Below, piece by piece: positions 1 through 64,000 of a stretch of 64,000 nt of DNA; position 1 is the first letter of the stretch; the number at the start of each line of letters is the position of its first letter. The notes beneath the pieces are model-generated. The model searched no databases. It saw only the letters and a list, made by a program, of their open reading frames with translations, and had not been told where the DNA came from. A program made the translations under genes and the position numbers. This DNA is from Giesbergeria anulus (GTDB taxonomy: Bacteria > Pseudomonadota > Gammaproteobacteria > Burkholderiales > Burkholderiaceae_C). The DNA is taken from the NCBI RefSeq assembly GCF_900111115.1, contig NZ_FOGD01000004.1, forward strand, positions 124,001 through 188,000, in the 5' to 3' direction.

Positions 1-74
1 CCGGTCTGCGCTTGATGGATAGCCAAGGCCAAACCATCACGGCGCGTTATGCTTCGTTTGACCACTTTGCCTGA
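1..74 (+). CDS. 3' end of an unidentified gene (cut by window edge)
   Basis: A reading frame open from the left edge encodes about 23 residues ending in ARYASFDHFA and stops at 72-74. The stop is followed directly by a good ribosome-binding site for the next gene, so the two were probably co-transcribed. Too little remains to name the product. Confidence 0.5.
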   Translation, partial: GLRLMDSQGQTITARYASFDHFA

Positions 75-85
75 GGGAATCTACC

Positions 86-349
86 ATGCCACCTTCCGCA
101 CCAACCTCCAGCATCCAAGAAGGGCTAGAGCTTGCAGAACAACAAGAACGGCAACAGTCACAGCAGGAATCGGGCAACAGCACCGCCGCCGACGTGTTGT
201 CTCAAGGCGTTGACATCCTAGATGCTTTGGGCAGCCTCTCAGACATCGCCTGTGATGTCGGTGGTGCCGTGCTATCGACGGCGGGGGATGTGCTCTCCGC
301 CGTGGGCCAAGGCATTGGCAGCGTGCTAGAGGGGCTGGGAGATCTTTAA
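86..349 (+). CDS. Small glycine-rich hypothetical protein, 87 aa
   Basis: I do not recognise the family. The first 35 residues are polar and glutamine-rich. The rest (about 35-87) is a regular run of small and hydrophobic residues with glycines (VGGAVLSTAGDVLSAVGQG), which could form an amphipathic or membrane-associating helix. There is no signal peptide and one cysteine. A purine-rich GAGGGAAT about 5-12 bases before the ATG supports the start. The gene follows the preceding stop by 11 bases and ends in a small palindrome, GATCTT-T-AAGATC (341-353), which contains the stop codon. Confidence 0.55.
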   Translation: MPPSAPTSSIQEGLELAEQQERQQSQQESGNSTAADVLSQGVDILDALGSLSDIACDVGGAVLSTAGDVLSAVGQGIGSVLEGLGDL

Positions 350-352
350 GAT

Positions 353-414
353 CGGGCCGAATTCTTTACGTTGACGTAAACGTCAACTATGATGAGGCGA
401 TCTGTTTCGGCCCG
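353..414 (+). promoter_or_regulatory. Promoter with overlapping palindromic operators before the alpha/beta hydrolase
   Basis: A -35-like TTTACG (365-370) and a -10-like TATGAT (388-393) are separated by exactly 17 bases. Filling them are two overlapping perfect dyads: TTTACGT-TG-ACGTAAA (365-380) and GTTGACGT-AA-ACGTCAAC (370-387). A regulator bound there would cover the -35 and the spacer. The general form (ACGT-centred half sites) resembles operators of MerR-family regulators of acyl-CoA metabolism such as LiuR; that comparison is from memory. An outer inverted repeat, CGGGCCGAA (353-361) and TTCGGCCCG (406-414), encloses the whole site. Confidence 0.65.
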
Positions 415-438
415 CTAGGCCGGTCATATCCCAACGTT

Positions 439-1245
439 ATGCCTCACACTTCCCAACCTACCATCACCACCCAAGACCAATGGGTGTCCGTTCCACAAGG
501 CCGTCTTTTTGTGCGCATCTGGACGCCACAGACCGTGGTCTCAGAGGTGCCGATCATCCTGCTGCACGACTCTTTGGGCAGCGTGGTGCTGTGGCGGGGT
601 TTTCCGGCGGCACTGTGCGCCGCCACTGGGCGGCAAGTTGTGGCCTATGACCGGCTGGGCTTTGGTCAATCTTGCCCCCACACGGGCAAGCTGCCACTGG
701 ATTTTGTGCTGCAAGAGGCCGTGGGCAGTTTTGCTGCCGTGCGCCAGCAGTTGGGCATTGAGCGTTTTGCCCTGTTTGGTCACAGCGTGGGCGGCGGCAT
801 GGCAGTGGGCTGCGCAGCCCAGTTTGCCGATGCCTGCGTGGCCTTAGTGGCCGAATCGGCCCAAGCGTTTGTGGAAGACCGCACCATCCAAGGGCTGCAA
901 GAGGCCAAGGTGTTTTTCAGCGATGCAGAGCAGATAGCGCGTCTGCAAAAGTACCACGGCGACAAAGCACCGTGGGTGCTGGAGGCTTGGATTGGTTCTT
1001 GGCTTAATCCAGCCATTGCCGATTGGTCACTAGACCCTGCGTTGCCTCTAGTCGCTTGCCCGGTGCTCGCCATTCACGGCGTTGATGATGAATATGGCAC
1101 CCATCTCCATCCGGAACGGATCGTTCAAAGCACGGGTGGGCCTGCACAGCTGGCACTGATGCAAGATACCCGGCATATACCCCACCGCGAAAAAGAGCCA
1201 GAAGTGCTGGCCTTGGTAGCCCACTTTTTGGCCGATAAGCCATAG
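439..1245 (+). CDS. Alpha/beta hydrolase, 268 aa
   Basis: A cytoplasmic hydrolase of the alpha/beta fold. The nucleophile elbow is GHSVGGG (serine about residue 116), preceded by the oxyanion-side LLHDSLGS. A late acid/histidine pair is plausible around GVDDEYG and DTRHIPH. Length and layout fit esterases and hydrolases of the 3-oxoadipate enol-lactonase type, but the substrate cannot be read from sequence. No signal peptide is seen. It is transcribed alone from the palindrome-bearing promoter at 353-414 and converges on the nitrite-operon regulator. Confidence 0.85.
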   Translation: MPHTSQPTITTQDQWVSVPQGRLFVRIWTPQTVVSEVPIILLHDSLGSVVLWRGFPAALCAATGRQVVAYDRLGFGQSCPHTGKLPLDFVLQEAVGSFAAVRQQLGIERFALFGHSVGGGMAVGCAAQFADACVALVAESAQAFVEDRTIQGLQEAKVFFSDAEQIARLQKYHGDKAPWVLEAWIGSWLNPAIADWSLDPALPLVACPVLAIHGVDDEYGTHLHPERIVQSTGGPAQLALMQDTRHIPHREKEPEVLALVAHFLADKP

Positions 1246-1269
1246 CTCCACTTATTAGCGTAACACAAC

Positions 1270-2595
1270 CTATCGGGCTACGGGGGCATTGCTGGTGGGG
1301 GTCTGGAAAAAACAGTCCGGTAGGCTCAAGGTGGCGTGGGCCACATCCACCAGCCGCCGGTTGTGGTCCATGGACGCTTTTTGCAACGCTCGGTAAGCCA
1401 CTTCCTCGCTCAGGCCCAGCCGCGACATCAAAGCACCCTTGGCGCGTTCAATCACCTTGCGTTCCTGCATGGCCCGCCGGGCAGTATCGAGTTCCAACTC
1501 CATCCCTGCCAAGCGCTCGGACTGTGTGTGTACCAACTCCATCAGCCCAGACACGGTACTGGCCTCCATGCCGGTGCCTTGGTCTTGGGTTGCTTCACCG
1601 CGCAGGGGCAGCACCGGGGCAGTGCCGGGCCGGACTGTCGGGTCAAAAAAGCGCTGCACGGCATGGGTATGAGGCGGCGGGTTGTCGCGCAGCCGCCGCA
1701 ACAAGCCTTCCGAGTCAAGCAGGTCTTGTTCAGCCACAGCAATCAAGCGGGCGCAGGTTTGGCGCAAGCATTGCACCAATGCCTCTTGCAGTTGCCACAG
1801 CCCAGTGATGCGCTCGCTACAGACCTCAAACCAAGCCTCGCTCAGACTTTGTTCTAAGGGGCCACCGTGCCGGGCGGTGCAGAGCGTGCGCCGCAGCCGC
1901 TCCAACAGCACCAGTTGCGGGGTCAACTGGCTGTGTTGCCACTGGGCGCGCAACGGTGGTTCAGCAAATTCTTCAAACACTTGCAAGCTGCGCTCTTGGG
2001 CATCAATCAAGTGCGTGATGCGCAACTGCTGTGCTTCGCTACAACTGCCGGAGGCAAACAATTGCGCTCCCACGGCCCGCTCTTGTCCTGCCGCCTCTTT
2101 GCCCTGCACCAGATGGAAAAAGCCCACCAGCAAACGCGAAATATCGGGGTGCAGGTGGGTATCGGCCACCTCAAAGGTTAGCTCTACCAGCCCGGCAATC
2201 ACGCGGCTGAACGCCGCCACGGCATCATGGGCCGTGAGGGTGCGTTGCGCCATCTGCGGGCGCAGCTCTTCCAGCATATCCAAGTCCAACAGCACCCATG
2301 CCATGAGCGAGAGCATCTGGGCTGAAGCCCCGTTGGCGGGCACCTGCTGCGCACCACACAGGGCTTGCAACGTGGCGGTGATGGGGCCAATGGCCTGTGC
2401 CGCTTCTTGGCGCACGCTGGCAAAGCGCTCGCCGCCCGAGGCCAGATAGATACTGGTGGCCCCGCGTTCGTGTTGCAGGGCATGGATCAGTTGCCCGATC
2501 ACATCGGCCAGTGCGATGCGCTGGGCCAGATGCTCCAGCGCTTCGCGCTCCAGTTGCCGGGCGCGTAGAACAAGATCAGAAACAGACTGTTGCAT
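1270..2595 (-). CDS. nasR: NIT-ANTAR nitrate-responsive antiterminator protein (NasR-like), 441 aa
   Basis: The N-terminal two thirds match a NIT nitrate/nitrite-sensing helical domain (LIHALQHERGATSIYLAS near residues 36-55). The C-terminus is an ANTAR RNA-binding domain (about 370-430, with VIERAKGALMSRLGLSEE and AYRALQKASMD). NasR of Klebsiella has this architecture and on sensing nitrate lets RNA polymerase read through leader terminators. Here the gene is the last of the nirC-kinase-SUMT-nirBD series and follows nirD by 36 bases, so it may control its own operon. The leader of nirB carries the RNA motif such proteins recognise (5619-5670). Confidence 0.88.
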   Translation of the reverse strand: MQQSVSDLVLRARQLEREALEHLAQRIALADVIGQLIHALQHERGATSIYLASGGERFASVRQEAAQAIGPITATLQALCGAQQVPANGASAQMLSLMAWVLLDLDMLEELRPQMAQRTLTAHDAVAAFSRVIAGLVELTFEVADTHLHPDISRLLVGFFHLVQGKEAAGQERAVGAQLFASGSCSEAQQLRITHLIDAQERSLQVFEEFAEPPLRAQWQHSQLTPQLVLLERLRRTLCTARHGGPLEQSLSEAWFEVCSERITGLWQLQEALVQCLRQTCARLIAVAEQDLLDSEGLLRRLRDNPPPHTHAVQRFFDPTVRPGTAPVLPLRGEATQDQGTGMEASTVSGLMELVHTQSERLAGMELELDTARRAMQERKVIERAKGALMSRLGLSEEVAYRALQKASMDHNRRLVDVAHATLSLPDCFFQTPTSNAPVAR

Positions 2596-2631
2596 GGGAC
2601 GTCACCGTATAGAGTGCTGGGGGCGATGGGT

Positions 2632-2979
2632 TTAGCTGGCCTGCACCAGCACTTGGCCGCCCTCGGTACGCACGGGGTAGGTGCATACCGATTGCTGTGG
2701 GGCTTCTAGGCATTCACCAGTGTGCAGATCAAAGTGCTGTTTGTACAGCGGCGAGGCCACCACCAAGCGATCTCCCAGATTGCCTATCAGCCCGCGCGCC
2801 AGCACGCTAGCCTGCGAACGGGGGTCGATGTTATTGAGCGCAAACCATTGCCCGGTGCCCGTCCGAAAGATGGCAATGTGGTGCTGACCAACCAAGGCGC
2901 AAACGCCGGTGTTGGGCAGAATATCCTGCACGGCGCACACAGCCGTCCAGTGGGGGGTTGCAGCGGTAGGGGTAGTCAT
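2632..2979 (-). CDS. nirD: Nitrite reductase (NADH) small subunit NirD, 115 aa
   Basis: NirD is the Rieske-fold partner of assimilatory nitrite reductase. The start MTTPTAATP was chosen over a longer frame reaching 3171, which would run back into nirB and add non-homologous sequence. Recognisable family blocks include ALVGQHHIAIFRTG, FALNNIDP and SPLYKQHFDLHTG. As in other NirD proteins, the Cys/His ligands of true Rieske clusters are absent. It lies 26 bases after nirB in the same operon. Confidence 0.93.
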   Translation of the reverse strand: MTTPTAATPHWTAVCAVQDILPNTGVCALVGQHHIAIFRTGTGQWFALNNIDPRSQASVLARGLIGNLGDRLVVASPLYKQHFDLHTGECLEAPQQSVCTYPVRTEGGQVLVQAS

Positions 2980-3005
2980 GGTCTCAATCCTTGAGGGCAA
3001 AGGGC

Positions 3006-5531
3006 TTAGGCTGGAATGCTGGCCAGGGCGGTGCGCTCTTGTGGGCGGGCGGGCCGAATTTGCCCCCGCTCTTGCACAAAGATGATCTGTTCGTCCGGCT
3101 GCGCACTGTTGACAAAGGAGCGAAAGCGCTGGCGCACGGCGGGCGTGGTCACGGCGGTTTTCCATTCGCACTGGTAGGTATCGACCACCTGCTGCATTTG
3201 GGCTTCTAATTCTGCGGCAATGCCCAGCGAGTCACGGATCAACACGTCTTTCAGGTAATCCAAACCACCTTGGAGGTTGTCGCGCCACGTGCTGGTGCGT
3301 TGCAGCCGGTCGGCAGTGCGCACATAGAACATCAAAAAGCGGTCGATGAGTTGCACCAGCGTGTCTTTGTCCAAATCGCTGGCGATCAGTTCGGCGTGGC
3401 GTGGCTTCATGCCGCCATTGCCACAGACGTAGAGGTTCCAGCCCTTGTCGGTAGCAATCACCCCCACGTCTTTGCTTTGGGCTTCGGCGCATTCGCGAGT
3501 GCAGCCGGAAACGCCAAATTTGATCTTGTGTGGCGCACGCAAACCCTTGTAGCGGTTTTCTAGGGCAATCGCCATGCCCACCGAATCATCGACACCATAG
3601 CGGCACCAAGTGGAGCCAACGCAAGATTTGACGGTGCGCAAGGATTTGCCGTAGGCGTGGCCTGATTCAAAACCTGCCGCAATCAGCTCTTCCCAAATTA
3701 GCGGCAATTGTTCGACGCGCGCACCAAACAAATCCACCCGTTGGCCGCCAGTGATTTTGGTGTACAGGCCGTATTTTTGCGCCACCTGCCCCACGGCAAT
3801 CAAGCCTTGCGGCGTGACTTCACCGCCCGGCATCCGGGGCACCACCGAGTAGCTGCCATCTTTTTGGATGTTGCCCAAGTAGTAATCGTTGCTGTCTTGC
3901 AACGGGGCCAAATCCGGTTGCAGCACAAAATCGTTCCAGCAACTGGCCAGAATATTGGCTACGGTGGGTTTGCAAATATCGCAGCCCAGCCCTTGGCCGT
4001 GCCGGGCCAGCAGGGCATCAAAACTTTGGATGTGGCCGACGCGCACCAAGTGGTACAGCTCTTGGCGCGAGTGGGCAAAGTGCTCGCACAGGTGGTTATT
4101 CACCGCCAAACCGCGTTTGGCCATCTCCGCCTTCATCACCTGCGTCACCAGCGGGATGCAGCCGCCGCACGTGGCCCCGGCCTTGCAACACGCCTTGAGT
4201 TGGGCGATGGTGGTCGCGCCCTCGCCCACGGCTTGGGCAATCTGGCCCTTGCTGACGTTGTTGCAAGAGCAAATTTGTGCCGAGTCGGGCAGCATCTCTA
4301 CCCCCAAGCCGGGTTTGGCTTGGCCCTCACTGGAGGGCAAAATCAAGAATTCTGGGTGGCTGGGCAAGGCAATGCCATTGAGCGCCATTTGCAGCAGGGT
4401 GCCGTATTCGACAGCATCGCCCACCAACACTGCGCCCAACAACGTGCGGCCATCGGCGCTGGTAACGATCTTTTTATAGACCTGTTGGCGCTCGTCAATG
4501 TATTGGTAGCTGCGGCAGCCCGGCGTCTTACCGTGGGCATCGCCAATGCTAGCGACATCCACCCCCAGCAGTTTGAGTTTGGTGCTCATATCGGCCCCAG
4601 CAAAGGCGGCGCTGGTATCGCCTGCCAAATGCTTGGCCGCCACGCGGGCCATCTCGTAACCGGGGGCCACCAAGCCGAAGGTTTGGTCGTTCCAAGCGGC
4701 ACATTCGCCAATGGCATAGATGTCCGGGTCGTTGGTGCGGCACTGTGGGTCGATAGCGATGCCACCGCGTGCGCCCACAGCCAGCAGGCTTTGGCGGGCC
4801 AACTCATCACGCGGGCGAATGCCTGCCGAGAACACAATCATGTCGGTTTCTAGCCAAGTGCCATCGGCAAACACCATGCGGTGGCGGGCGCTGGCCCCAT
4901 CGGTGATTTCTACCGTGTTGCGCCCCAGATGCACCTGTACGCCCAGCGCCTCGATTTTCTCGCGCAGGATGCGTGCGCCACCTTCGTCCATTTGCACCGC
5001 CATCAGACGGGGCGAGAACTCCACCACATGGGTTTGCAGGCCCAAATCGCGCAGGGCTTTGGCGCATTCCAGCCCCAGCAGCCCGCCCCCCACTACCACG
5101 CCGCTGCGTGCGCGTGCTCCGGCGGCCTGCATGGCTTGCAGGTCTTCAATGGTGCGGTACACAAAACAGCCTGCCCGGTCGCGCCCCGGCACCGCTGGCA
5201 CAAAGGGGTAAGAGCCGGTGGCTAGCACGAGCTTGTCGTAGGGCAGCACCTCTCCGGTGGCGGTGGTCACAGTGTGGGCGATGCGGTCAATAGCCATAGC
5301 CTGTGCCGCCAGACGCAACTCGATGCCGGTGCGCTCAAAAAAACCGGGGGCCACCAAGGACAGGTCTTGGGCCGACTTGCCTGCAAAAAACTCTGACAGA
5401 TGCACCCGGTCATAGGCGGGGCGCACTTCCTCACCCAACACCGTGACATGGGCCTGTGTCAGGCCCCGTTCGGCCAGACTTTCCAGAAACTGGTGGCCCA
5501 CCATGCCGTGACCCACAACAACGATTTTCAT
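3006..5531 (-). CDS. nirB: Nitrite reductase (NADH) large subunit NirB, 841 aa
   Basis: Cytoplasmic siroheme enzyme reducing nitrite to ammonium with NADH. In order: a FAD/NAD oxidoreductase domain (start MKIVVVGHGMVGHQF; GGGLLGLECAKAL for NAD), a BFD-like [2Fe-2S] segment (ICSCNNVSKGQI, then CCKAGATCGGC), and the siroheme/[4Fe-4S] domain (CVGSTWCRYG; GVSGCTRECAEAQ). Full length for the family. The start at 5531 is fixed by AGGAG seven bases upstream; a longer frame to 5642 is leader sequence. The 219-base gap before it holds an ANTAR-type RNA motif and a second stem-loop. Confidence 0.97.
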   Translation of the reverse strand: MKIVVVGHGMVGHQFLESLAERGLTQAHVTVLGEEVRPAYDRVHLSEFFAGKSAQDLSLVAPGFFERTGIELRLAAQAMAIDRIAHTVTTATGEVLPYDKLVLATGSYPFVPAVPGRDRAGCFVYRTIEDLQAMQAAGARARSGVVVGGGLLGLECAKALRDLGLQTHVVEFSPRLMAVQMDEGGARILREKIEALGVQVHLGRNTVEITDGASARHRMVFADGTWLETDMIVFSAGIRPRDELARQSLLAVGARGGIAIDPQCRTNDPDIYAIGECAAWNDQTFGLVAPGYEMARVAAKHLAGDTSAAFAGADMSTKLKLLGVDVASIGDAHGKTPGCRSYQYIDERQQVYKKIVTSADGRTLLGAVLVGDAVEYGTLLQMALNGIALPSHPEFLILPSSEGQAKPGLGVEMLPDSAQICSCNNVSKGQIAQAVGEGATTIAQLKACCKAGATCGGCIPLVTQVMKAEMAKRGLAVNNHLCEHFAHSRQELYHLVRVGHIQSFDALLARHGQGLGCDICKPTVANILASCWNDFVLQPDLAPLQDSNDYYLGNIQKDGSYSVVPRMPGGEVTPQGLIAVGQVAQKYGLYTKITGGQRVDLFGARVEQLPLIWEELIAAGFESGHAYGKSLRTVKSCVGSTWCRYGVDDSVGMAIALENRYKGLRAPHKIKFGVSGCTRECAEAQSKDVGVIATDKGWNLYVCGNGGMKPRHAELIASDLDKDTLVQLIDRFLMFYVRTADRLQRTSTWRDNLQGGLDYLKDVLIRDSLGIAAELEAQMQQVVDTYQCEWKTAVTTPAVRQRFRSFVNSAQPDEQIIFVQERGQIRPARPQERTALASIPA

Positions 5532-5575
5532 AAGGTACTCCTGCGACGGTAAAGACTGCAACCCATAGGGGTGAG

Positions 5576-5617
5576 ACCGGCCTGATCCCCTGTACAGCGC
5601 ACAGTGAAGGGGCCGGT
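5576..5617 (-). promoter_or_regulatory. GC-rich stem-loop in the nirB leader, 3' of the ANTAR motif
   Basis: Transcribed on the minus strand, ACCGGCC (5617-5611) pairs with GGCCGGT (5582-5576). An inner CCCC/GGGG pairing is also possible. It begins two bases after the second hexaloop stem. There is no U tract after it, so it is not a standard intrinsic terminator; it could pause polymerase, load Rho-linked control or shape the ribosome-binding region 34 bases further on. Confidence 0.55.
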
Positions 5618-5618
5618 A

Positions 5619-5670
5619 TCCGCCGTCGTTAGCGGAGACCATGTGCTTTACGCAAGCGCCAATGCCTGCG
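5619..5670 (-). ncRNA. Dual-hexaloop ANTAR-type RNA motif in the nirB leader
   Basis: Read on the minus strand, two stems with six-base loops lie 14 bases apart. P1 (5670-5651) is CGCAGGC-ATTGGC-GCTTGCG, seven pairs with one G-U. P2 (5636-5619) is TCCGCT-AACGAC-GGCGGA, six pairs with a closing U-G. Both loops have A at position 1 and G at position 4, the pair of loop residues that characterises the RNA targets of ANTAR antiterminators. The presumed partner is the NIT-ANTAR protein at 1270-2595 in the same operon. Structure is read directly; binding is inferred. Confidence 0.8.
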
Positions 5671-5750
5671 GAAACACAAGCTTTTAAAGCAATATGCGTG
5701 CCTGCAATGCAGGTAGCATCAGATCGTGCAAATGCACCAGCATGGTGCCC

Positions 5751-6548
5751 TCAGTGGGCGTAGGTGCCGGTGGCTGGGTGCAGGCTGGTCGAGGAGGCAG
5801 CCAACCCCTGCAATACATCCCCCACCACGATGATGCTGGGGCTGCCCAGTCCTGTGTCTGCAATGGTGTGGTGCAAGTGCTCTAGGGTGGTCAGGGCGTG
5901 GCGTTGCTGCACCAGACTGGCGTTTTGGATGATGGCTACCGGGGTCTCAGCGGGCAACCCGGTCAGCAGTTCTTGTTGGATATGCGCTGCACCGCTGATG
6001 CCCATGTAAATCACCAGCGTCAGGCGGGCGCTGTGTGCGGTGGCTGCCAGTTGACGCCAGTCGGTACCGCTGTCGCCGGGTTTGGCGTGGCCCGTCACCA
6101 GCACCACGCCGTGGGCATATTCGCGGTGCGTGAGCGGCACACCCAAAGCGGTGGTGGCAGCCAGCCCAGCGGTGATGCCGTTGATCACTTGCACCTCTAC
6201 GCCCGCAGCGCGCAGGTGCTCTACCTCTTCGCCGCCCCGGCCAAAGATAAACGGGTCGCCCCCCTTGAGGCGCACCACCCGTTCGCCCTCTTGCACCGCC
6301 ATGAGCATCAGTTTTTCGATAAAGGTTTGCGGTGTGCTTTGGCAGCCACCACGTTTGCCCACATACACGACGCGGGCGGTAGGGGCAGCATAGGCGACGA
6401 TGGCATCGCTGACCAGATCATCCACCAGCAACACGGTGGCGGCTTGAATGGCTTTGAGGGCCTTGAGGGTGAGCAGTTCTGGATCACCGGGGCCAGCCCC
6501 CACCAAAGTGCAGGTGCCGGGAATGCGCGGGGAGCAAGGGTGTTTCAT
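5751..6548 (-). CDS. cobA: Uroporphyrinogen-III C-methyltransferase (SUMT), 265 aa
   Basis: Transfers two methyl groups from SAM to uroporphyrinogen III, giving precorrin-2, the precursor of the siroheme needed by NirB. Family motifs: LVGAGPGDPELLTLKA near the N-terminus, VRLKGGDPFIFGRGGEE around residue 93-110, and GITAGLAATTALGVPLTHR. It lacks the CysG dehydrogenase/chelatase half, so precorrin-2 must be finished by another enzyme not in this window. It sits between the kinase/phosphatase gene and nirB. In nitrite clusters this gene is sometimes called nirE. Confidence 0.95.
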   Translation of the reverse strand: MKHPCSPRIPGTCTLVGAGPGDPELLTLKALKAIQAATVLLVDDLVSDAIVAYAAPTARVVYVGKRGGCQSTPQTFIEKLMLMAVQEGERVVRLKGGDPFIFGRGGEEVEHLRAAGVEVQVINGITAGLAATTALGVPLTHREYAHGVVLVTGHAKPGDSGTDWRQLAATAHSARLTLVIYMGISGAAHIQQELLTGLPAETPVAIIQNASLVQQRHALTTLEHLHHTIADTGLGSPSIIVVGDVLQGLAASSTSLHPATGTYAH

Positions 6549-6569
6549 GGCAGTGTGATGGACAAGGTT

Positions 6570-8309
6570 TTAGGCACGGGTGGCCTGTAGGGCCAGTAAC
6601 ACCAGCATGGCCCATGCCAGCAGGCAAGACAGGGTTTGCCAAAACAGCAAGGGGTTGCGTTCGATCAGTGGGGTGGTGCGGTGCTGCTGGTAGCGCAGGC
6701 CCGGCGTGCGCAGGTCATGCACCAGTTCTGAGGGCACCTCTTGCCGTTGCTGGGCCTGTGGGTGCAGCGCCCGGCGCAGCACGGCATCGAGCCACAGCGG
6801 CAGGTCGGGCCGACGGGTGCGCAGCCCGATGTAGCGCAGCCGGTGCAAGTCTGCCGGTTGCCGCAGTTGCGTGACCTGCAAACCATAGGGCAAATGGCCA
6901 GTCAGCATTTGGTAGGTGATAACGGCCAGCGAGAACAATTCTGACCGGGGGCTGCCCATGCCACCGACAAAGTATTCTGGGGCGGTGTATTGCAGCGAGC
7001 CTAGCAGCGCTTGCGGCTGGGCTTGGTCGGTGCCTTCAGTCAGGCCCGCCACATGGGTAGCCCCCAAATCAATGATCTTGGCAGTGCCGTGGCAGTCGAT
7101 CATGATGTTTTCGGGACGCAGGTCTTGGTGCAGCATTTCTTTGCGGTGCAAGGCTTGCAAGCCTTGGGCCACTTGCTCAATGATCTGGCGCACGCTATTG
7201 AGATCGGGCTGTGGGTGGTCAATCATCCACTGCGCCAGCGTTTGCCCTTCTACATATTCCAGTGCCACATACAGGTGCGTGCGCGGGCCGTCGTGGGCCG
7301 CTGCCTTGACCACATACGGGCTGTCAATGCGCCGGGCAATCCATTCTTCGAGCAGAAAGCGATCCAGATAGGCCGGGTCGGCCTGCAAATCCACTGAAGG
7401 GGTTTTGAGCACCACCTGCTGCCCGCTGGCCTCGTCCACCGCCAAATAAAGGTGGCTGCGCGCACTGTGCTGGAGCGTGCGCACCACGGTGTAGCCGTCT
7501 AGGCGGCTGCGCCGGGGCAGTGCTGCCGGGGGCAACGCCAGCCCTTCGCGCCCGGTGGGCAGGGGGCCAGCATCGGGCAAAGCATCAATGCGCACCAGCT
7601 GCACGGTCAGGTTGTCGTCGCTGCCGCGCTCCAATGCCGTGGCGATCAGGGCAGCGGCACAGCCATCCAAGTCATCACCGTGCTGTGCCAGTGTTTCTTG
7701 GATGGTGGCGGCATCTAGGTATTCGTAGGCACCATCGGTAGCCAAGAGATAGACCTCGCCCACCGCCAGCGGCCAGCAGCAGTAGTCGATATCCACCGTA
7801 GCACTGGCCCCCAGAGCGCGGCCCAAGTAGCTTTCAGAGCTGGACAGCACCACGCGGTGATCTTGCGTCAGTTGCTCTAGGCTCTGGGGGTGCAGGCGGT
7901 AAATGCGGGCATCGCCTACGTGCAGCAAATGGCCTTCACGGCCCTTGAGAATCAGGGCGCTGAAGGTACAAACGTAGCCGCGGTCTCGGTCAAAGCGGGC
8001 GCTGCTGCGCTGCGATTGTGCGTGCAACCAAGAGTTACCTGCTTGCAGCACCCGCTGTGCAGCGCGGCGCACTGGCCACGCCTCACAGGTGCAGTAGTAG
8101 TCGTCCAGAAAGCAACGCACCGCCGCCGCACTGGCGATTTGGCTCACGCTGCTGCTGCTGATGCCATCGGCCAGCGCCAGTGCAATGCCCCGGCTGGCCA
8201 GCAGCGGGCCTTGGGGCAGCATGGCCCCATGAAAGTCCTGCTGCACAGACTTGCGCCCGGCTTGGGCGTGTTGGCCCAGCGTCACGCGCAGGCTGGTGGT
8301 GCTGCTCAT
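6570..8309 (-). CDS. PP2C phosphatase-Ser/Thr kinase fusion with C-terminal membrane anchor, 579 aa
   Basis: Residues about 1-245 form a PP2C-type phosphatase (ALADGISSSSVSQ, LLHVGDARIYRL, LLATDGAYEYL, GSDDNLTVQLVRI). Residues about 265-530 form a Hanks-type kinase: VVLKTP carries the ATP lysine, HQDLRPENIMID is the catalytic loop (HRD changed to HQD), and IIDLGATHV replaces DFG. The Gly-rich loop is poorly conserved. A hydrophobic helix near 550-575 (LLFWQTLSCLLAWAMLVLLALQ) would anchor it. One polypeptide could add and remove the same phosphate. It lies between nirC and SUMT, so a nitrogen-related target such as NirC is plausible but unproven. Confidence 0.9.
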   Translation of the reverse strand: MSSTTSLRVTLGQHAQAGRKSVQQDFHGAMLPQGPLLASRGIALALADGISSSSVSQIASAAAVRCFLDDYYCTCEAWPVRRAAQRVLQAGNSWLHAQSQRSSARFDRDRGYVCTFSALILKGREGHLLHVGDARIYRLHPQSLEQLTQDHRVVLSSSESYLGRALGASATVDIDYCCWPLAVGEVYLLATDGAYEYLDAATIQETLAQHGDDLDGCAAALIATALERGSDDNLTVQLVRIDALPDAGPLPTGREGLALPPAALPRRSRLDGYTVVRTLQHSARSHLYLAVDEASGQQVVLKTPSVDLQADPAYLDRFLLEEWIARRIDSPYVVKAAAHDGPRTHLYVALEYVEGQTLAQWMIDHPQPDLNSVRQIIEQVAQGLQALHRKEMLHQDLRPENIMIDCHGTAKIIDLGATHVAGLTEGTDQAQPQALLGSLQYTAPEYFVGGMGSPRSELFSLAVITYQMLTGHLPYGLQVTQLRQPADLHRLRYIGLRTRRPDLPLWLDAVLRRALHPQAQQRQEVPSELVHDLRTPGLRYQQHRTTPLIERNPLLFWQTLSCLLAWAMLVLLALQATRA

Positions 8310-8345
8310 GGGGGGTTCCTCTGGTCGGGCCGTGGTGGAGCTGCC

Positions 8346-9158
8346 TCAGGCCACCATGCGCTTAGGGGCCGTTTTGTAGTGGGTGGAGTACAGCGTGGCC
8401 CCGACAAAGGTCAGGCCGCCCACCAAATTGCCCAACACGGTGGGGATTTCGTTCCAGATCAGGTAATCCATGAATGTGAAATTGCCGCCCAGCATCAGCC
8501 CCGTAGGAAACAAAAACATATTGACGATGGAGTGCTCAAAGCCCATATAGAAGAACACCAAAATCGGCATCCACATGCCAATCACCTTGCCCGACACCGA
8601 GGTGGACATCATGGCTGCCACCACGCCGGTAGAGACCATCCAGTTGCACATCACGCCCCGGATAAACAGCGTCAGCATCCCGGCAGCACCGTGGGCGGCA
8701 TAGCCTACCGTGCGGCCCTCCCCAATCGTGCCCAGCTTTTGCCCGATGGCGTTAGGGGCCTCGGTAAAGCCAAAGGTAAAGATGATCGACATGAACAAGG
8801 CCACCGTCAGCGCCCCAGCAAAATTGCCCACAAACACCAATGACCAGTTGCGCATCACGCCGCCCCAAGTCGCGCCCGGACGCCGGTCAAACACCGCCAG
8901 CGGAGCCAAGGTAAACACGCCGGTGAGCAAATCGAAGCCCAGCAGGTAGAGCATGCAAAAGCCCACCGGAAACAGCAATGCCCCAATCAAAGGGTTGCCG
9001 GTGTTAACGGTGACGCTGACGGCAAACGCTGCGGCCAGCGCCAAAATGGCACCGGCCATGTAGGAGCGGATCAGGGTGTCGCGGGTGGACATCAGCAGTT
9101 TGGATTCGCCAGCATCGACCATTTTGGTGACGAATTCGGCAGGAGCAAGATAGGCCAT
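8346..9158 (-). CDS. nirC: Formate/nitrite transporter (FNT) family channel, NirC-like, 270 aa
   Basis: A six-helix inner-membrane channel of the FocA/NirC family, expected to bring nitrite to NirBD. Family signatures are visible: the N-terminal LAPAEFVTKMVDAGESK, the GNLVGG element near the C-terminus and GFEHSIVNMF. It is the first gene of the minus-strand operon. The ribosome-binding AAAGGAA precedes the start, and a terminator-like hairpin ends about 22 bases before the start codon (9181-9245), suggesting attenuation control. Confidence 0.92.
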   Translation of the reverse strand: MAYLAPAEFVTKMVDAGESKLLMSTRDTLIRSYMAGAILALAAAFAVSVTVNTGNPLIGALLFPVGFCMLYLLGFDLLTGVFTLAPLAVFDRRPGATWGGVMRNWSLVFVGNFAGALTVALFMSIIFTFGFTEAPNAIGQKLGTIGEGRTVGYAAHGAAGMLTLFIRGVMCNWMVSTGVVAAMMSTSVSGKVIGMWMPILVFFYMGFEHSIVNMFLFPTGLMLGGNFTFMDYLIWNEIPTVLGNLVGGLTFVGATLYSTHYKTAPKRMVA

Positions 9159-9180
9159 TACAGTTCCTTTGCAGGGTGAG

Positions 9181-9245
9181 GAAAAAACAAAAACGGCGTC
9201 ACCACACTGCCATCAGCTTGGGGCTGGGGCAGGGGGGACGCCGTT
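9181..9245 (-). terminator. Terminator-like attenuator in the nirC leader
   Basis: On the minus strand AACGGCGTC (9245-9237) pairs perfectly over nine bases with GACGCCGTT (9200-9192), and is followed at once by TTTGTTTTTT. The loop can form an inner CTGCC/GGCAG stem. Being inside the leader, about 22 bases before the nirC start codon, it would stop transcription of the whole nitrite operon unless overridden. Confidence 0.75.
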
Positions 9246-9511
9246 ATCCGTGTCATGGGGGTACACCTCACACCCCACGGTAACAAACCGTGAAGCGTGC
9301 TATCAAGCCATCGTCAGCTCAACATGCTGGCTGTATGCACATTCCGTGCCTGATTTTTGTGGTGGCTGTCTGCCCCAGAATGGGCCAGCGCAGTGCATCG
9401 GGGCGCGCGGACGCTGCGCTCTGGTGCAGCCTGATCTATTTTTGTGCTGCCAAGACGGGCAAGTCGTTGTACGCTCCAAGGCTAGAACAGCGTATTTTTT
9501 TGAGAATCCCC
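9246..9511. promoter_or_regulatory. Divergent trpD/nirC control region
   Basis: Together with the attenuator this is a 353-base gap between divergent genes. On the nirC (minus) side a hairpin CACGGT-TTGTT-ACCGTG (9292-9276) precedes the attenuator, and its 3' arm CCGTG can instead pair with a later CACGG. The pentamer CACGG occurs three times on that strand. AGCGCAG/CTGCGCT arms (9414-9420 and 9386-9392) form another dyad. I could not place an ANTAR A1/G4 hexaloop pair or a firm promoter for either gene. Confidence 0.45.
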
Positions 9512-10543
9512 ATGCCCATCACCCCCCAGCAAGCGCTCCAGCGCACCATTGAGCACCGCGAAATCTTCCACGACGAAATGCTGCACCTGATGCGGCTCAT
9601 CATGCGCGGCGAACTCTCGCCGGTGATGACCGCCGCCATCGTCACGGGCTTGCGCGTGAAAAAAGAAACCATTGGCGAGATTGCTGCCGCAGCCCAAGTG
9701 ATGCGCGAGTTTTCGCACAAGGTGCAGGTGGCCGACAGCACCCATCTGGTGGATATTGTGGGCACGGGTGGCGATGGGGCCAACACCTTCAATATCTCCA
9801 CCTGTGCCACCTTTGTGATTGCCGCCGCTGGTGGCAAAGTGAGCAAGCATGGCGGGCGCGGCGTGAGCAGCAAAAGCGGCAGTGCCGATGCCATGGAGGC
9901 GCTGGGCGTACACATCAACCTGACTGCCGAGCAGATTGCCCAGTGCATTGCCGAAGTAGGTGTGGGCTTTATGTTTGCCCCCAACCACCACCCGGCCATG
10001 AAAAATGTGGCCCCGGTGCGCAAAGAACTGGGTGTGCGCACCATCTTCAATATCTTGGGGCCTTTGACCAATCCGGCCAGCGCGCCCAACATCTTGATGG
10101 GCGTGTTCCATGAAGATTTGGTCGGCATCCAAATACGTGCCTTGCAGCGTTTGGGGGCCGAACATGCACTGGTGATTTATGGCCGCGATGGCTTGGATGA
10201 GATCAGCCTAGGCGCTTCCACCTTGGTGGGCGAGCTGAAAAACGGCCAGATCACCGAGTACGAGATTCATCCCGAAGATTTTGGCCTGCCGATGGTGGGC
10301 ACACGCCAGTTGCGCGTCGAGACGCCAGAGCAATCGCGCGCCATCGTGCTAGAAGTGCTGGCAGGCAAAGCCGGCCCAGCACGCGATATTGTGTGCCTCA
10401 ATGCCGGGGCGGCGCTGTATGCCGCCAATGTGGCCGACAGCATTACCACTGGCTTGGCGCTGGCGCAACAAGCCATTGACAGCGGCGCAGCCCAAGCCAA
10501 GCTAGAGGCTCTGGTGGCCTACACGCAAAAAGTAGCCGCCTAA
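9512..10543 (+). CDS. trpD: Anthranilate phosphoribosyltransferase TrpD, 343 aa
   Basis: Catalyses the second step of tryptophan synthesis, joining anthranilate to PRPP. The signature [18 protein letters not shown] (glycine loop for PRPP), [15 protein letters not shown] and NILGPLTNP are all present. The start [10 protein letters not shown] was preferred over an in-frame extension to 9290 because family proteins begin here and total length (343) is normal. It is followed by a small membrane protein and trpC; trpE and trpG are not in the window. Confidence 0.96.
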
Positions 10544-10561
10544 GCTGTCAAGGTACACACC

Positions 10562-10738
10562 ATGTCCACCAGTCTTTGGGATGCACCCATTTGGCAAGAC
10601 TCCGGCACTTGGATTGTGCTGGGGATTTCGCTGTTATTTCTGGTGGTCGGGGCCATCATGCACCGCACCATCATGAAGGTGGTACGTACGCCCCCACCGC
10701 CCGACTCAGCACCACCAGAAAATCAGCCCCCGCGTTAA
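10562..10738 (+). CDS. 58-aa single-span membrane protein between trpD and trpC
   Basis: An ATG 18 bases after the trpD stop opens a 58-codon frame. Residues about 17-33 (TWIVLGISLLFLVVGAI) form one clear transmembrane helix, preceded by an acidic aromatic N-terminus (DAPIWQDS) and followed by a basic stretch and a proline-rich cytoplasmic tail ending PENQPPR. By the positive-inside rule the N-terminus faces the periplasm. No family is recognised. Its tight placement inside the trp gene run and typical codon use argue that it is real. Function unknown. Confidence 0.6.
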   Translation: MSTSLWDAPIWQDSGTWIVLGISLLFLVVGAIMHRTIMKVVRTPPPPDSAPPENQPPR

Positions 10739-10819
10739 TCGGTACCCCAATAGCCCGACAATGCAAGTGCAAAATGCCGTACGCCACATCGGCGCGCCCC
10801 CCCACCTCAAACCCTCACC

Positions 10820-11620
10820 ATGTCTGACATTCTGAAAAAAATCTGCGACGTCAAAGTCCAAGAAGTTGCTGCGGCCAAAAACTCCAAATCCCTGTCGGCC
10901 ATGCGTGCCGACGCCGAAAGCCGCGTACTCACGCGCGATTTTGTGGGCGCTTTGCGCGCCAAGATTTCGCTGGGCCAAGCGGCAGTGATTGCCGAAGTCA
11001 AAAAAGCCAGCCCCAGCAAGGGCGTGATCCGCGCCGACTTTATCCCCGCAGACATCGCGCAAAGCTATGCCGAAGGCGATGGCAAGGTCAGTGCGGCTTG
11101 CCTATCGGTGCTGACGGAGCGCTCGTTCTTTCAAGGCAGCATAGACGCACTTAAGCAAGCGCGAGCCAGTTGCCAATTGCCGGTGCTACGCAAAGATTTT
11201 TTGATCGATGCCTACCAAGTGTACGAATCGCGCGCCATGGGGGCCGATGCCATCTTGTTGATTGCCGCCTGCTTGGACGATGCGCAGATGCAAGACTTTG
11301 AGGCCATTGCCCGTAGCTTGGATATGGCCGTGCTGGTCGAAGTGCATGACGGTGCCGAACTGGAGCGGGCGCTCAAACTCAAAACGCCGCTACTGGGCAT
11401 TAACAACCGCAATTTGCGCACCTTTGAGGTCAACCTGCAAACCACGCTAGACCTGAAACGCCATGTGCCGCAAGACCGCTTGCTGGTCACCGAGTCGGGC
11501 ATCCTGACCCCTGCCGATGTGCAAACCATGCGCAGCGCTGGTGTCCATGCATTCTTGGTGGGTGAAGCCTTTATGCGCGCCCCGGAGCCGGGGCTAGAAC
11601 TAGCCAAACTATTTGCTTGA
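10820..11620 (+). CDS. trpC: Indole-3-glycerol-phosphate synthase TrpC, 266 aa
   Basis: Closes the indole ring from CdRP in tryptophan synthesis. Expected motifs are in order: [11 protein letters not shown] (catalytic lysine), [24 protein letters not shown] and LVTESGI. It is the monofunctional form without a TrpF domain. It lies 81 bases after the small membrane gene and is followed by a scar of gene fragments before ung. Confidence 0.96.
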
Positions 11621-11641
11621 TGATTTTGCACTGAAGGCACA

Positions 11642-11827
11642 GTGCAAACCTACCGCTATATCAAGGCCCTGCCCACACAAACCCTGTGCATCAGTTGCCA
11701 CGGCAACCCCGACAACTTGAGCCAAAACTTCAAGGCCAAGTTGCACGAGCTGTACTCGCACGACAAGGCCACAGGCTACGCCCCTGGCGATATTCGCGGG
11801 GCCATCACGCTCAAGCGGGCGCTCTGA
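11642..11827 (+). pseudogene. Remnant of a DUF3365 (Tll0287-like) haem protein
   Basis: A 61-codon frame opening with GTG encodes only the C-terminal part of a Tll0287-like domain: the c-type haem motif CISCHG (Cys-x-x-Cys-His) and the terminal GYAPGDIRGAITLKRAL typical of that family. The N-terminal two thirds, including any signal peptide needed for haem attachment, are missing. It begins 21 bases after trpC. It is best read as a truncated leftover rather than a working cytochrome. Confidence 0.65.
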
Positions 11828-11843
11828 ACGCCGACTGCGCCAT

Positions 11844-11872
11844 GTTTCAATCCACGCCTCTCAAGAGGCGAC
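11844..11872 (+). repeat. Solitary type I-C-like CRISPR repeat
   Basis: The 29 bases begin GTTTCAATCCACGC and end GCGAC, which are the two ends typical of type I-C (Cas5d) CRISPR repeats. The middle is a perfect stem CGCCTCT-CA-AGAGGCG. There is no second copy at spacer distance on either side and no cas gene in the window, so this is a lone repeat, not an array. Confidence 0.45.
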
Positions 11873-11879
11873 TTTGGAA

Positions 11880-11926
11880 GAGAGGTTACTCCTCTCCCAA
11901 AGCAATTTTGTCCCCCTAAAGGGGGA
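11880..11926. repeat. Two tandem inverted repeats in the trpC-ung gap
   Basis: GAGAGG-TTACT-CCTCTC (11880-11896) and TCCCCC-TAAA-GGGGGA (11911-11926) follow the CRISPR-like repeat. With it they make three hairpins in 83 bases. Neither is followed by a T tract on either strand, so they are not obvious terminators. The gap looks like an old insertion or recombination scar. Confidence 0.5.
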
Positions 11927-11951
11927 GGCTTCAAACCGAAGTTAGTTTTAG

Positions 11952-12689
11952 ATGAACCAAACCGCTACCTCTCCTAGCCAACTCCACAGCGCTAACCCAG
12001 CCGATTGGCCCGTGGCCTCCGGTTGGCAAGCCTTGGTAGATGATTTTTTTTCCAGCACGGGCGGGCAGAATTTGCTGGCTTTTTTGCAGCAGCGCTTGCA
12101 GACCGGTGCCACCATCTTTCCGCCCTTGCCTCTGCGGGCACTAGAGCTGACACCACCCGATGCCGTGCGTGTGGTCATTTTGGGGCAAGACCCCTACCAC
12201 GGGCGCGGGCAGGCCGAGGGGCTGGCGTTCTCGGTGGCCCCCGGTGTGGCGCTGCCGCCATCGCTGCGCAATATCTTTAAAGAGTTGCAGCGCGATCTGG
12301 GCACGCCTTGGCCTGAGTTTCCGCAGCCGGGGGGCAGCCTCGTCAAGTGGGCTAAGAATGGGGTGTTGCTGCTCAACACCTGCCTGACGGTAGAGGAAGG
12401 GCAAGCAGCCAGCCACTCTGGCAAGGGCTGGGAGCGCCTGACCGATGCCGTCATTGCCCATGTCGCCCAAGGGCCACGCCCAGTGGTATTCATGCTCTGG
12501 GGGGCGCACGCTCAGTCCAAACGGGCCTTCATTCCTACCGATCGGGGCCATTTGGTGCTGTGTGCCAACCACCCCTCGCCGTTATCGGCGCTGCGCCCGC
12601 CAGTGCCCTTTATCGGCTGCGGGCATTTTGGGCAAGCACGGGCTTTTCGGCAGGCGCAGCAGCAAAAGGATGGTGAAAAAGAGGTGTAA
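11952..12689 (+). CDS. ung: Uracil-DNA glycosylase, family 1, 245 aa
   Basis: Removes uracil from DNA to start base excision repair. Motif A VVILGQDPYHGRGQAEGLAFSV holds the catalytic Asp and water-activating residues, and motif B HPSPLSA holds the catalytic His and the leucine wedge (canonical order preserved). Length is slightly above the usual 220-230 because of a short N-terminal extension. It precedes trpB by 42 bases on the same strand. Confidence 0.95.
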   Translation: MNQTATSPSQLHSANPADWPVASGWQALVDDFFSSTGGQNLLAFLQQRLQTGATIFPPLPLRALELTPPDAVRVVILGQDPYHGRGQAEGLAFSVAPGVALPPSLRNIFKELQRDLGTPWPEFPQPGGSLVKWAKNGVLLLNTCLTVEEGQAASHSGKGWERLTDAVIAHVAQGPRPVVFMLWGAHAQSKRAFIPTDRGHLVLCANHPSPLSALRPPVPFIGCGHFGQARAFRQAQQQKDGEKEV

Positions 12690-12690
12690 C

Positions 12691-12710
12691 AATGCGCGCT
12701 TGCATTTTTT
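12691..12710 (+). terminator. Weak terminator-like hairpin after ung
   Basis: AATGC-GCGCTT-GCATT followed by TTTT. The stem is only five pairs, so it would at most reduce read-through from ung into trpB. Confidence 0.3.
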
Positions 12711-12731
12711 CCACCACTTAAGGAGACACCG

Positions 12732-13931
12732 ATGGAGCGCACTTTTTTGGACATGCCCGATAGCCAAGGCTACTTTGGCGAGTACGGCGGCCAACTGATT
12801 CCGCCACAACTCAAGGCTGTGATGGATGACATCAACACCGCCTACGACCAAGTGCGCCAAACAGCCGCTTTCCAAGACGAGCTGGCCGAGTTGTATGCCC
12901 ACTATGTAGGCCGCCCCAGCCCGATCTTTTATGCCAAGCGGCTGTCGCAGCGCCAAGGCGGCGCGCGCATTGTGCTCAAGCGCGAAGACCTCAACCACAC
13001 TGGCGCGCACAAAATCAACCACTGCCTGGGCGAGGCGCTGCTGGCCAAGCACATGGGCAAAACCAAGGTGCTGGCCGAAACCGGCGCGGGTCAGCATGGC
13101 GTGGCGTTAGCCTCGGCCTGCGCACTGGTGGGCATTGACTGCGAAATCCATATGGGCGAGATCGACATCGCCAAAGAACACCCCAACGTCGTCAAGATGA
13201 AGATTTTGGGCTGCAAGCTGGTGCCGGTCACGCGCGGTACGCGCACGCTCAAAGACGCGGTCGATAGCGCCTTTGAAGAGTACCTCAAAGACCCAGTCAA
13301 CTTTATTTACGCCATCGGCTCGGTGGTGGGGCCGCACCCGTTCCCGAAGATGGTGCGTGACTTCCAAAGCATTGTCGGGCGCGAAGCTCGTGCGCAGTGC
13401 TTGACCCAACATGGCCGCCTGCCTGATATGGTGGTGGCCTGCGTGGGCGGTGGCTCCAACGCCATGGGCATTTTTACCGAATTTTTGCCCGACGAAGCCG
13501 TGCAACTGGTGGGCGTAGAGCCTGCGGGCAAGGGCTTGGATACGCCCGACCACGCTGCCACGATGGCGCGCGGCACCAAAGGGGCCATCCACGGTTTTGC
13601 CTGCTACACGCTGCAAGATGCGCAGGGCGAGCCACTGCCGGTGTACTCCATTGCCTCTGGCTTGGATTACCCCGGCGTAGGCCCGCAGCACTGCTACCTT
13701 AAAGACATTGGCCGGGTAAACTACGAAAGCATCACCGACGACGAGTGCCTAGACGCCTTTATGACGCTATCGCGCACCGAAGGCATCATCCCAGCACTGG
13801 AAAGCGCCCACGCCGTAGCCTATGCCATGAAGGTAGCCAAAACCATGTCGCCTGAGCAAACCATTCTGGTCAACCTCTCAGGCCGTGGCGATAAGGATGC
13901 CGATTTCGTCTCGCAAAAATTGGGGCTTTAA
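12732..13931 (+). CDS. trpB: Tryptophan synthase beta chain, 399 aa
   Basis: PLP enzyme that joins indole and serine. The PLP lysine is K94 in [23 protein letters not shown], the phosphate-binding GGGSNAMG and the terminal NLSGRGDKD are present. A strong SD (AAGGAG) precedes the start. In most Burkholderiales trpB sits in trpF-trpB-trpA; here neither partner is adjacent, and some blocks (HTGAHKIN rather than [28 protein letters not shown]) differ from the enterobacterial form. It may be a second, stand-alone TrpB, or a relocated one. Confidence 0.9.
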
Positions 13932-13940
13932 TCGCTCTAT

Positions 13941-13974
13941 GTCGGGTGATGCCCTCTGGACTAACCCGACCTAC
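13941..13974 (-). repeat. Dispersed REP-like repeat, copy 1
   Basis: Read on the minus strand it starts GTAGGTCGGGTTAG and ends ACCCGAC, with GTCGGGT/ACCCGAC arms. It matches 27 of 34 positions of the copy at 54901-54934. Lying between the convergent trpB and queA stops, it may also serve as a two-way terminator. Confidence 0.55.
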
Positions 13975-15092
13975 GTGGCTCCAGCGTCTCCAGCAGCACG
14001 ACGCTCAAGCAACATGGCGTCGCCATAGCTAAAAAAGCGGTAGTTGCGCTTGATGGCATAGTGGTACAAGCCCATCACCGGCGCATAGCCCGCAAAGGCA
14101 CTCACCAACATCATCAGCGTGCTTTTGGGCAAGTGAAAGTTGGTCAGCAGTAAATTGACCACCTGAAACTCAAACCCCGGCGTGATAAAGATATTGGTGT
14201 CACCACTGGTTTGGCCGGAGCGCGCCCACGATTCCAGCGTACGCACGGTGGTAGTGCCCACGGCCACAACGCGGCCCCCGCGCTGGCGGCAGCGCTCTAG
14301 CGCGGCTAGGGTGGCCAGCGGCACTTCGTACCACTCGCTGTGCATTTGGTGCTCGGCCAAGTTTTCGGTTTTTACCGGCTGAAAGGTGCCTGCACCCACA
14401 TGCAGCGTCACGCTGGCGTGCTCAATACCTTGCGCAGCCAACGCGGCCAACACCTCCTCGTCAAAGTGCAATGCTGCGGTGGGTGCGGCCACAGCACCGG
14501 GGGCGCGGGCAAACACCGTTTGGTAGCGCTGCGCATCTTGGGCGGCGTTGGGGTCGTTGCCTTCGGCCTGCTGGCGTTCAATATAGGGGGGCAGCGGCAG
14601 GTGGCCATGGCGCTCCATCAAGTCCCAAGCGCTCTCGTGGGCCGGGCCGTGCAACGCAAAGCGAAACAGCGGGCCGTTTTCATCGGGGTAGCGGCCCAAC
14701 AGCACGGCATCAAAGCCGCCGCCATTGCAGCCACCGGCCATGTGCAGGGTAGCACCGGGCTGGGGCTTTTTGCTCACCTTCATGTGGGCCACCACTTCAT
14801 GGTCGCTCAGTACGCGCTCAATCAGCAGTTCTAATTTGCCACCGCTGGCCTTCTCGCCAAAAATGCGCGCCTTGAGCACACGGGTATCGTTAAACACCAG
14901 CAAATCACCGGCACGCAGCAGACCGGGCAGTTCACGAAAAATACGATCTACTGGCTGCACGCCACGGCCATCGAGCAAGCGCGAGGCACTGCGCTCTGGG
15001 GCTGGGTGTTGCGCAATATGCTCTGGGGGTAACTCAAAATCAAAATCGCTGAGGGTGAAGGCGGAAGAAACGGGGGCAGAAAAATCGGTCAT
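13971..15092 (-). CDS. queA: tRNA preQ1(34) S-adenosylmethionine ribosyltransferase-isomerase QueA, 373 aa
   Basis: Transfers and rearranges the ribose of SAM onto preQ1 in tRNA, making epoxyqueuosine. Family blocks: [15 protein letters not shown] at the N-terminus, [32 protein letters not shown] and [17 protein letters not shown]. Full length. tgt, which inserts preQ1, is at 36865 rather than next door as in many bacteria. A short N-terminal extension precedes the conserved region. Confidence 0.95.
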
Positions 15093-15286
15093 AGTGCTTG
15101 AGGGCCGAACAGGCCCGTGCCAAGGATAAACAAGGGAAATACGCCAACCCTAGGGCCTGCGCGGCGCGATTGTCCCACGACGGCTGTCCCATAATCGCTG
15201 CGCTGCGGGTGTGTGCCATGCCCGCTGTGGTGCCGCCGTGCCTTTGGCGGTGGTGTGCTTGTTTAGCGTCCAAGGAATCCATTGCC

Positions 15287-16072
15287 ATGCCTCTTGTCGT
15301 GTTCAACCAGAAAGGTGGAGTGGGCAAATCCACCATCACCTGCAATCTGGCCGCCATCAGCGCCAGCCAAGGGCTGCGCACCTTAGTAATCGATCTGGAC
15401 TCGCAGGGCAACTCCAGCGCCTACTTGTTGGGGGCTGCACCGGCACCCACCCAACCCGGTTTGGCCCATTTCTTTGAGCAAACGCTGGGGTTTAGCCTGC
15501 GTCCTCTGCCCCCTAGCCATTTTGTGCAGCCCACGCCGTTTGAGCACCTGCACCTGATGGCCTCTAGCCCGCTGCTCGATGAGCTACAAACCAAACTCGA
15601 ATCGCGGCACAAAATCTACAAGCTGCGCGAGGCGCTGCAAGTGTTGCTCCAAGACTACGACCGCATCTATATTGATACGCCGCCAGCGCTCAACTTTTAT
15701 ACCCGTTCAGCGCTGATGGGCGCACAAGGCTGCCTGATTCCGTTTGACTGCGACGATTTCTCGCGCCAAGCGCTCTACACCCTGCTGACCAATGTGCAAG
15801 AGATCCGCGCCGACCACAACCCCGACTTGCAGATCAAGGGCATTGTGGTCAACCAGTTTCAAGCCCGTGCCAGCCTGCCCCAGCGGCTGGTGCAAGAGCT
15901 GCTCAATGAGGGCCTGCCGGTGTTGCAGCCCTACCTGCCGCAATCGATCAAAGTGCGCGAGTCCCACCAGCAAGCCAAACCCATGATTTACCTCGACCCC
16001 CGGCACAAGCTCACCCAAGCCTTGGTGGCTTTGCACCAAGCCCTGACCGCCACACCAGCCACCCACGTTTAA
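15287..16072 (+). CDS. ParA/MinD-family ATPase, 261 aa
   Basis: A deviant Walker A, KGGVGKST, begins at about residue 8. Walker A' ([12 protein letters not shown]) and Walker B ([11 protein letters not shown]) follow, as in ParA-type P-loop ATPases. No parB or centromere-like repeats are nearby, so it is an orphan ParA, perhaps for positioning a protein cargo. The start MPLVVFNQ was chosen because it sits directly before the P-loop as in the family; a longer frame from 15098 adds non-homologous sequence. An RsuA-type gene follows after 8 bases. Confidence 0.88.
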
Positions 16073-16080
16073 GTTTGCCC

Positions 16081-16833
16081 ATGCAGTTACAAGATATTCT
16101 TTATTCTCAAGGTTTTGGCACCCGCCGTGTTTGTGCTGGTTTGGTGCAACAGGGCTGGGTAGAGGTTTATGAAGCTGGGCCAGACCAGCCGCCCGTGCAG
16201 TGCCTCAATGCCAGTGCCGACTTTGCCCCTGAGGGCCTGCGCTTTCGGGTGCAAGGCGTCGATTGGGCCTACTTTGCCCATGCTTATGTCATGCTGCACA
16301 AGCCCGCAGGCACTGAGTGCTCGCAAAAGCCCTCCACCTACCCCAGCATTTACACCCTGTTACCCGCCCCCTTGCGCCAGCGGCCCGTCAAGAGTGCCAT
16401 CCAAGGCGTGCAGGCCGTCGGAAGGCTAGACCAAGACACCACTGGCCTGTTGCTGCTCAGTGACGATGGTCAGTTTATCCACCGCATGAGCTCGCCCAAA
16501 AAGCATGTGCCCAAGGTGTACCGGGTCACGGCCAAGCACGACATCACCCCCGAACAAATAGAACGCCTGCTGGCCGGGGTTGTGCTCGATGATGACCCCA
16601 AACCAGTGCGCGCTGCCGCCTGCACGTTGGTCGATACCCACTGCCTTGACCTAACCCTGACCGAAGGCAAATACCACCAAGTCAAGCGTATGTTGGCCGC
16701 TGTGGGCAACCGGGTAGAGGGTTTGCACCGCAGCCGCATCGGCCAGTTGGCGCTGCCATACGATTTGGCCCCCGGCCAATGGCGCTGGTTGAGCGCCGAA
16801 GATTTGCAGCGCCTGACGATGGTCACGGCGTAG
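16081..16833 (+). CDS. rsuA: RsuA-family rRNA pseudouridine synthase, 250 aa
   Basis: The catalytic block GRLDQDTTGLLLLSDDGQF contains the essential Asp. The following HRMSSPKKHVPKVYRV and C-terminal EGKYHQVKRMLAAVGNRV are characteristic of the RsuA branch that modifies U516 of 16S rRNA. A reduced S4-like domain occupies the N-terminus. ATG at 16081 is preferred over a TTG six bases earlier. It is probably co-transcribed with the ParA gene. Confidence 0.85.
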   Translation: MQLQDILYSQGFGTRRVCAGLVQQGWVEVYEAGPDQPPVQCLNASADFAPEGLRFRVQGVDWAYFAHAYVMLHKPAGTECSQKPSTYPSIYTLLPAPLRQRPVKSAIQGVQAVGRLDQDTTGLLLLSDDGQFIHRMSSPKKHVPKVYRVTAKHDITPEQIERLLAGVVLDDDPKPVRAAACTLVDTHCLDLTLTEGKYHQVKRMLAAVGNRVEGLHRSRIGQLALPYDLAPGQWRWLSAEDLQRLTMVTA

Positions 16834-16927
16834 TATTTTTGCCTTAGTGGCACGCCATAATGGCGGCCACGCTTTGTGCTGTTTGGGGCCGGGTGCCCTT
16901 ATTTTCCAAAGAAACGAGTCTGCCTCT

Positions 16928-18067
16928 ATGGATACCTTTGTCTGGGATCAAAATTTTGTCACCGGCTTGGCCGAGGTGGATGGGCAGCACCATGCGCTGG
17001 TGGATTTGTTCAATGAACTCAGCCGTTCGCTATTCCTGACTGATGACTCCAGAGAAATAGTGCTGACTGAAATTTTTGAGCGCTTGGTAGCCTACACCCA
17101 CTACCATTTCAGCGATGAAGAAGCCCTGATGAAAGCCGAGGGCGTAGACGAACGCCATGTGCAAGCACATAAAGGCTTGCACCAGCAGTTTGTAGCCCAG
17201 GTACATACCATGTGGCAGCAGCGCGGGTTGATGAGCGACCCGGCAGAAACCTTTGTGGGCTTTCTGACCTCGTGGCTAGGGATGCATATTTTGGGTGTAG
17301 ACCAATCGCTGGCACGCCAGATTGTGCTGATTCGTGAAGGCGTATCACCAGCCCAAGCCTTTGAGCAAGAAAATTCAGCGCACGATAACGGCACCCAAGC
17401 GCTACTCAAGATGATCGGCAAGCTCTACCATGTGCTGTCGGCACAAAACACCGAGTTGGCCCAAGCCAACCAATTGCTCGAAGATCGCGTCGCCCGACGC
17501 ACACGCGAACTGGCCTACGCCAATGAAGAGCTACAACAGGCCAACCTACGGCTAGAGGCGTTTTCGCGCACCGATGGGCTGTTGCAAATCGCCAATCGGG
17601 CCTACTTCAATGACCGTCTGACCCAAGTATGCGCCGCCGCCACACGACGCCAAGAGCCTATCGGGCTGCTGATGATTGATGTGGACTTTTTTAAGCGCTA
17701 CAACGACACCTACGGCCACCAAGCCGGTGATGCCTGCTTGCAGGCGGTGGCGCGCGCCGTGCAAAACGCCACCCAGCGCACCACCGATTTGGTAGCACGC
17801 TATGGAGGCGAGGAGTTGGCCGTGATTTTGCCCGATACCGACAGCGAAGGTACCGCTGCGGTAGCCCGGCGCGTGGTGGACGGCGTACTGGCGCTGGGCC
17901 GCGAGCACAAAACCTCGGATGTGGCGCACTATATTACGGTCAGTGTGGGTGCCGCCAGCCAAGTGCCAGAAGGCCCCAATGCGGACAAAGCACTGATCGG
18001 CAGTGCCGACAACGCTTTGTACCGCGCCAAAGAAGCGGGGCGCAATTGCTGGCTGCTCTCGGTTTAA
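16928..18067 (+). CDS. Bacteriohemerythrin-GGDEF diguanylate cyclase, 379 aa
   Basis: Residues about 1-135 are a hemerythrin domain with the di-iron ligand pattern VDGQHHALVD, HFSDEEALM, HKGLHQQF and GMHILGVD. A coiled coil (about 170-205) links it to a GGDEF domain whose active loop is YGGEELAVIL, with an RxxD inhibitory site (RTTD) five residues before it. It should make c-di-GMP in response to oxygen or iron redox state. The start at 16928 follows hemerythrin homology. Its stop overlaps the stop of the convergent STAS gene by four bases. Confidence 0.9.
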   Translation: MDTFVWDQNFVTGLAEVDGQHHALVDLFNELSRSLFLTDDSREIVLTEIFERLVAYTHYHFSDEEALMKAEGVDERHVQAHKGLHQQFVAQVHTMWQQRGLMSDPAETFVGFLTSWLGMHILGVDQSLARQIVLIREGVSPAQAFEQENSAHDNGTQALLKMIGKLYHVLSAQNTELAQANQLLEDRVARRTRELAYANEELQQANLRLEAFSRTDGLLQIANRAYFNDRLTQVCAAATRRQEPIGLLMIDVDFFKRYNDTYGHQAGDACLQAVARAVQNATQRTTDLVARYGGEELAVILPDTDSEGTAAVARRVVDGVLALGREHKTSDVAHYITVSVGAASQVPEGPNADKALIGSADNALYRAKEAGRNCWLLSV

Positions 18068-18405
18068 GCCAACAGCGCCTGAGCACTGGCTTGGTCGGCG
18101 GCTACTTCTAGGATTTTCAGAAATCCACTGATCTCAAACACCTCGCGTACCTGCGGGGCCATACCGCACAACACCAACCGGGCCTTGGCCTGCTTGGCAC
18201 GCTTGGCCGCCATCAAAATGATGCGCAGACCCGCACTGGAGATGTAGTCTACTGCCGCCAAATCGACAATGGCATGGCATCCGCTGGTGTCAAACAGGGG
18301 GATGATGGCCTTTTCTAATCCGCCCGCCGTGGCGCTGTCCACACGGCCAATGATGCAAGCCAGACGCACTGCGCCCAATTCCGAGATCGTACATTCGAGA
18401 GCCAT
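18064..18405 (-). CDS. STAS-domain anti-sigma factor antagonist, 113 aa
   Basis: A single STAS domain (IIGRVDSATAGGLEKAI; AIVDLAAVDYISSAGLRIILMAAKRAKQ split across two blocks). The phosphorylatable serine is in the YISSAGLR turn. In partner-switch systems the dephosphorylated form captures an anti-sigma or HATPase protein. It follows the HATPase gene by 29 bases. The start MALECTIS is preceded by AGAAAG; a nine-residue longer form is possible. Confidence 0.88.
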   Translation of the reverse strand: MALECTISELGAVRLACIIGRVDSATAGGLEKAIIPLFDTSGCHAIVDLAAVDYISSAGLRIILMAAKRAKQAKARLVLCGMAPQVREVFEISGFLKILEVAADQASAQALLA

Positions 18406-18434
18406 TTTTTTACTTTCTAAGGGGCGATACAAAC

Positions 18435-18884
18435 TTACGCCTCTTTGCGCAAAGTTTTGAGCAGCACAATCAAATTGCCACTGCCATCGTAGTAAGTGCG
18501 GACATCGTCCATCAAGGTTTTCACCAAATGCACACCTAAGCCCCCCACTTGGCGCTCGTCCAAGTCCAGATCAAGGTCGGGAATTGGGGCCTGCAAAAAG
18601 GGGTCAAAATGGGGCGCATCGTCTTTGATGAATATCTCTAGCAATTGCGCAGAGATATTCATACGCACACGGATCAGGCGATTTTGCGCACCTTGTAATC
18701 CGTGTAGGATGGTATTGGTGATGAGCTCATCAAGGCACAGGTTGACTGAAAAGGCTAAATCGGGGTGCTCAGGCAAAGCCTCTTCTACGGCAGCGGCCAG
18801 TTTTTCGAGCTCCTGCAAATGTGCTGGCAATTGATAATCTAGTAGCAGTGTCTTGTGGTGCGATTGCGGCAGTAGGCCGTCCAT
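18435..18884 (-). CDS. HATPase_c anti-sigma/serine kinase (RsbW-like), 149 aa
   Basis: Contains the GHKL ATPase N box (NLCLDELITNTILHG), D box (IKDDAPHFDP) and glycine-rich lid (VGGLGVHLVKTLMDD). It is the natural kinase partner of the STAS protein encoded immediately downstream. No PP2C/RsbU-type phosphatase or sigma factor lies next to them, so the controlled process is not visible. Confidence 0.88.
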   Translation of the reverse strand: MDGLLPQSHHKTLLLDYQLPAHLQELEKLAAAVEEALPEHPDLAFSVNLCLDELITNTILHGLQGAQNRLIRVRMNISAQLLEIFIKDDAPHFDPFLQAPIPDLDLDLDERQVGGLGVHLVKTLMDDVRTYYDGSGNLIVLLKTLRKEA

Positions 18885-19000
18885 CAGGAGCTCCTTACTT
18901 TCTACAAAGACTCAGACAGATCAAAATAAGGGACGGAGACAGACAAAAGACTCAAGTTGGTCAAGAGTGCGCAAAATATACGAGACCCAGTGCGCTTTGG

Positions 19001-19957
19001 CTAGAACATTTTGTCTAAATAACAAATAGTTACCTGTGGCTGTAACCGCGCAATGTCATCGACTTGCGCCAACTTAGTGCCGCCCGACAGCAAGGCTGCG
19101 GCCCCCCCGGCCACAGCCCAAGCAAGCGCTTGGGCAGGATGGTGGCCCTGCGCCAACGCCCACACCAGTGCGGCCAAAAAGCAATCCCCAGCGCCGGTGG
19201 TGCCACCAGCGGCAGGCACCGGCAATGCTGGAGCCTGCCAAATACCACTGGCGCTGGCCAATACCGCCCCTTGCTCCCCCAGTGACAGCGCCACCATGTC
19301 TGTTTGCCCTTGGTGCACCAGACTTTGTGCAGCGGCCTGCCATTGCACCGGCTGCTCCAGCGCCAGCCCAGTGAGTTCGCGCAGCTCACGCAGGCTAGGT
19401 TTGACCAGATAAACGCCTGCACGCAGCGCTGCCGCCAGTGCCGGGCCAGAAGTATCTAACACCAGCCTCTGACCACGCTCTTGTGCTTGCTTGGCTAGCC
19501 GAGCATAAAAATTATCTGGCACGCCGGGTGGCAAACTGCCGCTGGCCACCAGCCAGTGGGGCGCGGGGTGCAGAGCGGCTAACTGGTCTAGGCAGGCTTG
19601 CCATTCAGTGTCCAACACCGTCGGCCCTGGCAACACAAAGCGGAATTCTTGCTCTGTGCTTTCCTCCAGCACTGACAGGTTCTCGCGCGTCTGCCCCGCA
19701 ATCGGCTGGGGCCATGCTGGCACGCCCTCGGCTTGGAGCAGGGTTTGCAGTTGGGCACCGCTACAGCCCCCCGCCAGATACCACGCGGTAGTGGGGCTGC
19801 CCAGCCGGTGCAGTACCCGCGCTACGTTGATGCCACCACCGCCGGGATAGTACTGCGGTGCGCTACAACGCAGTTTGTGCGTGGGTTGCACCTGCCCCGT
19901 GCGGGTGGCGATATCCAAAGCCGGGTTGAGGGTCAGGGTCAGGAAGGTGGTGCTCAT
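19001..19957 (-). CDS. pfkB: 6-phosphofructokinase, PfkB type, 318 aa
   Basis: A ribokinase-fold sugar kinase. KLRCSAPQYYPGGGGINVARVL and the C-terminal GGTTGAGDCFLAAL (catalytic Asp) match PfkB of E. coli more closely than FruK. No fru genes are near. It follows the HD-GYP gene by 41 bases on the same strand. The start at 19957 was chosen for homology (TFLTLTLNPALDIAT); a longer frame to 19999 would overlap the HD-GYP stop. 1-phosphofructokinase or tagatose-6-phosphate kinase activity cannot be excluded. Confidence 0.82.
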   Translation of the reverse strand: MSTTFLTLTLNPALDIATRTGQVQPTHKLRCSAPQYYPGGGGINVARVLHRLGSPTTAWYLAGGCSGAQLQTLLQAEGVPAWPQPIAGQTRENLSVLEESTEQEFRFVLPGPTVLDTEWQACLDQLAALHPAPHWLVASGSLPPGVPDNFYARLAKQAQERGQRLVLDTSGPALAAALRAGVYLVKPSLRELRELTGLALEQPVQWQAAAQSLVHQGQTDMVALSLGEQGAVLASASGIWQAPALPVPAAGGTTGAGDCFLAALVWALAQGHHPAQALAWAVAGGAAALLSGGTKLAQVDDIARLQPQVTICYLDKMF

Positions 19958-19998
19958 ACCATGGAGGGAAAGGCCGGTGCGGGCATTAGTGCCGGACA

Positions 19999-21285
19999 TT
20001 AGTGCGTGTGGGTGGTGCGAAAATCAAATCCCGACCAGAGATGGATCAAATCGGGAAAATTCCAGTGCGCCGGGTCTTCGCGGCCAGCGATTTTGTCGGT
20101 ACAACCGGGTGCGCTCAGGTCGATGGTTTGGGGCGTAATACGCAGCTGGCTATTGGTGCAGTAGAACACCTTGACCCACGGTGCGGTCAGTGTGCTGCGG
20201 TTTTGGTCGGTTACTACCCCCAAATACCCAGAGCTCAATCGCACCAGCGAGCCTGCCGGATAGATGCCAATGCTTTTAACAAATGCATGAAACAGTTGGA
20301 GGTCAAAGTGGCCTTCACTCCACTGGGCCATACGCCGCAATGATTCGGCAGGATCCCAGCCTGCCTTGTAAGGCCGATTAGAAGTAATGGCATCGTACAC
20401 ATCGCAAATCGCAGCCATGCGAGCAAAAATATGGATTTGCTCCCCGGCCAGTTTATCGGGGTACCCTGAACCATCCATTTTCTCGTGGTGGTGCCGACAG
20501 GCATCAAGCACAGGGCCATCGGCCATGCCGCCATCGCGCAGCATTTGCCAGCCTGCCACCGGGTGGTCTCGTACTATCGCAAACTCGGCATCAGTGAGTT
20601 TGCCCGGTTTGTTCAGCACTTCCAGCGGGATCGTGGCCTTGCCCAGATCGTGCAGTAGCCCGGCCATCCCGGCAATGCGTGTCTGCTCGGCATCAAGCTG
20701 AAGTTGGCGTGCCAGTGCCACCATGAGAGCACATACGGCAACCGAGTGCATGTAAGAATAATCGTCAGCCGTTTTGAGCCGCGCCAGACTGATAAGAGCA
20801 CCAGGGTTGCGGATCACTGAGGAGGAAATATCCTCCACTAGATCACGCATCTTCTCGGTGTGGATGGCCTTGCCTAGCCGAGCCTCATTAAACATAGATG
20901 CCACAGCCGTTTTGGACTGGCGGCAAATTGCTGCTGCGGTTTCCAACTCCTGAGCCATGCTGGTAGGGCTACGGTCGCGCGGTGCAGGCGCTAGGCTGGG
21001 TGCGGGGGGGGATATGGCAGGCACATCATCGAGCTGCTGAAAGGTCTGCTCCACTTGGGCTTCAGCTTCTTCCTCAGAGGTAGAGACTGTGCCGGGGGCA
21101 ACATCCAAACCATTGGCCACATCAATCCAGACTTCTTTAATCGTAGTGGCCCGGATACTGTCCAAGTCTTTGGGATCGGTCAGGACAAACTGGGTACGCC
21201 AAAAGGGGTGCTCCATCCATGAACCACAAAATTCATGGATGTGCATCCCCAAAGTGAGGTGCTTGACGTGAATGCGCTTGAGCAT
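19999..21285 (-). CDS. HD-GYP c-di-GMP phosphodiesterase with DUF3391 domain, 428 aa
   Basis: The N-terminus (IHVKHLTLGMHIHEF) is a DUF3391 domain common in this class. The catalytic HD-GYP domain has GLLHDLGKATIP for the metal-binding HD and HHEKMDGSGYPDKL for the GYP signature, so c-di-GMP hydrolysis is expected. No membrane segment. It opposes the cyclase at 16928 in effect. Two palindromic operator-like sites lie 57-100 bases before the start. Confidence 0.92.
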   Translation of the reverse strand: MLKRIHVKHLTLGMHIHEFCGSWMEHPFWRTQFVLTDPKDLDSIRATTIKEVWIDVANGLDVAPGTVSTSEEEAEAQVEQTFQQLDDVPAISPPAPSLAPAPRDRSPTSMAQELETAAAICRQSKTAVASMFNEARLGKAIHTEKMRDLVEDISSSVIRNPGALISLARLKTADDYSYMHSVAVCALMVALARQLQLDAEQTRIAGMAGLLHDLGKATIPLEVLNKPGKLTDAEFAIVRDHPVAGWQMLRDGGMADGPVLDACRHHHEKMDGSGYPDKLAGEQIHIFARMAAICDVYDAITSNRPYKAGWDPAESLRRMAQWSEGHFDLQLFHAFVKSIGIYPAGSLVRLSSGYLGVVTDQNRSTLTAPWVKVFYCTNSQLRITPQTIDLSAPGCTDKIAGREDPAHWNFPDLIHLWSGFDFRTTHTH

Positions 21286-21600
21286 AGCAATGTTTCCGTG
21301 GGGCTGACTGGCAAGGTGACGATAGCCAGTGTGGCACTAACGATAACAAATTGTTATGCATCAAGTGATAACAAATTGTTATCACCAATTTTGCGTTTTA
21401 TAACTATCGGCGCGATAGCTTCAAAACCTAGGCCGCTGCGACAACATCTTGCTATAACAGTGAACAGCCCCAAATTTTGAGGAGGCTGGTTGGTTTAACT
21501 AAATACCCCTGTCGCGGTGTTGCTGGCTGCAAGTTGCCTCCAGTAGTTTGCCTGACCTTCTGCCGGGAGGATATCCACCATCGGCATGAGCTATAGGACG
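21286..21600. other. AT-rich intergenic stretch before the HD-GYP gene
   Basis: No gene is supported here. It holds the palindromes at 21342-21385. The rest is low-information sequence leading into a decayed gene fragment. Confidence 0.5.
21342..21385 (-). promoter_or_regulatory. Tandem palindromic operator-like sites upstream of the HD-GYP gene
   Basis: GATAACAA-A-TTGTTATC occurs perfectly at 21367-21383 and with one mismatch at 21342-21358. The two lie 25 bases apart, about two and a half helix turns. The second extends outward to perfect ten-base arms (GTGATAACAA / TTGTTATCAC, 21365-21385). The arrangement fits cooperative binding by a dimeric repressor or activator. The cognate protein is not evident in the window. 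Confidence 0.6.
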
Positions 21601-21762
21601 TGAGTCGCCCTGTAACGGGTGCAACGGGTAGCAGCAGCAGCCCAAGCCTTGGGGACACCAGAGCTGGCTGTGGCGCGCCATATCTGGGTGGTGGAGCCAA
21701 TTTCGGTATTGGGTTCGGGCAAAACCGACTGTGTCAGTTTGCAGGTGCAGTTAGCGGGCTGA
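21601..21762 (+). pseudogene. Decayed fragment of an aas 3' end
   Basis: The last 42 codons before a TGA at 21760-21762 read AAAQALGTPELAVARHI, then VLGSGKTDCVSLQVQLAG. The intact aas product (60955-63093) ends AAAQALGAPELAVARHI, then VLGSGKTDYVSLQAQLAG. About 35 of 42 residues agree and both end at the same residue. Upstream, a codon equivalent to the CAA (Gln) of aas has become TAA (21613-21615), and similarity fades. It is a non-functional copy of the extreme 3' end. Confidence 0.8.
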
Positions 21763-21778
21763 TCGCAGCCCGCCCGGC

Positions 21779-22690
21779 TCAAGATTTGCCCGTCGCCTGC
21801 GGGCGCGCTGGGGCGGCTATCAGGCGCTCACCCATCCAGCGCAGCAGGTCTACCCACATCTGGCGCATTTCGGCATCGCGTGGGGTGGTTTTGGCACTAG
21901 CCAGCTCTACCGTCACCACCGGCATGCCCTTGTGTACGCCCGCATAGTGGCCCAAGCTACCGGGGTAAATACCCACTTGGTCCAGATAGAGCCGCCCCAA
22001 ACGCGACGGCGGCGTGGTGGGGCCGTCAAAATCGAGCACGCCATAGGGCGCATGCAAACTGACGATCAGGTGTGGCTTAAACTGCTGCATCTCCTCGTGC
22101 AGGTAGCGGCTTTCAGGCTCGGACAGCGGCTCCTTACCCGGCCAACGGCGTGGGTCTTTGCCGGTGCGCTGTGCCCAATAGTGGGGGGCATCGCGCACCC
22201 ATTCAGGTGTGGGAAAGTTGCGGTTCAGATCGACGCCATTGGCGTTGGTGCGGCGGGGCTGTGCCATCAGCAAGCCATCAGGGTTGAGGGCCGGAATAAA
22301 GCGCCAATGCACCGGCTGGGGCAGTTCAAAGGCTTTATCGCGGGCCAGCGCCAACCAATGCAAAGCCACCGAGGCCGCCGAAGGCTCGTCGCCATGAATG
22401 CCCCCAACCACCAGCACGCGCAACTGCGCCTGCTCATCGGGTACATCGCGCACCAAAATGCGCCGCCCCTGCACCGAACGGGCGGCACTGACGACCAACC
22501 CCGCCTGTTGGCACTGGGCGAGCGTCACATTGGGCAGGCGGCGTACGAGGGCCTGACATTCTGGAGTCACAGAGGCATCCACCGACACCTTGGATGGAGC
22601 AGGTGGCGTAGCCCATAAGGGGGTACTAAACCCAACGGCCAAGCAACAAAAACCAAGCTGCTTCCAGGGTAGAAAAGACAAGAAATTCAT
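21779..22690 (-). CDS. Exported M14-family zinc carboxypeptidase-like protein, 303 aa
   Basis: A signal peptide (hydrophobic core LGFCCLAVGFSTPLWA) directs export. The M14 zinc ligands appear as GGIHGDEPSAA (His and Glu) and VSLHAP (His), substrate residues as NGVDLNRNFP, and the catalytic Glu in VTVELASA. This resembles MpaA-type murein tripeptide amidases and other small M14 peptidases, so periplasmic peptide trimming is likely. It precedes a CoA-binding protein gene on the same strand only in tandem, 15 bases downstream of it. Confidence 0.85.
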   Translation of the reverse strand: MNFLSFLPWKQLGFCCLAVGFSTPLWATPPAPSKVSVDASVTPECQALVRRLPNVTLAQCQQAGLVVSAARSVQGRRILVRDVPDEQAQLRVLVVGGIHGDEPSAASVALHWLALARDKAFELPQPVHWRFIPALNPDGLLMAQPRRTNANGVDLNRNFPTPEWVRDAPHYWAQRTGKDPRRWPGKEPLSEPESRYLHEEMQQFKPHLIVSLHAPYGVLDFDGPTTPPSRLGRLYLDQVGIYPGSLGHYAGVHKGMPVVTVELASAKTTPRDAEMRQMWVDLLRWMGERLIAAPARPQATGKS

Positions 22691-22705
22691 AGGGAAAAGG
22701 GGGTA

Positions 22706-23155
22706 TCAAAGTTGCCCTGTGGCGTGCAGCCGCTGGTGCTCAACCAAGGTGCAACGGTCTTGCACCACCTGCAACCCGGCTGCACGGGCGTGGGTTGCGG
22801 CCTCCTCATGGCAAATGCCTCGTTGCAACCACAGGCATTGCGCACCAATGGCAATAGCCTCCTGGGCAATGGGTGGCACATCGGCACTGTTGCGAAACAC
22901 ATCCACCATATCTATGCGCAACTGCTGTGCTGCCAAGGCTTGGGCAGCATCACTCAGACTGGCATAGCAAGGCTCGCCCAAAATCTGTTCCCCCTCGCGG
23001 GCAGCCACCGGATTGACCGGCACGATACGGTAACCCTGCTGCTGTAAGTACAGCGCTACACGATAGCTGTCGCGGTGAGGCTTAGGTGATAGGCCGACCA
23101 CAGCAATGGTGCGGCATTGCGCCAAGATGGCGCGCAAAGGGTCAGTGCTGGGCAT
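22706..23155 (-). CDS. CoA-binding domain protein (YccU-like), 149 aa
   Basis: A Rossmann-fold CoA-binding domain of the small stand-alone class: TIAVVGLSPKPHRDSYRVA, GYRIVPVNPVAAREGEQILGE in pieces, and CLWLQRGICHEEAATHARAAGL near the C-terminus. Full length for the family, whose biochemical role is not well defined. It lies 15 bases before the M14 peptidase gene. Confidence 0.88.
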   Translation of the reverse strand: MPSTDPLRAILAQCRTIAVVGLSPKPHRDSYRVALYLQQQGYRIVPVNPVAAREGEQILGEPCYASLSDAAQALAAQQLRIDMVDVFRNSADVPPIAQEAIAIGAQCLWLQRGICHEEAATHARAAGLQVVQDRCTLVEHQRLHATGQL

Positions 23156-23325
23156 GAAATGGAACCCCTTTGGGGCGCAGGCTGAATCAAGTGTGGCGAT
23201 GGTAGCGCAGCACTAAAGCAGGGCTGATCCGCTAACAAAAATTTCCGACCGAGCAAATGCACCAAATATTTCTGACTTTCGTCATGCGTATTGCTTTGTT
23301 GTAGATAAGGGATGGGCTTTTTACG

Positions 23326-24576
23326 ATGCCGTCATCACGCAAAAAGTCTATGACCAAACTTACCCTTGATAAATCGTCGTCTCAGATCAGTGCAGCAGCA
23401 CCTCTGAGTGTGGCCGAACTCCAACGCCGGGCTACCACCCTGTGGCCCGCTTTGCGCCAAGGTGTGCAGGTGCGGGAACGTGAGCGCATCCTGCCCTATG
23501 AACTCATCCGGCGCATTGGCGATGAGCGGCTGCTCACTTGGCGCATTCCACAGCAATCGGGTGGCAGTGGGGCCTCGGTGCGCGACGTGATTGAGTTTGT
23601 GATCGACGTGGCCTCGGTGGACTCCAATATCGCCCAAGCGTTGCGCCCAAGTTTTCTATTTCTTGAAGGGCTGCTCGCCAGCGACGATGAAGCCGCGCGG
23701 CAACGCTGGTTGCCGCATTACTTGCAAGGGGAGCTGTTTGGCAACGCTGGCTGGGAAGTGGGCGCAGCCAATGGTGCCATTAGCGCCCGCTTGGAGCGCG
23801 AAGGCAATCATTACCGCGCCAACGGCAGCAAATACTACAGCACGGGCGCTTTGTATTCGGATTGGGTCAGCGCGGTGGCGCTCAATGCCGAAGGTGAAGA
23901 AATACGCTTCATGTTGCCGCGCGACCGAGAAGGTTTGGAGCTGATCGACGACTTTGACGCGATGGGCCAACGCCTAACAGCCAGTGGCACGACCAACCTG
24001 AACAACGTGCTGGTCTATGAAGAAGACATCGTGCCGCAAAACCTCTATGCCGCAGGAAAAAACCAGCGCAGCATCGTCACGCCCTATGCCCAGTTGTTTT
24101 TGGGTGCGGTCGAGGCGGGCATCGCCCGCAACGCGCTCCATGATGCCGTGGCCTTTGCCCAGCACCATGCCCGCCCCATCAAGCACAGCAGCGCCAGCCG
24201 CTCGGTAGATGACCCGTATGTAGAGTTGTCGGTGGGTGAGATTTCTGCCCGCGCTTTTGCCGCCGAGGCCGTGGTGCTGCGCGCCGCTGACAGCATTGAC
24301 GCCGCATGGGCCTCTGGCTTGGACGAAGCCTCCATCACCCAAGCTGCGATTGATGTGGCCCAAGCCCAGTACATCGCCGCTGAAGCGGCCCTCAAGGCCG
24401 CAGAACTGCTGTTTGACGTGGGTGGAGCCTCCACCACCGCACGCACACACAACTTGGATCGCCACTGGCGCAATGCCCGCACGGTGGCTAACCACAACCC
24501 ACGCCATTGGAAAGCCGCCGTAGTGGGTGCTTACCGGCTTAAAGGCACGCAGCCACCGCATTCTGGGCTGTTCTGA
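23326..24576 (+). CDS. DszC/SfnB-like flavin-dependent monooxygenase (acyl-CoA dehydrogenase fold), 416 aa
   Basis: The fold is that of acyl-CoA dehydrogenase, but the C-terminal DRHWRNARTVANHNPRHWK is the signature of the DszC/SfnB/SfnC group, which use reduced FMN to oxygenate organosulfur compounds. It opens a same-strand run with a second such protein, an FMN monooxygenase and a MetQNI transporter, so sulfur scavenging is the natural reading. A start eight codons later (MTKLTLDK) is possible. Confidence 0.82.
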   Translation: MPSSRKKSMTKLTLDKSSSQISAAAPLSVAELQRRATTLWPALRQGVQVRERERILPYELIRRIGDERLLTWRIPQQSGGSGASVRDVIEFVIDVASVDSNIAQALRPSFLFLEGLLASDDEAARQRWLPHYLQGELFGNAGWEVGAANGAISARLEREGNHYRANGSKYYSTGALYSDWVSAVALNAEGEEIRFMLPRDREGLELIDDFDAMGQRLTASGTTNLNNVLVYEEDIVPQNLYAAGKNQRSIVTPYAQLFLGAVEAGIARNALHDAVAFAQHHARPIKHSSASRSVDDPYVELSVGEISARAFAAEAVVLRAADSIDAAWASGLDEASITQAAIDVAQAQYIAAEAALKAAELLFDVGGASTTARTHNLDRHWRNARTVANHNPRHWKAAVVGAYRLKGTQPPHSGLF

Positions 24577-24602
24577 GTCTTGCCCGTCCCTGAGAAAACC
24601 CC

Positions 24603-25856
24603 ATGACCACCTCTGACGTCACCCTGCGCGATGCCAGCGACGCCGCCATCGCTGCTTATGCCGATGAACTGGCCGCCGAGATTGCCAAAACCGCAGCCCA
24701 ATACGATGCGTCGGGCGAATTTCCGCATGAACATTTTGACTTGCTGCGCCAACGCGGTGCGCTCAAATTGACCTTACCCCAAGCGCTGGGGGGCGAGGGC
24801 CTCTCGCTCTACCAATTGCTCTTGTTCCAAGAACGCCTAGCCAAAGGCAGCGGCTCCACCGCGCTGGCGCTGGGCTGGCACCTGATGGTGTTTGGCTACC
24901 TGAGTTTCGACTTGAAATGGCAGCGGCCCATTTTTGAGCGGCTGTGCCGGGAGGTGGTGCAAGACGGCGTGCTCATCAATGTGCTCATCACCGACCGTGA
25001 GGCAGGCAACCTGCTGCGCGGCGCTAAACCCAGCACCACGGCGCGCAAAACCGAGGCGGGCTATGTCATCCGGGGCCGCAAAGCCTTTTGCTCCTCCGCC
25101 CCAGCTTTGGCACAAATGATCGTTTATGCCTTCATTGAAGAAGAAGGGCGGATGGCCGAATTCTTGGTGCCCAAATCTGAGCGCGTGCGCATCATCGAGA
25201 ATTGGAACACCATCGGAATGCGCAGCACCGGCAGCCACGATATTGAATTCGATGATGTGCTCGTGCCCCACGATGCGCTGCTCAGTTATATCGACCCCGG
25301 CCAATCGAGCAGTTTTACCACCGCCAGCCGGGCCTTTGGCCTGCAAATTTCTGCCGTTTACTTAGGCATTGCCGTGGCTGCACGCGACTTTGCGTTGCAA
25401 TTTGCCGACGGCTACCAATCGCGCAGCCTAGGCAGCTCCATCTTGGATGCGCCACAGGTACAGCAAAAACTGGGCGAGATCGAACTGCTGATTGGCAGCT
25501 CCAAAACCCTGTTGTATGGCTTGGCCGAGCGTTGGGAGCGCCATGCTGCCATCCAGCACCGGCTCCACCACGAAGTGGCAATTGCCAAATACACCGTGAC
25601 CAACAACGCCATCCGCATTGTGGAGCTGGCGATGGGCATTGTGGGCGGACACGCGCTGTCTAAAGACTTGCCACTGGAGCGCTATTTCCGTGACGTGCAG
25701 TGCGCTTTGTACAACCCGCCACAAGACGACATGGTACTGGCCAACTTGGCACAAGACGCCACCGCCCGCCAGCGCGCTCGCACCGCCCCCTCCACAGCAC
25801 ACAAGGTGGTGGCCTTTCCCAGCGCGGCCCCCATCCCGCAAGCACTGGCCGCTTGA
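24603..25856 (+). CDS. Second acyl-CoA-dehydrogenase-fold flavoprotein, 417 aa
   Basis: An acyl-CoA dehydrogenase-like flavoprotein (N-terminal helical domain; TDREAGNLLRG and GRKAFCSSAPAL in the middle domain; IGMRSTGSHDIEFDDVLVP). It lies 26 bases after the DszC-like gene. The usual catalytic glutamate cannot be placed with confidence, and its context suggests a sulfur-compound oxygenase or desulfurising enzyme rather than fatty acid oxidation. Confidence 0.78.
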   Translation: MTTSDVTLRDASDAAIAAYADELAAEIAKTAAQYDASGEFPHEHFDLLRQRGALKLTLPQALGGEGLSLYQLLLFQERLAKGSGSTALALGWHLMVFGYLSFDLKWQRPIFERLCREVVQDGVLINVLITDREAGNLLRGAKPSTTARKTEAGYVIRGRKAFCSSAPALAQMIVYAFIEEEGRMAEFLVPKSERVRIIENWNTIGMRSTGSHDIEFDDVLVPHDALLSYIDPGQSSSFTTASRAFGLQISAVYLGIAVAARDFALQFADGYQSRSLGSSILDAPQVQQKLGEIELLIGSSKTLLYGLAERWERHAAIQHRLHHEVAIAKYTVTNNAIRIVELAMGIVGGHALSKDLPLERYFRDVQCALYNPPQDDMVLANLAQDATARQRARTAPSTAHKVVAFPSAAPIPQALAA

Positions 25857-25887
25857 GCCAAAAACGCTCCCTTGATTGCACCAAGCC

Positions 25888-27249
25888 ATGACCGCCCAAA
25901 AACACATCATCCTGAACGCTTTTAACGAGAACTGCGTCGGCCACATCAACCACGGCCTGTGGACGCACCCCCGCGACCAGACTACCCAATACCACACCAT
26001 CGAGTTCTGGACAAACATGGCCCGCACCCTAGAGCGCGGCCTGTTTGATGGCATCTTTATTGCCGACATTCTGGGCGTTTACGACATCTACCAAGGCAAC
26101 ATCGACCTGACGCTGAAAGAAGCGGTGCAACTGCCGATCAACGACCCGATGCTGCTGGTGTCGGCCATGGCAGCCAGCACCCAGCATCTTGGTTTTGGCG
26201 TCACCGTCAACCCGCTGACAGAACACCCTTACCTACTGGCACGGCGCTTCTCCACCCTCGACCACCTGACCCGTGGGCGCTTTGGCTGGAACATCGTTAC
26301 CGGCTACCTCGACAGCGCAGCGCGTGCCATTGGTCAAGACAACCAATTGCTGCACGACGAGCGCTACGAGCGCGCCGATGAATACCTGGAGGTGCTGTAC
26401 AAGCTGCTCGAAGGCAGTTGGGAAGACGACGCCGTGCAGCGCAACAAAGCAGCGCGGGTCTTTGCCGATCCGGCCAAAGTGCATTCCATCCAGCACCACG
26501 GGCGCTATTACAACGTGGAGGGCTACCACCTGTGCGAGCCATCGCCACAGCGCACGCCAGTGCTGTTTCAAGCTGGCACTTCAGGCCGAGGGCAAGTGTT
26601 TGCGGCACGCCACGCCGAAGCAGTGTTTATCGGCGGCAATGACAAAGCCACGGTACGCAACACCGTGCAAGAACTGCGGGCGCAGGCCGTGCAAGCAGGC
26701 CGCCACGCGGACGATATCAAGGTCGTGCTGGGCATCACAGTGGTGCCCGCTGCCACCACGCAAGAAGCGCGTGACAAGCACGATGAATACGTGCGCTATG
26801 CCAGCCCAGAAGCGGGATTGGCGCATTTTTCCTCCAGCACGGGCATTGACCTGTCCCGTTACGACTTAGACGAACCGATTGCGTTTCACCAGACCAATGC
26901 CATCCAGTCGTCACTGCGGGCGCTGGAGCAGTTGGGTGGCACGCGGCGCAAGCTGCTGGAGCACTTCCAACTGGGTGGACGCTATCCGGCCATCGTCGGG
27001 GACGCACAGCAAGTCACGGACGAGTTGCAATCTTGGGTAAAAGAAACCGGCATTGACGGCTTTAACCTGACGCGCACCGTAGTACCTGAGAGCTTTGAAG
27101 ATTTTGTCGATGTCGTGGTGCCTGAGCTGCAAAACCGGGGCCTGCACAAAACGTCTTACACCGAAGGCAGCCTGCGTCACAAGCTGTTTGGCCAAGGCAA
27201 CCACCTGCCAGCACGCCACGCCGCAGCGCAATTTCGCAAGCTGGCCTAA
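25888..27249 (+). CDS. FMN-dependent monooxygenase, NtaA/SnaA/DszA family, 453 aa
   Basis: A luciferase-like TIM-barrel enzyme using FMNH2 from a separate reductase. Markers are LNAFNENCVGHINHGLW, FFD-equivalent LFDGIFIADILG, RGRFGWNIVTGY and PVLFQAGTSGRGQVFAA. Family members cleave nitrilotriacetate, dibenzothiophene sulfone or dimethyl sulfide. No flavin reductase is in the cluster. ATG at 25888 is preferred over a TTG 12 bases earlier. Confidence 0.88.
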   Translation: MTAQKHIILNAFNENCVGHINHGLWTHPRDQTTQYHTIEFWTNMARTLERGLFDGIFIADILGVYDIYQGNIDLTLKEAVQLPINDPMLLVSAMAASTQHLGFGVTVNPLTEHPYLLARRFSTLDHLTRGRFGWNIVTGYLDSAARAIGQDNQLLHDERYERADEYLEVLYKLLEGSWEDDAVQRNKAARVFADPAKVHSIQHHGRYYNVEGYHLCEPSPQRTPVLFQAGTSGRGQVFAARHAEAVFIGGNDKATVRNTVQELRAQAVQAGRHADDIKVVLGITVVPAATTQEARDKHDEYVRYASPEAGLAHFSSSTGIDLSRYDLDEPIAFHQTNAIQSSLRALEQLGGTRRKLLEHFQLGGRYPAIVGDAQQVTDELQSWVKETGIDGFNLTRTVVPESFEDFVDVVVPELQNRGLHKTSYTEGSLRHKLFGQGNHLPARHAAAQFRKLA

Positions 27250-27288
27250 AGCCGCGCATTTTTTACTTGATCCCAGAAAGCCATCACC

Positions 27289-28098
27289 ATGAAACTGACC
27301 CGTTTTCTACTGACTGCCGTCTCGTCCCTGTTGCTAGTTTGCACCGCCCAAGCACAAACCCTCAAAATTGGTGCCTCGGCAGGCGTCCATGCCGACACGC
27401 TGGCCGCAGCCGTGGCCGATGCCAAAAAAGCCGGGCTGGACGTCAAGATTATCGAATTTACCGACTGGACAACGCCCAACGAGGCCGTAGCCAGCGGCGA
27501 TCTGGATTTGAACTACTTCCAGCACCAAGCCTTTTTGGACAATGCCATCCAGCAGCGCGGCTACAAGTTTGCAGTGGCAGGCATTGGCGTTTTGCCCAAT
27601 ATCGGTTTGTTCTCGTACAAGATCAAGCGCTTTGACGAGTTGAAAGAGGGCGCGAAAGTAGCCGTGGCCAGCGACCCCGTCAACCAAGGGCGCGGCCTGC
27701 AACTACTGGAAAAAGCCGGTTTAATCAAACTGCGTGATGGTGCGGGTGCTAAGGCCAATGTCAATGACATTGTCAGCAACCCTAAAAAGCTCAAGTTTGC
27801 CGAAGTTGAAGGGCCGCAGTTGGTGCGCGCCATTGACGATGTGGACTTGGCCCAAGGCATTCCGGCGCATTTTGTCAGCGCAGGCAAACCACAGTTTGCC
27901 AGTGCGGGGCTGATTTACTCTGGCGCATCTGACAGCTATTACGCGATCCGCTTTGTCTCCCGCCAAGACAACGCCAACGACCCACGCATTAAAAAATTCG
28001 TCAAGATATTCCAGGAATCGCAGGCGGTGCGCGAGCAAGTCCACAAGCTGTTTGCTGGTGATGCCAAGCTCTATACCTTGGCTTGGTTGAACCCGTAA
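27289..28098 (+). CDS. metQ: MetQ/NlpA-family substrate-binding protein, 269 aa
   Basis: Periplasmic binding protein of a methionine-type ABC importer. Signal peptide ends at AQA (residue about 23). Motifs LKIGASAGVHADTL, DLNYFQHQAFLD and VASDPVNQGRGLQLLEKAGLI are typical of the NlpA family. The usual lipoprotein box is not convincing (LLVC before the A-Q-A site), so it may be soluble. Given the oxygenase neighbours, the ligand may be another organosulfur compound, not methionine. Confidence 0.9.
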   Translation: MKLTRFLLTAVSSLLLVCTAQAQTLKIGASAGVHADTLAAAVADAKKAGLDVKIIEFTDWTTPNEAVASGDLDLNYFQHQAFLDNAIQQRGYKFAVAGIGVLPNIGLFSYKIKRFDELKEGAKVAVASDPVNQGRGLQLLEKAGLIKLRDGAGAKANVNDIVSNPKKLKFAEVEGPQLVRAIDDVDLAQGIPAHFVSAGKPQFASAGLIYSGASDSYYAIRFVSRQDNANDPRIKKFVKIFQESQAVREQVHKLFAGDAKLYTLAWLNP

Positions 28099-28113
28099 AA
28101 ACACTGGCCTTCC

Positions 28114-28170
28114 GGCTGGCTTGTTGATTCACAAGGCTTTTGGCAGCCGTGAGAGTTTCTACAGCCAGCC
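28114..28170 (+). repeat. Stem-loop between metQ and metN
   Basis: GGCTGGC (28114-28120) pairs with GCCAGCC (28164-28170). Placed just after the binding-protein gene, it may protect its message and lower expression of the ATPase. Confidence 0.4.
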
Positions 28171-28191
28171 TTGGTTGAAAGGAAAATCGCA

Positions 28192-29373
28192 ATGACTATT
28201 TCCAACCCTGCCCTCCAGCGCGATGCGTTTTTTGTCGCTCACGACGCATCTCGGCCTGTTTCCCCGGCTTTTCCTGAAGTTAGCCGCACAGACGCCTCCA
28301 GTGGCACCAGTGCAGCACATCCAGTGGCCGGTTCTGTGACCTTTGAAGGTCTGGGCAAGGTGTACCACTCCTCCGCCGGGCCGGTACATGCGCTGGAGAA
28401 CATCCACCTAGATATTCGCGCTGGCAGCATTTTTGGCATTATTGGGCGCAGCGGCGCGGGCAAGTCCAGCCTGCTGCGCACCATTAACCGGCTAGAGCGC
28501 CCTACCGAAGGCCGCGTGCTGGTGGATGGACAAGACATCAGCACCTTGGACGAGAATGGATTGGTGGCACTGCGTCGGCGCGTGGGCATGATTTTTCAGC
28601 ATTTTAACCTGCTGTCGGCCAAAACGGTGTTTGATAACGTGGCGCTGCCGCTGCGCGTGGCAGGCGTGCGCGAAGCCAACGTCTACCAGCGTGTCACTGA
28701 AGTGCTCGACTTGGTGGGCCTGAGTGACAAGCACCAAACCTATCCGGGGCGGCTCTCAGGCGGGCAAAAGCAGCGTGTGGGTATCGCCCGCGCACTGGTA
28801 CACCACCCGGAGATTTTGCTCTGTGACGAGGCCACTTCGGCGCTTGACCCCGAAACCACCCAGTCGATTTTGGCACTGCTGCGCGACATCAACCGCAAAC
28901 TGGGGCTGACGGTGGTGCTCATCACCCATGAGATGGGCGTGATCCGGGAAATCTGCGATCAGGTGTTGGTGCTCGAAAACGGGCGTATTGCCGAAACCGG
29001 GCCAGTCTGGGCAGTGTTTGGCGACCCACAGCATGACGCCACCCGTGCGCTACTGCGGCCATTGGAGCACGACTTGCCACCAGATTTGTTGCAAAAACTG
29101 CACACGCAAGCACCCAGCAGTGGATCGTTTCAGCGGGTGCTGGAGTTGGTTTTTACCGGCCAAGGCCAGATTGAACCAGACTTAGACCGCATCGCCCAAA
29201 CACTGGGCAGCCGCGTGCGGCTGCTGCATGGCGGTGTCGATCGCATTCAAGGGCACACCCACGGTCGTTTGCTCATTGCCACGGCGGGCCAAGGGCCTGC
29301 CGCCGCCGCGCTGGTCAGCCAGCAACTCTGCCACTATGCCAAGGAGCTGGGCTATGTCACCGATCATGTATGA
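28192..29373 (+). CDS. metN: MetN-type ABC transporter ATP-binding protein with NIL domain, 393 aa
   Basis: Walker [13 protein letters not shown], signature [15 protein letters not shown] and Walker [12 protein letters not shown] identify the ATPase. The C-terminal NIL domain (about residues 310-393, [13 protein letters not shown]) senses substrate in MetN proteins. There is an unusual 50-residue N-terminal extension before [15 protein letters not shown] at 28192 is supported by AAAGGAA eight bases upstream; a TTG at 28171 lacks one. Confidence 0.93.
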
Positions 29374-30007
29374 GCGCCTCTGGGAAGCCCTGCTAGACAC
29401 CCTGATTATGGTGGGTGCTTCGGGCCTGATTGCATTGCTGGCGGGTATTCCACTGGCGGTGTTGTTGGTGCTCACCTCGCCGGGTGGGGTGTTGGAAGCG
29501 CCCCGCTTTCATAAGATTGCAGGCAGTATCGTTAACGCTTTTCGGGCTACGCCCTTTATCGTGCTGCTGGTGGCGCTGATCCCGCTAACTCGCCTCATCA
29601 CGGGTACGACGATTGGGATTTGGGCGGCGGTGGTACCGTTGTCTATCAGCGCCACGCCGTTTTTTGCGCGCATCGCGGAGGTCAGTTTGCGCGAAGTGGA
29701 GTCCGGCCTGATCGAAGCTGCTCAAGCCATGGGCTGCCGCCGCTGGCACATCGTGCGCCATGTGTTGTTGCCCGAAGCACTGCCGGGCATTATTGGGGGC
29801 TTTACCATCACCTTGGTGTCGATGATTGGTGCCTCGGCCATGGCTGGTGCCGTGGGGGCTGGGGGCTTGGGTGATTTGGCCATTCGCTATGGCTACCAGC
29901 GCTTTGACACCACCGTGATGCTGGCGGTGATTGTGGTGCTGATCGCCTTGGTCAGTCTGGTGCAGTTTGCGGGTGATTTTTGGGTGCGCCGTTTGCGCGC
30001 ACGTTGA
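29354..30007 (+). CDS. metI: MetI-type ABC transporter permease, 217 aa
   Basis: Inner-membrane permease with about five helices and the EAA loop ([28 protein letters not shown] in pieces). Starting at [10 protein letters not shown] gives 217 residues, the normal MetI length, and a 20-base overlap with metN, indicating translational coupling. A start 12 bases later is also possible. It is the last gene of the run and converges on dsbD. Confidence 0.92.
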
Positions 30008-30010
30008 AAT

Positions 30011-32248
30011 TCACAGTGCTGCCAAGGCAGTGCGCACTTCTTGCACGCTCAAAATTTCCGTCAGCACCACGGGCGCACGGCCCTGTGCGTAGAGCACATA
30101 CACCGGCACCCCATTGCGGCCCAATTGGGCCAGTGCGGCAGTGATGGCGGGGTCGCGCAGCGTCCAATCTGCACGCAACAAGGCTACTTTGTGCGCAGCA
30201 AAATCGGCCAGCAACGAGGTATCGGCCAGCGTAGTACGCTTGTTGTACTGGCAGGTCACGCACCAAGCCGCCGTGAAATCGACAAACACCGGCTGACCAG
30301 CGGCGCTCAGTTCAGCCACGCGCTGCGCTGACCAAGGCTGCCAGCGCTGCTCGCCAACGCTGCCAGCCGCCGCGATGCCCTCTCCACTGGAATGGGCAGA
30401 CGCTGGCTGAATGACATAAGGCCCAACCACCGCTAATAGCCAGCCATTGCCCAGTAAGGCCAACGCCACCAGCCACCAGCGGCTGCGCCCCGGTAAAGCC
30501 CATGCCCACACCAACGCCGCCAAGGCCACCAGCAGCGCCAGCAAGGCACCAGCGCCATCCATACCGCTTTGCTGGCCCAGCACCCACACCAGCCAAACCA
30601 CGGTGGCAAACATCGGAAAGGCCAGCGCCTGCCGGAAAGTCTGCATCCACGCGCCGGGGCGGGGCAGGCAACGCGCCACTCCCGGCAGCCAAGCGGCTAG
30701 CAGATAAGGCAAGGCCATGCCCAGCCCCAGTGCAGCAAACACCGCCAACGCTTGCAAGGTGGGCAAGGCCACTGCCAACCCCAGCGAGGCCCCCATGAAC
30801 GGAGCCGTACAAGGCGAGGCCACCGCCACCGCCAGCACCCCAGACAAAAAGGCATCAGCCACCGGATGGCGCGCCTGCATACTGGCCAAGCCAGAGGGCA
30901 CAAACTGGCTAAACTCAAACAGCCCAGCCAAATTTAAACCAATCAGGGTAAACAAGGCCGCCAAAGCGGCCACCACCCCAGGCGATTGCAGTTGAAAGCC
31001 CCAGCCCAGTTGCTCTCCAGCGGCACGCAGCGCCAGCAGCAGCCCGCCCAAAGCCAAAAATGACAACACCACCCCAGCGGTATAGGCCAGCCCCCCCAAC
31101 CGCTGCGCCCGCCGTGCCTGACCGTGGCGCGCAAAACCCACCACCTTCAGCGCCAGAATGGGAAACACACAGGGCATCAAATTGAGCAACAGCCCCCCCA
31201 CCAAACCGCCGAGCAAAGCCAGCAACCAAGTTTTGACCGATGGCGGCGGCACTGGTGCTGGCGCTGCTTGCTGGGCCGCTTGATTCGCGGCTAATGCAGC
31301 TGCCAAAGCGGGCGAAACCTCGGCACGCGCCGCAGGCGTCCACTGGCCCTGCACTGCGGCCACCGTGCGCCAAGCAGTGCCTGCCACTGGGCCAACGCCC
31401 TGACCCGTCCCCACAGGCACCAAAAGCAAAGGCAACTGGCTGATATTGCCCCCTCGGTCTGGGGACAACGGCAGGCGCGCAGCCCAGACTGCGCCATCCC
31501 AAGTTTGCGTCCAACGCGGGTCTGCTTGCGCCACATGCTGCAATACGGCAGGGGTTTCGGGCAACAACAACAAAGTTTGCCCCTGCACCGAGGCTGGCAA
31601 GCCCGCCACACGCACTTGCAGGTGTTCACCGTCAATTTGGGCGCTGGCCTCTCCCGCCAAAGCTACTGGCTGGGCCGCCAATTGCTGGGCAAAGGCGGCA
31701 CTGTGCAACGCTGTGGAACCCTGCACCGGCAAGCTCAGGGCAAACTGACCTTCTTCGGGGATACATTCCACGCGGCACACCAACCAACTGGCGCGCAGCC
31801 GCACCGTCACGTTGCCCGTGCTCAACAGGGGTGGCTTGAACAGCGGCGTCACCTGCAAGGGCACCGCCAGCAAGACCTCGCCCTCATAGCCATAGTTGAC
31901 CATCGTGCCCACCCGAATCGGGTGCGGCACAGGCCAAGCCACCTCACCCGCCTCTAGCCCGGCAGGCAACTCCCAGTGCAATTCGGTGGGCAGGCCCGAA
32001 TCGCCCGGATTTTTCCAATAGCTGTGCCAATCGGGTTGGTGTGTGAGTTGCAACCCCAGCCACAGCGGTTGGCCCGGTGCCACGCCTTGTGGAGCTTGGG
32101 CGATCAGCTCAGCGCGCACATGGGGTGTAGTCACCACGCTGCTGGTGGCAGCCGCGAAACCAGTTTGGGCGAGTGCCGCAGTGCCAAAGGCACTGGCTAC
32201 CAGCCACAACACAACAGAGAAAAAGCGAAAAAGAAATGGGTGCAGCAT
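30011..32248 (-). CDS. dsbD: Thiol:disulfide interchange protein, DsbD/ScsB type, 745 aa
   Basis: Carries electrons from cytoplasmic thioredoxin to the periplasm. A signal peptide is followed by a periplasmic N-domain of the ScsB kind (PLWLGLQLTHQPDWHSYWKNPGD), about eight membrane helices (residues about 370-640, including CVFPILALKVVGF), and a thioredoxin domain with CVTC in FTAAWCVTCQYNKRT. The N-domain differs from E. coli DsbD. The start MLHPFLF was chosen for its signal peptide. It converges with metI (3 bases apart) and diverges from the creatininase gene. Confidence 0.9.
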   Translation of the reverse strand: MLHPFLFRFFSVVLWLVASAFGTAALAQTGFAAATSSVVTTPHVRAELIAQAPQGVAPGQPLWLGLQLTHQPDWHSYWKNPGDSGLPTELHWELPAGLEAGEVAWPVPHPIRVGTMVNYGYEGEVLLAVPLQVTPLFKPPLLSTGNVTVRLRASWLVCRVECIPEEGQFALSLPVQGSTALHSAAFAQQLAAQPVALAGEASAQIDGEHLQVRVAGLPASVQGQTLLLLPETPAVLQHVAQADPRWTQTWDGAVWAARLPLSPDRGGNISQLPLLLVPVGTGQGVGPVAGTAWRTVAAVQGQWTPAARAEVSPALAAALAANQAAQQAAPAPVPPPSVKTWLLALLGGLVGGLLLNLMPCVFPILALKVVGFARHGQARRAQRLGGLAYTAGVVLSFLALGGLLLALRAAGEQLGWGFQLQSPGVVAALAALFTLIGLNLAGLFEFSQFVPSGLASMQARHPVADAFLSGVLAVAVASPCTAPFMGASLGLAVALPTLQALAVFAALGLGMALPYLLAAWLPGVARCLPRPGAWMQTFRQALAFPMFATVVWLVWVLGQQSGMDGAGALLALLVALAALVWAWALPGRSRWWLVALALLGNGWLLAVVGPYVIQPASAHSSGEGIAAAGSVGEQRWQPWSAQRVAELSAAGQPVFVDFTAAWCVTCQYNKRTTLADTSLLADFAAHKVALLRADWTLRDPAITAALAQLGRNGVPVYVLYAQGRAPVVLTEILSVQEVRTALAAL

Positions 32249-32340
32249 GGTGGTCAGTCGGAGCCGGATGGGCCGCTTTGGTTCCGTTCCTATGATTCTC
32301 CGGGGAGCCGCATGGTAGCGGAGGGCTGACAATCGCCCCC

Positions 32341-33210
32341 ATGAGCCACTCTGCCCCCTTCACCTCTACCCCTCCTTTGCCCTCGCACTTTTGGGCTGAA
32401 CTTTCTACGCACGACTTTGCCCAGCTTCAGGCTACAGGCACTGCCGAGCAAATCGTAGCCGTGCTACCGGTGGCCGCCATAGAGCAGCATGGGCCGCACC
32501 TGCCGCTGTCAGTGGACGCTAGCTTGCTGCAAGGGGTAATCGATACGGCACTAGCTCAATTGCCTGCCGAGCTACCAGTGCTGTTCTTGCCACCGCAAAA
32601 TATCGGCCTCAGTACCGAGCACACCGCCTTTGCCGGTACCCTGACACTGTCGCCCACCACTTTGATAGCCCTGTGGACTGAAATCGGCCAATGTGTGGCC
32701 CGTGCTGGGGTGCGTAAATTGCTGTTGCTCAACGGCCACGGCGGCCAAGTAAGCGTAATGGACATCGTAGCGCGGCAGTTGCGCCAACAATGCGATTTAT
32801 TGGTGTATAGCGCTAGCTGGTTTAGCCTGCCCTTACCCGAAGCCGTGGCCGGGAAGTTCAGCGCCCATGAGCACCGCTTTGGCATCCACGCCGGAGATAT
32901 CGAAACCTCGATGATGTTGCACTTGGCCCCGCAAACCGTGCAGATGGCACGGGCGCAAGATTTCCCATCCACGTCATTTGATCGTTCCCAGCACTATCCT
33001 TTGCTGGGCAATGGCAAAAGCGCCAAACTGGGCTGGGCGATGCAAGACTACCACCCGGCGGGTGCTGTAGGCAATGCCGCCGCTGCTACCGCAGACAAGG
33101 GCGGCGCTGTGGTGCAGGCCGCCGCGCAGGCGTTGGTGCAATTGCTGCACGAGCTGCACCGCCTGCCCTTGAGTACCTTGGTATCAGCCCCCAGCCCTCT
33201 GGCGGGCTAA
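32341..33210 (+). CDS. Creatininase-family amidohydrolase, 289 aa
   Basis: Metal-dependent amidohydrolase. Ligand-bearing motifs of the family are clear: AAIEQHGPHLPLSVDA, LLLLNGHGGQV and GIHAGDIETSMML. Family members act on creatinine, on mycofactocin or on formamidopyrimidine-like amides; the present substrate is not evident. It stands alone between divergent dsbD and a convergent small gene. Confidence 0.88.
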   Translation: MSHSAPFTSTPPLPSHFWAELSTHDFAQLQATGTAEQIVAVLPVAAIEQHGPHLPLSVDASLLQGVIDTALAQLPAELPVLFLPPQNIGLSTEHTAFAGTLTLSPTTLIALWTEIGQCVARAGVRKLLLLNGHGGQVSVMDIVARQLRQQCDLLVYSASWFSLPLPEAVAGKFSAHEHRFGIHAGDIETSMMLHLAPQTVQMARAQDFPSTSFDRSQHYPLLGNGKSAKLGWAMQDYHPAGAVGNAAAATADKGGAVVQAAAQALVQLLHELHRLPLSTLVSAPSPLAG

Positions 33211-33223
33211 CACTCTCAGCACA

Positions 33224-33541
33224 TCACTCTTGCCAATCGGCGTGCTTTTCACACATTTTGTTGGTGAACTTGCCTTTGGCCGACTCAGAGAACTTGACCA
33301 AGTTGCCGCCAAAGTCGTCGGGGGTTTCATTCCACATACAGGTACACCAAGCTTGCGCTTTGGTTTGGCCACGGATGGGGCTGGCTTCATCGCCACCTTC
33401 ATAAAGATTGGCGGCGTAGCGCAGGCACTGGCGGTATTGGGCATCATCAGAAGGAGGACGGTTGTAGTCGGTGGCAGCAAAAGCGCTGCTGCTCAATACC
33501 AGCCACAGGGCAGATGCGGTCAGGGCAACGATCTTTTTCAT
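33224..33541 (-). CDS. Small exported four-cysteine protein, 105 aa
   Basis: Clear signal peptide (MKKIVALTASALWLVLSSSAFA) leaves about 83 mature residues with four cysteines (QCLRYAA, WCTCMWN, KMCEKH), enough for two disulfides in the periplasm. No family is recognised. The ATG is followed by typical KK-rich start. It may be a substrate of the neighbouring disulfide pathway, but only proximity suggests this. Confidence 0.65.
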   Translation of the reverse strand: MKKIVALTASALWLVLSSSAFAATDYNRPPSDDAQYRQCLRYAANLYEGGDEASPIRGQTKAQAWCTCMWNETPDDFGGNLVKFSESAKGKFTNKMCEKHADWQE

Positions 33542-33604
33542 GGGGATACTTCTGAAAAGAAGATGGTAAGTTAATAGTAAGACAATAGAAAAAGACTACT
33601 CTAC

Positions 33605-33619
33605 AGGTACTAAGTACCT
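33605..33619. promoter_or_regulatory. Perfect palindrome in the small-protein/rep divergent gap
   Basis: AGGTACT-A-AGTACCT, seven-base arms around one base, 64 bases before the four-cysteine gene start and 140 before rep. It sits in an AT-rich 217-base gap and could be an operator. No -10/-35 pair was firm enough to report. Confidence 0.35.
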
Positions 33620-33758
33620 ATAAAAAGCAATCAACGTCGATGTTATCGGGTGTCACAGGGCATAACAGCAATTTTCTGTACCGTGGTGAAAAGCAGACAA
33701 AACCGGCCTCGGTATCATTGCGCGCGCTCCCGCCTGCCTTGTTCTTGCTCTATCCCCC

Positions 33759-35831
33759 ATGTCTGCCGGTCTCAACCTCGCCCAGCTTCAGGCTGTCCAT
33801 TACACCCACGGCCCCTGTTTGGTGCTGGCCGGCGCTGGTTCGGGCAAAACGCGCGTTATCACACACAAAATTGCCCACCTGATTGAGCACGGACTCGAAC
33901 CGCGCCGCATTGCCGCCATCACCTTTACCAACAAGGCCGCTGCCGAAATGCGCGAGCGCGCCCAAGGCTTGATTGGCCGCCGGGCCAAAGAAGTGCTGAT
34001 TTGCACCTTCCATGCACTGGGGGTACGCATGGTGCGCGAAGATGGCCGGGTGCTGGGCCTCAAGCCCCAGTTCAGCATTTTGGACACCGACGATGTGACC
34101 AGCATCCTCAAAGATGCCGCCGGTGGCACCACCGATGCCGCTACCGCCCGGCAGTGGCAATGGACGATCAGCCGCTGGAAAAACCAGGGTCTGAATGCCG
34201 CTGCCGCCTTGGCCCAAGCGCAAGACGAACAAGAACGCAGCACTGCCGTGCTCATGGCGCGCTACGAGGAGCGCCTGAGCGCCTACCAAAGCGTAGATTT
34301 TGACGACCTCATCAGCCTGCCGCTCAAGCTGCTACGCGACTTTCCGGACGTGCGTGCCAAATGGCAAGCCCTGCTCGGCCATGTGCTGGTGGATGAATAC
34401 CAAGACACCAATGCCACGCAATACGAACTGCTCAAGCTGCTGGTGGGCGAGCGCGGCCACTTTACCGCCGTGGGCGACGATGACCAAAGCATCTACGGTT
34501 GGCGCGGTGCCACGCTAGACAATCTGAAAAAATTGCCACAAGACTTTCCGGCCCTCAAGGTGGTCAAGCTGGAGCAAAACTACCGCTCCACCAGCGCCAT
34601 CTTGCGCGCGGCCAATAACGTCATCCAGCCCAATCCCAAGCTGTTCCCCAAAACGCTGTTTTCAGAGTTGGGCGAAGGCGAGCCGGTGCGCGTGGTGGAC
34701 GCCGACAGCGAAGAGCACGAGGCCGAACGCGCCGTGGCACGCATCCAAAGCCTGCGCGCTGCCAGCAACCCGCCACCAGAATGGCGCAGCTTCGCCATTT
34801 TGTACCGTGCCAACCACCAAGCCAAGCCGTTTGAAAAGGCGCTGCGCAAGGTCAACATACCCTACAAAGTGTCTGGCGGCACCAGCTTTTTTGACCGCGC
34901 CGAAATCAAAGACCTGTGCGCTTGGTTCCGGTTGTGGATCAACTCCGACGACGACCCAGCCTTTTTGCGCGCTATCAGCAGCCCCAAGCGTGGCATCGGT
35001 CACACCACACTAGGCCAACTGGGCGGCTTTGCCACCCAGCACAAGCAAAGCATGTTTGAGGCGCTGTTCAATGCCATGCTGCCCGCAGCCATCCCCAAAC
35101 GAGCCTTGGAAGGGTTGCACGAGTTTGGGCGCTACATCAACGATCTGGAATACCGCGCCCGCCACACCCACGGGGCCGAAGCAGCCTACGCATTTTTGCA
35201 AGACTGGCTGCAAGAGATAGGCTACGAAAAGCACATCTACGATGGCGAGGAAAGCGAAAAAGTCGCAGCGGCCCGCTGGACAAACGTGCTCGAATTTTGC
35301 GACTGGATGGCCCAGCGCGCGGGCGGCCAACTCGACGAGGCGGCAGGCGATGTGATTACCACCCAAAGCAAAAGCCTGCTGGAGGTGGCACAAACCATTG
35401 CCTTGCTCTCGACCATCTCGGAGCGCGAAAAAGACCAAGATATGGTCACGCTCTCGACCCTGCACGCCTCTAAGGGGCTAGAGTGGCCCCACGTGATTTT
35501 GGCGGGAGTAACCGAGGGGATGCTACCCTTTAAACTCGACGATGACAACGGTCGCGACACTGACGTGGGCGAAGACATCGTGCAACGCCTGCAAGAAGAG
35601 CGCCGCCTGATGTATGTGGGCATCACCCGCGCCCAGCGAACCTTGGCTGTGGGCTGGACAAAAAAGCGCAAAAAAGGCCGCGAGATGGTCAAGGCGCAGC
35701 CCAGCCGCTTTATTGCCGAAATGAAGCTCGACCAAGCCACGGCGCAAGAAGACTACCGCGAGAAGTTCAGGGCATTGCAGGCCGAATTTGCGGCTAGAGC
35801 GGCTGCTGCCGTTGCGGCCAAGTCTCGGTAA
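33759..35831 (+). CDS. rep: ATP-dependent DNA helicase Rep, 690 aa
   Basis: Superfamily 1A 3'-5' helicase that clears proteins ahead of the fork. Motif I GAGSGKTRVITHKIAHL, Ia TFTNKAAAEMRER, II VDEYQDTN, III GDDDQSIYGWRGA, and late motifs VTLSTLHASKGLEWP and RLMYVGITRAQ are all intact. Length (690) fits Rep better than UvrD, and no C-terminal UvrD tail is present. Confidence 0.93.
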   Translation: MSAGLNLAQLQAVHYTHGPCLVLAGAGSGKTRVITHKIAHLIEHGLEPRRIAAITFTNKAAAEMRERAQGLIGRRAKEVLICTFHALGVRMVREDGRVLGLKPQFSILDTDDVTSILKDAAGGTTDAATARQWQWTISRWKNQGLNAAAALAQAQDEQERSTAVLMARYEERLSAYQSVDFDDLISLPLKLLRDFPDVRAKWQALLGHVLVDEYQDTNATQYELLKLLVGERGHFTAVGDDDQSIYGWRGATLDNLKKLPQDFPALKVVKLEQNYRSTSAILRAANNVIQPNPKLFPKTLFSELGEGEPVRVVDADSEEHEAERAVARIQSLRAASNPPPEWRSFAILYRANHQAKPFEKALRKVNIPYKVSGGTSFFDRAEIKDLCAWFRLWINSDDDPAFLRAISSPKRGIGHTTLGQLGGFATQHKQSMFEALFNAMLPAAIPKRALEGLHEFGRYINDLEYRARHTHGAEAAYAFLQDWLQEIGYEKHIYDGEESEKVAAARWTNVLEFCDWMAQRAGGQLDEAAGDVITTQSKSLLEVAQTIALLSTISEREKDQDMVTLSTLHASKGLEWPHVILAGVTEGMLPFKLDDDNGRDTDVGEDIVQRLQEERRLMYVGITRAQRTLAVGWTKKRKKGREMVKAQPSRFIAEMKLDQATAQEDYREKFRALQAEFAARAAAAVAAKSR

Positions 35832-35923
35832 AGCGCTTTTTGCTTATAAGCCCCGTTTTGTGGGGTCTATTCCACACCTGAAATACACCAATTTGCACGA
35901 AAATCGCGCCACGGAGAACTACC

Positions 35924-36313
35924 ATGGACTTGCAATACCAGCTCAAAGCTGGGAGCTATTACCTGTACGATATGCGCGAGACGCCCAGTGCCGTCACGGG
36001 CGAGCGCCGCTTTAAGCTGAAAACAGACAGCGTGGCTATTGCCTTTGATCGCTACACCGGCGAGGTGCAGCAGCACGGCAACCCTACCCGCATCCACTCT
36101 TGGGCCACCATGACCCGCCGACGCCTGCGCGCAGCGGGCAATCTGGCCCAAGCCAATGACATCATCGTCATCTCCGGCCCACTGCCAGTAGAAGAACTGA
36201 ACAAATGCCTGTGGGTGCGTGGCTATGTGCAGCGCCTGTTCAAGCGCTTGGCTACCCTACCCCACGGCAAATTGCAGTACCAAAGTCCCAGCAGTTTCCG
36301 CCGCGCTGCCTGA
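35924..36313 (+). CDS. Hypothetical protein, 129 aa
   Basis: Not recognised. The protein is basic (several Arg clusters such as TRRRLRAAG and RLFKRLATLP), with no signal peptide or membrane segment and no obvious motif. An in-frame ATG after GGAGAACTACC gives a good SD (GGAG). It stops four bases before the convergent stop of the universal stress protein gene. A DNA- or RNA-binding role would fit the charge but is a guess. Confidence 0.6.
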   Translation: MDLQYQLKAGSYYLYDMRETPSAVTGERRFKLKTDSVAIAFDRYTGEVQQHGNPTRIHSWATMTRRRLRAAGNLAQANDIIVISGPLPVEELNKCLWVRGYVQRLFKRLATLPHGKLQYQSPSSFRRAA

Positions 36314-36316
36314 GCA

Positions 36317-36799
36317 TCAGGCTGTTGCATCCGCACTGTCTACGTCTTCGTCGGGGGCCAATTCAGCATCGATAGGATGCACGATGGTCACGGGCACCGG
36401 GCTGGAATGGGCCAACTCCTGCGACACCGACCCCAGCAGCGCGCTGGCAATAGCCCCTTGGCCGCGTGCCGCAATCAGCACCAAATCGCAGCCGGTGTCT
36501 TCAATAATATCTATCAGGGTATTGGCGGGGTCGCCAATGCCCACCTCGGTAGTGCATTCTTGTCCGGCTTGTTGCAGCAGTGCCAGTGCAGGGGCCATCA
36601 AATCTTGCGCTGCCTCCACGCTGGCGGCGGCGATCAGGTCGGTGTCGCGCGATGTCACCAGCTCATACAACGAAGCAGGCTCTTGCACATTAGCCAGTAC
36701 AAATTGGGCTTGCAAGCCCTTTTCTACCAGCTTGAGGGCATGGTGTACGGCATCAAGCGAGCATTCGGAGCCATCAATGGCGATGAGGATTTTGAGCAT
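36317..36799 (-). CDS. Universal stress protein UspA family, 160 aa
   Basis: Starts MLKILIAIDGSECS as in the family and has the nucleotide-binding pattern ARGQGAIASALLGSVSQEL (G-x2-G-x9-G-S type) near residues 115-133, so ATP binding is likely. Soluble. Divergent from tgt with a 65-base gap. Stress induction is typical of the family but no regulatory site was identified. Confidence 0.9.
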   Translation of the reverse strand: MLKILIAIDGSECSLDAVHHALKLVEKGLQAQFVLANVQEPASLYELVTSRDTDLIAAASVEAAQDLMAPALALLQQAGQECTTEVGIGDPANTLIDIIEDTGCDLVLIAARGQGAIASALLGSVSQELAHSSPVPVTIVHPIDAELAPDEDVDSADATA

Positions 36800-36801
36800 A
36801 G

Positions 36802-38037
<1,236 letters not shown>

Positions 38038-38060
38038 GCTGAGGTTAAAAAATGGGCTGA

Positions 38061-39308
38061 TCAGCGATAGCTGCGGGCGTCCTCAATCACCTTGCCATCG
38101 TTGGGCAAAGAGCCGGGGGCCACCAGCTCCACCTCACCACGCAGCTTGGTGATTTCGCGGATGGTGTCTTGCAGGCGCTCGGCCAAGCCACCGGCAAACT
38201 CTGCCGTTTCGGCGCGCAGCACCATTTGGTCATTGGCCATCTCCCCCGTGACCACCAACCGCGCCCGCAGCACCTGCGGAAAGCGCGCAGCAATGGCTGC
38301 CACTTGGCCCGGATGGACAAACATGCCCCGCACCTTGGTGGTTTGGTCAGCGCGACCCATCCAACCCTTAATGCGGGTGTTGGTACGCCCGGTGGGGCAT
38401 TGCCCCGGTAAGATGGCCGACAAATCGCCGGTACCAAAACGAATCAGCGGGTAGTCGGGGTTGAGTGTGGTGACGACCAATTCGCCCACCTCGCCCTCGG
38501 GCACTGGGTCGCCAGTGCCAGGGCGCACGATCTCTACGATCACCCCTTCATCAAGCACCAAGCCTTCACGGGCGGCAGTCTCGTAGGCAATCAGGCCCAA
38601 ATCGGCGGTGGCATAACACTGGTAGCCTTGCACGCCGCGCTCGGCCAGCCAGTCACGCAGACTGGGCGGAAAAGCCTCTCCCGACAGCAGTGCCTTGTTC
38701 ATGCTCAGGATGGGTTGTTGCAACTCTACCGATTTTTCTAAAATCAGTTTCAAAAAGCTGGGCGTACCAATGTAGCCTGCGGGGCGCAGCTCGGCCATCG
38801 CCTGCACTTGCTGCTCCGTCTGACCAGTGCCGCCGGGAAACACCGTGCAACCGAGCGCATGGGCACCACTCTCCATCATGGAGCCAGCGGGCACAAAGTG
38901 GTAGCTAAAGCTGTTGTGTGCCAACTCTCCGGCACGAAAACCAGCGGCGTGCAAAGCCCGCGCCATGCGCCAGTAATCAGCGCGCTTGCCTTCGGGTTCA
39001 TAGATCGGGCCAGGGCTGCAAAACACACGTGGCATGGCAGCACCAAAGTCAATAGCGCTAAACCCACCAAAGACATTGTCGGCGCGCTGCGCCTGCTGGC
39101 GCTCTAGCAGTTCGTATTTGCGCGTCACCGGCAAGCGGGCCAAAGCTTCGCGGCTGGTAACGCTGGCCGGATCAATGTCGGCCAAAAGCGCTGCAAAAGC
39201 GGGAGCCGCATTGCGGGCATGGGCTACCTGCGCCGGTAGTGCGGCCAGCAATGCGGCTTCACGGTCGGCGGGGGCACGGGTTTCCAGCGTATCGTAAAAA
39301 GAGGTCAT
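38061..39308 (-). CDS. Phenylacetate-CoA ligase-like AMP-binding protein (PaaK family), 415 aa
   Basis: An adenylate-forming ligase of the PaaK class: SYHFVPAGSMMESGAHALG and FPGGTGQTEQQV in the ATP-binding part, GEVGELVVTTLNPDYPLIRFGTGD split over two motifs, then the C-terminal GRADQTTKVRGMFVHPGQV. It makes an acyl- or aryl-CoA. It is the last gene of the Liv-type transporter cluster (50 bases after livF), implying that the imported acid is activated here. Confidence 0.85.
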   Translation of the reverse strand: MTSFYDTLETRAPADREAALLAALPAQVAHARNAAPAFAALLADIDPASVTSREALARLPVTRKYELLERQQAQRADNVFGGFSAIDFGAAMPRVFCSPGPIYEPEGKRADYWRMARALHAAGFRAGELAHNSFSYHFVPAGSMMESGAHALGCTVFPGGTGQTEQQVQAMAELRPAGYIGTPSFLKLILEKSVELQQPILSMNKALLSGEAFPPSLRDWLAERGVQGYQCYATADLGLIAYETAAREGLVLDEGVIVEIVRPGTGDPVPEGEVGELVVTTLNPDYPLIRFGTGDLSAILPGQCPTGRTNTRIKGWMGRADQTTKVRGMFVHPGQVAAIAARFPQVLRARLVVTGEMANDQMVLRAETAEFAGGLAERLQDTIREITKLRGEVELVAPGSLPNDGKVIEDARSYR

Positions 39309-39358
39309 GGTGGTGTGGGGCGAGGTGGGTGGGTGCGTGGGAAAAAAACAGACCGCCT

Positions 39359-40168
39359 TCAGGCCAACCAGCGCTTGCGGCGCTTGTAGCTCTTAACGTC
39401 CTTGAAGCTCTTGCGCTCGCCACCGCCTACACCCAGATAGAACTCTTTCACGTCCTCGTTGCTGGTCAGGTCGGCTGCTGTGCCGTCCATTACCACCCGG
39501 CCCGACTCCATGATGTAGCCATAGTCGGCATACTTCAGCGCCATATTGGTGTTTTGTTCGGCCAACAAGAAAGTGACTTTCTCTTTAGTGTTGAGGTCTT
39601 TGACGATGTTGAACACCTCTTCCACAATTTGTGGAGCCAACCCCATCGATGGCTCATCGAGGAGCACCATGTTGGGGTTGGTCATGATGGCGCGGCCAAT
39701 GGCGCACATCTGTTGCTCGCCGCCTGAGGTGTAGGCTGCTTGGCTGGTGCGGCGGGTTTTAAGGCGCGGAAAGTAGTTGTAAACCTTCTCTAGGTTGGCG
39801 GCAATCTCGGCTTTGCTGGCACGGGTGTAGGCCCCCGTGAGCAGGTTTTCTTCGATGGTCAAGTGGGCAAAGCAGTGACGCCCTTCCATCACTTGCACCA
39901 CGCCGCGCTTGACCAAATCGGCAGGCGAGAGGTTTTCGATGCGTTCGCCCCGAAACTCAATGCTGCCCTTGGTAACAGCTCCGCGTTCGCCCGCCAACAA
40001 GTTAGAAATAGCGCGCAAGGTGGTGGTTTTGCCCGCGCCATTACCACCCAGAATGGCCACAATGCCACCCTCGTGTACTTGGAGTGAGACCCCCTTGAGC
40101 ACCAAGATCACGTGGTTGTAAATGACCTCGATACCGTTGACGTTCAGGACAATGTTTCGGTTTTCCAT
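39359..40168 (-). CDS. livF: Liv-type ABC transporter ATP-binding protein LivF, 269 aa
   Basis: Walker A GGNGAGKTTTLRAIS, Walker B PNMVLLDEPSMGL and the LivF-specific TSGGEQQMCAIGRA signature. Cytoplasmic ATPase of the branched-chain amino acid (HAAT) family. A 30-residue basic tail (FLGVGGGERKSFKDVKSYKRRKRW in parts) is unusual for LivF. The start MENRNIVL was chosen by homology; the frame extends to 40270 but runs through intergenic hairpins. Confidence 0.92.
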   Translation of the reverse strand: MENRNIVLNVNGIEVIYNHVILVLKGVSLQVHEGGIVAILGGNGAGKTTTLRAISNLLAGERGAVTKGSIEFRGERIENLSPADLVKRGVVQVMEGRHCFAHLTIEENLLTGAYTRASKAEIAANLEKVYNYFPRLKTRRTSQAAYTSGGEQQMCAIGRAIMTNPNMVLLDEPSMGLAPQIVEEVFNIVKDLNTKEKVTFLLAEQNTNMALKYADYGYIMESGRVVMDGTAADLTSNEDVKEFYLGVGGGERKSFKDVKSYKRRKRWLA

Positions 40169-40186
40169 AAGGTTTCTCTCTCTGTG

Positions 40187-40244
40187 CCAATCGGCAGGGC
40201 TTGCAGGCCAACCCTGCCGGTTGGCGGCTGCGCTGGCAGCCGCC
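40187..40244 (-). repeat. Two strong tandem hairpins between the binding-protein gene and livF
   Basis: CGGCAGGG/CCCTGCCG with an outer CCAA/TTGG (40187-40224), overlapping GGCGGCTGC-GCTG-GCAGCCGCC (40223-40244), a perfect nine-pair stem. No T tract follows, so they probably stabilise the upstream binding-protein message rather than end transcription. Confidence 0.6.
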
Positions 40245-40288
40245 AGAACCCGGCGCAGCCGCAGCTGCACCGGAACGGAGTCATGCCA

Positions 40289-41614
40289 TCAAGATTGGCA
40301 ATCGGCAGCCTCGCGGCGGGTCAGCTTTTTGTCAGCCAAGTACTTGTCAGAGCCGGTCTTGACGAGAGGCTTGAGAATTTGCTCGTCGGCTTGGTACCAA
40401 TCAGAAGTGATGTTCCACTTCTTGCCATCCCAAGTTTGTACCCGCGCCCAGCTCGAACCCATGTGGTCGGCGCAGCTGGTGGAGATGGGACGCATCAGAT
40501 CCTTAAAGCCCAGTGCATCAAGCTTTTTCTGATCGAGGGCCAAGTTTTCCATGCCCCAGCGCACTTGCTCGCCAGTCATGACCTTGCCTTTGCCAAAGCG
40601 CTCTTGCGCACGGCGCACGGCTTCGACGCCCAGCATCTGAATAATCACGCCACGGGTGTAGAGCACAGAGCCGACTTCATCCTTGGCACCGGTGCCTTGG
40701 CCCTTGTCATAGACATGCTTAAGAATGTCTTGGATCACTTTGGATTGCGTGCCGTAGCCATTCAGAGCCAAGGCTTGGTAGCCCTTGGCACCTTCGCCCA
40801 CATCGCGCACATCAGGCTCGGCACCGGCCCACCACACGCCATACAGCTTGTCACGTGGGAAGCCGGTGGCTTGCGCTTCTTTCAGGGCGGTGGAGTTCAT
40901 CACACCCCAGCCCCACAACATCACGTAGTCGGGGCGACTTTGGCGCACTTGCAGCCAAGTGGCTTTTTGCTCGACACCGGGGGCGGTCACGGGCAGCAGT
41001 TGCAGCTCAAAGCCGTGCATTTTGGCGCGCTCTTGCAGCAGCGGGATGGGTTCTTTGCCAAACGGACTGTCGTGGTAGACCAGCGTAATCTTCTTGCCCT
41101 TGAGCTTGTCGAGGCCACCCGCATTTTTACCGATGTGCTGGATCAGGATGTCAGAGCCAGTCCAATAGCTGCCCATGTAAGGGAAGTTCCACTTGAAGGC
41201 CATACCGTCTTGCGACACCGACAGACCATAGCCCAGCGTCATCAGCGGGATTTTGTCTACGGGGGCTTTTTCGGTCAGGGCAAAGGTGATGCCGGTGGCT
41301 TGGGGGTCAAACAACGTCACACCAGGACGGCTTTTCAGGCGCTCGTAGCACTCCACACCCCGGTCGGTGGCATAACCGGTTTCACACTCTTCAAAACTGA
41401 TCTTGACACCATTGATGCCGCCATCACGGGCATTGACCATCTTTAGATAATCTTGCTTGCCGTTGGCCCAAGGTGTGCCATTGGGTGCATAGGGGCCGGT
41501 GCGGTACGACAACAGTGGGAAGAACTGCTCTTTGGCCTGCGCCACCGCACTGGTGACGGATGTGGCCCCGGCGGCCAGTACGGCCACGGCAATCACGATT
41601 TTCGAAAGCTTCAT
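40289..41614 (-). CDS. Liv-type ABC transporter substrate-binding protein, 441 aa
   Basis: Type I periplasmic binding protein. Signal peptide to about residue 26 (VLAAGATSVTSAVAQA). Mature blocks include LLSYRTGPYAPNGTPWANG, GVKISFEECETGYATDRG and LVYHDSPFGKEPIPLL. This is the long (over 420 residue) subgroup often linked to aromatic-acid or fatty-acid clusters, not classic LivK. Start MKLSKIVIAV gives the signal peptide. Confidence 0.9.
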   Translation of the reverse strand: MKLSKIVIAVAVLAAGATSVTSAVAQAKEQFFPLLSYRTGPYAPNGTPWANGKQDYLKMVNARDGGINGVKISFEECETGYATDRGVECYERLKSRPGVTLFDPQATGITFALTEKAPVDKIPLMTLGYGLSVSQDGMAFKWNFPYMGSYWTGSDILIQHIGKNAGGLDKLKGKKITLVYHDSPFGKEPIPLLQERAKMHGFELQLLPVTAPGVEQKATWLQVRQSRPDYVMLWGWGVMNSTALKEAQATGFPRDKLYGVWWAGAEPDVRDVGEGAKGYQALALNGYGTQSKVIQDILKHVYDKGQGTGAKDEVGSVLYTRGVIIQMLGVEAVRRAQERFGKGKVMTGEQVRWGMENLALDQKKLDALGFKDLMRPISTSCADHMGSSWARVQTWDGKKWNITSDWYQADEQILKPLVKTGSDKYLADKKLTRREAADCQS

Positions 41615-41664
41615 GGATGTCTCCTTGGTGTGAAATGTGAAAAGTGCAGAGTACGGGGAAATCA

Positions 41665-42741
41665 TCAATGTGGGAAGGGCCACAGGCGCAACTTTTGCTT
41701 AGAAATAGACCACAGCTTGGCCAAGCCATGGGGTTCTACGATCAGGAACCAAACGATCAGACCGCCAAAAATCATCAGTTCAGCGTGAGAGACACCCGCC
41801 GTAGAAATCTCCACACCGACCAGTGCCGCTAATGCAGGCAAAAACTGGTTGAGCACAATGGGCAGCAGCACGATAAAGGCGGCACCAAAGAAGCTGCCCA
41901 TAATCGAACCCAAGCCACCAATAATCACCATAAACAGCAGTTTGAAGGACATTTCTACTGAGAAGGCGGCAGGCTCCCAAGAGCTCAGGTGTACAAAGGC
42001 CCACAGCGCACCAGCCATACCGATGATGAAAGAGCTGACGGCAAAAGCACTGAGCTTGGCATACATGGGGCGAATACCGATCACGCTGGCGGCCACGTCC
42101 ATGTCACGAATTGCCATCCATTCGCGGCCAATAGCACCACGCACCAAGTTTTTGGCCAGCAGCGCAATGACCACCAGCAAAGCCAAGCAGAACACATATT
42201 TCGATGTGGCGCTGTCAATGGGCATTCCCAGCACTTGCAAGCTATTGACCGACACCGAGCCTGAGTCCGAATTGTTGGTGAACCACTTGATGCGCAGGAA
42301 CATCCAGTCGCTAAAGAACTGCGCTGCCAGCGTGGCCACAGCCAGATACAAGCCCTTGACGCGCAAGCTGGGCAAACCAAACAAAATGCCGAAGAAGGTG
42401 GCGCACAGACCGCCCAAAATCAGCGCCGGAATCAGCGGCATACCCGGAAAGCGCACAAAGAAGTTGTAGGCACCATAGGCCCCCACAGCCATAAAGGCTC
42501 CCGAACCCAGCGAGATTTGTCCGCAGTAGCCCACCAGAATATTCACACCCAAGGCGGCCATCGACATAATGACCAGCGGAATCAAAATAGCGCGGTAAAA
42601 ATAATCGGTAGCCAGCATGGGCACGACCAAAAAAGCCACTGCCAGCAAGGCCGCAATCGCAATGCGGTCTTGCGCAATCGGGAAAATCTGCTGATCCGTG
42701 CGGTAGGACGTCTTGAACTGGCCGTTTTCGCGGTAGAACAT
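41665..42741 (-). CDS. livM: Liv-type ABC transporter permease LivM, 358 aa
   Basis: Inner-membrane permease with about nine helices. LivM markers: VNILVGYCGQISLGSGAFMAVGAY, LRVKGLYLAVATLAAQFF and GGLGSIMGSFFGAAF. The N-terminal 30 residues are a hydrophilic extension. It lies 50 bases before the binding-protein gene and 30 bases after livH. Confidence 0.93.
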   Translation of the reverse strand: MFYRENGQFKTSYRTDQQIFPIAQDRIAIAALLAVAFLVVPMLATDYFYRAILIPLVIMSMAALGVNILVGYCGQISLGSGAFMAVGAYGAYNFFVRFPGMPLIPALILGGLCATFFGILFGLPSLRVKGLYLAVATLAAQFFSDWMFLRIKWFTNNSDSGSVSVNSLQVLGMPIDSATSKYVFCLALLVVIALLAKNLVRGAIGREWMAIRDMDVAASVIGIRPMYAKLSAFAVSSFIIGMAGALWAFVHLSSWEPAAFSVEMSFKLLFMVIIGGLGSIMGSFFGAAFIVLLPIVLNQFLPALAALVGVEISTAGVSHAELMIFGGLIVWFLIVEPHGLAKLWSISKQKLRLWPFPH

Positions 42742-42771
42742 GGAAAGTCTCCTTTTCTTTTTTCTTGTTGT

Positions 42772-43701
42772 TTACACGCGGTCGATGATCTTTTCACCGA
42801 ACAAGCCTTGTGGGCGGAACAGCAAAAACACTAGCGCCAGCACATAGGCAAACCAGATTTCGATACCACCACCGACAAACGGGCCAAGGTAAACCTCGGA
42901 GAGCTTTTCGCCCACACCAATAATCAGGCCACCAATAATGGCACCGGGCACCGAAGTGAGGCCACCCAAAATCACCACCGGCAAGGCGCGCAGGGCCACC
43001 GTGGTCAGCGAGAACTGCACACCCAGCTTGCTACCCCAGATCATCCCGGCCACCAGTGCTACGACACCCGCCACACACCACACAATTACCCAGATACGGT
43101 TGAGCGGAATACCAATGGATTGAGCGGCTTGGTGGTCATCGGCCACTGCGCGCAGTGCGCGGCCTGTGGTCGTCTTTTGGAAAAAGACGCTGAGCAAAAT
43201 CACCAGCCCGCCCGCAATGGCAGCAGCAATCACGTCTTCTTTGTTCACCAGCACGCCACCGGGGAATATGGACTCAAACAAGAACACCGGGTCTTTGGGC
43301 ATACCGATGTCGATTTTGTAGATGTCGCTGCCAAAGAAAGTTTGGCCCAAGCCTTCCAGAAAGTAGGTAATGCCCAAGGTGGCCATCAGCAGGGTGGCGC
43401 CTTCTTGGTTGACCAGATGGCGTAGTACCAACCGCTCAATCACCCAAGCCACCGCAAACATGCAAGCCCCAGCAATGACAAAGGCCAGCAGGTTGGCTAG
43501 CAGCAGGTTGTCGGTGCCTAGCCACTTGGGAACCCACTCCGAAAAACGCGCCATTGCCAAGGCGGCAAACAGCACCATCGCCCCTTGGGCAAAGTTGAAT
43601 ACGCCCGACGCCTTGTAGATGAGCACAAAGCCCAGCGCCACCAGCGCATACAACATGCCGGCCATCAGGCCGCCAATCAGGGTTTCAAGAAAAAATGCCA
43701 T
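42772..43701 (-). CDS. livH: Liv-type ABC transporter permease LivH, 309 aa
   Basis: Inner-membrane permease partner of LivM. Typical LivH blocks: GGLMAGMLYALVALGFVLIYKASG, FNFAQGAMVLFAALA and GVVALVAGMIWGSKLG. Full length. Eighteen bases separate it from livG upstream in the operon. Confidence 0.93.
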   Translation of the reverse strand: MAFFLETLIGGLMAGMLYALVALGFVLIYKASGVFNFAQGAMVLFAALAMARFSEWVPKWLGTDNLLLANLLAFVIAGACMFAVAWVIERLVLRHLVNQEGATLLMATLGITYFLEGLGQTFFGSDIYKIDIGMPKDPVFLFESIFPGGVLVNKEDVIAAAIAGGLVILLSVFFQKTTTGRALRAVADDHQAAQSIGIPLNRIWVIVWCVAGVVALVAGMIWGSKLGVQFSLTTVALRALPVVILGGLTSVPGAIIGGLIIGVGEKLSEVYLGPFVGGGIEIWFAYVLALVFLLFRPQGLFGEKIIDRV

Positions 43702-43719
43702 TGATTGTTCTCCCTGCGG

Positions 43720-44505
43720 TTAGTGGCTGGTGCCCAGATAGGCGCGAATCACGTCTTCGTTGTCGCGCACCTCTTGCGGCTCACCGTCACCAATTTTTTT
43801 GCCGTAGTCCAGCACCACCACGCGGTCGGAGATGTCCATGACCACGCCCATGTCGTGCTCGATCAGCACGATGGTGGAACCAAATTCGTCGTTCACGTCC
43901 AAAATGAAGCGGCACATGTCCTGCTTTTCTTCGACGTTCATGCCCGCCATTGGCTCGTCCAGCAGCAGCACTTGGGGTTCCATTGCCAAGGCGCGGCCCA
44001 AGTCCACCCGTTTTTGCAGGCCGTAGGGCAACTGGCCCACGGGCGTTTTGCGGAAGGCTTGGATTTCGAGAAAGTCGATGATGTGTTCGACAAACTCGCG
44101 GTGTTTTTCTTCTTCGCGCTGGGCCGGGCCAATGCGCAGTGCCTGCATAAACAGGTTGCTCTTGATCTTGAGGTTGCGCCCGGTCATGATGTTGTCGATC
44201 ACGCTCATGCCCTTGAACAGCGCCAAGTTCTGGAAGGTGCGTCCAATGCCCATCTCCGCCACTTGGCGGCTGTTCATGTGATCGAACTTTTTCCCACGGA
44301 AGGTGATAGAGCCTTCGGTGGGGGTGTAGACGCCATTGATGCAGTTGAGCATCGAGCTTTTACCAGCACCGTTGGGGCCGATGATGGAGCGGATCTCATG
44401 CTCGCGCACATTGAACGAAATGTCGGTCAGCGCCTTGACGCCGCCAAAACGCAGGCTGATGTTCTGGATGTCGAGGATGACGTCGCCAATCTTCTTATCG
44501 CTCAT
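43720..44505 (-). CDS. livG: Liv-type ABC transporter ATP-binding protein LivG, 261 aa
   Basis: Walker A IGPNGAGKSSMLNCI, signature LPYGLQKRVDLGRALA (the LSGG-equivalent of LivG proteins), Walker B QVLLLDEPMAGMN. Pairs with LivF. It follows the acyl-CoA synthetase gene by only 8 bases, so ligase and transporter are co-expressed. Confidence 0.93.
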   Translation of the reverse strand: MSDKKIGDVILDIQNISLRFGGVKALTDISFNVREHEIRSIIGPNGAGKSSMLNCINGVYTPTEGSITFRGKKFDHMNSRQVAEMGIGRTFQNLALFKGMSVIDNIMTGRNLKIKSNLFMQALRIGPAQREEEKHREFVEHIIDFLEIQAFRKTPVGQLPYGLQKRVDLGRALAMEPQVLLLDEPMAGMNVEEKQDMCRFILDVNDEFGSTIVLIEHDMGVVMDISDRVVVLDYGKKIGDGEPQEVRDNEDVIRAYLGTSH

Positions 44506-44513
44506 GGGTTTCC

Positions 44514-46460
44514 TCAGGCAGCGGCTTTCACCGGGGTGAATGTTTTGGCATCCGAGAGCTTGAGCGTGGCACTGACACTGCCAGTGCGGCCATCCTCAAA
44601 CTTGACCACGGTCTCAATAAATTGCTCGGTACGATTGGCATACAGTGCATCGACCAGTACGCTGTATTTGTCGGCAATAAAGCCACGGCGCACCTTGTTG
44701 GTACGGGTGAGTTCTCCATCGTCGGCGTCTAGCTCTTTGTGCAAAATCAAGAAACGGCTGATCTGGCTGCCTGCCAACAGCACATCGCTGGCCAGATCGG
44801 CGTTGGTCTTTTCTACGCACTCACGGATAAATTCATAGACTTCGGGCTTTTGCGCCAAATCGGTGTAACCGGCATAGGGCAAGTTGCGCCGCTCGGCCCA
44901 GTTGCCCATAGCGTCAAAGTCGATGTTGATCATCACGCACACGCGGTCGCGGCCATCACCCAAGGCCACCACTTCTTTGATGTGCGGGAAAAACTTGAGT
45001 TTGTTCTCGACATACTTGGGCGCAAACATGGCCCCATCGTGGGCACCACCCTTGAGGCGGCCCACGTCTTTGACGCGGTCAATGATTTTGAGGTGGCCAT
45101 TGGCATCCAAGAAGCCCGCATCGCTGGTGTGGTACCAACCATCAGGTGTGAGCACTTCTGCCGTGGCGGCGGGATTTTTGTAATACTCTTTGAGCAGCCC
45201 AGCGGACTTGACCAAAATCTCGCCGTTGTCGGCCACCTTGATTTGCACGCCCCGAATGGGCACGCCCACGGTGTCGGCACGGGCTTGGTCATCGGGGTGC
45301 AGGCAGACAAACACCGCTGTTTCGGTGGAGCCGTAAAGCTGCTTGAGGTTGATGCCGATGGAGCGGTAAAAGGTAAACAAATCAGGGCCAATGGCCTCAC
45401 CGGCGGTGTAGGCTACGCGCACCCGTGAGAAACCCAAGTTGTTGCGCAGTGGGCCATAAACCAGCCAATCGCCCACCATGTATTTGAGCTTGTCGATGGC
45501 GCTAACGCTTTCGCCATTCATCAGCGCGGGGCCGACGCGGCGGGCCAGTGCCATGCAGGACTCAAACATTTTGCGCTTGAGGTTGCCAGCATCTTCCATG
45601 CGGATGGTGACGCTAGTCAGCAGCCCTTCAAAGACACGCGGCGGCGCAAAGTAGTAGGTGGGGCCAATTTCTTTGAGGTCGATGTTGACCGTGCTGGCAG
45701 ATTCTGGGCAGTTGACCACGTAGCCGCAGGCCAGCCATTGGGCATAGCTAAAGATGTTTTGGCCAATCCAGGCCAGTGGCAGGTAGGCCAGCACTTCTTC
45801 GGCGCTGGTGAGCTTGTCAAACTCGGCGCCGGCGGTGGCGCGGTCGAGCAGCGTGTTGTGGGTATGCACCACGCCCTTGGGGTTGCCGGTGGTGCCTGAG
45901 GTAAAGAACATGGCAGCCACATCTTGCGGCTGGGTTTTGCTCACTTCGTTGCGGAACCACTGTGGATTTTTGCTGGCAAAGGCGCTGCCCGCTTCAATCA
46001 GGGTGTCAAAAGCGGCCAGCCCCGGCTCGCTGTATTTACGCAGGCCACGCGGGTCATCGTAGTAAATATGCGAGATAGCGGGGCAGCGGTCGCGGATTTC
46101 GAGCAGCTTGTCTACCTGCTCTTGGTCTTCGACCACAGCAAAGCGCACTTCGGCGTTGTTAAGGGGGTAGACGCACTCGGCGGCCACGGCATCTTGGTAC
46201 AAGGGCACCGGAATGGCACCCAAGGATTGCACGGCCAACATGGTGGCGTACAGGCGGGGCCGGTTGGCCCCAATCACCACCATATGCTCGCCCCGGCCTA
46301 AGCCAGCTTGGTGCAGGCCAGCGGCCACTTGCTCTACCAGACGAGCTAAGGCTGCCCAGCTGTGGGTCTGCCAGATGCCATATTCTTTTTCGCGCAGTGC
46401 CGGGGCATCGGGGCGCTCGGCAGCGTGCTGAAGTAGCAGTTGCGGAAACGTGGTCTTCAT
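44514..46460 (-). CDS. Long-chain-type acyl-CoA synthetase (AMP-forming), 648 aa
   Basis: Adenylate-forming ligase of the FadD/FAA1 type. P-loop motif FFTSGTTGNPKGVVHTH, A5-like QLYGSTETAVFVC and YHTSDAGFLDANGHL are present. It heads the livGHM-binding protein-livF-PaaK-like run, so two different CoA ligases flank one transporter. ATG at 46460 follows AGGATCCGGA; a start seven codons earlier is less likely. Upstream at 46561-46585 lies an imperfect dyad CAATTTGTC/GACAATTG. Confidence 0.88.
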   Translation of the reverse strand: MKTTFPQLLLQHAAERPDAPALREKEYGIWQTHSWAALARLVEQVAAGLHQAGLGRGEHMVVIGANRPRLYATMLAVQSLGAIPVPLYQDAVAAECVYPLNNAEVRFAVVEDQEQVDKLLEIRDRCPAISHIYYDDPRGLRKYSEPGLAAFDTLIEAGSAFASKNPQWFRNEVSKTQPQDVAAMFFTSGTTGNPKGVVHTHNTLLDRATAGAEFDKLTSAEEVLAYLPLAWIGQNIFSYAQWLACGYVVNCPESASTVNIDLKEIGPTYYFAPPRVFEGLLTSVTIRMEDAGNLKRKMFESCMALARRVGPALMNGESVSAIDKLKYMVGDWLVYGPLRNNLGFSRVRVAYTAGEAIGPDLFTFYRSIGINLKQLYGSTETAVFVCLHPDDQARADTVGVPIRGVQIKVADNGEILVKSAGLLKEYYKNPAATAEVLTPDGWYHTSDAGFLDANGHLKIIDRVKDVGRLKGGAHDGAMFAPKYVENKLKFFPHIKEVVALGDGRDRVCVMINIDFDAMGNWAERRNLPYAGYTDLAQKPEVYEFIRECVEKTNADLASDVLLAGSQISRFLILHKELDADDGELTRTNKVRRGFIADKYSVLVDALYANRTEQFIETVVKFEDGRTGSVSATLKLSDAKTFTPVKAAA

Positions 46461-46629
46461 TCCGGATCCTAAAAGGTTCAAGGGGTGGCCGGTCAGGCCA
46501 ACGCTGGCAGGCCACGTGGGCCTACAACTCTGCCCGGAATGGTAGGGAGCAATTTGACGCCAATTTGTCTTTACGACGACAATTGCAGGGTTTGTCCTTG
46601 TTGGGTAAAACCCTTGTTTTGCTGATAGA

Positions 46630-47817
46630 TCAGCGCATCAAGCGTCCATCGCGCCCCACCACCGTCAACTCAACAAAGCGCGAGGCACTGCGGTCGGGCG
46701 TAGTGGCGTGGATCTCAAAGCCGCCCAAATCCCACTTTTTTAGCCCCCAACTGGCATCCATAAAGGCACTGCGGCTGGCCCCCTTGCCAGCGCGTTGGAG
46801 TATTTCGGCAAATGTTCGTGCATTGATATAGCCCTCCAGTGCCAAATGTGAAGGTGTCGCTTGGGCATCGAAGTTTTTGAGTGCCTTGACAAAATCGCGC
46901 GCCACTGCGGTGGACGCATTGGTGGGCAAAGGCACTACTTGGGAGATAGCCATCCCCAGCGCATCGGCACCTAAGGCTTTAATATTGGCCGATGTGCCCA
47001 GCACAGACAAAGCATAGAGACTGACGCCCCGGCGCAGTTTGCGAAACTCTTTGATGAACTCCAGCCCCGGCTTACCTGCCAGCCCGACCAGCACCGCCTC
47101 AGGGTTGCTCTCGGCCAGCAGGGCAGCGGCTTTGGCGGCATCAGCCGCATTGCTTTCTACTGTGGTGGCGATGGCATCGGGTAGCTTGGCCCGGCGCATG
47201 GCTGCCTCAGCACCCGTAAACACCTCGCGGCCAAAGGTATTGTTTTGGTAGGCAATACCGATACGCTGGATGCCAATGGTAGCCAAGTGCTGCACAAGCC
47301 GCTCGGCTTCGTCGGCATAGCTGGCCCGGATGTTAAACGCATGGCGCGCACCGGCCACCCGCGAGACTTGCCCACCAGTTAACGGGGTAAAAAAGGGCAT
47401 ATTGCCATCCTTGAGCCGGGGCATCATCTCCTCGACCATGGGTGTGCCAAAGCAATTGAACAGCGCAAAACAGTCTGAGTCGTTCAAGAACTTTTCCAGA
47501 TTGAGCATGGCTTTGGGCACCTCGTAGGCATCGTCCAAAGTTTCAAGCTTGATCTGGCGTCCATGAACGCCACCGCGCGCATTGATGGCGTGAAATGCAG
47601 CCATTGCGCCTTGGTGTAGTGCAGAGCCCAGATCGCCCAGTGGCCCAGTAAGGGCGGTGGTTTGGCAAATTTTTAACGATGTCTCTTGTGCCCAAGCCGA
47701 GGGTAAGGTGCAACAAGCAGGCAAGGCCACGGCACTGGCTAGAAAACGACGGCGGGCCAGACTGACCGGTGCGGCACGAGAAGCTATCTCTGTATCTGTA
47801 ATAGTTTGAGATGTCAT
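46630..47817 (-). CDS. ABC transporter substrate-binding protein with twin-arginine signal, 395 aa
   Basis: Type I periplasmic binding protein (LKICQTTALTGPLGDLGSALHQG; GGVHGRQIKLETLDDAY; RIGIAYQNNTFGREVF). The N-terminus has ARRRFLASAVALPACC, matching a Tat consensus, so it may be exported folded. It is the second binding protein of the Liv region and differs from the one at 40289, which could widen the range of imported acids. Start MTSQTITDTE chosen over upstream options. Confidence 0.86.
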   Translation of the reverse strand: MTSQTITDTEIASRAAPVSLARRRFLASAVALPACCTLPSAWAQETSLKICQTTALTGPLGDLGSALHQGAMAAFHAINARGGVHGRQIKLETLDDAYEVPKAMLNLEKFLNDSDCFALFNCFGTPMVEEMMPRLKDGNMPFFTPLTGGQVSRVAGARHAFNIRASYADEAERLVQHLATIGIQRIGIAYQNNTFGREVFTGAEAAMRRAKLPDAIATTVESNAADAAKAAALLAESNPEAVLVGLAGKPGLEFIKEFRKLRRGVSLYALSVLGTSANIKALGADALGMAISQVVPLPTNASTAVARDFVKALKNFDAQATPSHLALEGYINARTFAEILQRAGKGASRSAFMDASWGLKKWDLGGFEIHATTPDRSASRFVELTVVGRDGRLMR

Positions 47818-47996
47818 GGGGGTCAACTCGACAATGGAGGGCAAGAGGCTTGCAGACATAAAAGAAGAGGCTGCATGGTGGCCCACAGCGCATACTTGGG
47901 CTTTGCATCACCATGCAGTGTGCAAGCAAAAGCTGTCTTGTTCCCGACAATGTGTCTCATGGAAATCCCGCATTAACCCTTGCTTTGTATCGCTCC

Positions 47997-48743
47997 ATGT
48001 CCCAAGAGTTGTCTTTGCACCAGCGTCGGCGCACGCCCACCGCCGAAGAAATTAACGGTATCCCTTGGCTGGCCCCCCTGCATGCCCACGAGCGCGAGCG
48101 CGCCATTGCGGCGTTGCAGGTGGGCGATGCCAGCCCCGGTGACTATGTGTGCCGCTTAGGCCGCCCTGTGACCTACTGGTTTGGTGTAGTTGAAGGGTTG
48201 CTCAAGATGAGCAGTGACCATGCCGATGGCAGCACCATGACGTTTGCTGGCTTGCCCCCTGGAGGCTGGTTTGGCGAGGGTACTGCCATGAAACGCGAAC
48301 CGTACCGCTACAACGTGCAGGCGCTGCGCAAGAGTGTGGTGGCAGGCTTGCCGATTGATACCTTTCATTGGCTGTTAGACCACTCCATTGGTTTTAACCG
48401 TTTTGTCATGAACCAGCTCAATGAGCGGCTGGGCCAGTTTATTGCCGCCCGCGAGATTGACCGGCTTAACAGCCCCGACTTGCGCGTGGCACGCAGCTTG
48501 GCCGCTTTGTTTAATCCGGTGCTCTATCCCAGTGTGGGCCAAGTGCTGCACATCACGCAGCAGGAACTAGCTTATTTGGTCGGGCTGTCGCGTCAGCGCG
48601 TCAATGAGGCCCTAACAGCGCTGGAGCGCCAAGGAGCCATCCGAGTGGAATACGGCGGCGTGCGGGTGCTGGATTTGGCCGCCCTGCGCTGGCATGTGTT
48701 TCAGGCTGGGGAGCAGGGCAAGCTGGGCCGCAAAAAGCGTTAA
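47997..48743 (+). CDS. Crp/Fnr-family transcriptional regulator, 248 aa
   Basis: N-terminal cyclic-nucleotide-like domain (GDYVCRLGRPVTYWFGVVEG; LPPGGWFGEGTAMKRE) and C-terminal winged HTH (TQQELAYLVGLSRQRVNEAL). It has no FNR-type cysteine cluster at the N-terminus, so the effector may be a small ligand such as an acyl- or aryl-CoA. It is divergent from the Tat-signal binding protein gene with a 179-base gap and is the likely regulator of that cluster. Confidence 0.88.
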   Translation: MSQELSLHQRRRTPTAEEINGIPWLAPLHAHERERAIAALQVGDASPGDYVCRLGRPVTYWFGVVEGLLKMSSDHADGSTMTFAGLPPGGWFGEGTAMKREPYRYNVQALRKSVVAGLPIDTFHWLLDHSIGFNRFVMNQLNERLGQFIAAREIDRLNSPDLRVARSLAALFNPVLYPSVGQVLHITQQELAYLVGLSRQRVNEALTALERQGAIRVEYGGVRVLDLAALRWHVFQAGEQGKLGRKKR

Positions 48744-48838
48744 CCTTTACAAACTCCAGCACAGCGGGGTCACTCATTTGCAGAGTCTGTGCTTAAGAGT
48801 TATAACAAACGCCTTCGATAAAGATATAGATTCTGCCT

Positions 48839-49780
48839 ATGACTTGCACGCCCTTGCTCCCCCCCCGTCTACTCTGGTTGGCTGTGCTGCCTTGGGCACT
48901 GGCAGGCTGTGCTACCACGCCCAGTTCAGAGCTTAATAACACCTACGCCACCAACCCGGCCCACCCTGCCCAGACTCGGCCACAAATGCAAGCCCCTGAG
49001 CTGCTAGCCGTGACGGCCTCGATGGAGCTGATCCGTTTTCAGGCCAAGCAGCCCCGGCAGATTTTGCAGCGCCAGCGCATCCGTGGTCTGCCCGCAGACC
49101 AGCAGTTGGTAGGCATTGATTTTCGGGTAGCACGTGGCGTACTGTATGCGCTGTCGCGGCAAGGACAGCTCTACACCCTAGATGTGCAAAATGCCACACT
49201 GCACCCGGTAGGCTCTGCGGCCATGTCTTTGCCAGTAGGCAGTTTTGGCCTAGACTTTAATCCTACGGTCGATCGCCTGCGTGTGGTGGGCCCCAGTGGC
49301 CTGAATCTGCGTTTGCACCCCGACACGGGCCAAGTGGTGGATGGAGACCCAGCACAGCCCGGCGTGCAAACCGATGGCAAGCTCCATTACGCGCCCGGCG
49401 ATGCCTATGCCGGACGCCAACCCGACCTTGCCGCTGCCGCCTACACCTACAACCAGCACAATGACAAGCTAACCACCAACTACGCCATCGACAAAACCCT
49501 AGGCACCTTGGTGGTGCAAGGCTCGCTCGAAGGCACACAGCCAGTCATCTCGCCCAACACTGGACAACTGCACACCATTGGCCCCTTGGGGCTGGGGGCA
49601 CTGGCCGATGCCAGCTTCGATATTTCTGATGTGTCCAACCAAGCGCTGGCTGCGGTGCGGGGCATCTCCACTTCTGCCGTCACCAGCCTGTACCAGATTG
49701 ATTTGGCCACAGGCCGCGCTGCAGCCCTGGGTATTGTGGGAGAGGGAGAGGCGCTGCTGGGCATCGCCATTGCGCCATGA
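48839..49780 (+). CDS. DUF4394 lipoprotein, 313 aa
   Basis: A lipoprotein signal (LPWALAGC, Cys about 24) anchors it to a membrane. The mature part has the repeated, beta-rich blocks of the DUF4394 family (LVGIDFRVARGVLYALSRQGQLY; SFGLDFNPTVDRLRVVG; ASFDISDVSNQALAA), which suggests a propeller-like fold. Function unknown. Its stop overlaps the start of the cupredoxin gene by four bases. Confidence 0.85.
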   Translation: MTCTPLLPPRLLWLAVLPWALAGCATTPSSELNNTYATNPAHPAQTRPQMQAPELLAVTASMELIRFQAKQPRQILQRQRIRGLPADQQLVGIDFRVARGVLYALSRQGQLYTLDVQNATLHPVGSAAMSLPVGSFGLDFNPTVDRLRVVGPSGLNLRLHPDTGQVVDGDPAQPGVQTDGKLHYAPGDAYAGRQPDLAAAAYTYNQHNDKLTTNYAIDKTLGTLVVQGSLEGTQPVISPNTGQLHTIGPLGLGALADASFDISDVSNQALAAVRGISTSAVTSLYQIDLATGRAAALGIVGEGEALLGIAIAP

Positions 49781-50394
49781 AGCTACGACACCACACCACG
49801 GCCATGCTGTGCGCCAGCTGGGGTTTGCTGATGGGCGCGCACGCTGGCAGCGTGCAGGTAGCTGTGCAATCGCCCACCGGCCAGCCACTGGGGCAAGCCG
49901 TGGTCTTTTTGGAGTCAGCCCAAGCACGGCGGCAGGTTAAACCCCTGCCCGCCCTAGAAATGGCCCAAGATAACAAACGCTTTATCCCGCAAGTGCTGGT
50001 GGTTCCAGTGGGTAGCGAGGTGGCTTTTCCGAATCGAGACACCGTGCGCCACCATGTGTACTCTTTCTCGGCGGCCAAAAAGTTTGAGCTGAAGCTCTAC
50101 AGCGGCACCCCCACCGCGCCCGTGCGCTTTGAGCAGCCCGGCGTGGTGGCCCTAGGTTGCAATATCCACGATCAGATGGTGGGCTGGATTGTCGTGCTCG
50201 ATACCCCCTACTATGCGCAAACGGCTGCCGACACGGGCCGAGTACAAATCGACCAAGTGCCCGCTGGCAACTACCGGCTGAGGGTATGGCATCCGCACCT
50301 GCCGGTGCATACACCCGTGCCAGACCTGCCCATTACCGTCGGAACCACGGATACCGTCGCGACCACTGTGCAACTCAAGGAGCTGGCACCTTGA
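49777..50394 (+). CDS. Periplasmic cupredoxin-like protein ('methylamine utilization' family), 205 aa
   Basis: Signal peptide ends about AHA (residue 23). Copper ligands of a type 1 site can be placed: His in RDTVRHHVYSF, then Cys, His and Met in GCNIHDQMVGW. A C-terminal beta domain (VPAGNYRLRVWHP) follows. It overlaps the lipoprotein gene (ATGA) and the sensor gene (TTGA), so all three proteins should be made together, pointing to copper or redox sensing. Confidence 0.85.
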   Translation: MKLRHHTTAMLCASWGLLMGAHAGSVQVAVQSPTGQPLGQAVVFLESAQARRQVKPLPALEMAQDNKRFIPQVLVVPVGSEVAFPNRDTVRHHVYSFSAAKKFELKLYSGTPTAPVRFEQPGVVALGCNIHDQMVGWIVVLDTPYYAQTAADTGRVQIDQVPAGNYRLRVWHPHLPVHTPVPDLPITVGTTDTVATTVQLKELAP

Positions 50395-52766
50395 ACTGGC
50401 GTCTGGCTACCCTGTCCCGCAGCTTGATTGCACGGCTGGTTGGGATTTCACTGCTGCTGTTGTTGCTGGTACAAATGGCTGGTTTTGCCTTGGTGCGCAA
50501 CAGCATCGACCGCAATGCCCGTAGCCAAATTGCCCACACCCTCGATACCGATGAGAACGTCTGGCGTCGCCTGCTAGAGCAAAACGCCGAACGGCTGCGC
50601 CAAGGCGCGACCTTACTGACCGCCGACTATGGCTTTCGCACCGCCGTGGGCTCTGGCGATCAGCACACCATACAGTCTGCCCTAGAAAACCACGGCCAGC
50701 GCATGGGCGCTGCGGTGGTGGCGCTACTCGATACCCAGTTACAGGTGCGCAGCGTCAGCAGCGACAAAGGACTGGGCACCTTTGACCAAGCACTGGCCCA
50801 AGTGTTGCCCACCCTGTCTGCCAGTGAGCAAAGCAGCCAGATCAGCACCGTTCATGGTCTGCCATACCAGTTTGTGCTGGTACCCATGCGTGCGCCGGTG
50901 CTGGTGGGTTGGGTGCTGATGGGCTTTCCCATCAACCAGCCCTTGGCCGATGAGATGCAGCAACTGCTGGCTGTGCAAGTGGCCCTGCGTGTGCATGGCA
51001 CCGATGGTCAATGGGGGGTACCCGTCAGTACCCTGAGCGCTCCAGCCCTTGCAGCACTGCGCAAGCATAGCAGCGAGGCAGTGACCGAGCTAACCCACGG
51101 TCACGATACCCTGCTGGTGCGCTCGATGGCCTTGGGCCAAGAAGGCCCTGAGCAGGCCCAAGCCCTGCTGCTGCGTTCGGTGGATGCCGTGGTGGCACCA
51201 TATCGGCAATTGCAATGGTTACTGGCTGCCATCACCCTGACCGGCCTAGTGCTGTTTGCGTTGGGGCACGGCTTGATGGCCCGCTGGGTGACTACGCCGC
51301 TGCGCTCGTTGGTGCTGGGCACCCAGCGCATTTCACGCGGCGAGTACGACATGCCCGTGGAGCACACCGAGCGCCGTGATGAGATTGGCCTGTTGGCGCG
51401 CTCCTTTGACCGTATGCGCATTGACATTGCCGAGCAGCAGGCAGAAATCCGCCATCTGGCCTATTGGGATCGCTTGACTGGCCTACCCAACCGCGAGCGC
51501 TTTCGCAACACCGTGCTGGCGGCCATTTCTGCCCATGCCGACTATAGCCCCGAAGTCACGAGCTTAGCTGTCATCACGCTCGATTTGGATCGCTTTAAGC
51601 ATGTGAATGATGTGCTGGGCCATGCCTTTGGTGACAAGCTGCTGCAAGCGGTGGCCAAGCGGCTGCGCGAGCAGATCATGGCGCATGGCGATATGGTGGC
51701 GCGCATGGGCGGCAATGAATTTGCCCTACTGCTGCGGCGCACTGATTCCCATGCCGCGATGGTGGTGGCGTGCAACATTACCCAATCTTTTGAGCGCCCC
51801 TTGGCTTTTGGCGACCAGATGGTAGATTTGAGTGCTGGCATTGGCATTGCCTGCTGGCCGCAAGATGCCAGTGATGTGGATACGCTGCTCAACCGCTCTG
51901 AGATTGCCATGTACGCGGCCAAGCGCAAACTCAACGGGCCGCAGCTTTATGACCCGATCATGGACTCGTCTAGCGCACAAACGCTGTCGCTGCTTACTGA
52001 GCTGCGCCGCGCCATTGAGCGCAACGAACTGCGCCTGTACTTGCAGCCCAAGGTGCCGCTACAAGGCAAACCTGGCTTGGCCGTGGAGGCATTGGTGCGT
52101 TGGCAGCACCCGCAGCGTGGTTTGGTGCCACCGATGGACTTCATCCCGTTTGCTGAGCAAACCGGCTTTGTGCGCCAACTCACGCTGTGGATGTTTGAGG
52201 AATCGGCGCGCCTGCTGGCCGACCCACGCACCCAAGGCATGGGCCTGCGCATTTCGGTCAATCTGTCTACGCGCGACCTGCTCGACCCCGAATTGTGCGA
52301 ACGCCTGCAAGCCATGCTGGTGCGCCACGGAGTACTGCCACAAGGCTTTTGCCTCGAAATCACTGAAAGCGCGATCATGGACGACCCGCAGCGCGCCGAG
52401 GCCATGCTTAACCGCCTATCGCAGCACGGCTTTAAGCTCTCAATTGACGATTTTGGCACCGGCTACTCCTCGCTGGGCTACCTCAAGCGGCTGCCGGTGG
52501 ATGAGCTGAAGATCGATAAATCTTTTGTCATGGGCATGGAGCACGACCACGATGACGAGATGATCGTGCGCTCGACTATTGATCTGGCCCACAATCTGGG
52601 GCTGACCGTGGTGGCCGAGGGGGTAGAAAATGCCGCCATTTTGGAGCGCTTGCGCGCCCTGTCTTGCGATGAAGCTCAGGGCTACCATGTCAGCCGCCCG
52701 GTGCCGGTCGATGCCTTTTTGTCATGGCATGCCCAACGCGCTTGGGCGCAAGAGACAGGCCGCTGA
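50391..52766 (+). CDS. Membrane sensor with HAMP, GGDEF and EAL domains, 791 aa
   Basis: TM1 about 10-32, a periplasmic Cache-like domain to about 265, TM2 about 268-290, HAMP, then GGDEF and EAL. The cyclase loop is RMGGNEFALL (GGNEF), so cyclase activity is doubtful. The EAL domain keeps VEALVRWQHP, CLEITESAIMDD, SIDDFGTGYSSL and VVAEGVE, so c-di-GMP hydrolysis is expected. The start is TTG at 50391, overlapping the previous stop, with AAGGAG eight bases upstream; no ATG fits. Confidence 0.88.
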   Translation: MNWRLATLSRSLIARLVGISLLLLLLVQMAGFALVRNSIDRNARSQIAHTLDTDENVWRRLLEQNAERLRQGATLLTADYGFRTAVGSGDQHTIQSALENHGQRMGAAVVALLDTQLQVRSVSSDKGLGTFDQALAQVLPTLSASEQSSQISTVHGLPYQFVLVPMRAPVLVGWVLMGFPINQPLADEMQQLLAVQVALRVHGTDGQWGVPVSTLSAPALAALRKHSSEAVTELTHGHDTLLVRSMALGQEGPEQAQALLLRSVDAVVAPYRQLQWLLAAITLTGLVLFALGHGLMARWVTTPLRSLVLGTQRISRGEYDMPVEHTERRDEIGLLARSFDRMRIDIAEQQAEIRHLAYWDRLTGLPNRERFRNTVLAAISAHADYSPEVTSLAVITLDLDRFKHVNDVLGHAFGDKLLQAVAKRLREQIMAHGDMVARMGGNEFALLLRRTDSHAAMVVACNITQSFERPLAFGDQMVDLSAGIGIACWPQDASDVDTLLNRSEIAMYAAKRKLNGPQLYDPIMDSSSAQTLSLLTELRRAIERNELRLYLQPKVPLQGKPGLAVEALVRWQHPQRGLVPPMDFIPFAEQTGFVRQLTLWMFEESARLLADPRTQGMGLRISVNLSTRDLLDPELCERLQAMLVRHGVLPQGFCLEITESAIMDDPQRAEAMLNRLSQHGFKLSIDDFGTGYSSLGYLKRLPVDELKIDKSFVMGMEHDHDDEMIVRSTIDLAHNLGLTVVAEGVENAAILERLRALSCDEAQGYHVSRPVPVDAFLSWHAQRAWAQETGR

Positions 52767-52841
52767 TACCCACCCACCACCCTATGCCCCAGCGCCCTGC
52801 CCTCGTACCGCAGGGTGCACCACTGCTTTAGCGATTTTTTC

Positions 52842-53828
52842 ATGTCTTCTGATAATGCCCCCCGCCCCCCGGCTTCGCCCCCCGCTACCAGCACAGGCCG
52901 CCCAGTGCTGCGCCGCCCAAGCATCGTAGCCGCTGCCCCCCCTTTGCGCCCAGCGCGGCCCGCCCCAGCACCTGCGCGCCCGGCGGCTCCTGCCCCATCC
53001 CCTGAAGGCATCCGGCTGAACAAGCGCTTGGCCGAGTTGGGCCTATGCTCGCGCCGTGAGGCTGACGATTGGATTGCCCAAGGCTGGGTGCTGGTCAATG
53101 GTCAAGTAGCGGTGATGGGCACCAAAGTCACGCCGCAAGACCGCGTCGAGGTAGAGCGCGCCGCGCAACGCCAGCAAGACAGCCGCGTCACTATCTTGCT
53201 CAACAAGCCCATTGGCTATGTCTCAGGCCAAGCCGAAGACGGCCACCAACCCGCCGTGGCCCTGATCAACCCGCGCACCCATTGGCGTCAAGATGGCAGC
53301 GGCTTGCGCTTTACTCCGCCCCACCTGCGCGGCTTGGCCCCAGCCGGGCGGCTCGATATTGACTCGGTGGGGTTGCTGGTTCTGACGCAAGATGGCCGCG
53401 TGGCCCGGCAGATCATTGGCGAAGACTCGGTGATGGAAAAAGAATACTTGGTGCGCGTGGTCTATCAGGGGCCGGGGCCGCTGCGCCCTTTGGCCCCCGA
53501 CGAGCGCGCTGCCCCGCTGCTCGAAATCCACGAAAACGATCCGGTCAGTAGCAATGTGCAAGCGGTGTTTCCACGGGCGCAACTGGAGCGCCTGCGCCAC
53601 GGCTTGAGCCTAGACGGCCAGCCACTGCAACCGGCCAAGGTGGAATGGCAAAACCCAGAACAACTGCGCTTTGTGCTGACCGAAGGCAAAAAGCGCCAAA
53701 TCCGGCGCATGTGTGAACTGGTGGGCCTGAAGGTGGTGGGCCTGAAACGCATCCGCATTGGCCGCGTTGTGTTGGGCCAGTTGCCAGTAGGCCAATGGCG
53801 CTATCTGGGGCCACAAGAGCAGTTTTGA
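52842..53828 (+). CDS. RluF/RluB-type 23S rRNA pseudouridine synthase, 328 aa
   Basis: A proline/alanine-rich N-terminal tail (1-60) leads into an S4 domain ([22 protein letters not shown]). The catalytic block is [19 protein letters not shown], and the C-terminal [19 protein letters not shown] is typical. [17 protein letters not shown] is closest to RluF (U2604) proteins. Start MSSDNAPRP chosen by spacing; the tail is of low complexity. Confidence 0.85.
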
Positions 53829-53917
53829 ACTGTTATCGCCCTAACGCCCCATAGCCGCGCTACAGTGGCAAATCTTATTTTCTTGCGCCCGCTTATTTGT
53901 TTCTCAGGAGAAATTTC

Positions 53918-54850
53918 ATGACTTCCCCCAAATACCGACTGGTCACCCGCAGCGATTTTGACGGCTTGGTCTGTGCCGTGCTGCTCAATGAGCTGGAAAT
54001 GATTGACGACATCGTGTTTGTCCACCCCAAGGACATGCAAGACGGCAAGATTGAGATCACCAGCCGCGACATCACCACCAACTTGCCCTATGTGGCGGGC
54101 GCGCATTTGGTGTTTGACCACCACGAGTCTGAGACCGTGCGCAACACCGGCGAGCGCGCTAATCACATCATCGAGGCCCATGCCCCCTCCGCCGCACGGG
54201 TGGTGTACAACCACTTTGGCGGCAAGGCGGGCTTTCCGCGCGTGACTGACGAGATGATGCTGGCCGTCGATCAGGCCGACTCGGCGCAATACTCGCGTGA
54301 AGATGTGCTCAATCCGCAAAAGTGGACGCTGCTCAACTACCTGATGGACTCGCGCACTGGGCTGGGGCGCTTTCGGGAGTTCCGCGTTAGCAACTACCAG
54401 CTGATGATGGACTTGATTAAATACTGCCGCAACCACAGCATTGAACAAATTTTGGCCCTGCCCGATGTGCAAGAGCGGGTAGAGCTGTATTTTGACCACG
54501 CCGAAAAAGCCAAAGAGCAAATTTTGCGCTGTGCTACCCAGCACGGCAATTTGGTGGTGCTCGATTTGCGCGGCGAAGAGACCATCTGGGCCGTGAACCG
54601 CTTCATGATTTATGCGCTGTTCCCCACCGCCAACATCTCCATCCATGTGATGTGGGGTTTGCAAAAGCAAAACACGGTGTTGGCCACGGGCAAGTCCATC
54701 CTCGATCGTAGCAGCAAAACCCATGTGGGCAACCTGATGCTCGAATACAACGGCGGCGGCCACAATGCGGCTGGTACTTGCCAAATCAGCAACGACCAAG
54801 CCGATGCGGTGCTGCAAACGCTGATTCAACGCATTAACGCTGACGGCTAA
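53918..54850 (+). CDS. DHH-family phosphoesterase, 310 aa
   Basis: DHH-motif phosphoesterase: LVTRSDFDGLVCAVLL carries the first Asp, HLVFDHHES is the DHH motif, VDQADSAQY the third, and the C-terminal GGGHNAAGTCQI is the DHHA1-like GGGH motif. Family members cleave polyphosphate, nanoRNA or cyclic dinucleotides. AGGAG seven bases upstream fixes ATG 53918. Which substrate it uses is not clear. Confidence 0.88.
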   Translation: MTSPKYRLVTRSDFDGLVCAVLLNELEMIDDIVFVHPKDMQDGKIEITSRDITTNLPYVAGAHLVFDHHESETVRNTGERANHIIEAHAPSAARVVYNHFGGKAGFPRVTDEMMLAVDQADSAQYSREDVLNPQKWTLLNYLMDSRTGLGRFREFRVSNYQLMMDLIKYCRNHSIEQILALPDVQERVELYFDHAEKAKEQILRCATQHGNLVVLDLRGEETIWAVNRFMIYALFPTANISIHVMWGLQKQNTVLATGKSILDRSSKTHVGNLMLEYNGGGHNAAGTCQISNDQADAVLQTLIQRINADG

Positions 54851-54900
54851 AGACGTTGGTGGTGGCCCGATGAATATCGGGCCTCTACTGTGCAAATCCC

Positions 54901-54934
54901 ATAGGTCGGGTTAGCCCAGCAGGTGTAACCCGAC
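54901..54934 (+). repeat. Dispersed REP-like repeat, copy 2
   Basis: ATAGGTCGGGTTAG through TAACCCGAC. GTCGGGTTA (54905-54913) and TAACCCGAC (54926-54934) are perfect nine-base arms. It shares 27 of 34 positions with the copy at 13941-13974. It marks the left edge of the AT-rich island. Confidence 0.6.
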
Positions 54935-55002
54935 GATTAAAAAAGCGCGGGCTGATGGTGTTGGGTTGCGCTAACCTGAGCTGGAGCTGTCGTTTAATCT
55001 TA

Positions 55003-55855
55003 GTTAGATTTTGGGAGTTTTCGTGGAGAAGTCTTGGAAAGAAGCGATTAAGCGAATTTTGAAGGAGTCTGGTTCACCTTTGCACTACACAGAAATATCG
55101 GAGCAGATTCTTTCTCGTGGCTACTACGAAACTGACGGAGCAACGCCAGCTGCAACAGTAAATGCTCAGATTGCATCATCCATCAAACATGATGGAAACA
55201 AGTCTCCGTTCATACGTGTCGCCAAAGGTATATTCGCATTAAAAGATTCTTTTTCTATATCGCCTACTCTAATCCCAACCTCGGATAAGCAGTTGGAAGC
55301 AATCATCGACCCTGAAATTGAGGCATCAGATTCTATTATCCGTTCCTTCGGAATGTATTGGCAAAGAGATCTTGTTGTATGGCGCAACGACCCCAAGCTC
55401 TACGGAAAGCAGCAGGCAGCATCAAAGTCAATTGACTTTGGGAAACAAAAAGGCATCTATATTCTTTATGATCATCACACGGTGGTCTATGTTGGCCGCT
55501 CTGTTGATCGCCCGATTGGAAAGCGTCTTTTTGAACACACCGCTGATCGTCTCGGTAGTCGATGGAACCGATTCTCTTGGTTTGGTTTACTTGAAGCAAC
55601 GGATAACGGAGAACTACAAGAAACCCCGTTCAATAATTCACTTTCAACTATTATTGCCACACTAGAAGCTCTGCTTATTGAAGCACTTGAGCCGCCGCAG
55701 AATAGAAAACGTGGCGATGATTTCTCAGCTATTGAATACATTCAATCCATTGATCCAGAGTTACGGGAGCGAGAAATTCAAAACACGCTCCGATCTATCG
55801 AGCAAAAAAATGCGAGGCGGTTCGTGAAAAAATCTAACAAGATGCTCAAGCGGAC
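55003..55855 (+). mobile_element. Integron-cassette-like unit around the GIY-YIG nuclease gene
   Basis: GTTAGATTTT (55003-55012) just before the gene and AAAATCTAAC (55829-55838) near its end are perfect inverted ten-mers. GTTAGAT fits the integron core GTTRRRY and ATCTAAC fits its partner RYYYAAC. The latter is followed by AAGATGCTCAAGCGGAC, like the left half of attC sites. A complementary right half of attC is not convincing and no integrase is in the window, so this is a degraded cassette at best. Confidence 0.4.
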
Positions 55856-55880
55856 AGATTTCAGTTGCCGCCTACCTTAG
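55023..55880 (+). CDS. HARE-HTH plus GIY-YIG nuclease-like protein, 285 aa
   Basis: Residues 1-75 (SWKEAIKRILKESG; HYTEISEQILSRGYY; FIRVAKGIFALKD) match a HARE-HTH winged-helix domain, a module linked to restriction and modified-DNA recognition. Residues 143-230 are a GIY-YIG nuclease: GIYILY, VVYVGRS with the Arg, EHTADRLGSRWNRF, the catalytic Glu in ALLIEALEPPQNR. Strongly AT-rich compared with neighbours, so transferred. GTG at 55023 is preferred (GGGAG five bases upstream) over TTG 55011. No methylase adjoins it. Defence or repair role is inferred. Confidence 0.8.
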   Translation: MEKSWKEAIKRILKESGSPLHYTEISEQILSRGYYETDGATPAATVNAQIASSIKHDGNKSPFIRVAKGIFALKDSFSISPTLIPTSDKQLEAIIDPEIEASDSIIRSFGMYWQRDLVVWRNDPKLYGKQQAASKSIDFGKQKGIYILYDHHTVVYVGRSVDRPIGKRLFEHTADRLGSRWNRFSWFGLLEATDNGELQETPFNNSLSTIIATLEALLIEALEPPQNRKRGDDFSAIEYIQSIDPELREREIQNTLRSIEQKNARRFVKKSNKMLKRTDFSCRLP

Positions 55881-55904
55881 TTTGTAAAACCTTCAGAGTA
55901 AATA

Positions 55905-56210
55905 ATGGTTACTTGCTATCTACGTTACATCATTGATCCGTTTAAACTCAAAGAATTTGAGAGTTACGGAAAAGTATGGATTCCTCTGGTTGAGAAGTTT
56001 GGTGGCAAACACCACGGCTACTTTTTGCCATCAGAGGGGGCAAACAATGTTGCCTTGGCAATGTTCACGTTTCCCAGCTTGGCACTGTACGAGGAGTACA
56101 GAACCAAATCGCTCCAAGACCCAGAGTGTTTAGCTGCGTTCAAATATGCCGAGGAAACACGCTGCATCATCAGCTATGAACGCAGTTTTTTTAGGCCTGT
56201 ATTCGAATGA
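55905..56210 (+). CDS. NIPSNAP-family protein, 101 aa
   Basis: A dimeric alpha-beta barrel fold protein: CYLRYIIDPFKLKEFESYGK, WIPLVEKFGGKHHGYFLP and SLALYEEYRTK match bacterial NIPSNAP proteins. Full length for the family, whose role is mostly unknown. It starts 24 bases after the nuclease gene and shares its low GC. Gene adjacency alone does not prove a functional link. Confidence 0.85.
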   Translation: MVTCYLRYIIDPFKLKEFESYGKVWIPLVEKFGGKHHGYFLPSEGANNVALAMFTFPSLALYEEYRTKSLQDPECLAAFKYAEETRCIISYERSFFRPVFE

Positions 56211-56242
56211 AAAGGGTTCAACTGGGGCTTGAAACGCTAGCA

Positions 56243-56259
56243 GCCTGAAAAAATCAGGC
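56243..56259. terminator. Hairpin between convergent NIPSNAP and recG genes
   Basis: GCCTGA-AAAAA-TCAGGC, six pairs, midway between the two stops. No T tract follows on either strand, so it is a weak candidate for a shared terminator. Confidence 0.35.
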
Positions 56260-56274
56260 GGGCTGGGTCAAAAT

Positions 56275-58392
56275 TTAAGCCTTCAAAAACTCGGCTTTGC
56301 CGCCCAACCAACGCGCAATGTGGCGTTGCGCCAGTTCGGGGTGCTGTGCCAGCATCTGTGGTGCCAGCGCCTTGGCCCAATCTAGCAGCAGGCCATCGGT
56401 GTTCAAGTCGGCAAAGCGCAGCATGGCGTCGCCCGATTGGCGCGCACCCAGAAACTCGCCGGGGCCACGGATTTCTAGGTCACGGCGGGCAATCTCAAAA
56501 CCATCGTTGGTCTCAACCATCGCCTGCAAACGCTCGCGGGCTACTTCGCCCACACGGCCATTGTCACCGGTGGAGTAGAGCAACACACACGCGGATGCCA
56601 CCGCCCCCCGGCCCACGCGGCCACGCAACTGGTGCAACTGGCTCAGGCCAAAGCGCTCGGCGTGCTCAATCACCATCAGGCTGGCATTGGGCACATCCAC
56701 GCCCACTTCGATCACCGTGGTGCTCACCAGCACGCCCAACTGACCGGCGCTAAACGCCGCCATCACCGCTTTTTTCTCGGCGCTGGGCATCCGCGAATGC
56801 AGCAACCCGATGGCGACCCCCGGCAAGGCCGCCGATAAATCGGCGTGGGTGGCCGTGGCGTTGGACAGGTCAAGCGCTTCGCTTTCTTCAATCAGCGGGC
56901 AGACCCAGTAGGCTTGGCGGCCAGCGGCCATTTGTGCCCCCAAGCGGGCGATGAGCTCATCGCGGCGGCTGTCGCTGATGGTTTTGGTAACGATGGGGGT
57001 GCGCCCCGGTGGCAGCTCGTCAATCACCGAGACATCCAAATCGGCGTAGTAGCTCATGGCCAAGGTGCGCGGGATGGGTGTGGCTGTCATCATCAGCAAG
57101 TGCGGCTCCATGCCGTGGGCCGCCAGCTTTTGCCGCAGCGCCAAGCGTTGGGCCACGCCAAAGCGGTGCTGCTCGTCAATCAAGGCCAGCGCCAGATTTT
57201 TGAAATGCACCTGCTGCTGAATGACGGCATGGGTGCCGACCACCAGTGCTGCCTCGCCGCTCTCAATGCGCGCCAGCATGGCGGCGCGCTCTTTTTTCTT
57301 TTGCCCACCCACCAGCCATGCTACCGATTGGCCCCGTGCCGCCAGCAGCGGCTCCAGCCAACTAATCAGTTTGGCAAAGTGCTGCTCGGCCAAAATCTCG
57401 GTAGGGGCCATCAGTGCGCATTGCCAGCCTGCCTCTATTGCCAAGGTAGCCGCCAAAGCAGCCACTACTGTTTTGCCTGAACCGACATCGCCTTGCAACA
57501 GCCGGTGCATGGGCACGGGGCGGGCCAGATCGTGGGCAATTTCTGTACCCACACGGCGTTGGGCGGTGGTCAGGGCAAAGGGCAACACAGCCAGCAGTTG
57601 CTCAGGCAAGGGCAAGCCTGCAGGCCCAGCCACGCGGGCCTGCAACACCGGGGCGCGCAACTGTGCCCGCTCCTGCCGCGACTGCGCTTGCGAGAGTTGT
57701 TGCGCTAGCAGCTCTTCGGCTTTCAGGCGTTGCCATGCCGGATGGCTTTGGTCTTCTAGCGTCGCCAGCGCCACATCAGGCGGGGGGTGGTGCAAAAACA
57801 TCAGCGCTTGGCGCAAAGTCCACAGCTGCCCACTGCCCAACGGGTCATGCCGTTGTAAGGGCGGCGGTGGTGCCCCTGGCGGCAGGGTTTCGGACAAATC
57901 CACACGCCCCAGCGCAGTCACAATCGCCCGGCGCAGATACGGCTGTGGCAGCCCAGCAGTGGCTGGATAAATCGGTGTCAGGGCCGCAGGCAGTTCGCCC
58001 TCAGCCAAACGAAAGGCCGGATGCAACATCTGCCGCCCCCAAAATCCCCCCTTGACTTCGCCCCGGATGCGCAGGCGCGCCCCCACCGCCATTGTTTTTT
58101 GCTGCGATGGATAAAAGCTAAAAAAGCGCAATTCACAAGTGCCGGTGCCATCATCGACTAGTATGCGCAATTGGCGGCGCGGGTGCAGCACGATCTCCGA
58201 AGCGGTCACGGTGGCCTCAATTTGCACCATTTGGCCGTCGCGTGCGTTGCGCAGGGGGATGATGCGCGTCTCGTCTTCGTAGCGCAGCGGCAAATGCAGC
58301 GCAAGGTCAATGGCGCGCACCAGCCCCAGTTTGCGCAGGGCTTTTTGTGGGCCGCTCAGGGCCGCAGGTACAGAGGAGGAGGGTGCAGGCAT
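56275..58392 (-). CDS. recG: ATP-dependent DNA helicase RecG, 705 aa
   Basis: Remodels stalled forks and Holliday junctions. Wedge (OB) domain near residues 50-150, then SF2 helicase motifs: I LLQGDVGSGKTVVAALAA, II LIDEQHRFG, III MTATPIPRTLA, and late LLHSRMPSAEKKAVM and HQLRGRVGRGAVAS. Normal GC and full length, unlike the AT-rich islands on both sides. Confidence 0.95.
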   Translation of the reverse strand: MPAPSSSVPAALSGPQKALRKLGLVRAIDLALHLPLRYEDETRIIPLRNARDGQMVQIEATVTASEIVLHPRRQLRILVDDGTGTCELRFFSFYPSQQKTMAVGARLRIRGEVKGGFWGRQMLHPAFRLAEGELPAALTPIYPATAGLPQPYLRRAIVTALGRVDLSETLPPGAPPPPLQRHDPLGSGQLWTLRQALMFLHHPPPDVALATLEDQSHPAWQRLKAEELLAQQLSQAQSRQERAQLRAPVLQARVAGPAGLPLPEQLLAVLPFALTTAQRRVGTEIAHDLARPVPMHRLLQGDVGSGKTVVAALAATLAIEAGWQCALMAPTEILAEQHFAKLISWLEPLLAARGQSVAWLVGGQKKKERAAMLARIESGEAALVVGTHAVIQQQVHFKNLALALIDEQHRFGVAQRLALRQKLAAHGMEPHLLMMTATPIPRTLAMSYYADLDVSVIDELPPGRTPIVTKTISDSRRDELIARLGAQMAAGRQAYWVCPLIEESEALDLSNATATHADLSAALPGVAIGLLHSRMPSAEKKAVMAAFSAGQLGVLVSTTVIEVGVDVPNASLMVIEHAERFGLSQLHQLRGRVGRGAVASACVLLYSTGDNGRVGEVARERLQAMVETNDGFEIARRDLEIRGPGEFLGARQSGDAMLRFADLNTDGLLLDWAKALAPQMLAQHPELAQRHIARWLGGKAEFLKA

Positions 58393-58594
58393 GGGTAGAT
58401 TTTGACCGATGACAAGGTTGCAGTGCGTCGGTCAGCGCTGACACACCATTGACACATAGCGGCCCCTAAAATCGTACAGGCCCAGCCTGCACTATCAAGC
58501 GTCTATTCCTTGGCAAGCATGCACAGGTATGCTGCACTCACCAAAGTCAATAGATTGATTTTTAAGAAACTTGCTCTTCTCTAGATCAAAGTTT

Positions 58595-58647
58595 TTGCAA
58601 TCATCTCATTAGCAGTTTATAGAATAACATCCTTCATCATAAACTGC
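58595..58647 (+). promoter_or_regulatory. Promoter and start-codon hairpin of the CorA-like gene
   Basis: TTGCAA (58595-58600) and TATAGA (58618-58623) are 17 bases apart. A perfect nine-base inverted repeat, GCAGTTTAT (58612-58620) and ATAAACTGC (58639-58647), covers the -10 and ends one base before the ATG. As RNA it would mask the start region if transcription began upstream; as DNA it could be an operator. No good SD is visible. Confidence 0.5.
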
Positions 58648-58648
58648 C

Positions 58649-59968
58649 ATGCATCTTCAAAAGGTTCGAGACATCTTAGGTCGACAAAAAATGATTGAAG
58701 ACATGATCCGCGTCCAAACGATGCCTCGGCAAGAGATTGTAGAAACCTTAGTGCAGCGCCAACATCTGGCAGAACTCAAAAGTTTGCTCGAACCCTTGCC
58801 AGCAGAAGAAATTGCTACGATTTTGGAGGCCTTAGATAAAGAATCTGCCCAGATAGTTTGGTCACAAATCCCTGAAGAATTGGCTAACAATATTCTCTGG
58901 GAAGTGTCCGATAGCTGCCGTGAACAACTGGTGGGTGAGCGAGAGCCCAGTTTTGACGAAAGCCAAATTTGTGCGTTTGAGTTGGTAGATGGAAAACTGC
59001 TACAAATTGCTGTTTCAAGCAGAAAAGACCTTGAGGGCAAGAAGCCGATCTGGATTGATCTGATTAACGTCACCAAAGCAGAGCGCAATTTTGTGGGACA
59101 ACATTTTGGGCTTAGTCTGCCAGACCCTGGTGATGTAACAGACCTTGAGGTTAGTTCACGCTTTCACGTGGAGTTTTCCGGTGATATTCACCTACATTCT
59201 AATTTTTTGTTAGATCGCGCTGGAAGCTCACGCAGTATTCCTGTTGCTTTCGTTTTGCATAATGGGGTTTTATTTACACTCAGAAATGAAGAACTGCCCG
59301 TTTTTCGCTTGCAACGACTGCGCGCCCATGCCCAGCCGGGATATGTTTCAGATGCCTTTGATATCATAATAGATTTATATGGCGCTGATGTTGAATATTC
59401 TGCAGATTCTCTTGAAGATATTTATGCAACCTTGGGTAAAGTTGGGCATCAGGTTTTGAGTGAAGCTATCACTGATAAGGAGGCTGCTGCTATCTTAGGT
59501 GAAATTGCAGAACAAGAAGACCTGAACGGAAGAATTCGTGGCAACATTCTTGATACACAGCGCGCTATCAACTTCTTGATGCGTAGTCGTGTGCTTTCTA
59601 ATGAGCAGTTTGAAGAATCAAAACAGATTCTGCGCAACATTGAATCCTTGAATAGCCACACTTCTTTTCTTTTTGATAAGATAAACTTTCTGATGGATGC
59701 TACGATTGGTTTTATTAATATCAATCAGAACAGAAGAATTAATAAATTGACAGTATTAAGCGTAGTATTTATGCCTATCAATATTTTGGCAGGCATGGGG
59801 GGTATGTCAGAATTTTCTATGATGACTCAAGGTATTCCTTGGCCCATCGCCTACAGCACTTTTTTGGCAGTTTCTTGTTTGATGGGTGGCATAACCTTCT
59901 TGGGACTGAAGTATTTCGAAAACAAAGAAAAACAAAGCGCAAAATTAGTCCCCATCCGAAACCGATAA
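58649..59968 (+). CDS. CorA-like divalent metal transporter with MgtE N-domain, 439 aa
   Basis: Residues about 20-110 resemble the MgtE N (superhelical) sensor domain (EIVETLVQRQHLAELKSLLE; EEIATILEAL). The rest is CorA-like, with the long helix ending in two membrane spans (about 367-385 and 398-420). The CorA signature GMN is replaced by GMG in INILAGMGGMSEFSMM, a variant found in a CorA subgroup; selectivity may differ from Mg2+. AT-rich, consistent with transfer. Confidence 0.82.
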   Translation: MHLQKVRDILGRQKMIEDMIRVQTMPRQEIVETLVQRQHLAELKSLLEPLPAEEIATILEALDKESAQIVWSQIPEELANNILWEVSDSCREQLVGEREPSFDESQICAFELVDGKLLQIAVSSRKDLEGKKPIWIDLINVTKAERNFVGQHFGLSLPDPGDVTDLEVSSRFHVEFSGDIHLHSNFLLDRAGSSRSIPVAFVLHNGVLFTLRNEELPVFRLQRLRAHAQPGYVSDAFDIIIDLYGADVEYSADSLEDIYATLGKVGHQVLSEAITDKEAAAILGEIAEQEDLNGRIRGNILDTQRAINFLMRSRVLSNEQFEESKQILRNIESLNSHTSFLFDKINFLMDATIGFININQNRRINKLTVLSVVFMPINILAGMGGMSEFSMMTQGIPWPIAYSTFLAVSCLMGGITFLGLKYFENKEKQSAKLVPIRNR

Positions 59969-59993
59969 TAAAATAAGTAACAAGGTGCGAATA

Positions 59994-60012
59994 CTAAAAA
60001 ATTATTTTTTAG
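59994..60012 (+). terminator. AT hairpin after the CorA-like gene
   Basis: CTAAAAAA-TTA-TTTTTTAG, eight A-T/G-C pairs. Weakly stable; possible terminator 26 bases after the stop. Confidence 0.35.
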
Positions 60013-60035
60013 CTTGGGCCAGCACAGCATGGCTG
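60012..60035 (-). pseudogene. 24-base fragment matching aas
   Basis: The 24 bases here equal those at 61154-61177 inside aas except for one base. On the minus strand they would encode SHAVLAQA as in aas. Too short to be a gene; a trace of duplication or rearrangement. Confidence 0.4.
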
Positions 60036-60054
60036 GCTGACTGCCACAATGACC

Positions 60055-60597
60055 TCAATGAATGATAAACACCTTCTTAATCATCTGTTCTGTATAGGGC
60101 TCATCCCGACTCTTGCGGATTCCGACATAGATAATCGCTCCTTTTTCTTTAACGAACGGCGAATAGTTCACTTGTCGGGTGATGGACTTCGTCTCGATAC
60201 CCACCATGCGTCGAAACGATGGTACAGGCATACCATCACTTTCAGCCGTTATTAAAAATGGTCTCCAAAGTTCAGTATCGTTGCGCTGATTTCCTGATCC
60301 GTCGTAGTGATAGAACTGCTCTCCAACTTGCACCACCACATCCATCTCGTCAAGGACTGTCGGATCCTCGCCTTCGTCCAAGGTCGCCGTCACGTATAGA
60401 GTTTTGTCCGGTGTAGCCAAGCACGATCCCAGAGGAGCACTTCTTAAAAATGGATTTCTGCTATCGCAGGAGATGATCTTTTTTGAAACGTCTTCTGCGG
60501 AAATAGTAACAGCATACGCATGGCTGCTGGCTAATCCGATTCCTAACGCCATTGTTGCCCCAACGATTGCGGCGGCAAAACGATTATTTGAGCTCAT
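60055..60597 (-). CDS. Secreted hypothetical protein, 180 aa
   Basis: Clear signal peptide (FAAAIVGATMALGIGLASSHAYA). The mature part is about 155 residues, with a cysteine pair (SCDSRNPF and SCLATPDK) that could form a disulfide, and no recognised domain. Beta-rich predicted composition (LYVTATLDEGEDP; VVVQVGEQFYHYDG). AT-richer than the core genome. Transcribed toward the CorA-like gene. No function can be assigned. Confidence 0.65.
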   Translation of the reverse strand: MSSNNRFAAAIVGATMALGIGLASSHAYAVTISAEDVSKKIISCDSRNPFLRSAPLGSCLATPDKTLYVTATLDEGEDPTVLDEMDVVVQVGEQFYHYDGSGNQRNDTELWRPFLITAESDGMPVPSFRRMVGIETKSITRQVNYSPFVKEKGAIIYVGIRKSRDEPYTEQMIKKVFIIH

Positions 60598-60954
60598 CGA
60601 TATCTCCTTTTCATTGAAAAATCAAGTGGATGGGCTGCAAAATTATTCATTCCAGTGACAAAGCCACTCATCCACCCCCCATGTGCTGGTAGCAAAATCA
60701 ATAATAACAGCAAAAATTAGCTGTGAATTAATTTAATAATCGATGAGTTACGTAACTCATGTAACGATATGCTTCTAACAATGAAGCTAATCGTCACTAT
60801 TCTTTGCTTACCATATGGAGATAAAATTACCGCCAAATGATGGAGAACAGCTCAGTTGCATAGGCGTCGGCGAACTACCCGTTTACCTTGATAGTTGACA
60901 CTGATGACAAAAATACCGTTTGCAACCTCGCACCGCATGTTGGCATCAATGTGA
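60598..60954. other. AT-rich intergenic region with an 18-base palindrome
   Basis: No gene supported. A perfect palindrome, ATGAGTTAC-GTAACTCAT, lies at 60743-60760, 146 bases upstream of the secreted protein. An open minus-strand frame near 60852-60955 (VANGIFVISVNYQGKR) has no recognised homology and is not called. Confidence 0.5.
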
Positions 60955-63093
60955 TTAGCCCGCCAACTGCGCCTGCAAACTGACATAGTCAGTTTTTCCC
61001 GACCCCAAGACCGGAATGCGCTCCACCACCCGGATATGGCGCGCCACCGCCAACTCTGGGGCACCCAAGGCTTGGGCAGCGGCCACCAGTTGCGCCCGTT
61101 GCAGGGCAGCATCGGTGGTGAGCAACAGCAGGCTTTCGCCCTTGGCGGGATCGGCTTGGGCCAGCACGGCATGGCTGTGCAGTGGCGAGGCTTTCACGGC
61201 CACCTGTTCGGCCACATCCAAAGACACCATCTCGCCCGCCACCTTGGCAAAGCGTTTGATGCGGCCTTCGATGCGGACAAAGCCATCACTATCCATCGAG
61301 ACAATATCGCCCGTCTCATACCAGCCGAGGCGGCCCAAGGCTTGGGGCACTTCGAGCACGCCGGGGTTTTCGTAGCGCAGATAACCTTTCATGATGTTCG
61401 GGCCTTGCACATAGAGTGCACCACCTTGGGCAATGCCCGGCACCGGCTCTAGGTGGTATTGGATGCCCGGCAGCAGCTTGCCCACGGTGCCACTGCGCGC
61501 CGCCATTGGGGTGTTGACGGCCAGCACCGGCGCACATTCGGTGGCACCATAACCGACCAAAATACGCACGCCAAATTTATCAAACCAGAGTTCGCGCACC
61601 GCGTCCGAGAGTTTTTCAGCGCCAGCCACCACATAGCGCAGGCGGGCAAAGTCAAACGGATGCGCCAGCTTGCCATAGGCTCCCAAAAAAGTGCTGGTGC
61701 CAAACAGCACCGTGGCATCGCGGTCATAAACCAACTCTGGGATGATGCGGTAATGCAGCGGGCTGGGGTAGAGAAACAGCTTGCAACCAGCCAGCACCGG
61801 CAGCAGGGCACCAGCGGTCAGGCCAAAGGAGTGGAACAGCGGCAGCGCCAGAAAGAACTTGTCGGTGGGTTTGAAATCGGCACTGGCGCGCACTTGGGCG
61901 ATATTAGCCAGCAACGAGTTGTGGCTGTGGACTACGCCCTTGGGTTTGCCCTCCGAGCCGGAGGTAAACAAAATTACCGCAGGGGCTTCTGGGTTGCCGG
62001 GGGCAATCAGGCGGCGCGGTGCCAACATTCGGGCGGCAATCCAGAGCTTGTCTGACAAACCCATGCGGCCCTTCAAATCTTCGACATACAAAATTTGGTA
62101 GTGCGGCTCCAGCCCGGCAATCAGCTTATCCAGCCCCCCTTTGGCAATAAACAGGCGGCTGCTGACAATGGTTTTGACTTGGGCGGCATGGCAGGCGGCC
62201 TGCACTCCGCCCACTCCGGCGCTGTAGTTGAGCAGCGCGGGCACGCGGTCAAAGGCGGTCAGGCCCAAAATGGCGGCCAGTGTGCCAGTGCTGTTGGGCA
62301 ACAACACGCCCACGGCCTCGCCGGGGCGGGTATGCCCCAGCAGCAGGCGTGCCGCCCCCAGCGCCATCTTCAGCAGGGTGTTGTAAGACTCCTCTTGCAG
62401 GCGTATGTCTTCTACCAACAGGTAGGCCCCGCCAAAGCGGGCGCGGGCATCCAACAGGGCAGAAAACAGCGTGGTGCGTGCGCGGGTTTCTACCGTCATG
62501 TTTTGCATGACGCGGTGCAGGTCTTCACCGGCTTTGCGCCGGGCCTCGCGGGCCGGGCCTTCAGCGCGGACAACGGTTTGCGGCGGATGGATGGTCAGGG
62601 TGATTTTGGGAAACCAGCGCGTCGGGAATAAGCCCTTCACATAGCTAAACGGGCTGTACAACGCCCCTTCGATACTCACCGGCACCACACTGGCTTGGCT
62701 GCGGGCGGCCACAAAGCCGGTACCGGGGTAAGTCTTCATTAAAGAGCCTGTCACGGAGATGCGGCCCTCCGGGAAAATCACCACCGGCTCGCCCTCGTTC
62801 ACCCTTGCCACCACGGTTTTCATGGCCAGCGGGTTGGCGGGGTCTACCGTCAGGTAGCGCGACAGGCGCAGCACCATGCGAAAGAACGGTTTATTGGCAA
62901 TGCCGGTATTGACGACAAAAGTGGCATCGACTGGCAGAAACAGCCCCAGCAGCACGCCATCGAGCAGCGATTGGTGGTTGGCGACGATCAAGGTCTTTTC
63001 TTGGCGTAAATGCCCCAAATGGCCCTTGACCTCTACCCGGTAAAGAATTCGAAAAACACCCCGCAAGGCGGTGCGCAGCAGTGGTTTGAGCAT
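60955..63093 (-). CDS. aas: Bifunctional acyltransferase/acyl-ACP synthetase Aas, 712 aa
   Basis: Re-acylates lysophospholipids. Residues 1-190 are a PlsC-type acyltransferase (NHQSLLDG with His40 and Asp45; FPEGRIS). Residues about 220-712 are an AMP-forming synthetase (LFTSGSEGKPKGVVHSHNS; GYGATECAP; C-terminal lysine region VLGSGKTDYVSL). Length 712 is close to the 719 of E. coli Aas. Two broken traces of its 3' part lie at 21601-21762 and 60012-60035. Divergent from hemE. Confidence 0.92.
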   Translation of the reverse strand: MLKPLLRTALRGVFRILYRVEVKGHLGHLRQEKTLIVANHQSLLDGVLLGLFLPVDATFVVNTGIANKPFFRMVLRLSRYLTVDPANPLAMKTVVARVNEGEPVVIFPEGRISVTGSLMKTYPGTGFVAARSQASVVPVSIEGALYSPFSYVKGLFPTRWFPKITLTIHPPQTVVRAEGPAREARRKAGEDLHRVMQNMTVETRARTTLFSALLDARARFGGAYLLVEDIRLQEESYNTLLKMALGAARLLLGHTRPGEAVGVLLPNSTGTLAAILGLTAFDRVPALLNYSAGVGGVQAACHAAQVKTIVSSRLFIAKGGLDKLIAGLEPHYQILYVEDLKGRMGLSDKLWIAARMLAPRRLIAPGNPEAPAVILFTSGSEGKPKGVVHSHNSLLANIAQVRASADFKPTDKFFLALPLFHSFGLTAGALLPVLAGCKLFLYPSPLHYRIIPELVYDRDATVLFGTSTFLGAYGKLAHPFDFARLRYVVAGAEKLSDAVRELWFDKFGVRILVGYGATECAPVLAVNTPMAARSGTVGKLLPGIQYHLEPVPGIAQGGALYVQGPNIMKGYLRYENPGVLEVPQALGRLGWYETGDIVSMDSDGFVRIEGRIKRFAKVAGEMVSLDVAEQVAVKASPLHSHAVLAQADPAKGESLLLLTTDAALQRAQLVAAAQALGAPELAVARHIRVVERIPVLGSGKTDYVSLQAQLAG

Positions 63094-63162
63094 GTAAAAA
63101 CTCCGTTGTCTGGGTGTAGATGGTAGGCGAGCCGGGCCGGGCAGCCTGCGACAATGGTGCGT

Positions 63163-64000
63163 ATGAATCCATCCGCCTTCGCCCCCCTCGTCAACGACAC
63201 CTTTTTGCGCGCCTGCCGCCGTCAGGCCACCGATTACACCCCGCTGTGGCTAATGCGCCAAGCGGGCCGCTACCTGCCCGAATACAAGGCCACCCGCGCC
63301 AAGGCGGGCAGCTTTATGGGGCTGGCTACGAATGTAGATTACGCCACCGAAGTGACCTTGCAGCCACTGGATCGTTTTCCGCTGGATGCGGCCATTTTGT
63401 TTTCTGACATCCTGACCGTGCCCGATGCGATGGGCTTGGGCCTGAGCTTTGCAGAGGGCGAAGGCCCGCGCTTTGCCAAAACCGTACGCACCGAGGCCGA
63501 TGTGGCGCAACTCGCTGTGCCAGACATGGACAAACTGCGCTATGTGTTTGATGCCGTGACCAGCATTCGCACGGCGCTCAATGGCCGGGTGCCGCTGATT
63601 GGCTTTTCTGGCAGCCCTTGGACGCTGGCTTGCTACATGGTCGAGGGCAAAGGCTCGGACGACTACCGTCTGGTCAAAACGCTGATGTATTCGCGCCCCG
63701 ACCTGATGCACCGCATTTTGGCCGTGAATGCCGACGCCGTGGCCCAGTACCTCAATGCCCAAATTGATGCCGGTGCCCAAGCCGTGATGATTTTTGACAG
63801 TTGGGGCGGCGTGCTGGCCGATGGTGCTTTCCAAGAGTTCAGCTTGGCCTACACAGCCCGCGTGCTGGCGCAACTCAAGCGCACCGGCGTCGATGGCACC
63901 GATGTGCCGCGCATCGTGTTTACCAAAGGCGGCGGCATTTGGCTGCCTGAAATGAAACCGCTGGACTGCGAAGTGCTGGGGCTAGACTGGACGGCCAACC
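63163..64000 (+). CDS. hemE: Uroporphyrinogen decarboxylase HemE (cut by right edge)
   Basis: Decarboxylates uroporphyrinogen III to coproporphyrinogen III, competing with SUMT for the same substrate. [20 protein letters not shown] is the family signature; [14 protein letters not shown] and [19 protein letters not shown] follow. About 279 of an expected 355-370 residues are present; the 3' end lies outside the window. ATG 63163 gives a normal N-terminus. Confidence 0.95.

Follow-up and report, generated by a model that had tools for sequence, protein, structure and literature searches.

RNA targets of ANTAR proteins are recognised as two hairpins, P1 and P2, of at least three pairs each, with six-base loops that carry A at position 1 and G at position 4. 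As far as the accessible portions of the cited articles go, the structure of EutV on its RNA has the protein contacting G4 and not A1 (PMC8934654), and the C-G pair that closes the loop in the NasR SELEX consensus is a preference and not an absolute rule (PMC7496416). The linkers between the two hairpins measure 5-12 bases in the eut leaders of E. faecalis, and EutV lost most of its induction at a linker of 14 bases (PMC3369931, section 7). Overlap of P2 with an intrinsic terminator, the mark of the attenuating subclass, was found for about 30% of the hits that a genome-wide search of 2012 returned in ANTAR-encoding genomes, and is not needed for membership of the wider class (PMC3369931). The same search, in the sections available, lists nitrite reductase among the genes behind ANTAR RNAs and places some matches at ribosome-binding sites (PMC3369931, section 10), so that the kind of element treated here is already known.

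A hairpin pair in front of nirB

The window, that is, the whole 64-kb stretch of Giesbergeria anulus DNA that was analysed, carries on its minus strand an operon with the gene order nirC, PP2C-kinase fusion, SUMT, nirB, nirD and NIT-ANTAR. The features that matter most are the following.

8346-9158, minus strand: nirC, assigned by domain search
5651-5670 (read 5670-5651), minus strand: P1 hairpin of the nirB leader, seven pairs, loop ATTGGC at 5663-5658
5619-5636 (read 5636-5619), minus strand: P2 hairpin of the nirB leader, six pairs, loop AACGAC at 5630-5625, 5' arm and loop complementary to the ribosome-binding site of nirB
3006-5531, minus strand: nirB, downstream of the leader
2632-2991, minus strand: nirD, with a Rieske_2 domain
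1270-2595, minus strand: NIT-ANTAR gene, the proposed reader and last gene of the operon, NIT and ANTAR domains both above the Pfam cut-offs

The two hairpins lie 14 bases apart within the 219 bases that separate the SUMT gene (5751-6548) from the start of nirB (5531), and the comparisons given below make it very probable that they form an ANTAR target read by the operon's own NIT-ANTAR protein. Both hairpins have six-base loops on stems of more than three pairs, and both loops, ATTGGC and AACGAC, have A1 and G4. P1 is closed by C-G and P2 by U-G in this leader; across the family, P2 is closed by U-G in 39 of 39 leaders and P1 by U-G in 34 and C-G in 5. The linker of 14 bases lies outside the range of 5-12 in the E. 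faecalis eut leaders, where 14 impairs EutV, and P2 overlaps an intrinsic terminator at nirC, none having been found at nirB.

The two stems, their hexaloops and the spacing had been given exactly in the preliminary description, and were recovered when both strands of the window were searched for pairs of A1/G4 hexaloop hairpins separated by 3-20 bases. Two sites had stems of at least five pairs, and only the nirB-leader pair had both stems of at least six; the means in 30 first-order Markov resamples were 0.63 and 0.10 per window, respectively, both strands counted. Covariance models gave the same answer: one built from 7 family leaders scored the nirB leader at 74.4 bits (next best 15.1 in the window, 19.7 in the genome) and one built from 39 leaders scored it at 57.7 bits (next best in the genome 17.4), the nirB leader being included in both models. 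The covariance-model search with the ANTAR RNA family that had been proposed beforehand proved uninformative, Rfam giving no match at the P1/P2 site even at E up to 5.

The longest nirB frame (3006-5642, minus strand) opens at an ATG at 5642 inside the ANTAR linker; an automatic gene call could take this as the nirB start, so that the leader would be hidden. A gene for a PP2C phosphatase-protein kinase fusion (6570-8309, minus strand) lies between nirC and SUMT, and its homologues follow nirC in many of the fetched nir loci; this placement suggests phosphorylation control of nitrite transport or reduction.

A predicted promoter for the nirB leader

The element had first been described as lying inside the operon and not at its head. 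This is contradicted by two predicted sites just upstream of the hairpins.

5689-5703, minus strand: sigma-54 -24/-12 promoter AGGCACG-N4-TTGC, 10 of 11 consensus letters
5734-5748, minus strand: NtrC-type dyad GCACC-N5-GGTGC, in the SUMT-nirB gap upstream of the sigma-54 site

The consensus letters used here are those that we take to be the -24/-12 and NtrC-type forms. Since both sites precede the hairpins, the element would head its own nirBD transcript, with a predicted start at about 5677 and P1 beginning some 8 bases after it. A GGCA...TTGC block upstream of the hairpins was conserved already in the first family alignment. The best sigma-54 site reaches at least 9 of 11 letters in all 37 nirB upstream regions (36 plus the window), as against 13% of shuffles and none of 36 nirB coding stretches. 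Upstream of it, the exact dyad GCAC-N7-GTGC stands in 12 of 37 nirB leaders where shuffles lead one to expect 0.30, and a dyad with at most one mismatch in 33 of 37 (6.5 expected). A sigma-54 gene is present in the G. anulus genome, so that the -24/-12 site, the NtrC-type dyad and the sigma factor expected of an NtrC/sigma-54 leader are all found. Further, in the 18 leaders with NIT-ANTAR after nirD, the window included, the P1 loop falls at +12 to +16 and the P2 loop at +41 to +49 of the predicted start.

A second ANTAR-type leader at nirC

The preliminary description had placed the element before nirB, so that nirBD could be tuned apart from nirC, and had missed an ANTAR-type leader with a terminator in front of nirC, at the head of the operon.

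9337-9351, minus strand: sigma-54-like site AGGCACGGAATGTGC, 9 of 11 consensus letters
9301-9324, minus strand: nirC-leader P1, loop GACGAT, nine pairs, several of them G-U, at +11
9236-9249, minus strand: nirC-leader P2, loop AACGGC, four pairs
9180-9245, minus strand: intrinsic terminator overlapping P2, AACGGCGTC ... GACGCCGTT, then TTTGTTTTTT, -32.7 kcal/mol (script)

The stretch 9300-9159 folds better than its shuffles (z -3.85). The distance from one loop to the other is 70 bases, and a 13-pair hairpin (9269-9299) fills the gap, so that the ANTAR spacing rule may tolerate an inserted hairpin. In the fetched loci, the script finds a terminator in 47 of 63 regions upstream of nirC. Among 58 distinct regions of this kind, 27 combine site, P1, P2 and terminator, and in 38 a terminator overlaps a purine-1/G4 hairpin. 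In six of these 38 (L115, L144, L151, L153, L154 and L157) the hairpin taken for P2 resembles P1, L115 and L154 also holding a ggatAACGGCgtcc P2. All 13 fetched loci with nirC directly after nirD are among the 20 negatives. The distance between the P1 and P2 loops is 54-76 bases in most positives and 23-24 in others (compare L109, L142 and L184-L186). Judged by sequence features, the locus has two leaders, at nirB and at nirC, each with its own predicted promoter and ANTAR-type element, and the NIT-ANTAR protein probably controls both.

Output at nirB: ribosome-binding site or terminator

Two downstream features of the nirB leader bear on how binding of the hairpins could be turned into expression.

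5538-5549, minus strand: nirB ribosome-binding site with the P2-complementary block CCGTCGCAGGAG, one copy in the genome
5576-5617, minus strand: GC-rich hairpin ACCGGCC/GGCCGGT directly downstream of P2, lacking a T-run; ACCAGCC/GGCTGGT in L034

The ribosome-binding site lies 69 bases beyond P2, and CUCC of P2 can pair with its GGAG and CGACGG with its CCGUCG. The sequence CCGTCGCAGGA has 24 occurrences in the fetched loci (2.96 Mb, both strands counted, overlapping and partly redundant), each directly before a nirB-type start, and CCGTCGCAGGAG is common to 12 of 43 distinct leaders, whose middles span 53-147 bases and are 0.34-0.54 identical to that of the window. The minimum-energy fold of the nirB leader pairs P2 with the ribosome-binding site, and the helix has a predicted probability of 0.97 with 0 to 60 bases of nirB added, that of the P2 hairpin being near 0. 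Whatever nirB stretch is added, forcing P2 to form costs 4.0 to 5.8 kcal/mol and raises the predicted exposure of the Shine-Dalgarno sequence from 0.20 to 0.40-0.46. Permuting the six-base block lowers the mean cost of P2 from 3.7 to 1.3 kcal/mol.

Among the 12 block-bearing leaders with their own coding sequence, all 12 have a predicted helix probability of 0.5 or higher with no coding bases and of 0.90 or higher with 10, but with 30 or 60 coding bases the helix reaches 0.5 in only 6 and 5 of 12, and a gain in Shine-Dalgarno exposure above 0.05 is predicted in 6 and 5 of 12. Of the eleven leaders other than that of the window, 6 lose or weaken the helix at 30 bases and 7 at 60, and in the common context of the window 3 of 12 leaders have no rise in exposure. 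Tests of own against swapped pairing conflict (p 0.0016, 0.125 and 0.008), and all three values are optimistic owing to related sequences; the sole compensatory case, L174 (CGATGG/CCATCG), has a predicted fold probability of only 0.02. The modelled fold between P2 and the ribosome-binding site is thus firm for G. anulus and unsure for its relatives. Because the fold depends on coding context in relatives, our estimate for a translational output at nirB was lowered from about an even chance, and such an output is now put forward tentatively, as a modelled possibility somewhat below even. Sequestration of the ribosome-binding site as a family-wide mechanism was rejected; the block occurs in only 12 of 43 leaders.

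Several relatives (L108, L114, L116, L121, L127 and others) have a P2 5' arm complementary to GCGGAGGG or GCGGGGG 65-90 bases downstream, a possible refolding partner whose pairing is stronger in own than in swapped combinations (-14.13 vs -12.83 kcal/mol, p 0.0006). A downstream partner of this type is absent from the nirB leader of the window.

The same target and protein could act at nirB through transcription attenuation, with the GC-rich hairpin after P2, or Rho on the untranslated leader, ending the transcript unless NIT-ANTAR holds P2. All NasR, NasT and EutV targets characterised in the accessible portions of the literature act by antitermination (PMC7496416, PMC3369936, PMC12830290), the nirC leader of this very locus has a terminator, and the GC-rich hairpin changes in step in both arms in L034. 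Terminators overlapping P2 occur in some nirB leaders of the family: those of L137 and L143, and the nirB-like leaders L134, L135 and L136, in which P2 sits inside a long perfect terminator stem followed by T-runs. These last three have no NIT-ANTAR after nirD, and from their sequence are classical ANTAR attenuators before nirB-type genes. In the window, however, the GC-rich hairpin lacks a T-run, and neither a pattern scan nor a looser script found an intrinsic terminator after P2 in the nirB leader; the scan requires an uninterrupted stem and a loop of 3-8 and also misses the nirC terminator, so that its negative alone is weak. Nor are terminators after P2 clearly enriched in the nirB leaders (9 of 36 vs 17 of 108 shuffles). 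Attenuation at nirB is accordingly given close to an even chance.

Conservation among relatives and the putative reader

Whatever the output, assignment of the hairpins to the ANTAR targets was borne out by every comparative test run. Of 36 fetched nirB loci, 17 have NIT-ANTAR after nirD: 12 of the 29 selected by nirB similarity and 5 of the 7 selected by leader. Among the 29, L129 stops too soon to be judged. A strict A1/G4 scan misses relatives with G1 loops and was widened to purine-1. With purine-1/G4 loops, all 18 leaders that adjoin a NIT-ANTAR gene had both hairpins called, as did 12 of the 19 others, the calls being permissive and some of the 12 possibly due to chance. The comparison of related nirB leaders suggested at the outset shows that, in Comamonadaceae-type genomes with a nirD/NIT-ANTAR pair beside nirB, both hairpins are kept at fixed distances from the sigma-54 site. 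In a separate, named collection of 80 loci kept from one scan, 32 combine a NIT-ANTAR gene with an upstream nirB at 79% identity or more; all 32 have a sigma-54 site (at least 9/11), P1 and P2 by permissive criteria, with P1 at +12 to +17 and P2 at +44 to +51, or in three at +58 to +62. Of these leaders, 26 of 32 are distinct from one another and from the first set.

For the 39-leader set, hairpins were picked with a purine at position 1 and G at position 4 and then aligned with MAFFT; the alignment omits 4 of 43 distinct leaders (L111, with Ns, and L171-L173, with a longer linker). Position 4 is G in both loops of 39 of 39 leaders, and position 1 is A in 27 and G in 12 of the P1 loops and A in 35 and G in 4 of the P2 loops. 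The A1/G4 rule on which the preliminary description relied holds for G4 and relaxes at position 1 to A or G, and this constancy and looseness fit the contacts in the available account of the EutV-RNA structure (PMC8934654). Loss of the stems or of A1/G4 in relatives that keep nirB, which the preliminary description had named as evidence against itself, is seen in part: some relatives have G in place of A1, and a canonical P1 is missing from L110, where no NIT-ANTAR gene adjoins nirB. G4 is kept in all 39 aligned leaders.

The P1 stem shows 24 both-side cells against 12.1 in shuffled alignments (0 of 500 shuffles as high). Other measures are less clean: the number of pairs with a both-side change is 4 against 3.3 (165 of 500), three outer pairs fail to form in 13 to 18 of 37 leaders, and the covariation score of 0.138 is nearly matched, at 0.133, after a -3 column slide. 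P2 is invariant and thus offers no covariation test. The conserved palindrome TCCGCTAACGACGGCGGA is nearly invariant beyond what ANTAR loop recognition would need, as might be expected of a DNA operator for some protein. However, its position downstream of the predicted start is fixed, and it is always accompanied by a P1 whose stem covaries; the loops vary except at position 4 in P1 and positions 2, 4 and 5 in P2, where A2 and A5 are kept across the 39 leaders; and it co-occurs with NIT-ANTAR. An operator in place of an RNA element is therefore very improbable.

The 39-leader model matches in 24 of 299 family genomes, all 24 with an ANTAR domain (240 of 299 overall; p 0.004); for genomes outside the training alignment the co-occurrence is weak (p 0.17 for the 8 counted, a ninth, G185, being left out). 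A leader DNA search of 399 family genomes found 8, G. anulus included; these being too few, leaders were also gathered by way of nirB, of the protein and of covariance models. The model-2 search of 399 genomes of the order gave 4 matches at E of at most 0.01, three in the family (G. anulus included) and one outside it at 28.4 bits.

The last gene of the operon is a NasR-like NIT-ANTAR protein, as first supposed: the NIT and ANTAR domains are found, and the closest solved structure is NasR, 4AKK (E 8e-44 across both domains). By our own residue mapping, the RNA-binding R340 and N373 of NasR correspond to R379 and N412, both invariant in 16 homologues, and the nitrate-pocket E175/R176 to E172/R173; W362 and R366, both needed for RNA binding by NasR, are Y401 and Q405 here. 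The residue before Asn412, His or Gln, appears by eye to be linked to the loop letters. Compared with 59 relatives, the protein has a near full-length match in G028 only (39% identity), the other matches being to NIT regions within longer proteins or to the ANTAR region only. None of the other genomes of the genus that were compared has a near full-length match, and the cluster may be acquired or widely lost. A different ANTAR protein could in principle read a genuine target here, since the ANTAR matches of near relatives are mostly short frames of NasT size, and in L110 and L131 the element is present but no NIT-ANTAR gene follows nirD; yet the NIT-ANTAR gene is the sole ANTAR match in the 3.42-Mb G. 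anulus assembly, albeit one of 33 contigs, and another reader is highly unlikely. A short leader peptide (MVSANDGG...) is the least credible account of the conservation: a frame that runs into nirB begins with the ATG at 5642, and in L034 the same start is encoded in a different frame, but L036 has AAG, L038 has no ATG there, and third codon positions are conserved too.

Proposed mechanism

Under nitrogen limitation, sigma-54 and NtrC would drive a nirBD mRNA that starts with the hairpin pair. In the absence of nitrate, this leader would refold and the ribosome-binding site of nirB would be masked by pairing with P2; once nitrate is present, NIT-ANTAR would keep P1 and P2 in hairpin form and so free the site. 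At the nirC leader, the same protein would hold the P2 that excludes the intrinsic terminator, in the classical mode. The account as a whole, from the NtrC/sigma-54 nirBD leader and its NIT-ANTAR target to ribosome-site release at nirB and terminator exclusion at nirC, extends elements, promoter motifs, complementarity and gene linkage read from the DNA to presumed binding, nitrate response and translational output, and remains tentative, rather less than an even bet. That one nitrate-sensing ANTAR protein has two RNA outputs in one locus, terminator exclusion at nirC and activation of translation at nirB through P2 as a long-range lock on the ribosome-binding site, is a somewhat doubtful proposal.

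If true, an ANTAR target could activate translation from a distance, loop position 1 would be less constrained than position 4, in line with the EutV-RNA structure, and an environmental bacterial family would possess a compact one-component nitrate switch for nirBD and nirC. Searches that demand a terminator beside P2 would miss such leaders.

Comparison with known systems

The literature searched, which left most subscription papers out of reach, yielded no description of a NIT-ANTAR/nirBD system from this family, nor of an ANTAR protein that frees a remote ribosome-binding site, which is weak evidence that both are new. The comparisons that follow refer to the accessible portions of the cited articles. 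The locus resembles NasR and the nasF leader of Klebsiella in its one-component NIT-ANTAR nitrate sensor, its two A1/G4 hexaloop hairpins and its linkage to assimilation genes (PMC7496416, PMC3369936). Unlike there, the G. anulus targets precede nirB and, separately, nirC, with no intrinsic terminator found at nirB; P2 is closed by U-G and not by the C-G of the NasR SELEX consensus, and W362/R366 are replaced by Y/Q (PMC7496416).

The nalA leader of nirBD in Pseudomonas is likewise a sigma-54/NtrC-dependent nirBD leader with an ANTAR reader, but this reader is NasT with a separate sensor, NasS, acting by antitermination, and not a one-component NIT-ANTAR protein encoded after nirD (PMC12830290). 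The EutV/eut leaders share the dual hexaloops, several leaders per locus and a contacted G4 beside an A1 without contact, matching the A or G found here; they differ in their two-component control, in responding to ethanolamine, in a P2 that overlaps terminators at all four sites and in linkers of 5-12 bases (PMC3369931, PMC8934654). Finally, actinobacterial ANTAR RNAs at ribosome-binding sites are tied to translation, as is proposed for nirB; there, however, the ribosome-binding site lies within or next to the hairpins and binding represses, whereas here it lies 69 bases beyond P2 and binding should activate (PMC8164766).
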